Positions 1 to 64,000 of a stretch of DNA of 64,000 nt are shown here, one piece after another. The notes beneath the pieces were generated by a model. It did not search any database. It was not told the origin of the DNA and saw only the letters and a program-made list of their open reading frames with translations. The stretch comes from Ophiura sarsii. Lineage: Eukaryota; Echinodermata; Ophiuroidea; Amphilepidida; Ophiuridae. Every line of letters starts with the position of its first letter. Within the stretch, counting starts at the first letter, position 1. Location of the stretch: NCBI GenBank assembly GCA_035610835.1, contig CM069444.1, positions 1,786,614-1,850,613 of the forward strand. Direction: 5' to 3'. Both the position numbers and the translations under genes were made by a program.

Positions 1-879
1 ACATTTTGTTGTTGAGCCATAAAAATCTCTTTTCAAAACGAGATTGGGGTGGGGAGGGGGGAGACATTTTGTGTGATTTTGAATTAAACACAGTGTGAAA
101 TACTGTATGATCATTAAATGTAGAAACCATCCAAGTTTAAGTATGACAATTGTAAACCCCATTAATATGGTACATGAAATCTTAAACACCACTTTTACAT
201 CAATGGAGTTGCCCAAAACCCATCACAGAGAGTGTGTGAAGCAAATCTCAATTATAGATGCTGTATTCCAAAATCACTACTCTGAAATGATCTGTATCGT
301 AATTTCGACCATATATTTCAAACAAAGATATTTTACAAATACCGAACATATTAATCCATAGTTACCTGTGATGGGGCGAGTAAAACTCTTCAGGAATTAA
401 ATTATAACATTGGTCTGAAGTGATCTGTATCATTTGTTGACATCTTATTGTCAAAGTTACAAAACTTGACTAAATCCAACGTGGTGAGGGGAAAAACCCC
501 ATTCTTAAATAAATTATATACAATGTACCTTGTAGTGACCACATGTGACCCAATTTGCAGTGTATTACTTATTAAATCAAATTTGTTGGAAAATAACGTC
601 GGTTTCTTTGTGTGCATTCATTTGCGTTTACTTTCCAGCTGTGGACATACCAAATTACTATCAAAGTGGACATTTCTGTGCTCAAACCGGCTACCACAAA
701 AATGATAACACTGATATATTTTGTTTGCGTATAGGTCTGTGTGATGAAGCTACAAATCGCAATTTAAAACATGCAGACCAGTTAACAGTCGCGCTTTACC
801 AATTATTGGCAAAGTGCAAAAATTAATCACGCAAAAATGACCACTTTTACGGTATAAAACCATGGGACAAATTGTTACG
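1..879. other. No gene recognised
   Basis: Only short open frames with no recognisable protein similarity are present. There is a G-rich stretch near 46-62. I see no splice-flanked exon that I can support. Confidence 0.5.
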
Positions 880-1045
880 AGAGGACTGTCTTCATAAAGG
901 GGTAACAAAAGTAAGCCCCCCCCCCTAACGCTTGTTTGCATAAATCTACACATAATTAGACGTTTTGAGAGATTGAAACAATCATGAAAAGCCAAAACAC
1001 TTGGTTACCCATAACAAGTTTCTCCATTTCAATATCATTTTCTTG
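880..1045. repeat. Dispersed repeat fragment, poly-C bearing
   Basis: The block AAAAGTAAGC, a poly-C run, TTTGCATAA, GATTGAAACA and TTGGTTACCCA recurs in the same order, inverted, at about 4730-4855, and partly in direct orientation at 4300-4390. The LINE at 1057-3866 therefore sits inside, or at the edge of, an older repeat of this family. Confidence 0.55.
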
Positions 1046-1056
1046 ACTTACTTGAC

Positions 1057-3441
1057 TTAGGGCGGATGATTTTTCCGAACCACAATGCCTCTCCAGATCT
1101 TCCTATCCAACATAGCTGTCTTGATTTCTTCCACCTGCAGTCCTGTATCACGTTTGAGTATGTCAATGTAGGTCAGGGCTGGTCTACCACGCTTTCTTGC
1201 TCCGTGCTTTGGGATCCAATGTATAAGTTTGTGTACAAGCTCCTTGGACCCTCTGAAGCAGTGTCCAGCAAATCTTGCTCTGCGTTCTCTGATCTTGTCC
1301 GAGACTTTTGGCATGTCCCCATACAGGTCCTTATTTGTCACATGCTGACTCCAGTTGATGTTGAACACAGATCTTAGCATCCTAGTGTAGCATCCATCCA
1401 GTTGTTTACCAAGCTTTGGGGTGACTGTCCATGCCTCACATCCATAAAGGAGGACGGATTCTACTGTAGCTATGAACAGTCTTTCTTTGAGCTTTCTGGA
1501 TAATGATTTAGCCTTCCATAGCTGACTAAGTTTGCCACAAGCTCTCCATGCAGCTGCTTTGCGTGTTTTGATGTCCTTTTCAGTGTTGTTCATCCAGGCT
1601 CCAAGGTATTTGAAGTCTTCCACTTTATCAAGGCGCATGCCTTCAATTGTGGTAATTACAGGTACTTGCGTCTGGTTGAAGGACATGTACTTCGTCTTTG
1701 CAGCGTTCATTTTGAGCCCAACTCTTCCCACTGAAGTCTCCACTCTATTGAGTAGTGATTGCGCTTGAGACACTTCCTCAGACAACAGTGCAATGTCATC
1801 AGCAAAGTCTAAGTCTGTTACTACGGTTGGTCCTATTCTTCTGCTGCTTCTTTTTGTTAGGTGGAATCCTAGCTCTTCTTCTCTGCCATCTATGGCCTCT
1901 CTTAGGGCATAGTCAAGAACAATGACAAAAAGATATGGAGCCAGGGTGTCTCCTTTGTATATGTCTGCTATCGCATTTGTAAGCTGATCAGGTACACCAT
2001 AGGCTTTCAATATTTGCAGCATTCGTCCCCTATGTATTGTGTCAAACGCTTTCTTGAAGTCGATAAAGGTTATGATGGCTGGCAGTTGATTTGATCTTAT
2101 TCCCTCAATAATTCTTTGAAGGGCAAGTATATGACCTACAGTGGTTCGTCCTACTCTGAAGCCATTTTGATTAGCTCTTAGGTGGACGTCTAGCTCCGGT
2201 CTAATTCTGTTGAGTATCATCTTGTTGTATAGCTTGGCAACAATTGAACTCAGGCTTATTCCACGGTAGTTACCCCCCAAGCCGAGATCACCTGATTTCG
2301 GTATTGGTACTATGTTGAGAATGGACCACTGTTCTGACTTTTTCCCGTTCAACAAGGCATCATTGCAGACGTCGAGAATGATGTTATCCAAATCACATCT
2401 TTTGAGCATTTCAGGTGTAATACCATCTTCCCCACAGCTTTTCCCCTCTACTAGTGCCTTCTTAGCCTTCTCATATTCCTCCAAGTCAAAGGTTCCTACT
2501 TTAATGTTGAGATCTGATAGTATTGGAGCAATTTCCTCATCCTCATTACTTATATGTGGTGGGCTCCCAAGTAGATGTTTGAAGTGAGTGTACCAGTTGT
2601 TTAATCTCTCCTTTTGCGTGGACCCTTTGATTTGCCCCTTTCTTGTTGTCAGTCTTCCTGATATTTGGTTTATCAGTTTCCAACTCTTACCATGCTTGCT
2701 GTTTATGTGAGCATTTTCTACCTCTCTTAGCTTATTGGTAAGGTCTTTCTCTTTCACTTGATCATAAGCCTCCCCTAGGCTCTTCTTAGCATCCTTATAA
2801 TCTCTGCTATTATTCTCATTGCTAGTGTCTAGTTGATATTTTGCGTAAGCTTCAACAATTTTTGTTCTCGCCCCGATAACCTGGGCGTCTTTTGAGAAGT
2901 AGTTTCTTTTCTCTTTCTTCCTCGCAGGAATGACTTCCTCTGCAGCTTCTTGAGTGGCTGTAATGAACCTTGTGTATTTCTCAGTTGCAGTTTCTACATC
3001 ATCCTGAAGGGGCTGAAACCTATTGCGCACCTCTATACTGTATTTAGCTTGTAGATCTTGATCAGTTGTCAATAGATTCCAATCGTACTGCTTTTTCCGT
3101 TTGATGATCTTACTCTTCCTGAGGCTTAGTCGGATGCTAGCAGAGACTATTCTATGGTCAGATCCCACACTAGCAAAGGTGTTGTATGCTTCAGAATTTT
3201 GAACACTGTTTCGCCATTTCCGCCTGACAAGGATGAAGTCCAGCTGTAGTTTGTTGCCGCCTGGGCTGACATATGTCCACAACTTGCCCTTTTTCTTGCG
3301 AAAGTAGGTATTTGCGACTATTAGATCTTTCTCTTTAGCTAGTTCTGCTAGATACTCTCCATTTCTGTTTGTATCATCATGGTATGAAAATTTGGCGTCA
3401 TCCTTTCCAAGTCTGGCATTGTAGTCGCCAACAACAAGCAA
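1057..3441 (-). pseudogene. LINE endonuclease C-part plus reverse transcriptase
   Basis: A 794-codon open frame. It begins inside the endonuclease with VVGDYNARLG (GDxN metal/DNA-binding motif), continues to SVGSDHR (SDH motif), then a linker, then RT motifs: FIDFKKAFDTI (motif A catalytic Asp), GDTLAPYLF (motif B) and DFADDIALLS (motif C, FADD). The C-terminal tail carries RGRPALTY. The step from NAIADIYK straight to GDTLAPYLF is too short: the usual stretch of roughly 25 residues ending in GVLQ before GDTLAP is missing. This is an in-frame deletion near 1957 that removes part of the RT palm/finger boundary. The frame is long because this deletion and the upstream damage are compatible with continued reading, not because the protein is intact. 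Confidence 0.85.
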
Positions 3442-3866
3442 GATGTTGTGTGCTGGAATGGAGTCAATTGCCCCTTTAGACTGTTGTAGTACGCTTCTAT
3501 GATGTCCTCTTCCGCCACATTTGTAGGGCAGTAAGTCACCACTACAGTCGTTGCTGGGTTACCATGGAAGTTAACTATGAGTGTACGATCAGAATGTGGT
3601 TTAATACTCGCTAATGATCGGAGTGCTGTGTTGTTGAGTAGTATCCCGACTCCACCTACAGCTGCACCTGCTTTATTTCTTGTTGCTGAGGTAGTGATCA
3701 GTGTTCTGCCCAAAATGATCTCATATTTCACTGGGTCATCATGGACAATGCGGTGTTCCTGTATCCCGATCATGTCAATTTTATATTTGATTAGATTTGA
3801 TACAAGCTCCTCCCTACATCGACTCTGTCTGATAGTTCTCACATTCATGGTAGATATAGTGATATT
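3348..3866 (-). pseudogene. LINE endonuclease N-part, frameshifted
   Basis: This frame carries the start of the apurinic-like endonuclease: ISTMNVRTIRQ, then MIGIQEHR (catalytic Glu region), then VVVTYCPTN. Near 3480 the frame changes: the residues expected before VVGDYNARLG are found in the neighbouring frame, so one base has been lost or gained. Beyond 3866 the open frame runs into the antisense of the SINE and is no longer LINE protein. Confidence 0.8.
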
Positions 3867-4175
3867 AGTCGGGCGCGTGTGGTCCAGCGGATTCACCCTC
3901 GCTCCACAATGCAAAGATTGTGGGTTCGAGCCCCGTTGGTGCCAACGTGTTGTGTCCTTGGGCAAGGCACTTTACCGCACTTGCCACGCTTCACCCAGGT
4001 GTATAATTGGGTACCGGCATTAATTCATGTTGGGAAGTAAAACAGACTCGCTGTGCGGGAGGAGTGGCGAACCCCCCACAGCCAAGTATTACATGGGGAG
4101 TCTGGCCCAAACGCTAATGAAAGAGAGATGGGCACTCCGCGCGCGAGCTTTGCTCGGCACGAGTCTTTACTTTTT
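3867..4175 (+). mobile_element. tRNA-derived SINE with target duplication
   Basis: The head resembles a tRNA gene: a box A-like GTGGTCCAGCGGA at about 3879-3891 and a box B GGGTTCGAGCCCC at about 3922-3934, about 40 bp apart. A central block follows with CCTTGGGCAAGGCACTT, a sequence common in fish and marine-invertebrate SINEs, and a short T-rich tail. The 12-bp sequence TATAGTGATATT occurs directly on both sides (3855-3866 and 4176-4187), as expected for a target-site duplication. It is inserted antisense into the 5' end of the LINE. Confidence 0.85.
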
Positions 4176-4264
4176 TATAGTGATATTTGACTTGCATGTT
4201 GCAAGTCATTCTCACTTTTACCAAAATAGTCACATTTCATCGATGGTTTCAAAAAAATTGGCAC

Positions 4265-4865
4265 TTTTTAAGATTCTATACAAGTTAGTGTGCTTAAATC
4301 CACTCACAATTAGGCGTTTTGAAAGATTGAAACATTTATAAACAGGAAACCCTTGGCTACCCACACAAAGTTTTCCCTTTTCAATACCATGTTTACATTT
4401 CCCAAAACAGTCACACATTTCACCAAAATGATGTTTTCCAAAAAGTGGCACTTTTCAACAATACAGGGCAGATATTGATGTGAATTGGCTAGTCATGAAT
4501 GAAATAAAATAATTTTATTTTTAATTTCAAATAAGGACCAGCTAAAGAAAAAAAATACTTTCTTTTATTTGAAAGTAAAGACAATTCAAATTAATTTTAA
4601 ACAGCCAGGGAGACATTTTTTTCTTCTTTCTTGCATCTTTGAAAAGTGCACATTTGTCTGAAAACATTATTTTGGGGAAATGTGAATGTTTTGGAAGAAG
4701 TAAACATGCTATATTGAAAAAGAAAAAAAATTGCAATGGGTAGCCAAGCGTTTTTTCATTTGTTTAATGTTTCAATTTGTCAAAAGGTATATTTTTGTGT
4801 GCAGTTATGCAAACAAATGCGATCAAATTTTAGGGGGGGGGGGGGCTTACTTTTTTTTACCACTC
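4265..4865. repeat. Imperfect inverted-repeat (MITE-like) element
   Basis: The left arm has GATTGAAACATT and CCCTTGGCTACCCA (about 4325-4362). The right arm has the inverse, TGGGTAGCCAAGCG and AATGTTTCAATT (about 4737-4778), followed by TTTGCAT-type sequence and a (dG) tract before CTTACTTTT. The centre contains repeated AAAAGTGGCAC / GAAAAGTGCAC segments. No coding capacity is seen. Confidence 0.6.
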
Positions 4866-5336
4866 TTTTTAGTAGGGCTCCAATCGATTATTATGCAAAT
4901 GAGTAATGAGACCAACTTTCATTCACATTAATAAACAAATTTTGCAAAATCATACAAATGTGATTTTTTAGTGTTATCTCTAGGTTAACGCAAGAAAAAT
5001 CAGGGCTTTAATTTTAACCAGCTGTAATGGATCTTTCACGTCATTGGTGTAGCCTAAAATAACACTGTCGCCATTGAAATAATTAATAATAATAAACAAT
5101 GAGAAATATTTACGAAAAAGGAGAATTTGCACAAGAGCGTGAAGTTGATGTTTGAATTTGACCTCTTTGTTACATGGGTATGATCGGGCCTCTTAATCAC
5201 CTGTAAATGGACAATTTGCATAAAGATCTCCCAATCTCTCCCAACTAAAAAAACCTTTACTGTTGAAAAGTTGTCTTTAAATAGACATAGATAATAATAT
5301 GCCCATCTAATTTGAGATATTGCATGTGAAGATTGA

Positions 5337-5888
5337 CATAATAAACACAACACCAAAAGTAAGTCCCCCCCCCCCCCCCCCCCTAAACAATTTGTCATAA
5401 CATCATAAGATAAAACATTTTACTAATAAAACTTAGTTAGAAATAATCCTATGACTGTTTCCTAAGTGATGTTTGAAAATGAAAGATTTCCATTACTTCA
5501 TGGCGGAATGAGCTCAAATGGAAGACAAAAACTGCCCTTCTCAAAAGTCACAAAAGTTTATGAATTGCTTCTCACTAATGGAAAAGTACCCGTGGCTGAG
5601 CAAACTTTACTGTAATGTGTAATCAATTCATGATCATTCAGCCATGTAAATCCCATTCTTGGCTCAGATATTAGCATAGTGAGTTGTGACTTTTGAGAAG
5701 GGCAGTTTTTGTCTTATTTTTGAGCTTATTGAGCCATGAAGTCATGGAAATCTTTCATTTTCAAACACCACTTAGGAAACAGTCATAGGATTATGTCTAA
5801 CTAAGTTTTATTGGTAAAATGTTTTATCTTACGATGTTATGACGAATTGTTTAGGGGGGGACTTACTTTTGGTGTTGTGTTTATTATG
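5337..5888. mobile_element. MITE with about 200-bp inverted arms
   Basis: The ends are CATAATAAACACAACACC and its inverse GTGTTGTGTTTATTATG. The arms stay alignable for about 200 bp; examples are AAAACTGCCCTTCTCAAAAG on the left and CTTTTGAGAAGGGCAG on the right. A 19-base poly-C tract (5365-5383) sits in the left arm against only 7 G in the right arm, so the tract has expanded on one side. No open frame of note. Confidence 0.85.
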
Positions 5889-6765
5889 AAGAGAGTTGTG
5901 TCATAACTAAAACAGTATGAATTTATTTTTTTTACTTAGTTTTTCAACATGCGGAATAATGTAACAGGTTTGTGTAGGACGTATTGGAAACATCACCGAT
6001 CCACACACATCACACTATCTGCCGGTGATTAGATGTGACCTGATCTGCCTATGACTGCACGTCACATGAGTGCGCATGTTTGGCTGAGCAATGTAAGCTC
6101 AAACTCACGGCACTGATTGGTTACCAGATTTATGTGAATGTGATGTTCCCCCATTACTACACTGAGGTAGAGTGTTTGAAAAACAAGTGCCAAAATTAAA
6201 ATTGTACTTTATTTTGGGTTTTAATACAAAGCTTTCTGAATGTTCAACCATGTGCAAAATCTCAATTTAAAATAAATAATTTCTTCACAATTTCATGATA
6301 TTTTCAAGCTAACACGATAGTTTTTGAAACATGAATTACTCAGTCGTCTTAACCCATCAAGCAGATGACAGTCACTGACATTCCAACTCTAGCACCATCT
6401 ATCAGTGTGCTCTCCAAGGTGGCTCCCTATCGCCAAGTGTAGTTTTAGCTGGCAACAATTGAATGCGCTGCTCCACATTGGAAATCTATCGTACCTCTCA
6501 AAACAGCTATAAAGCTGTTTGTACAATGACATTGCATTCTATAATTTTAAATTCTGTCGTGGAGAATGTTTTCACAAAACATTCTATAATGACGCTTGAA
6601 ATTGCATTCAGATGGGTTTCAAGATTGGTTTCCCCCTATGGACCTACTGCGTGTTGGCAAGTGCAGTGAATCATAGGATGTGGCCCCAAGAAAATGTTAA
6701 ATGTAGGTGCTCGCCGGATTCAACACTTGCTGTGAGGGCTGCAATGACAATGGTAAACAATATTT
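5889..6765. other. No gene recognised
   Basis: Unique-looking AT-rich sequence with short open frames only; nothing assignable. Confidence 0.4.
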
Positions 6766-7107
6766 AAAGGTAGATGTTCTGATTTTCAACTTGGAAGTTT
6801 TCTATTTGACATGAAAGGTCATCCTCAAAAAAGTTGTATTCCAAAGTTTGAGTTGCATAACTCTAATGGTTCTTATTTTAGACGCACAAGATGCCGTGAA
6901 ATGTGCCCATTGAGTTGTACACAAACTATATTGGTGGTTACCACTTTTAGGGGTATTTCACCGATTTCTTCGTAATCATATTGATTTGGACCGTCAAATT
7001 TCAGTATGTTAATCAGAAAAATATGATCTTTCATATGATATGAAAATCTCCACATGTTTGAGAAAAATCCGTGTTATGAAAATGTGATCGGGACATCTAC
7101 CTTTAAA
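6766..7107. mobile_element. Short inverted-repeat element
   Basis: The ends are TAAAGGTAGATGT and ACATCTACCTTTAA. Internal sequence with TTCCAAAGTTTGAGTTGCAT and GAACCATTAG-like parts recurs inverted at about 30150-30280, so this is a multi-copy family. Non-coding. Confidence 0.65.
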
Positions 7108-7111
7108 TGTT

Positions 7112-7735
7112 TAATAATAATAATAATAATAATATTAATGGTAATTTGTATAGCGCCGGTATCCGTCAGAAATGACGCTCATGGCGCTTTTGTAAACATG
7201 TAATATAAGTAATTACTAGCACAAAAATGATGAATAGCATGGGTATTATACATATACTGTTTTGTACGCTTCATTGAACAAATGAGTCTTTAAAGTTTTC
7301 TTAAAACTATGAATAGAATCTGTACATTTAGCATCGCGTGGTAGACTGTTCCAAATTCTTGCAACAGCAACTAGAAATGAACGTTCTCCCCATTGATTTC
7401 TTACTGGGTACTCGGTAAGAAGCAATTGTTTTGATGAGCGGAGTCCACTGTGTCCAGGTATATAGGGTTGCACAAGCTCAGTGAGATATTGTGGCGCCTT
7501 GTGTTGTAAAATTTTGAACGCGAGTAAAGCAAGTTTATATCTGATTCTATGCTCAACAGGTAGCCAATGCAAGTCCATAAGCACAGGGGTTATGTGATCA
7601 GATATTTTGGTAAAAGTTATAATTCTAGCAGCGATATTTTGAATACGTTGAAGACGCTGAAGTTGAGAAGCTGTAACCCCATACAACAATGAATTTCCCA
7701 TGTCAAGTCTTGAGGTAATAAATGCATCATTTCAT
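7112..7735 (-). pseudogene. L2/CR1-like LINE, 3' fragment
   Basis: The minus strand encodes the last about 160 residues of an L2/CR1-type reverse transcriptase: AFITSRLDMGNSLLYG, RLQRIQNIAARII, DLHWLPVEHRIRYKL, FLVAVARIWNSLP, then FKKTLKTHLF at the C-terminus. The 3' end shows GCGCTATACAAAT followed by an ATT microsatellite tail (7112-7135), the usual terminus for these LINEs. The 5' part, including the catalytic motifs, is absent. Confidence 0.85.
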
Positions 7736-8410
7736 TTCAGTACCCAAAATACACAAGTATGTGTTCAACAGGTTGCTGTTACAAACTTCCCTCACCAGTG
7801 GTGGAGGGATTCTCCCAGTCACAACCTCTCCCCCCCCCCCCCCAACATTTTTTCTTTCCCCCCCCCCCCCCCACCCACCCCAAAGATGTGTCATGTGGCT
7901 CAATTTATAACAAAATAAGATACTACATGTACACTCAAACACACTGTTCTAAGAGTTTATTGCAACTTATTTAAAGGCAAAGTTTTATGGTTTCATCAAG
8001 CCAACATACAGAATTATTTTTAAAATATCATAATTATTATAAGCAGTAATAAGTCATGTATTGAATAAAATGGCACTTTCTATATGAAGAGCTTTGTTGC
8101 AAAAGGGCCACCAGACCACCCCCACATGTTACTCATTTTGCAATAGTGAATTTGCATTGACAAGTCCATGGAATTAATCAAATTATTGTATGGCTGTGTT
8201 CATTTCTGTTTCTATGACTTGGATTAGTGCATCCATGCACGCCAATTGAGGCACCAACAATACAAGCCACATTCCACATAATAAATATCCATCCATTCAA
8301 TAATGCAAAATGAGTAACAGGTAAAAGTGGAAGTAGGCCCTTTTGCAACACAGCTCTTATTTAGCTGATGGTTTGTGTAGTTTAGCACAAAATTCTCTAT
8401 GACAGGATTA
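7736..8410. other. Low-complexity and unassigned sequence
   Basis: Contains two poly-C blocks with short T interruptions at about 7830-7880. The rest is AT-rich with no recognisable gene. Confidence 0.4.
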
Positions 8411-8795
8411 TACAGGGTGTATCATAAAAAGGATAGATCTATATACTCCAACAGAAGATGCGCTATAATTAAAATAGGATTACAAAGTTACATAATAAAA
8501 TCATTGATTTCTCAATCAGTTGGGATACCCAGACCCAAATCATAGCTATCATAACATCGCTGTTCTGTCAAAACCGTGTATGCTTGTACAGCCCCTCAGC
8601 ATGTATTAAGTAACACTGCCCGATGGTTATGCATAAGAAGTATTACTTTTTACATGCTGAAGGGCCGGATGGAGATGAGATTTTGACAGAACAGCAACGA
8701 TAATGTCTTCCCTTTACAATGATAGGTTATTTTCTATGGCTGTTTCTCTATCTTAAGCAAGTAATGTTGCATTATTTATGATACACCGTGCTGTA
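8411..8795. mobile_element. MITE with TACAGGGTGTATCAT ends
   Basis: The left end TACAGGGTGTATCATAAA and the right end TTTATGATACACCGTGCTGTA are inverted copies, fitting a TA-target element. A second inverted-repeat family (8555-8702) lies within it, so one inserted into the other. Confidence 0.6.
8555..8702. repeat. Inverted repeat family, copy 1
   Basis: Starts with ATCGCTGTTCTGTCAAAACC and ends with the inverse. Inside are CAGCATGTATTAAGTAA and TTTACATGCTGAAGGGCC. Related copies are at 9704-9963 and about 20793-21045. Non-coding. Confidence 0.7.
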
Positions 8796-9282
8796 CAGCA
8801 TCATTCCATGGAGTCTTGCATTATAGAGCCCCCATTTTCTGGGATTACCGGGAAACAGCATTTATTTTACAGTTTTCTAACAAATTTGAATCTAAAATGA
8901 TTGTGTAATAATCATTTGTGTTCAGTAGTTCCCTATGTTGGAGCTTATGCTTGAATCACTCCAATAAATATAGCAAAATGCATGTTTTGATCCAGGTGAA
9001 AAGGGTGACTCTAGACTCTTACTCATGATAACTTACATCAAAGGTAATGAACCATGGATAGAAGATCTACTGCTACTAACAGGGGTGTAATTCAGCTGTT
9101 CAAAATATAAACAAAAAATGTTCTGAATCAATCACACAAATGTGATGCAGGCAGCACATGGATAGAAGCACATTGCATACTATTCAAGATGGAGATTAAA
9201 GTTCTCATAAACTAAAAAACACCCCAAACAACACCTTCACAACATAGTTGAAAAATCTGACAGAGGTGTATAGTTTGAATGA

Positions 9283-9448
9283 TTCACTGCAAATTATGAA
9301 TGTGGAGTTTTTTGGACAGTGTGGGGGGGGGGGGGGGGGGGGGTGTAGTTTTGCATTTACTTTTGTGTGTACTATTGCAATAGTACACGCATAACTACAC
9401 TCAATAGTACACGCTGTCCAAAACTAAACATTCATAATTGCAATGTAA
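9283..9448. repeat. Inverted repeat with 21-base G tract
   Basis: The arms contain AATTATGAATGT and TTTTGGACAG on the left and their inverses on the right. The centre has a (dG)21 run at 9323-9343 and a 22-bp perfect palindrome of the GTACTATTGCAATAGTAC type at about 9368-9389. Confidence 0.6.
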
Positions 9449-9703
9449 GGTGTCATTTAAAAACATGTAAAAATGTTTAGAGCGCAGAAACGAAAAGTCA
9501 TCTGCGAAGTGCCTCTTATGATGTTCTGCATCACAAATGCAAGTTATTTTCTGGAACTTAATAGTATCACAGTAACAGTTAAACAGTTATAAATTACAAC
9601 TAATGTAGAACAATCTGTCAACGATTGTATCGTCACATGGTTGGTGTGAAAATATAGGCTTAACATTTGAGTCGCCAATTTGTAATGGATCTGCTGCAGT
9701 TGT

Positions 9704-9963
9704 CATATTATTGCTGCTCTGTCAAAACCTTGCATGTTTTTCCAGCCCTTTAGCATGTATAAAGTAAAGCTCCCCAATGGTTTAGCATATGAAAGGTTGC
9801 TTATACATGTTCAGGACAAGAGCACTTTGAAGGTTTTGATAGCTGTTTTTTGGCCCTTGGACATGTTAAGAGCAGACTGCCCAATGGATAAACATAGAAG
9901 TATTACTTTATACATGCTGAAGGGCCAGACGGAGATCCAAGGTTTTGACAGCAACACTACGAT
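9704..9963. repeat. Inverted repeat family, copy 2
   Basis: Same family as 8555-8702: TGCTCTGTCAAAACCTTGC at one end, AAGGTTTTGACAGCA at the other, with TACATGCTGAAGGGCC near the right side. It is longer than copy 1 because it carries an extra internal segment with GGTTTTGATAGC. Confidence 0.65.
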
Positions 9964-11404
9964 GTACTTCAGGCTGGCCCTGGACCATTCACTGCTAACA
10001 CAAATACATTTAGCCAAAAAGGATTAAGTAATATCCAATATCAATACAAACATAAAGATTCACCACAGGTTTATTTGAAATGCTTTTACAATAAATTATT
10101 CGCATAACAATGTGTATTAAGAGTCATTAGGATTATTGAAGAGATTATTTAGATATGTTTGGTTTAGGGTTAAAATAGAAGGTTATAGAATCAACACAAA
10201 TAAGCTGCAAAATAGTAGCAAAGCTGCAAGCGCAATATCCAACTGCAATAAATCAAAATTCCCATATACATTAATGGAAATACAAACATGTGGCCAAGTC
10301 AAATCTTTTCTGATTCTCTTAGAATACACAAAACTTTGCACATCAAAGTTAAATTGCACAAACCATATTTTTTTATAATTGGGTTCATTTACTTCTGAGC
10401 CCCATTTCATAAAACTTTAAAATCTTCTTAAGTTATGGATTAAGAATCAATTCTTCTTAAATCCTGAAAATACTTCTTAAATCCAGAACTTTTGCTTATA
10501 TGCTTTGGCTTTAAGCCTGGCCGGAGCAATTTTGCTCGAGTCTGGTCCCTTCAGGACCCAAGCGTGTGTCCGTACGGACCGACCGTGTAAACAAACAAAC
10601 ACACTTTTACTGTATCCTTAAATTCATACACAAAGCCTCTCTTTTTATCATTTGATGATATGAAGTTAAATTTCAGGAGTTTATAAACATAGAATAAAAC
10701 ATGAGTATGGGTTCAATGAAGCATAGGATTTAAAGAAAATACTGTGATTTTCTATAATAATAATACGAACAATAAAACAACAACAACATAAGTTGACTTA
10801 TAGCCATACAAGTACAATCCTCATGGAGGCCGTTGCCCACATGACAATTCTCAATTGATTTACAATTTTAGGTATCATGTACACATTATGATCCATCCAT
10901 ATGATGTTTTGCACATATTTCTTATTTTAACTTGGCCCCGATTCATAGCGTAATACATTGTTACCTCATATTGATTCATCGATTACACATCATACGGCAT
11001 TGCTACTTGTACAAATGTTTGAACAAATGAAAGCGTGCACATATAGTCTAGGTAAGAAACAATTTAAAACATCTCACGTGGAGCAAAATTCTAACTACTG
11101 ATGATGATTTGAAATATAAGTTCCTATTGAACAGGAAGTTTTTTCTTTTGGATCAAAATTGTGGCTTTAAGAGTTAATCTTGATCCAGTCCATACCAGAC
11201 ATATTTTCCTTGGGAGATATAACTGCAATTCCATTATATGTTGCCGCTTGCTATCTTTGAAGATCGCATTTTACAAACATGATATAAATGTCTGAAAAAA
11301 TATATATCCCATGACCACATGTGTCACAATTGTTTCAGTTCCTTACACAGATTTAGTTAATGTGCACCATTGCATTTGTTCAAAACTTGCGGCGCACTAG
11401 TAGC
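9964..11404. other. No gene recognised
   Basis: AT-rich sequence. Around 10555-10600 the motif GCGTGTCCGTACGGACCGAC followed by CGTGTAAACAAACAAACA also occurs, nearly unchanged, at 18119-18155. That shows a dispersed repeat fragment. No exon supported. Confidence 0.4.
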
Positions 11405-11414
11405 AGAACTGTGA

Positions 11415-11507
11415 TGTGTTATTGATGTTCGTGTTATTGATGTTCGTGTTATTGATGTTCGTGTTATTGATGTTCGTGTTATTGATGTTCGTGTTATTGA
11501 TGATCAT
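11415..11507 (+). repeat. 15-bp tandem repeat, six units
   Basis: GTTATTGATGTTCGT is repeated from 11418 at an exact 15-bp step; the sixth unit is altered. The unit length keeps frame with the downstream LINE open frame, so the frame is open from 11415 through the array (VIDVR repeated) into the LINE. Confidence 0.9.
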
Positions 11508-11513
11508 GTAACA

Positions 11514-14024
11514 ATGCATTATTCTTTCCCTAAGAATACATGTGATTTCTTGGAAGAGTTTGATGACTTTATCACCACCGTATCATCTTTAACAAGCAGA
11601 CTACTTATACTAGGTGACTTTAACATTCATGTTGACAAGCCTGATCATTCGGTTGTTAAGAGATTTAATTCATCACTTGTTTCTTCAGGATTGCACCAGC
11701 ACATTCACGAACCTACACATAGGGCAGGACATACTTTGGATCTTGTTATAACATGCCGCGATGATCAATTAATCAATAACTGCAAGGTGAAGGAATACTC
11801 TTTATCTGATCATCACATGATTCATTGCGTGTTAAACCAAGAGAAATCGGTGCCTGTAAATTCTGTCTCTACTAGTAGAAATTTCCAGCATATGAACCAC
11901 GATGCTTTCGAAAAGGACCTAGCATCTAAAGTTTGTGAAATACAATCTGGTGAGTCACCTATGGAATTGCTGACCAGCTTTGAATCTGCCATCACTTCGG
12001 TACTGGATAAGCACGCACCTCTCAAAACTAAATCCCATAAGTTACGACCCAAGCAACCTTGGTATCATCAGGATATCAAAGTCGAGAGACGTTTGAGAAG
12101 AAAATATGAGCGTAAATGGCGTAAATCTGGTACTGAGATCGATCGTATGGCTTATCAAAATCAGAGGGATAGAGTCAATCAACTGATTGATGACAGTAAG
12201 ACGGAGTTTTACAGGTCCTCTCTTGCAACTTCAGACAAAAAGGATGTTTTCAAGACTGTCAACTCTTTACTCAACAAAAACCGCAGAATTCTCCCTGAAT
12301 CCGATTCACCTCAACTTCTGGCAAATGATTTCGCTGTTTTCTTCAAGGACAAGGTTGATAAGATTCGCAACACTCTTAATGAGCAACAGCCTGACAATGA
12401 TACGACCACCAACGAGATCAATGAACTCCCAATCGACTTGGAAATGTTTAACGAGTTTGAAAGGATTACAGAGGAGGATGCGCGGAAATTAGTGAAGGGA
12501 TTTGCTAGTAAATCATGTGCTCTTGACACCATTCCTACGTGGCTCTTAAAGGACAAGTTGGATATTATTCTACCTGTTCTAACATCTATCATAAACACAT
12601 CTATTTCAACCGGCATTTTCCCAAACTCCCTTGGTCAAGCCATAATATCACCAATTTTGAAAAAACCATCATTGGATCACAACGCCTTAAGCAGTTATCG
12701 TCCTGTTTCTAATATCAAATTTGTTGCCAAACTTATCGAAAAAGCTGTTGCCACACAACTGAAACAGCACATGTCTCGGCACGATCTTGAGGAGCTATAC
12801 CAGTCTGCTTATAAGACACATAACAGTACAGAAACGGCGCTTTTAAAGATTAAAGACGATGTACTCATGGCGATGGACAAGTCGCATATAGTTTTTCTTG
12901 TTTTATTGGATCTGTCTGCAGCCTTTGACACTATCGACCATACTGTTTTACTTAGGAGAATGAACACAGAGCTAGGTGTATCAGGTACTGCCCTACAATG
13001 GTTTAAGTCATACCTCTCTGGTAGACAGAGCCGCGTGTCCATTGGCAACAGCTACTCGGATCCTGTGGATCTAAAATATGGTCTACCGCAAGGATCCATT
13101 CTTGGTCCTTTAAAGTTTTTAATCTATACGCTCCCTCTCGGAAACATCATTCGCCGCCATGGCTTAGACTTTCACCTTTATGCAGACGACACGCAGTTAT
13201 ACTGTTCCTTTAACCCCAAAATACCTGGTGCTATGCAACACGCAATCAAGAGGCTACAACTGTGTATTTGTGAAATCCAAAATTGGATGACCATTAACAT
13301 GTTGAAATTAAATGAGAGCAAAACAGAGTTTATTGTGTTTGGATCACCCCATTTTCTCCAGAGCTTGCCACCTGTGTCCCTGGCAATTGGTGATGCACAT
13401 ATTGAACCAACGCTGTCTGTTCGGAACCTGGGTGTAAAATTTGATGCAAATATGACCATGACCAAACAAATATCTAGCCTCTGTCAATCTACACATTACC
13501 AGTTAAGAAACATCCGTAGAATAAAGCGATACCTCGATAAAGACACTCTTCATCATGTCGTTAGAGCTTTAGTTATCTCTCGTCTTGACTATGGTAATCT
13601 TCTTCTCTTTGGTGCTACGGAACATGAATTGAACAGAGTTCAAAGATTGCAGAACAATGCCGCTCGGTTGATATGTTCCATATCCATGCGTGACCATATT
13701 ACTCCCACGCTTAAAGAACTCCACTGGCTGCCCATACGGGAAAGGATTCAATTCAAACTCTGTCTTTTTGTCTTCAAAAGCATGAACAATACTGCACCTG
13801 GATATTTATGCAATTTACTGTCACCATATGTTCCTCGAAGAGCTCTTCGTTCTGCAAATGACATTACTCGCCTAAATGTTCCTAGGACAAATAAGGTCTT
13901 GGGTCAGAAATCTTTCAGTGTAGCTGGTCCACGGGCATGGAACAATCTCCCTCGTACCATAAGAGAAACTGACAATATCTCTCATTTTCGTTGTAGTCTA
14001 AAGACTCACCTTTTTCCATGCTAA
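11514..14024 (+). CDS. L2/CR1-like LINE endonuclease-reverse transcriptase
   Basis: An 836-codon open frame. It begins in the C-terminal half of the apurinic-like endonuclease: RLLILGDFNIH (GDFN motif) near residue 38, HTLDLVITCRDD, and LSDHHMIHC (SDH motif) near residue 95. The RT follows, with SYRPVSNIKFVAKLIEK, LLDLSAAFDTIDH (motif A, catalytic Asp), YGLPQGSILGPLKF (motif B) and LYADDTQLY (motif C, YADD). The C-terminus carries LKELHWLPIRERIQFKL and WNNLPRTIRE, ending FRCSLKTHLFPC. The N-terminal endonuclease half and any ORF1 are missing, so the copy is 5'-truncated, but the remaining frame has no stop or frameshift, indicating a recent insertion. The given ATG is only the first Met after the truncation; the frame is open from 11415. 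It is not a host gene. Confidence 0.92.
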   Translation: MHYSFPKNTCDFLEEFDDFITTVSSLTSRLLILGDFNIHVDKPDHSVVKRFNSSLVSSGLHQHIHEPTHRAGHTLDLVITCRDDQLINNCKVKEYSLSDHHMIHCVLNQEKSVPVNSVSTSRNFQHMNHDAFEKDLASKVCEIQSGESPMELLTSFESAITSVLDKHAPLKTKSHKLRPKQPWYHQDIKVERRLRRKYERKWRKSGTEIDRMAYQNQRDRVNQLIDDSKTEFYRSSLATSDKKDVFKTVNSLLNKNRRILPESDSPQLLANDFAVFFKDKVDKIRNTLNEQQPDNDTTTNEINELPIDLEMFNEFERITEEDARKLVKGFASKSCALDTIPTWLLKDKLDIILPVLTSIINTSISTGIFPNSLGQAIISPILKKPSLDHNALSSYRPVSNIKFVAKLIEKAVATQLKQHMSRHDLEELYQSAYKTHNSTETALLKIKDDVLMAMDKSHIVFLVLLDLSAAFDTIDHTVLLRRMNTELGVSGTALQWFKSYLSGRQSRVSIGNSYSDPVDLKYGLPQGSILGPLKFLIYTLPLGNIIRRHGLDFHLYADDTQLYCSFNPKIPGAMQHAIKRLQLCICEIQNWMTINMLKLNESKTEFIVFGSPHFLQSLPPVSLAIGDAHIEPTLSVRNLGVKFDANMTMTKQISSLCQSTHYQLRNIRRIKRYLDKDTLHHVVRALVISRLDYGNLLLFGATEHELNRVQRLQNNAARLICSISMRDHITPTLKELHWLPIRERIQFKLCLFVFKSMNNTAPGYLCNLLSPYVPRRALRSANDITRLNVPRTNKVLGQKSFSVAGPRAWNNLPRTIRETDNISHFRCSLKTHLFPC

Positions 14025-14114
14025 ATGTATTTTGTGTACTGATGTGTTACATGCGCTATGATCTAGATGGAATAGCGCTATATAAATATTAATTGTTATG
14101 TTAATTGTTATGTT
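14025..14114 (+). mobile_element. 3' end of the L2/CR1-like LINE
   Basis: A short 3' UTR with AATAGCGCTATATAAAT followed by a TTAATTGTTATG repeat tail. A GCGCTATATAAAT block plus short tandem repeat is the usual 3' terminus of L2/CR1 elements and matches the tails at 7112, 27692, 57371 and 60893. Confidence 0.8.
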
Positions 14115-14286
14115 GAGCTATGGGCTCTGTAATAATGATTGATGTAGCATGCTCAGCAATAGTCTGCCCAGATTGACATTAAATTAGTTAACATGATTGT
14201 GTGTGACCGTAACATGATTGTATTGCTACTATGAGGAAACCAAGTTCCAACTACAAAAGACCTACAGGTTTTGACGCCGAGAAGAT

Positions 14287-14544
14287 ATATGTGACGCGAT
14301 CAAGAGGAATGAGTCGGATGTCGACCCTGGTCGAAAATGAGTTTTTAATACAGTTTTAAAGAAGACACCTGGAGCTTTCAGAAACTGAAAACCCCATGTC
14401 GATACGACGTTTTGTTCCAAAGTTATGTCAAATTGTATACATGAATTTCCATCAAAACTTATGTAAGCCGCCATTTTGAATTGGCCATATCTCAATTTGG
14501 GATTCCCCAACATCCGACTCATTCCTCTTGATCGCGTCACATAT
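14287..14544. mobile_element. MITE with about 35-bp inverted ends
   Basis: The left end has ATATGTGACGCGATCAAGAG and GAATGAGTCGGATGT; the right end has the same sequence inverted. Length is about 258 bp and it is non-coding. The GTGA-GCGATC portion resembles the ends of the element at 17343-17802. Confidence 0.8.
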
Positions 14545-15955
14545 GTAAATGTACATAAGACCCATCACACATTAATAGACCAGTGGTCTCTTGAAATGAA
14601 AATTGTTACTTAAATCCTTTGTTAAAAAGCTATTTTTAGTTTTAAATATTACCTTACTGACTAACACTCAAGGCTGCTGTTGATGTGAACATTTGCGTCA
14701 GTCATTTCGCCACCTGCTATATTGACAGATTTGAGATGAAGGTTACTTATTGTCATTATCTCCAACAAGTGATATATAAAAAGATCAAATAGAGTATTGA
14801 TGAGAAAAATATTGCTGATACCCTTTCGACAGAAGTTACAAAAATAACCTTTTCTTTATCCTGGGCAACTGTAATTTTCTAGCTTATATACAAATTCCAT
14901 ATTTTGATGATTTTATCGATATATACTTCTTATGAAAACCCTACTCCACGGCAGCATCCTATAAACAAATATCACTATAAGTTAAGTACATTCATTTGGA
15001 TAATCTAAAGCTTACCCAACAATTGCTTCATAGGGGACGGATGTACTCAAAAGGTTTCAAAATATTACAATTGTTACCGAATAATAAACATGCATCTCAG
15101 CTTTCACCATAGAAATATAATATAATGAAGTGCCAGCTCATCACTACTGTCGTCTATACTCTGGACAGTGACGCATATTTACAGACGCAATATTTACGCA
15201 CCCGTATGCATCTTCCGTCTTTCTATGTGGGGGTGTGTGTGTAAACGCCACCACCTCGAGCAAGGAACCAACATTTGTTGCTGAAAACAAAAGCTTATTC
15301 TTAGTTAAGCACAGATAATACCTTTCCTCCTTCCTTGACACTCCACCCCTAAAGTAAAAAAACCCAGACAAAACAATACCCACAACACATTATCTCTAAC
15401 CCTAGCTCTCCCTTTCTGTAGGTGAACATTATATAAGGAAAAGTCCAAAGTATAATTCCCTCTCATCAGTCAAACACAAATTGCTATGTTAATGGAACTA
15501 AACATTTTAATACAAACTATGCCACAAGACAAATCTTGGATGAAAACCGCCAGATTTGTGCTATCATCATTTTTCTAAATTAGTCAACAAGTTCACTACG
15601 TGTGATAATTTAATATTATAATTTGAACATTTTACACAAATTATGTTAATCCGATCAGTTAAAGATTTTAGGTTTCAAAATGGTTTAGTTCTCCAAATGA
15701 GGTTTTGGAGCTAAGATCTCGCTACTTTTTATTTTAATTTGTTAATAGTTTACTTTCTCCATATCATTCTTTATGTGTCTACAAGGAAAGGATATAGCAA
15801 CATTTGGTGGTGTTAAAGATAAAATGCACTATTTTTTGACAGAATTTTACAAAAAACCTGCTACCCTCGATATGTACAATTTTTTTCAAAATTTGTTGTC
15901 CAAAATTCTTGTGGCAATAAACTACACTCTCATGGCACTAATGCATTTTGTGACC
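14545..15955. other. No gene recognised
   Basis: AT-rich sequence downstream of HPD. No exon, RNA gene or clear repeat end is visible. Confidence 0.4.
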
Positions 15956-15959
15956 CGCC

Positions 15960-16180
15960 ACGTAAAAATGGACATGTTGGTGGCATGAGATAATTCTGAG
16001 TTATTGTCATGACTTGAAACAACACATTTTAAGCTTGAAAATGATACCATGTTGAAGGTGATTGGACTTTTTAATCACAAGATATGAGTTGAAGAAGCAT
16101 ATTTTTTTTATTATTTTCTTTATATTTCACCAAATATATTGGCCTCTATCTCAAAACTGGGTTAGCCGACAACATGTCCT
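15960..16180. repeat. Dispersed repeat, copy in the HPD 3' region
   Basis: The sequence from AAATGGACATGTTG through CACATTTTAAGCTT, AATGATACC, AATCACAAGATATGA and CACCAAATATATTG recurs in the same orientation at about 25185-25400. Both copies are non-coding. Confidence 0.7.
16107..16112 (-). terminator. Candidate HPD polyadenylation signal
   Basis: AATAAA on the minus strand about 208 nt downstream of the HPD stop codon. It lies inside a dispersed repeat in AT-rich sequence, so it may be coincidental; transcript ends would decide. Confidence 0.3.
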
Positions 16181-16319
16181 TTTTGACGAGACTGGTCACA
16201 TTTGAGGTGGACTTGACGTCAGCGATGTTGCAAGTAAACCCAAATGCTGCCCTCTCTAATGCGGACACACTCACGGTCCATCACACTGTAAAATATATCT
16301 GCTGCCCTCTTTATCCGCA

Positions 16320-42748
<26,429 letters not shown>

Positions 42749-43027
42749 TTTCGTGCACCGGCGTTTACAGCTGCAGGAGGCAATTGATTGATATTCGCGT
42801 GTTTGTACAAAGTCCAATGGCTTAGTACGATATGTGATACGATGAATTTGGAAGATGACGGTGGACGGATGCTTAGCAAAAATCACTAAAAATAGTTCCA
42901 GTTTTTGACAGTTTCCGTCGAAAATTTGGCAAATAATGAATCACTCAATAGATTTTAAACGGAAACATGTGTGGAGAACTGATCGAAATTGTAAGCCAGA
43001 ATCTAGCTAGAACTCAGAGTCCTCAGA

Positions 43028-43036
43028 CTATATATA
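43028..43036 (-). promoter_or_regulatory. Candidate HPD TATA box
   Basis: TATATATAG on the minus strand about 280 bp upstream of the HPD ATG, with GC-containing flanks (CAGGCCCG upstream). It would place a start site near 43000. No transcript evidence, so weak. Confidence 0.3.
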
Positions 43037-43159
43037 CGGGCCTGAAGAATTAACCCTTTGATAAAAGTACGGCCAATTAAAAAAACAAAACATGCTTGCT
43101 GTTTAGCGTCCCACTCGTTTTTTGGTGCTTTAAAAAAAAAAATCATTTAGGGACCGTTC

Positions 43160-43795
43160 ATTAGGCCTAGTAAAAAAAATTAACATGTTTCCCGTCCCCG
43201 CCCGCCTCCTTTTTGGCCGCCGCCTCCTATTTTTTACTATTTACTATTTCCGAAAATTCTGTAAAAAAAAAAAAAAAGAATTTTTTTTTTTATTATTTTA
43301 TTTTTATTTTTATTATTATTATTATTATTATTTTTTAATTTTTATTGATTGATCCTTTGCCCATAGGAATGGCAGATGTAATAGAAATGCTGTATCATTT
43401 CATAGCATGTTCATGCCATGCATGACACGGAATTATTGACATGGCTTCTCAATTGAAATAGTATGGGGACCAATTATACATGTAGGCCTACATCCTTTCG
43501 ATCAATGATGTTTTGTTCCTCATTCAACCTGAAAAATGAAGAAAACATAAAGAAACAATGTGTAGTTGGCTCTATATATTAGGTAAACCTTTTCATATTT
43601 TTATTCCTCTGGCAATTAGAGTGGAAAATCCTGTTTAGGAGTGTCTGCAACACAGTCAGTTGGTCACTTTCGACTTGGCGGCCATCTTGAGAAAAAAAAT
43701 AGCAAAAAATGGGAAAATAGTAAATAGTAAGACCCTCCCTCCTCCTTTTTTTAAAAAGTCCGGACGGGAAACATGTAATTTTTTTTACTATGCCT
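43160..43795. mobile_element. Inverted-repeat element, about 640 bp
   Basis: The left arm has AGTAAAAAAAATTAACATGT, TTCCCGTCC and TTACTATTTACTATTT; the right arm has their inverses near 43717-43795. GGGACCGTTCATTA at the left also occurs, inverted and extended, at 57030-57055, so the family is multi-copy. Confidence 0.7.
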
Positions 43796-44309
43796 TATTT
43801 ATGGTGGAGGGGGGGGGGGGGGGGTAAAATATAGGGGGGTCATGTAACTTTCATATGTTGAAATAGGGGGGGGTTATGTAACTTTTTATACTTGAACAGG
43901 GGGGGGTTGTGTAAATTTGTTTAAACTATAAAGATGGTGGTGATTTGAGTGATTTTAGAGGCTATTTTGGAGTGTAAATGCCATTTTTTTCTGCGCTTCG
44001 CGCATATTTTCCTAAAACCTATCAACTTCAAACTTTTACTATGAGACGACTTCTGGACAGCAAATCAACGATATGGTGGAAAAACATCTATATAATCATC
44101 AACGGTCGAGACATTAGAGCCACAAAATTCATGATTTAAAAATGTGATTTATTGCATGCTTTTCATTTTTCTGAACATTTTTTTGTGCAGTACCGCTTGC
44201 GGTACTGCACAACTCCGCTTGCATTCCCGCAAAGCGGGAATGCAAGGCCCGCTTGGTGTCTCCGCTTGCGGATATGCACACATTTATTGGCATTGCCGCA
44301 AGCGGACCA

Positions 44310-44890
44310 AACACCCGCTTGCGGGGATACACTTATTTGTTCACATCGCCGCTTCGCGGACTTGTCGCTTTTGGATCGCTTTTCCCCACGCGGCAATGCA
44401 CACATTTATTGGAACTTCCGTAAGCGGAGCCAACTACCCGCTTGCGGGGTTACCATTATTTGTTCACATCTCCGCTTCGCGGGATTGTCGCTTTTAGATT
44501 GCTTTTCCGTGCGTGGAAATGTCCATATTTGATTGTACCTCCTCTTGCGGGGTTACCATTATTTGTTCACATCTCCGCTTCGCGGGATTGTCGCTTTTAG
44601 ATTGCTTTTCCGTGCGTGGAAATGTCCATATTTGATTGTACCTCCTCTTGCGGGGTTACCATTATTTGTTCACATCTCCGCTTCGCGGGATTGTCGCTTT
44701 TAGATTGTTTTTCCGTGCGTGGAAATGTCCATATTTGATTGTACCTCCTCTTGAGGGGTTACCATTATTTGTTCACAATTCCGCTTCGCGGAATTGTCGC
44801 TTTTAGATTGCTCTTCCGCGCGCGGAGTCATCGAAATAATCATTCAATGTCCGCTTGCGGGGATACAATTATTTGTTCACATTTCCGCGA
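44310..44890 (+). repeat. 103-bp tandem array with CCGC-GCGG palindromes
   Basis: GGGGTTACCATTATTTGTTC recurs with an exact 103-bp step (T of GGTT at 44450, 44553, 44656, 44759), with more diverged units before and after. Each unit holds CTCCGCTTCGCGG and TTGTCGCTTTTAGATTGC. Open frames through the array are artefacts. Confidence 0.9.
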
Positions 44891-45204
44891 TATTGATTCA
44901 TTATAATGCTCCTCGGTATTCATGTTTGCATTCATTTTACCAAGCGTTCTCCAATATTACAAAACTGATAGGCCTACTTCATAATACATACAAACACCAC
45001 ATCCGAAGATGAAACTAAGGGTTACGCATCACATACCAACATATAATAGAGGATCGCATAGGCGATTCAATAGGGAACTTGAACAATTTAAATAATAATA
45101 TTAATAGTAGGCCTATAATATTTAAATATCTGTATTCCATTGGGTATATACCCGGGGGTATATAGGCCTGTGTGATAGGCCTATAGTTTTTGTGCGGGAG
45201 ACAA

Positions 45205-45640
45205 ATTTCTAATCTGTGACCATGGTGACTATTCACCTGCATGACCACTTAACCTCCTCTTAAGCTGTGGATTACTATGGAAGCTGTGACACACTATTGT
45301 CTATTCAACCTATTGAAATAAAATTTGACTGTGTTGTAAGAACACATCCTGTCATCTATTGAAATACAACTTGGCTGCGTAATTACAATCAATACAGCAG
45401 ACAACATTTCTATTATGTGACAATGGTGAGTGGTGACTATACACCTGAATAAATGACCACTTAACCCCTTAAGTTGTGGATTACTATGGAAGATGTGAAA
45501 CACTGTCTTTTATGTCTATTCAGCCTATTGAAATAAAATTTGACTGTGTTGTAAGAACACATCCTGTCGTGTATTGAAATACAACTTGACCGTGTAATTA
45601 CAATCAATACAACCACGTGATAATTTTGTTCTGATAAATC
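45205..45640 (+). repeat. 225-bp tandem repeat, about two units
   Basis: TATTGAAATAAAATTTGACT then GTGTTGTAAGAACACATCCT occur at 45311 and 45536, an exact 225-bp step, together with surrounding TGTGGATTACTATGGAAG. Non-coding. Confidence 0.88.
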
Positions 45641-46043
45641 GATAGACATGTTGTTATTTTCTCCTGACCAAAGTAAAAGAAGAGGGATTATCTTTTTTTA
45701 TTATATCATGCTACCTTTAAATTTCCCAGGGACCGATAATTATCACCAAAAAAATCGGCTTTTGTATTTATATAACATCGTATTATTTGTCAACCAACAT
45801 CATAATAACCCCTACTGTATTTAAAGTAGTATACATTTAAAAATATTTAAACCAATGAAGAGTTTGTATGCAAAGCGTGTTAAGTCCACACATGAGAGAT
45901 GCATTAAAATAAGTACAAACTGCCTAGTATTTGTTAAGTAATCCTTGCGATAGACAATGAGTTAGGAAAGGTATCTGAAAAATAAACATAATATTGGTTA
46001 AAACCAGTCCTATACTATCGCGTGGAAGAATGCTAGACACTTC

Positions 46044-46155
46044 GCCTCCAATGAATTCCGCCTCCCGAAAATTTTGCCTCCTGCAAATATTGCCTCCCGT
46101 AAATTTTGCCTACCGTGAATTACGCCTACGTACCACTTCGCCTCCCTATTTATTC
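46044..46155 (+). repeat. 16-bp tandem array, left
   Basis: Seven consecutive 16-bp units each starting GCCT (GCCTCCCGAAAATTTT, GCCTCCTGCAAATATT, GCCTCCCGTAAATTTT and others). The start is fixed while the A/T half varies. It is preceded by GACACTTC. The same array faces it inverted at 54472-54567. Confidence 0.9.
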
Positions 46156-47708
46156 CGCGTGCTTGGCTGAACATTGATAGCAGCGTCGGCGCGGTCGGGC
46201 CTCGTGTAAGCCTATTGATTATGTGGTACCGTTGCAAATACGACTGGTATGTAGACCGGAGTAGACCTACTTGAAATTATTTAGCGTGCATGACTGAACG
46301 GAAGTATAGCCATACAGCGCAGCGGTTTGCCCTGCTCGTCAGTGCCCCGATTGTGCCCGGCCGCGTGCCTTTGGACGGACCCGTGGCTCGTGATGATGGC
46401 GGCGTGTGTCCCAGTGAAAGGTGTTCTATAGGCCTAGTTACGGTATTCCTTATCAATCAGCATATATAGGGATATGCATTTTGAGTTTGACAGTAAGCCT
46501 AAGCCCTGTGTCTATATATATGAACAATTATTATGTTTTGAGGTGTCCAAGTCTGGTATAATATAGGATCCAAAACATAATCATGATACTGAAAGCGGAT
46601 GTATTTGTCTCGCTATCGGACTGAGTTCCAAATAAAAATTAAAAACTCATAGCTCGACCACTATCATGACTATGGTTTCAATCCAATGTTTTTACCAAGA
46701 TCTCATCTTTATTGTTCGGCACAAAGCTCAATTATACAGATCTATCAATTGTTGGTGATGTTAAATACAGCAAATCTATGAAGCAATGTTCTGCTTGAGC
46801 ATGTTCAGGGATCATTTAGGCTATACCATAGGCTTATATTAAGTTTGGCCGATGTAGTATAAGTGGGTTAATACCCTGAAAGTGAAAAAATCATTCACCG
46901 ATTTTCCATGATCGAAACGTGAACTGATAAAAGACTTTCGATGAAATTAACCGAGAAAATGTGTTCCCCATTATATAAAATGTCTGATAGTGATAGGCCT
47001 ATAGAACAAATCAATATAATTTCATAATAATAACATCACGCATGTTGCTCATCCTCTATGCGCGCGTGTCCCGGCCCCCCGTAAAATATTTGGTGCCACC
47101 AGCAAGCATTTGAAATTTGTTTTCTTTCGTCTCTATATAACCGAAAAATCACCAATCAGCTACGGTGTTATTCCAGGAATTTCAAATAACCGCAGGGATG
47201 GAAATAAGACCCGCCCGCCCGCCCATAGCGGGTAACTTTCGTGTCGGGCGGGTGAAGATTCAAAGGTACCCGTCCGACTGGCGGGTAACATTTTTGAAGC
47301 TCAAAGTGTAAGGAACAGTAAGTTCAGGGTAATTTCATCATCAGATGATCGTGTGTCATGATGATAGAGGAGATCAGGTTGATAGGAGATTAAAGAGAGT
47401 ATTGGATTGATGAACATGATGAATACGAGGAGCTGTTACGGGCTAGGTTTACAGTGGAACATAATAAAGACAAAACATGTAAATGTTTAAAGGCATATTA
47501 TGTGATCTTTTCAAGAGAGCGCCCTCTATTTTCTATTTTTTTTAGAAAGTAAATTTTCATGCAGATTTACATTTCTGATCATAAATCATACATAGGCCTT
47601 CATTCCAAGTTACAGAGCGATACGATTCCTAATTACCTCAAAATCATGGTTTTAGAGTGAATTTAGAGTGAAAATAATAAACTGTCGGATTTTTCGAAAG
47701 TTTATTTT
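46156..47708. other. Interior of the composite, no gene seen
   Basis: Short frames only. There is a C-rich piece GCCCGCCCGCCCATAGCGGG near 47214 with a small inverted repeat, otherwise nothing assigned. Confidence 0.4.
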
Positions 47709-48684
47709 CATTACAAAGGGGGTGGGAGGGTACCAACGGTACCTGCTTTCGGACGACCAAACTAACTCTTTTAAAACCACCGATTGTAAAATGCTATAAT
47801 AGAAGTTCAAACTAGAAAATCTAAAATAAGTAGCATTCCAAAACAGAAAACTTTGATGAAGATGATTTAAAAGAAAATCAACTGAAGGCAACGTGTCTGA
47901 CAAAATCTTTGTCGTGGCAAAACTTATTAGATGATGTGTTGTTAAAACAAACAACACTGAATTTCTAAACTTGAAATTCCTATTTTGTCTTATCTCACAA
48001 AATATATTTGATTCTATGTCACACGGTAAAAGCTTCCGAATGAAACACGATAAACGCTGGCTCTTTCTCCGACATTTAAAATGATAAATTTCCAAACTAG
48101 GAAAGTATATCTGATTAAAATCTGACAAATAAATGTCTTGCTGAATGTTGTGTAGGCCTAATGTGCTTTATTCCGTATTGGACTAAAAGACACGCGGCAT
48201 GTAATGCTCATATTAAACTTATATGAGAAGGCAGTAGGTCTATTTATCTTCCGGTAAATCAAAAAGCGAACTGGCTTAATGATAGTTATTTAAAACTATG
48301 ACAGAAGGCATGACTTGCCGTTCTTTAAACGATGATCGATGGAGGCGACTTGTTGTAATTCACCCGGTAATTCATGACTATGAAACTTCAGGTTTATAAA
48401 ACTGTTTGCTAAAAGAAAGCTAGCTTGCTTTCGTAACTAAGATGACTCTGGGAAAGAACAAAATTAATCCAATGGACTAATACGGAAAACCAAATGCCAT
48501 TCTAGACTTAGAGTGACTTATATACAATGAGCTTTGTATATGTCTAATAACATTCCTAACTTAAAATGTCCTCTCCCTTGAGTTTAAACTACTAGGGAGG
48601 AGACAAATAAGTTGAGAATGTCCTATAGAGTAAAGGCCCACCATGTTTAAGATAAAACAATGGTGACGGCATGCAGAGTAGCTA
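47709..48684 (-). mobile_element. Ribozyme-element body, copy A
   Basis: About 976 bp, apparently identical to copies B and C. Sense is minus: it begins TAGCTACTCTGCATGCC directly after the predicted hammerhead cleavage site and ends CCCCCTTTGTAATG. The minus strand has an open frame starting MSDFNQIYFPSLEIYHF, shared by all three copies, without recognised similarity. The frame may be chance. Confidence 0.85.
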
Positions 48685-48729
48685 GACGCGTTTCGACTCT
48701 CCGTGAGTCTCATCAGTAGCACGGGCTGC
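48673..48729 (-). ncRNA. Type I hammerhead ribozyme motif
   Basis: Read on the minus strand: stem I 5' side GCAG-CCCGU-GCUA, core CUGAUGA, stem II GACUC-ACGGA-GAGUC (5 perfect pairs), core GAAA, a minimal stem III from CGCG, the cleavage triplet GUC, then stem I 3' side UAGC-UACU-CUGC. Stem I pairs perfectly in its two halves (GCUA/UAGC and GCAG/CUGC) around an internal loop. All invariant core nucleotides are present. Short-stem-III type I hammerheads are known from Penelope-like elements and retrozymes and usually act as dimers. Confidence 0.85.
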
Positions 48730-49774
48730 TGTAGGTCAACTGACCTGTGCCTACATACACAAGTTTTAAATCTAAGTAAGTACAGGGCAAAACTTGCCTA
48801 TATTACTAACAGACGATAAAAATGTTATGCAACGAGCGAGATAACTTTCGCTGATCGGAACCATACTCGGGCCCTAAAATTTCGCGGACATACTGCCGCT
48901 ATTAAGCCTATCATACAGTTTGGCAAAAGCCTGAAACTGTAATGAATGTTTTCCATGTTCAATTCCCAAAAGTTAAACCATTTCTTGGTTAACTACAAAA
49001 TGGCGACCATGCTCTCCGTCCTATGCTGGACAATGAGAGCAAGCGGCCGTCGACAATGCCGTAGGCGATCCAAGCAAACAAAGGATGCCAATTAGCGTAG
49101 TCATAAAAGATGAAAGGCCTGGTATCTTTACCAGTCATGTTGATCACATGTACAACTCGTGCACACTTGCGCCTCCATTTGTAATAATATAAAATAATAG
49201 AATACTATCTATTACTTTTTCTAAAATTAAACAGAAAACTATCTATTTATGTTGAAAAGTCCTGGCTAGGATGTATATTCAAGACCTTGAATTTGACTAA
49301 CTAGTCAATCGTGAAAAGATGCCAAACAAAAATGAACCTTTCTTGGTTCAAACAACAATCAGTAAAGTTATTACTAATGTCGGGAAATGCGTGTTCTACT
49401 TTAATAAGTAGAGAAAGAAGAGCTCGAAGAATCAAAATGTCGAATAAGTTGATAGTTGCCTGTTCTGTGATGAAAACTCTTTCTTGAGTTTTTTTCTATT
49501 ACAATTATCTGCTGAAAATCGGTGGTGGAAATTAGTCTCTATTTCCAAAAACCTACTGAACTTAGTAAGTTTAAAAGTTAAAAAGAGTTGAATTCAAGAG
49601 TTGAATTCTGATGGAAAGACCTACAACGAGGGATTGACTGCCAACATACCATCAGATATGTCCGTCAATACTATCTATTACCCCTCCCAAAACCTCAAGT
49701 ATGGCAGTCATGACCTCGGAAATGTAAACACATCCAAAAGAATCACCTGTGGAACACACCGGGTTACTATATCA
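48685..49774 (-). mobile_element. Ribozyme-element upstream part, single copy
   Basis: 1090 bp between copies B and A. Its minus-strand 3' end is the 5' half of the hammerhead motif ending ...GCGUC. Together with B it makes a unit of exactly 2068 bp. No reverse transcriptase or GIY-YIG sequence is seen. There is a small inverted repeat AGAGTTGAATTC-type at about 49585-49608. Confidence 0.6.
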
Positions 49775-50752
49775 AACATTACAAAGGGGGTGGGAGGGTA
49801 CCAACGGTACCTGCTTTCGGACGACCAAACTAACTCTTTTAAAACCACCGATTGTAAAATGCTATAATAGAAGTTCAAACTAGAAAATCTAAAATAAGTA
49901 GCATTCCAAAACAGAAAACTTTGATGAAGATGATTTAAAAGAAAATCAACTGAAGGCAACGTGTCTGACAAAATCTTTGTCGTGGCAAAACTTATTAGAT
50001 GATGTGTTGTTAAAACAAACAACACTGAATTTCTAAACTTGAAATTCCTATTTTGTCTTATCTCACAAAATATATTTGATTCTATGTCACACGGTAAAAG
50101 CTTCCGAATGAAACACGATAAACGCTGGCTCTTTCTCCGACATTTAAAATGATAAATTTCCAAACTAGGAAAGTATATCTGATTAAAATCTGACAAATAA
50201 ATGTCTTGCTGAATGTTGTGTAGGCCTAATGTGCTTTATTCCGTATTGGACTAAAAGACACGCGGCATGTAATGCTCATATTAAACTTATATGAGAAGGC
50301 AGTAGGTCTATTTATCTTCCGGTAAATCAAAAAGCGAACTGGCTTAATGATAGTTATTTAAAACTATGACAGAAGGCATGACTTGCCGTTCTTTAAACGA
50401 TGATCGATGGAGGCGACTTGTTGTAATTCACCCGGTAATTCATGACTATGAAACTTCAGGTTTATAAAACTGTTTGCTAAAAGAAAGCTAGCTTGCTTTC
50501 GTAACTAAGATGACTCTGGGAAAGAACAAAATTAATCCAATGGACTAATACGGAAAACCAAATGCCATTCTAGACTTAGAGTGACTTATATACAATGAGC
50601 TTTGTATATGTCTAATAACATTCCTAACTTAAAATGTCCTCTCCCTTGAGTTTAAACTACTAGGGAGGAGACAAATAAGTTGAGAATGTCCTATAGAGTA
50701 AAGGCCCACCATGTTTAAGATAAAACAATGGTGACGGCATGCAGAGTAGCTA
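49775..50752 (-). mobile_element. Ribozyme-element body, copy B
   Basis: Same sequence as copy A at a constant offset of 2068. It starts (minus sense) with TAGCTACTCTGC at 50752 and forms the left arm of a palindrome with copy C, centred between 50749 and 50750 with no spacer. Beyond its TTTGTAATG end it continues into the single-copy part. Confidence 0.85.
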
Positions 50753-51724
50753 CTCTGCATGCCGTCACCATTGTTTTATCTTAAACATGGTGGGCCTTTA
50801 CTCTATAGGACATTCTCAACTTATTTGTCTCCTCCCTAGTAGTTTAAACTCAAGGGAGAGGACATTTTAAGTTAGGAATGTTATTAGACATATACAAAGC
50901 TCATTGTATATAAGTCACTCTAAGTCTAGAATGGCATTTGGTTTTCCGTATTAGTCCATTGGATTAATTTTGTTCTTTCCCAGAGTCATCTTAGTTACGA
51001 AAGCAAGCTAGCTTTCTTTTAGCAAACAGTTTTATAAACCTGAAGTTTCATAGTCATGAATTACCGGGTGAATTACAACAAGTCGCCTCCATCGATCATC
51101 GTTTAAAGAACGGCAAGTCATGCCTTCTGTCATAGTTTTAAATAACTATCATTAAGCCAGTTCGCTTTTTGATTTACCGGAAGATAAATAGACCTACTGC
51201 CTTCTCATATAAGTTTAATATGAGCATTACATGCCGCGTGTCTTTTAGTCCAATACGGAATAAAGCACATTAGGCCTACACAACATTCAGCAAGACATTT
51301 ATTTGTCAGATTTTAATCAGATATACTTTCCTAGTTTGGAAATTTATCATTTTAAATGTCGGAGAAAGAGCCAGCGTTTATCGTGTTTCATTCGGAAGCT
51401 TTTACCGTGTGACATAGAATCAAATATATTTTGTGAGATAAGACAAAATAGGAATTTCAAGTTTAGAAATTCAGTGTTGTTTGTTTTAACAACACATCAT
51501 CTAATAAGTTTTGCCACGACAAAGATTTTGTCAGACACGTTGCCTTCAGTTGATTTTCTTTTAAATCATCTTCATCAAAGTTTTCTGTTTTGGAATGCTA
51601 CTTATTTTAGATTTTCTAGTTTGAACTTCTATTATAGCATTTTACAATCGGTGGTTTTAAAAGAGTTAGTTTGGTCGTCCGAAAGCAGGTACCGTTGGTA
51701 CCCTCCCACCCCCTTTGTAATGTT
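50747..51724 (+). mobile_element. Ribozyme-element body, copy C (inverted)
   Basis: Exact inverse of copy B, sharing the 6-bp self-complementary TAGCTA (50747-50752). It ends CCCCCTTTGTAATG like copy A and then runs into TTATAGTATTTTAAAATCCC, host sequence that is also present without the element at 52597. The shared sense frame is here on the plus strand (51303-51728). Confidence 0.85.
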
Positions 51725-53880
51725 ATAGTATTTTAAAATCCCTACTACCGGCAAATATTGTAGTCCCTGCCACCAGTAAAATATGGAAAGGCCCACTGCC
51801 CCACATTGAACAAGCGCCCTAATAATACTTCAAGCCGAGGAGTGTTTGCTTGAAAAATATATAATATATAATTTTTTTGGAAATTTTAGTCCGTAGATGT
51901 ATAATTTACACATGAAAGGCCTACTAACAAGTAGTCCGTATCCAAATTAAAGTTACAGCGTCCATATATTTCTATACTTTAATCTTTACCAAAAGGGTTT
52001 ACCCCGGTACAAACCGTCATATTCCCACCATCCATTTTTGTCACTGATTTCTCTACCATCATGCATGCATCGGGAGTTTAATTAATTTGTTTGGTATGGT
52101 ACGGGGGGGGGGGGGGGGGGGGGGGGGGACCTGCAACTTCACGTGCAAATGAGTACCGACCAAATAATCTTTTGGTTTATCAAAATACGGCACAATTGTA
52201 ACAGATATATTTGAGTTTTACGGTCATCTTCAAGGTGGAAACTCCAAAGGAAACACATAAAACACAGAACAGATATGATCTTTTTCCGTCGACTATAATA
52301 ATATAAAATAAGCCTAACCACCAACCCCAAATGTTAAGCCAAGCCGCACGCATTCATTTCAGGTACTTGCAATGGCCATACAGCACGGGCGTTAACGGCT
52401 CTCACCACCGCCGCGCTACGGTCATTCTGCCAAGCACGCATAATAATTCCAGGTAGGCCGTAGGGCCAACTTGCAAGGGAAATAACCACGGGCACATCAC
52501 CGCATAGAGGCAGGACACCCGTCGCGCAGTGGCGCCTCGGTGTTCAGCCAAACACAGGCACGCATATCCCGTGCCGAATTTGATGACCCAGTTGCGTTAT
52601 AGTATTGTAAAATCCCTACCACCGGCAAGTATTGTAGTCCCTGCCACCAGTAAAATATGGAAAGGCCCACGGCCCGGCCCACGGCCCCACATTGAACAAG
52701 CGCCCTAATAATACTTCAAGCCGAGGAGTGTTTGCTTGAAAAATATATAATTTTTTTGGAAATTTGAGTCCGTAGATGTATAATTTACACATGATAGGCC
52801 TACAAACGTAAACAAGTATAGTCCGTATCCAAATTAAAGTTACAGCGTCCATATTTCTATACTTTAATCTTTACCAAAAGGGGTTACCAGTACAAACCGT
52901 CATATTCCCACCATCCATTTTTGTTACTTATACCATCAGAGTTCAGAGTTTTTATTAACCAAACATATAATCATCATGCATCCATCGGGAGTTTAATTAA
53001 TTTGTTTGGTATGGTACTGGGGGAAACCTGCAACTTCACGCTATGAATACCCACCAGCCCCTTGGATTACCCCGTGCATAACTTAACCATATCCCTGGGC
53101 CATCGGCGCCCGTATACCGGTCGTAGATAATTGGGGTTATTCTACGGTACGCGCGGGGATAGGGGCCTACTGTATTTGCCGGGTACTTTGACCACCACTT
53201 AGGGGTTTAAAACAGAAACCCTGTTCTACGGGCCCGGCGAATTTATTAACCGTGTCCGTATTAAACTAACATTTGGCCAAACACTGTATACATTGCTGTA
53301 CAATGTACATGTGCATGTGTGTAACCTTTACTCGTCAATGCTGAGACTAGGTATATAGTCTCAGGGCAAAGGTATCACACGTTTGTTACGCGTACGGTAA
53401 ATAACATCGCGGCCCGGCCGACACATTTTTAAAGAAATTAGTGAAAAGAACTTTACGTGCAAATGATTACCGACCAAATAATCTTTTGGTTTGTCAAAAT
53501 ACGGCACAATTGTAACATATATATTTGAGTTTTTACGGTCATCTTCAAGGTGGAAACTCCAAATTAAACATATAAAACACAGAACAGAGATGATCTTTTT
53601 CCGTCGACTATAATAATAAGCCTAACCACCAACCCCAAATGTTAAGCCAAGCCGCGCGCAATAATTTCAGGTACTTGCAGTGGCCATACAGCACGGCGTT
53701 TTAAACGGCTCTCACAACCGCCGTGCTACGTCATGTCAGCCAAGCACGCATAATAATTCGGCCTACTTGCAATGGAAATAACCACGGGCACATCACCGCA
53801 TAAGAGGCAGGACACCCGTCGCGCAGTGGCGCCTTGGTATCAGCCAAACACAGGCACGCATATCCCGTGCCGAATTTCCC
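51723..53880 (+). repeat. Large tandem duplication with internal insertion
   Basis: TTATAGTATT ... TCCCTGCCACCAGTAAAATA starts at 51723 and again at 52597 (step 874). The later block ACGTGCAAATGA starts at 52141 and 53455 (step 1314), so unit 2 holds about 440 bp extra (roughly 53030-53450). Unit 1 has a (dG)26 tract at 52103-52128 where unit 2 has only five G. Confidence 0.88.
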
Positions 53881-54471
53881 CCGTGCCTCTCCCGGCTATT
53901 AGTTGCGGAGTGTCGATAGCCGCTTATAAATTAATTATTAAAACATGACTAATAAACAAAGGAAAGTGTATCCGTGTATAAGGAACCAAAATATCCAACG
54001 ATGAAACACATATAACAACTATTCAATCACTGTCAAAAGCCAACAAAATTAACACCAGTCGTATTATAATTTCTTTTAATTGGTTCAAGTTCTGCTTATC
54101 ACTTGCAATCGGCATACATTAAAATGTATTTTCTCACTTTGAAAACCGTGCTATCGGCATACATTAAAATGTATTTTCTCACTTTGAAAACCGTGCTAAA
54201 CGCACATGTTCGATTGTATGAGAAATAATTACACACATATATATCGAACAGTTCGAACTTGTAATCATTGTTACGATATTGAATGTACATGTATACCCAA
54301 CAACATCATGTGTGCTGTACCGGGGTACATGTACTCATGCATAATAGATTTACAACCGGGCCGCCACACAGATCTTGTGTGATCATGTGTGACATTGTGT
54401 ATGCATGATAGATTTACCACGGCCGCACTGAGACACAGATTACATTGATCCATCGCTCGTGCTGATTTGCG

Positions 54472-54567
54472 GTATAAATAGGGAGGCGAGTTTGTACGTA
54501 GGCGAATTTCACGGTGGGCAATACTTACGGGAGGCAACGTGTACAGGAGGCAACATGTACGAGAGGC
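54472..54567 (-). repeat. 16-bp tandem array, right
   Basis: Six 16-bp units on the minus strand (GCCTCTCGTACATGTT, GCCTCCTGTACACGTT, GCCTCCCGTAAGTATT and others) preceded by GGACACTTC. It is the inverted partner of 46044-46155; unit order also corresponds (ACCGTGAA, ACGTAC, CCTATTTAT units). Confidence 0.9.
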
Positions 54568-54692
54568 GAAGTGTCCTGTTTCCGCGTGGAAAGTGTTACG
54601 GCATTGGTTTATGAAATGAACTCTGATACGCTTTTAGATTAGGGGGAGTAATGAAAAGTAAGTTACAATGACAGTAGCTAATGAATGATTAT

Positions 54693-54727
54693 CTGGGACT
54701 AATATATCTAAAATATATTAGTCCCAG
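54693..54727. repeat. 15-bp perfect stem-loop
   Basis: CTGGGACTAATATAT, loop CTAAA, then the exact inverse. Could be a MITE core or structural site; not a clear terminator. Confidence 0.8.
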
Positions 54728-54829
54728 TGATGTTATTAAGATGAGAATTAGTGGGAATTTTCTGAATTTGTTCAGTTTTTATAACACTTTATTTGTTAAC
54801 AAGAGCTAATTACATGGTTATAGCACCTC

Positions 54830-55215
54830 AAAGCAATCCGAAAGCAACAATCCCACAAAGCGGAGATGTGAATTTTGTTTTGCTTTTTCCGTGAGCGGCA
54901 AAGCAATCCCGAAGCGACAATCCCGCGAAGCGGAGATGTAATTTTAGAATAACTACAAGCGGTAAGTTTGTGCCGCGTTGGGAAATGTAAACAAATACGT
55001 GCATGTCCGTAAAGCGGGAAAGCAAAGCCAAAGCGACAATTCGCGAAGAGGAATTACAAACAGGAAATGGTACCTTCCGCTTGAGGACTTTATCCCCCGC
55101 TTGCGGCAAATCCAATAAATGTGTGCATATCCGCAAGCGGAGATACCAAGCGGAGCTTACATTCCCGCTTCGCGGGAACGCAAGCGGAGATTTGCAGTAC
55201 CGCAAGCGGTACTGC
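54830..55215. repeat. Right CCGC-GCGG palindrome array
   Basis: Repeated GCGAAGCGGAGATGT, AAGCGACAATCCCGC and CCGCAAGCGG segments, the inverse of the motifs in the 44310-44890 array, ending in the terminal hairpin. Less regular than the left array. Confidence 0.8.
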
Positions 55216-55399
55216 AAAGAATTCGGTCCATTTTAATACCTGCCAATGCTCACAAAAGTAGAACATTTCACTGGATTATACGTTTCTGCTCAGAATGTTC
55301 TAACTTGTTCGGGTTATAAAGACTCACAAAACCACCCAAAGTGTATATGAAAAGAATTCCAACTCGCTACGCTCGCCATTACTAATTTCACACAATAAA

Positions 55400-56815
55400 A
55401 AGAAGGGGCAACATAAAATTATTGGCCGTTCAGATAGGGCACAAACAAAATTTGCCAACGTCCATCTTAGGACCCCTCCTTTTCATTATTTACATGAATG
55501 ACATAACTAATACAACTAATATGCTAAAACTCATCCTCTATGCAGACGACACAAACATCTTTCTTTCTCACTCAAACCTTGATTCACTTTACCATAACAT
55601 GAACACTGAACTAACCCACATCACTGACTGGTTCAGGGCAAACAAACTTTCCTTAAATGTCTCTAAAACTAACTATGCTTTTCTCATCCAAAACTCCTCA
55701 CCACTCTCACAAAATCACAATTGACAGTCATGACATCTCACAAGTTCACACCACAAAATTCCTTGGCATCACCATATGATAAGCTCACCTGGAACCACCA
55801 CATAAATACTATTACCACTAAGGCATCTCATGCCATTGGTACCATCTACAGAGTTAGGGATCATCTTCCACGGCACATTCTGAAATCACTCTATAATACG
55901 CTGGTTCTGATCCACACCTCAGCTACTGCAACATGGGCCTCAAACTATCAATCCAGACTTGCCAGCTTAAACATCACTCAGAAATGGGCCATTCGCACAA
56001 TAACCAATTCACGACGCATGACACACACTTTACCTCTCTTTCACCAACTCAATACATTGAAAATCAACGATATCAACCAGCTACAAACGGCACTATTTAT
56101 GCACGACCACTTCTATAACAACCTTCCTCCAAATTTCGCAAACTATTTCACCACAAACCGTCAGATACACGCACACAACACAAGGCAAGCACACAAATTT
56201 CATCTCCCTCTCCCAACGACCACAGCTGAGAAACATCAGATACTCTACTATGGTGCTAAGCTCTGGAACGCTCTTCCCAACACTCTCACAAATATCACAA
56301 ACAAACATACATTTAAAAGGCAGCTCAAAAAATGCTACATTTCTACATATGATACACACACCACACATACCATTCTTTCTCTAAGTAAAAACATAAACTT
56401 TGTTCGCTCCTCTTCTTTTCTCTTCTTCTCATCTACCTCTATTTTCATTCTATCCCCTCTCCTTCCATGCCTTCCTCTTGTAGAACATAACAAATGACTT
56501 AACTTACTTTTAACTTGGCAACTTTTGTCTCTTGTCATGTACATGTGTTCTGTATTGTTCTCTTTTTGTTTCTGTGTGTCTTTGTCAAGTGTATTGTTTT
56601 TGTGCTGTTCTGTCTGATCTCGTTTCGTGTTTTCTGTTTCTCCCGTCATTAAAAATGCTCTAATTATTATCATTCTATTTTTGTGTCAAGGGTCCCCGTT
56701 ATATAAGCCCGTCTATCAGGGTTTCCACTGGGGTTCCTAGCCTCTATTCCATATTGTATTATAATTTCTTTGTATTACTTTTGCTGAATAAATTGAATTG
56801 AATTGAATTGAATTG
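55400..56815 (+). pseudogene. 5'-truncated LINE reverse transcriptase
   Basis: Starts at RT motif B (SILGPLLFIIYMNDI), continues LILYADDTNIF (motif C, YADD) and WFRANKLSLNVSKTNY. The frame then changes to ITIDSHDISQ and TTKFLGITI, and again to DKLTWNHHINTI (two frameshifts near 55690-55790). The long last frame ends at 56497 after YYGAKLWNALPNTL and FKRQLKKCYI. The 3' end is a TTGAA pentamer tail (about 56789-56815). A Jockey/CR1-group LINE, clade uncertain. Confidence 0.85.
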
Positions 56816-56819
56816 TATC

Positions 56820-57055
56820 CATGAACAAAATTCCAAAGGTAAAGACAGCCCCTTAATTATGTGACAAGTAGATTTTTTTCGGGGAGGGGGGGGGGGGGGG
56901 GGGGGGGGGGTAAAAAAGCTACTGGTTAGCAGGGGGGGGTGGGTCATGTAATTTTCAGTTTCAGCTGTAGGGGGGGGGGGGGTAGGTTGAATTTTAACAT
57001 ACGAGTCTCGAATTTGTCCCAACCCCCCCCTCCACCATAAATAATGAACGGTCCC
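56820..57055. repeat. G-tract-rich repeat fragment
   Basis: Holds a (dG)25 run at 56886-56910 and two shorter G runs. It ends CCACCATAAATAATGAACGG then TCCCTTA, matching the inverse of the sequence near 43150 and 43800, so it belongs with the 43160-43795 element family. Confidence 0.6.
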
Positions 57056-57221
57056 TTATCATGACAGAATTACTTCAGGTGTTCCAGAATTTGAAATGTT
57101 TGTACTTCTGTCTCATACACATGAGACTAATATTAGTCTCAGCATACACTAAGCATTTCAAGCAAGTTTTGTATAATTAAAAGTTCAAAACAATTATTGA
57201 CGATCCAAGCGTTAAAAAAAG

Positions 57222-57321
57222 NNNNNNNNNNNNNNNNNNNNNNNNNNNNNNNNNNNNNNNNNNNNNNNNNNNNNNNNNNNNNNNNNNNNNNNNNNNNNNN
57301 NNNNNNNNNNNNNNNNNNNNN
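57222..57321. other. Assembly gap (100 N)
   Basis: One hundred N: a scaffold join of nominal size, so true distance across it is unknown. Confidence 0.99.
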
Positions 57322-57370
57322 TGTAAAATTATATTTAACTATCTAATAAAGCCATGTTCCGAAAATTAGT

Positions 57371-57535
57371 ATATAGATACTAATAATAATGATAACAAGC
57401 GCTTATATCTTATATAGCGCCTTCGCCGAAAGGGGCCTCAAGGCGCTTAACAACAAACGATATCATAAAAAAAAATAAAAATAAAAATAAACACAAACAA
57501 TATATAAAAAGGTCGCCAGAATAGTTGGTCGAGCC
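57371..57535 (-). mobile_element. LINE 3' tail fragment
   Basis: TAATAATAATGATAACAAGC, TATATAGCGCCTTCGCC and AAGGCGCTTAACAAC: the antisense of an L2/CR1-type 3' terminus and its microsatellite. No coding part seen. Confidence 0.55.
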
Positions 57536-58129
57536 TCAGCGGGTCTAGCGCGGACAGGTGGGAGTATGACATGTGTGAGGGGGTGTGCCCCCTCACAAGT
57601 GGAATTTGTTTTCAATTTTCGAACCCATTTGGTGCGATCTGGTGTATACTTTTGACCAATAATTTATTGAAAAGCCGCCACTTCATTTCCAATCAATATT
57701 TTGGTTTTTATCAATCGTGTCAAAATGCTAGATAGCTATTTTCTGATATGTAAGAAAGAAGTTGTGCATATAAAAAAAACATTCATGATTTAAGGATAAA
57801 TGGTTGGTTGTTGAAAAATAGGTTCCCCAAATGGTTATGTTGAAAAAACAGGTTCCCCATTCATCAAGGCAAAGATTCAGCATTCATTAGCTAAAATGGT
57901 CAAGAAAACTTTCCTGAAGCCATCTTATTAAGCTTATATTGAAACATTGAAACTAATAAGCGCAAAGCGCGCAAAACAATTGCATTTTTAACACTAAAAT
58001 GGTTCAGTAAGACTTTTTTAACGCCCTCCACATAATATTTAGAATATTTGGTGTGGTTCGAGACCCATTATAATGTTGAAACCTGTAGAAAAAATGACAG
58101 CTGCAATAGCATTTCGTAAGGACTTTCTG

Positions 58130-58605
58130 AATACCAAATTGCCAAGTTACGAGTGCAAAATTCTGCTGCCCGACTCGTGGCACGGTGCTCAAGGCGTAAC
58201 AATATGAAGCCGGTTCTTTGTGAGCTATAATACTGGCTCCCTGTTCCCTGTTCAGCAACAATACAAGATAGCTCTGCTTACATTTAAGGGCATTGAACCA
58301 TATGGCACCAGCATATATCACAGAACTCCTAACTAAATACACTCCCGGCATGTCCGGGAGAACCTTTCGCTCTTCTTTTCAAAATCTTTTTCGCATCCCG
58401 GCTACAGGAAACACAAACTTTTACAGTAACAGAACTTTTGTGATCATAACACCAAAGATTTGGAACAGTTTACCATCATTCGCTCAATGTCATCTCTTGG
58501 CCAATTTAAAAAATGTCTCTAGACCTATATCTTTAAGTTCATACATAGTGTCTAATTGATTAGTATATTGTTTTTGTTAACTATTGTGCAGGCCCTCTGT
58601 AGTAA

Positions 58606-58650
<45 letters not shown>

Positions 58651-58655
58651 TTTGT
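58130..58655 (+). pseudogene. L2/CR1-like LINE, 3' fragment
   Basis: VQNSAARLVARC-like residues, WLPVQQQYKIALLTF, then in another frame APAYITELLTKYTPG and IITPKIWNSLPSFA give the RT C-terminus with at least one frameshift near 58290. An ATT microsatellite tail follows (58605-58648). Confidence 0.8.
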
Positions 58656-58814
58656 TGCATTTGACGAACTGTGTAATATTTGTTAAGTGAAAATTTAACA
58701 AATGTGATTTGTAGTTTATTAACATTGTTGATATACAGGTTGTCCCAATAAAAATTGTGACGCTCTATTAAGTGATCGTAACTTCTTAAATATATGTTAG
58801 AAGAGAGCAACTGA

Positions 58815-59061
58815 TACAGGCTGTCCCAAAATGATTAGTACCCATCGATGCCCAAAGTTCAATAATTTGTTTCATCATCAAAATCAATGAGATAAGATCC
58901 GTTGTTTTTCTATCATATTTGTTATACAGTACCCTTTTATTAGAATTTTAGATATCAAATATGATAGAAAACAACGGATCTAATCTCATTGATTTTGATG
59001 ATGAAACGAATTATTGAACTTTGGGCATCGATGGGTACTAATCATTTTGGGACAGCCTGTA
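58815..59061. mobile_element. Palindromic TA-target MITE, 247 bp
   Basis: TACAGGCTGTCCCAAAATGA continues as ATTAGTACCCATCGATGCCC, and the whole about 110-bp arm is mirrored with very few differences. End sequence and TA termini fit a mariner-type MITE. Confidence 0.9.
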
Positions 59062-59078
59062 CGAAAAAATAAAGGCAA

Positions 59079-59334
59079 ATTGAGGACCCTAGATCTAAAA
59101 GGAGGTTAAGTCACATTGTGAAAAATGGCAACAACTGGGTTTCATTGTGTCCATGTGTGGACTTGACCCACTCGGGTTTTACCACCCATGGACTCTTACA
59201 CAGCTTTACCGCATTACTTAACTTTAACATTTGAATAGAGGGTGCAGAGATTCTCCTTGTAGCAGAAAACTGATACTAACTACAATTTCACAAGATTGTG
59301 ACTTAACCCCCTGTTAGATCTAGGGTCCTCAATT
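59079..59334. mobile_element. Inverted-repeat MITE, 256 bp
   Basis: The ends ATTGAGGACCCTAGATCTAA and GGTTAAGTCAC are mirrored by GTGACTTAACC and TTAGATCTAGGGTCCTCAAT. It begins only 17 bp after the previous MITE. Confidence 0.85.
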
Positions 59335-59524
59335 AGTTGGTTAAACTTTGAAGAACACCGCGTTTGATTTCGGTTCAGTAATTACGAACAAAATATGCGA
59401 GGAAATAGCCCCTGCGCGCTTTCAAATTACAACATTTCCAGGGGCCCTTAAGCGGGACCCAGACCCACGGCGCAACCCCAATCGCTTCGCTCGTTTCGCT
59501 TCGCTCGTTTCGCTTTCCTAATCT

Positions 59525-60131
59525 TTTAGACAAAACTGATTTCTTTGGTTGTAGTCTAAAATTCAAAGCGCGATCAAACACGCTTCCATTGGAACATAGA
59601 ATACGCAAATGGTCTTTAAATAATAAGGATGGTAAATGTATGCTTTGTAATGATGATTCAATGGAAGACTTAAGACATTTCTTATTTACATGTAGATCAC
59701 TGAATGAGATAAGGGTCGAGGAATATATCAAACTCGAAAATAACCTATGCAACGATGGTTTTAGTGATGTTTGGCTGGAATTTATTATCAGTAATCTGGA
59801 CTCAAAATTGTATATAATGCTAGGTTGTCCAATTAATATCACCACGCCTTACAGACACACTAAAGCTGCCCGTTCTGCATACGCTATCCTTGACCAATTC
59901 TGCAAATCATACCTTAAACGTGCGTGGGCTGTTAGATGTAATATTATGAACTCAAAGTGAATCTATTGAGACTATTGTATACATGACTATATAATAATTT
60001 TTAATGTTCTTTCGTTTTTGTCAATTATTGTATGTATATATTATGAACGCACCGTCGGGTAGACGGGTGCCACTGTTGTAAAAGTGTATGTTCAAATAAA
60101 TAAATAAATAAAAAATAAATAAATAAATAAA
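59525..60131 (+). pseudogene. LINE C-terminal fragment with zinc knuckle
   Basis: The plus strand reads LKFKARSNTLPLEHRIRKW, CMLCNDDSMEDLRHFLFTC (C-x2-C-x9-H-x5-C, the RT-associated zinc-binding pattern), then KAARSAYAILDQFCKS, with a stop at 59958. An AAAT repeat tail lies at about 60097-60131. 5'-truncated non-LTR element. Confidence 0.8.
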
Positions 60132-60139
60132 ATCGTAAT

Positions 60140-60345
60140 TATTTGCAGCACCCCGGGAGTTAACCATCCTCGATCCGACCCTCTCATATTAGCTGTGTAG
60201 TCAGCAGATGTGGTTTTCACAGAGCTTAGGTATTTGAAGTGACTGACCTACCATCGATTGAGATATTGCGTTCAGGATGTTCTGCTTCAGTTATTAGAAG
60301 CTTTGTCTTTTTGACATTGAGCTTGTTTTGTCAGATATCTTGTAT
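60140..60345 (-). pseudogene. Reverse transcriptase fragment
   Basis: The minus strand shows KKTKLLITEAEHPERNISID then a broken ...FKYL region, resembling the segment between the YADD/FADD motif and the FKYLG motif of LINE RTs. Stops interrupt it. Confidence 0.5.
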
Positions 60346-60550
60346 AAGAATAAAGCCCCGCAATGAATCACATAAATTGTTTAGGAATTAGACAAGCATA
60401 CAATAGACATGCTATAAATAAAGATAGTTATTTTGAACTATGGTAGAAATGTTGATGGCTGTGTTGATTTTTTTGATTTTTAAATTAGGATATTGGGTTG
60501 GTTGAGAGTTAGGAAATTAGGTGTATGTTATTCAAAAATAATTTGTAATG

Positions 60551-60700
60551 ATGCTGGCATATAATTCCTCCGCCTCATTTGCCAATTCAGCCGTGCCAAA
60601 GATGTTCTTTCTCAACAGGTGCTCACGCATGTCTGATGGAACTCTTCCCAGGACTTGTTCCCTTATCATCAATATTGTGAAATGGAATTTACATCATTGC
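60551..60700 (-). pseudogene. Possible retrotransposon gag fragment
   Basis: About 50 open residues on the minus strand with MIREQVLGRVPSDMREHLL and FGTAELANEAEELYA, resembling the SCAN-like helical segment of LTR-retrotransposon Gag proteins. Similarity is from pattern memory; it might instead be a decayed exon. Confidence 0.35.
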
Positions 60701-60892
60701 AATAAATATCGGAATATTCATTCATCTCCTAGTTTTTGTTGTTGTTATGTGTGACGTTATACTTTCATTTTCAGGTTTAATCGATATTTTCTGAATTATC
60801 TTAGAGTTTTAGGTTGAGCTGAAATCCTTCCAAAACTGCTACTTTTAGAGTGTATAGTTATAAGTGGGTGTGGACATGATGTTCATAGCATT

Positions 60893-60965
60893 ATAATAAT
60901 TAATAATAAATACTACTATATAGCACTTATATAGCGCCTTTTCATCGAGATCAAAGCGCTGTTGC
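60893..60965 (-). mobile_element. LINE 3' tail fragment
   Basis: ATAATAATTAATAATAAATA, ATATAGCGCCTTTTCATCG and AAAGCGCTG, the same antisense L2/CR1 terminus type as at 57371. Confidence 0.5.
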
Positions 60966-61097
60966 CTATTAGATTTATTGGCTTTCATGAAATGTTTGGT
61001 TTGCACCATAATGCATCAAAATAACTTAAATAATTCCTGTAATGATATAATTATAAATTTATATTAACACAATAGACAATCAAACAAGTACAAGACA

Positions 61098-61355
61098 ATA
61101 CCACACAATACATGACATGACATGACATGACACAACACGCCACAACCTGACCTGACATGGCATGACACGACATGACATGACGTGACATGATATGACATGA
61201 CATGACATGACATGCCTCGACATGACATGCCACGACATGACCTGCCACGACATGACCTGCCACGAATTGGCATGGCATGACACGACACGGCACGACACGA
61301 CACGATAAGACACGACACGACGACACGATACGAAACGACACGACACGACACGACA
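61098..61355. repeat. CATGA/CACGA minisatellite
   Basis: About 250 bp of 5-bp units. The left half is mostly CATGA and the right half mostly CACGA, with CCTGC variants. All three minus-strand frames stay open (MSCHVMSCHV-like), which is a by-product of the repeat and not a gene. Confidence 0.92.
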
Positions 61356-62039
61356 AGTAAAATAAGAGAGAGATAGTTTCTTATATCCCTTGTTTAGAAT
61401 GATACATTACATGTATACCCTTTTACATGAGTACATACATACATACATACTATCTGATACATTTATGTTTAAAAGTACAGTTTCATCATTAAATAAATCC
61501 TTTTTTTTTAACTGCTCACTTGATTTGTTTTGTAGAAATAGCTTTTTTCATCTTGCACTTTTGAGAATCCGATGATTACCGAAATTAATCAAACTTTGCC
61601 GAAGTTTTATGGTGGATATTTTCTGTTCGTAGCGTAAAAAGAAATATGAAGTCAAACCTGCGGCTTTGCGAGTGACTGGCAGCACGCTGGCGGATTTGTA
61701 CATTATTACAAATCCGACAGAAAATTAAGACGGAACATTAAACCAATGAAGACGAAATTAAAATATTCTTACCCAAAGCTTCACTGAATAGCATGGTTTC
61801 ATACAGACGACCGAAGAGTACTGTGGTGAAAGTGATAGCTTACGATTTGCTTGCCTATACTTGAATTTAAAAAAGGAACTAGAATGAATTAATCATTCGT
61901 TTTTTTGCTTAAATATGCAGAAGCAACAAAGTCTCCCAGGCATCCAAACGTATACTATATATTATTTAACATGGCTTAACACTTACCTGGATCCTATTTG
62001 AACGTTACAACAATGCTATTATCATCGTTCCGGTAGGAC

Positions 62040-63240
62040 TCCCTAATCAAAAGAAATTAACCAACAAAACCTTTTCAATGCTGTACAGGGTGTCCCAATG
62101 AACTTGGTTAACAAAAGTAAAGCACGGATTATTATTTTCATTCCCTTGCCTCCACGTCCCACATCCGACATGTGATGGGTACCCAAGTTCCGATAGGACG
62201 CACTATCTATCAAAAAGAGATCAACCAAAGTTACAAACCATTTAAATGATGTACAGGGTGTCCCAAATGAACTTGGTTAACAAAAGTAAAGCGCGGGTTA
62301 TTATTTTCATTCCCTTGCCTCCACGTCCCACATCCGACATGTGATGGCTACCCAAGTTCCGGTAGGACGCACTATCTATCAAAATAACAATTCCATTGAA
62401 ATGGAATGGGGCGATCCAAGACAACAAAAAAAGCATGTTTTTTAACCAAACATCTGTTTCATACCAAAATACCAGGGAAATGGTGTAATTATTTTCCATA
62501 ATTCAAACCAAAAAACAAATCGAAACACAGCAGTCTAAAAATAGTACAGGAAACTAATAAAGTTGATTTGTGTGCATGGATGGAGGGGGATACCTTCTGA
62601 AGAACAATCTAGGTATATATGACACATCCACAACTCACCACTAATCAGACAACAAGTGGAGATTTCTCCTTAGTCAAACAAGATAAGCTAGTCAAACAAG
62701 ATATGTCTCTCTGTTGGGATATAATAACCTCTCTCTGATTGAATCATCAATTATAAACAAATATAGCTTTGACTCCAGCATAGACTGCGGGTACTGTAAA
62801 ATAAACTGCATAGTTACATGTAATTTACAAAGACTACAAACATGGCAGCCTCCACTTATGTGTAGAAAGACCAAAATGTGTAAAAGTTTGCAATCACATG
62901 CTAATAGGTTGGCTTCGCCCCAAAAAAGAGATCAACCAAAATTACAAACCATTTCAATTATGTACAGGGTGTCCCAATGAACTTGGTTAACAAAAGTAAA
63001 GCACGGGTTGTTATTTTCATTCCCATGCCTCCACGTCCCACATCCGACATGTAATGGCTATCCAAGTTCCGGTGGGACGCACCATTTATCAAAAAGAAAT
63101 CAACCAAATCTACAAACCTTTTCAATGATGTACAGAGTGTCCCTATGAACTTGGTTAACAAAAGTAAAGCACGGGTTGTTATTTTCATTCCCTTGCCTCC
63201 GCGTCCCACAACCGACATATGTGATGGCTACCCAATGTCC
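62040..63240. repeat. 168-bp tandem repeat, interrupted
   Basis: TACAGGGTGTCCCAATGAAC then TTGGTTAACAAAAGTAAAGC starts units at 62084 and 62252, and again at 62963 and 63131; both pairs have a step of exactly 168 bp. Between them (about 62385-62925) lies unrelated sequence that joins the array in register on both sides, so it is a later insertion. Confidence 0.88.
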
Positions 63241-63645
63241 ATGAAAAGTTCATTAATTTTAATTGCTAATTTCGTATATATTAAATTAAGCATATCTCTG
63301 CCGTGTTGATCTTTCAGCATTGCTTTAATTAGCTTTTCAGATTGTAACCATTCTTAAAGGATACGCATTAGTGTTGAAGAATTATTTATTTTGTTTAATG
63401 TATTTCAGAATTCAAGATGAACATAAATAATGGCCATTATTTTTTTTGTGCTCTTGCCACTAACGAAATCACGAAATCAGCCTTATTCCCAGCATATTGT
63501 GACTGTGTATTATAGCTGGGAGGACACATGTTGACACTCGATCGCGGTAACTATGTTATCATGGGGAGGAATGCTAATATTTTTCAATCTCTCACACATC
63601 GTGTTGATACTGTTTATATCACTGATGAACAGTTGTAATACATAT

Positions 63646-63744
63646 AGCAAAAATGAATGCTATAAACAGAACTCACACAGCAAAAACAAATGCTATGAAC
63701 AGAACTCACACAGCAAAAGCGAATGTTATAAACAGAACTCACAC
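63646..63744 (+). repeat. 33-bp tandem repeat, three units
   Basis: AGCAAAAATGAATGCTATAA and ACAGAACTCACAC at 63646, 63679 and 63712. In the plus frame it reads SKNECYKQNSH repeated inside a 141-codon frame (63553-63978) that I cannot assign. The frame starts with a hydrophobic stretch but shows no known domain. Confidence 0.85.
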
Positions 63745-64000
63745 AGAAACACACGTAATTTGTTTACTGTAAACAAAATCTCTGATATCCTGTTTGATTT
63801 CTTTTCTGAATACGAATCACTTCATGTATCAAATGTACGAGATTGGATATTATCTACACCAGCATGGATACAAAGTCAACCCTCCCTTTGCATTACATCC
63901 CTAGTTATACTACTAGTAAACCCCAGATATAAGGTTAATTGGCAGGTTGACCTACAGTACCAACAAGGGCTCTATTAAAGAGTCTGCCTTCTCTTGCTAT

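Follow-up and report, generated by a model that had tools for sequence, protein, structure and literature searches.

The insert at positions 47709–51722 of the window, the 64-kb stretch of Ophiura sarsii DNA analyzed here, is with high probability the product of a non-autonomous Penelope-like element (PLE), in which a hammerhead ribozyme (HHR) would make the 5′ end of a linear RNA template and a reverse transcriptase (RT) would start near position 975 of a repeated unit and run off at the ribozyme cut. Judged from the ends of its copies across the genome, RNA cut by the ribozyme is very probably what was copied.

Structure of the Insert

The unit is read on the minus strand, with its position 1 (unit 1) at the T opposite 48684 and 50752, the first base 3′ of the predicted cut. 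Copy A (47709–48684, minus strand) is a 976-nt pseudo-LTR covering unit 1–976, which runs from the predicted HHR cut at 48684 to the element 3′ end at 47709 (..CCCCCTTTGTAATG). Copy B (49777–50752, minus strand) is again the pseudo-LTR, unit 1–976, its 5′ end lying at the HHR cut position, and between the two is the single-copy part (48685–49776, minus strand; unit 977–2068) with the HHR at its end. Copies A and B are 100% identical across 976 nt and lose their identity at 48685 and 50753, a divergence that falls exactly at the predicted cut, GUC^UAGC, just as the first-pass annotation of this DNA had described. Self-comparison of the window gives an offset of 2068 nt between A and B, which is the unit length given there, while the single-copy part, reported as 1090 bp, is actually 1092 bp.

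A third copy, absent from that annotation, lies beside B in the opposite orientation. Copy C (50747–51722, plus strand) is an inverted pseudo-LTR, unit 1–976, identical to A and B (inverted-repeat matches, 100%). B and C form a perfect inverted repeat with arms of 975 nt, zero spacer and a center at 50749/50750, and the palindrome TAGCTA (50747–50752) is their head-to-head junction, common to both 5′ ends. A fold-back read or assembly artefact behind this palindrome was considered and rejected, as C ends at the element 3′ end and gives way to a flank that differs from those of A and B.

The insert is bounded on both sides, at 47709 and 51722, by one and the same element end (..CCCCCTTTGTAATG). 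Reverse transcription would have started at each, which is what priming of both target strands would produce. TAGCTA being palindromic, the letters of the head-to-head junction fit two histories equally, namely ends at unit 1 with 6-nt annealing, or ends trimmed to unit 4 and joined blunt. Because the unit holds 40 six-base palindromes, a lone palindromic head-to-head join is weak evidence, and the base-level precision of the cut position comes from other genomic copies rather than from the window junction. No target duplication was seen by eye at the window insert; its left flank is part of a fold-back repeat with relatives in two other loci (L028 and L048), and its right flank lies in another repeat. 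Concerning coding capacity, the longest stop-to-stop frame in 47600–51800 spans 175 aa, and this single frame, the one scanned, gave no Pfam match.

The Predicted Hammerhead Ribozyme

The unit is predicted to carry a minimal type I HHR (48681–48720, minus strand), with cleavage predicted after GUC, between 48685 and 48684. Its layout on the minus strand is GCTA-CTGATGA-GACTCACGGAGAGTC-GAAA-CGCGTC^TAGC, made up of stem I (GCTA/TAGC), CTGATGA, stem II (GACTC/GAGTC), GAAA and a minimal self-complementary ACGCGT. A motif scan found no HHR-like match elsewhere in the 64-kb window, and 100 Markov shuffles gave 0.26 loose and 0.01 strict matches per strand. Rfam did not report the HHR at its gathering threshold, nor at E-values up to 10 across 46500–53500, which is explained by the minimal stem III with its self-complementary ACGCGT. 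When the window and the fetched loci were scanned (L001–L008 omitted as overlapping), 53 of the 58 matches were the exact unit variant, and in L040 a diverged relative still has the HHR, a C-G pair of stem II being replaced by T-A as a compensatory change.

Genomic Copies and Their 5′ Ends

The genome searched comprises 1.57 Gb in 748 contigs. The first 23 bases of the unit occur at 354 sites with at most one mismatch (the 100 sites listed, located on C1–C8, are without mismatch). The loci fetched, 20 stretches of about 10 kb and 20 of 2.2–4.4 kb, contain tandem arrays of roughly 2.06–2.08-kb period, partial tandems, solo copies of 976 nt and head-to-head pairs.

The first-pass annotation had suggested that the 5′ ends of other copies be tabulated, and a sharp peak does stand at the exact base, both in the resolved ends and in the genome-wide search given below. 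Among 27 ends resolved by hand, six are at unit 1 (4e-15 under a uniform null) and the other 21 at 21 distinct positions. These 27 form a hand-typed list with one end per locus among the 100 listed, up to C7:42.3 Mb, duplicates being merged. Left aside were L032, whose 5′ end lies outside the fetched stretch, two C7 loci (36.6 and 75.2 Mb), the whole of C8 (including three exact-cut sites), the partner copies in head-to-head or adjacent pairs at units 546, 16, 37, and 617 (L033, L040, L046, and L039), the second L047 copy (unit 5) and an L010 copy starting near unit 9. A further 13 ends, from best-scoring matches, lie at units 899, 297, 118, 1169, 1640, 709, 281, about 2053, 1518, 1003, 867, about 2060, and 2043; none is at unit 1 in this set, which is biased against the cut because the ranking query extended 16 nt upstream of it. 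Most copies start away from the cut (21/27 resolved ends, and 34/40 against 6/40 at unit 1 when the two sets are pooled). Such scatter had been named beforehand as evidence against the cleaved-RNA reading, and it is real; the peak nevertheless stands, because scattered truncation is usual for elements of this kind.

A genome-wide search for any base other than C followed by TAGCTACTCTGCATGCCG, that is, for copies starting at the cut with no ribozyme directly upstream, returned 19 sites, representing at most 16 independent events, and the same pattern read backwards returned none; the genome-wide pattern likewise gave zero sites with C but not TC before unit 1. We read the flanks of all 19 sites; for the 17 that lie outside the window, 110 nt of flank were aligned by BLAST to the unit and to an RT-bearing, probably Penelope-like element at L010, which is described below. 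Nine flanks match neither the unit nor the PLE (L030, L034, L050, L054, L055, L057, L058, L059, and L060) and amount to seven independent ones, L034, L057, and L059 sharing one flank. Six are an element 3′ tail (L049, L051, L052, L053, L056, and L061, of which L051 and L052 form one locus, 977 bp apart). The flank of L035 is an inverted copy plus a short filler, that of L062 is an HHR followed by AAAACA and then unit 1, and the remaining two sites are the window's own head-to-head ends.

The position of the peak also bears on whether the RT might simply halt at a folded, uncut hammerhead instead of at an RNA end. The HHR itself does contain some ends (units 2039, about 2053, and 2060), and others are close to the cut without being on it, at about unit 9 (L010, near 3327) and at unit 5 (L047 and L077), the latter two just before stem I. 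A block by stem I, however, predicts a stop before its 3′ strand, at unit 5 and not at unit 1. The unit-5 control pattern has nine sites, and the four read comprise two true ends (L047 and L077) and two small insertions (L078 and L079, the latter one of six such sites within one array), as against 19 sites at unit 1. We therefore consider a halt of this kind very unlikely, and return to run-off at a ribozyme-made end.

One-Sided Ends, the Common 3′ End and Solo Copies

The end signal at the cut is one-sided. The reciprocal pattern, GAGTCGAAACGCGTC with a next base other than T, has one site genome-wide, at the L062 insertion, so that copies starting at the cut and copies stopping there number 19 vs. 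1, with 313 intact exact HHR–unit junctions in the genome. This asymmetry, together with the exclusion of palindromic joins at 17 of the 19 exact-cut sites, weighs against the proposal that the TAGCTA palindrome placed the ends at the DNA level, through breakage or microhomology joining. The window junction is a perfect palindrome, and with so many palindromes in the unit a single join of that sort would be unsurprising; a break, though, should leave ends on both sides. The observations already disfavor this explanation, to which we assign almost no probability.

The 3′ ends gather elsewhere. HSP ends within unit 200–2060 fall at 960–980 in 42 of 58 cases when the short pieces fetched for that end are included, and in 28 of 42 without them (larger loci); in these counts L001–L008 were omitted as overlapping and ends at the edges of fetched stretches were included. 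The earlier proposal that the inserted DNA was made from ribozyme-cleaved RNA is thus supported for its 5′ side, by the exact-cut ends, but is unsupported for a full 2068-nt unit running from cut to cut, since the 3′ ends cluster at unit 960–980 and only one site stops at the cut.

Solo copies extend from unit 1 to about 975 and have a common 3′ end (L030, L034/L057/L059, L055, and L060). As they run from the cut to that end, the pseudo-LTR corresponds to the stretch from the HHR cut to the RT start. In L050 there are two starts, and the copy terminates behind its second pseudo-LTR; the piece fetched for L054 ends just before the element end, and L058 and L035 have other sequence at that place. 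A target duplication of 35–36 nt is present in L057 and L059, and L034, inspected by eye, has it with two additional bases; given the shared flank of these three, it is seen at one insertion only. None was found in L030, L050, L055, and L060, which have unlike flanks and a located 3′ end. For L052 and L056 the check took a match beyond the true 3′ end, for L035 it found no 3′ end, and L049, L054, and L058 were outside it.

An RT Element as the Likely Driver

On its minus strand, L010 bears, in order, a 409-aa RT fragment, an HHR of its own, a 274-aa ORF and a 3′ tail. That tail is shared with the window insert (47710–47925, minus strand; unit 760–975) at 83% over 226 aligned columns (E-value = 6e-54), and in L010 the PLE tail precedes unit 1 of the non-coding element. 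The 409-aa ORF, which is 5′-truncated, matches RVT_1 at 1.5e-10 and has 89 homologues. One of them, P0203, matches at 27%, has a GIY-YIG domain and aligns in the RT motifs; in the precomputed annotation it is alone among the 89 in having PF01541, close homologues being without it. Of four homologues scanned for GIY-YIG, P0203 passes and P0199 lies just below the cut-off, and no such domain was found in the 409-aa L010 ORF, 5′-truncated as it is. The brittle star Amphiura filiformis has RT relatives, and a literature search for Penelope in that species returned no paper. The RVT_1 match, the GIY-YIG-bearing homologue P0203 and RT motifs of the PLE kind suggest that the L010 RT belongs with PLEs. 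With the shared tail in addition, a PLE of the L010 type is the likely driver of the non-coding element.

The HHR of L010 (GTTA-CTGATGA-GGAAGAGTCC-GAAA-CATGTGTC^TAAC) is different from that of the unit. In the genome-wide pattern, one exact-pattern copy of the L010-type element starts at its own cut with a non-C base before it, and a tail of this kind stands in front of it; the start-at-cut rule for the autonomous element has the support of this one copy. If a promoter start at unit 1, and not ribozyme cleavage, set the 5′ end of the RNA, the DNA ends would be identical, and the evidence presented here is DNA only. Such a start would have to match the predicted scissile phosphate to the base, and to do so again in a PLE with a different HHR and a different start sequence (one copy), which makes it improbable in our view in comparison with an end made by the ribozyme.

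Proposed Mechanism

The events may have proceeded as follows. Arrays and partial tandems would give rise to multi-unit RNA, in which the HHR would cut some junctions and so release linear RNA with TAGC at its 5′ end. A PLE-type RT, presumably that of an L010-type element, would recognize the common 3′ tail, prime at an internal position near unit 975, using a nicked target, and copy until truncation or run-off at the cut. The run-off end could then meet one of three fates: joining to target DNA would yield a solo 976-nt copy, joining to a second cDNA primed from the other strand would yield the head-to-head B/C arrangement of the window, and a template jump onto a second RNA, at its start site, would yield the tandems in which a tail is followed directly by TAGC.

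The middle HHR of the window copy was read through, its junction uncut. Cutting would hence be partial, which fits the many truncated and array copies, and the template of the window copy would have had a length of 3044 nt or more, with an end, original or made by cutting, on its 5′ side only. A circular source, which the first-pass annotation had allowed for, finds no support in such a template. Related HHR retrozymes form circles (PMC7229834), and tandem arrays of about 2.07 kb are present here; the exact-cut copies, on the other hand, need a linear RNA end at the cut, and a circle with no end there predicts no 5′-end peak. A circular template as the general source accordingly receives little credence from us, although circles could still supply some of the tandem copies.

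Relation to Known Elements

Penelope-like elements, such as Pen2a_Av of Adineta vaga and PAc of Anolis, show direct pseudo-LTRs with an inverted one in palindromic head-to-head arrangement, partial tandems and 5′ truncation (PMC3846280), all of which recur here, and an HHR together with RT initiation inside the element, at a shared 3′ end, is likewise a PLE feature (PMC11167929). Further likenesses to PLEs are the minimal type I HHR, predicted from sequence, and a cis sequence, the 3′ tail, common to an RT element of the same genome. Unlike PLEs, the unit shows no PLE-type reverse transcriptase in its longest frame, so it is at most a non-autonomous derivative. The direct and inverted pseudo-LTRs and palindromic joins of A. 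vaga are attributed to self-priming (PMC3846280), and in contrast to those joins the palindrome described here falls on the HHR cut. The pseudo-LTR also differs in extent, covering 976 nt from the HHR cut to the RT start, whereas the PAc cut lies 85–92 nt from the main RT start (PMC11167929). The Anolis PLE protein cuts and extends both strands; in vitro, with a full-length PLE protein, HHR mutants were without effect on insertion, the dominant substrate was unprocessed RNA and no reads starting or ending at the cut were detected (PMC11167929). Of all results, this one speaks most strongly against the HHR being required.

Metazoan retrozymes are also non-autonomous, carry type I HHRs, occur in tandem copies and have low GC (PMC7229834). 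They measure ~170–400 nt, in contrast to 2068 nt here, and their proposed intermediate is a circular RNA; the authors who described them propose circles together with help from PLEs (PMC7229834). LTR retrotransposons and plant retrozymes differ in having two complete flanking LTRs, which are absent here, where partial tandems and truncated 5′ ends are found. The RT of R2 is of a different class, the ribozyme fold of R2 differs as well, and its target is site-specific, in 28S genes. The likeness to R2 and R2 SIDEs lies in an HDV-like ribozyme that fixes precisely where the template begins and in non-autonomous forms that share ends; the R2 RT is also able to switch to a second RNA, with a few nucleotides added (PMC3414825). 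In the literature searched, within the text available, there was no report of copies starting at an HHR cut, although one may well have been published elsewhere.

Significance

The role of HHR motifs in such elements has been a question. Base-exact, one-sided 5′ ends in many copies are evidence, preserved in the genome, of past use of cut RNA in vivo; the two-sided count of ends is applicable to any PLE-rich genome. We lean, if only slightly, toward a general role in PLEs for the hammerhead as a 5′-end maker, which would cut multi-unit transcripts into linear RNAs on which the RT could run off cleanly, the insertion then being closed, joined to a partner cDNA or continued by a jump. If this is true, tandem and inverted pseudo-LTR structures would be built by run-off, partner cDNA and jumping, and non-coding hitchhikers would be able to spread with only an HHR and a start site.

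Relatives and arrays of the 2068-nt element

A putative Penelope-like element (PLE), located at 5620-9494 of locus L010 on the (-) strand, harbors a reverse transcriptase (RT) fragment, a separate 274-aa ORF and its own predicted hammerhead ribozyme (HHR), and its 3' tail is common to the 2068-nt non-coding element. A Pfam scan gave no match for the 274-aa ORF. The RT fragment ends abruptly where it stands head-to-head with an array of non-coding units. Near position 3327 of the same locus, a pseudo-LTR copy starting at about unit position 9 immediately follows the 3' tail of another copy. A long unit array also lies elsewhere in this genome (C8:11548471-11581156), with at least 17 exact unit starts at a spacing of about 2.04 kb.

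Junctions and flanks

A head-to-head junction at loci L024 and L025 (C9:17687140-17687200) has a fragment of the 3' tail and, after it, the final 9-10 nt of the HHR. Locus L021 on contig C574 has the same structure, and the two contigs are possibly duplicate haplotypes here. At L062 (C19:19400034-19400072), the HHR end GCGTC is followed by AAAACA and then by unit position 1, an order that may reflect either a jump from one cut end to another, in which extra bases were added, or a small insertion.

The left flank of the window insert (47486-47708) lies within a fold-back repeat that has relatives at loci L028 and L048. Relative to the L028 version, the insert is placed in the hairpin arm of this repeat, and the other half is absent on the right. 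The right flank (51722-53900) is itself a repeat, the second occurrence of which begins at 52596. Elsewhere in the window, two RVT_1 ORFs, at 1057-3441 (-) and 11514-14024 (+), with weak endonuclease-like matches, resemble non-LTR retrotransposons.
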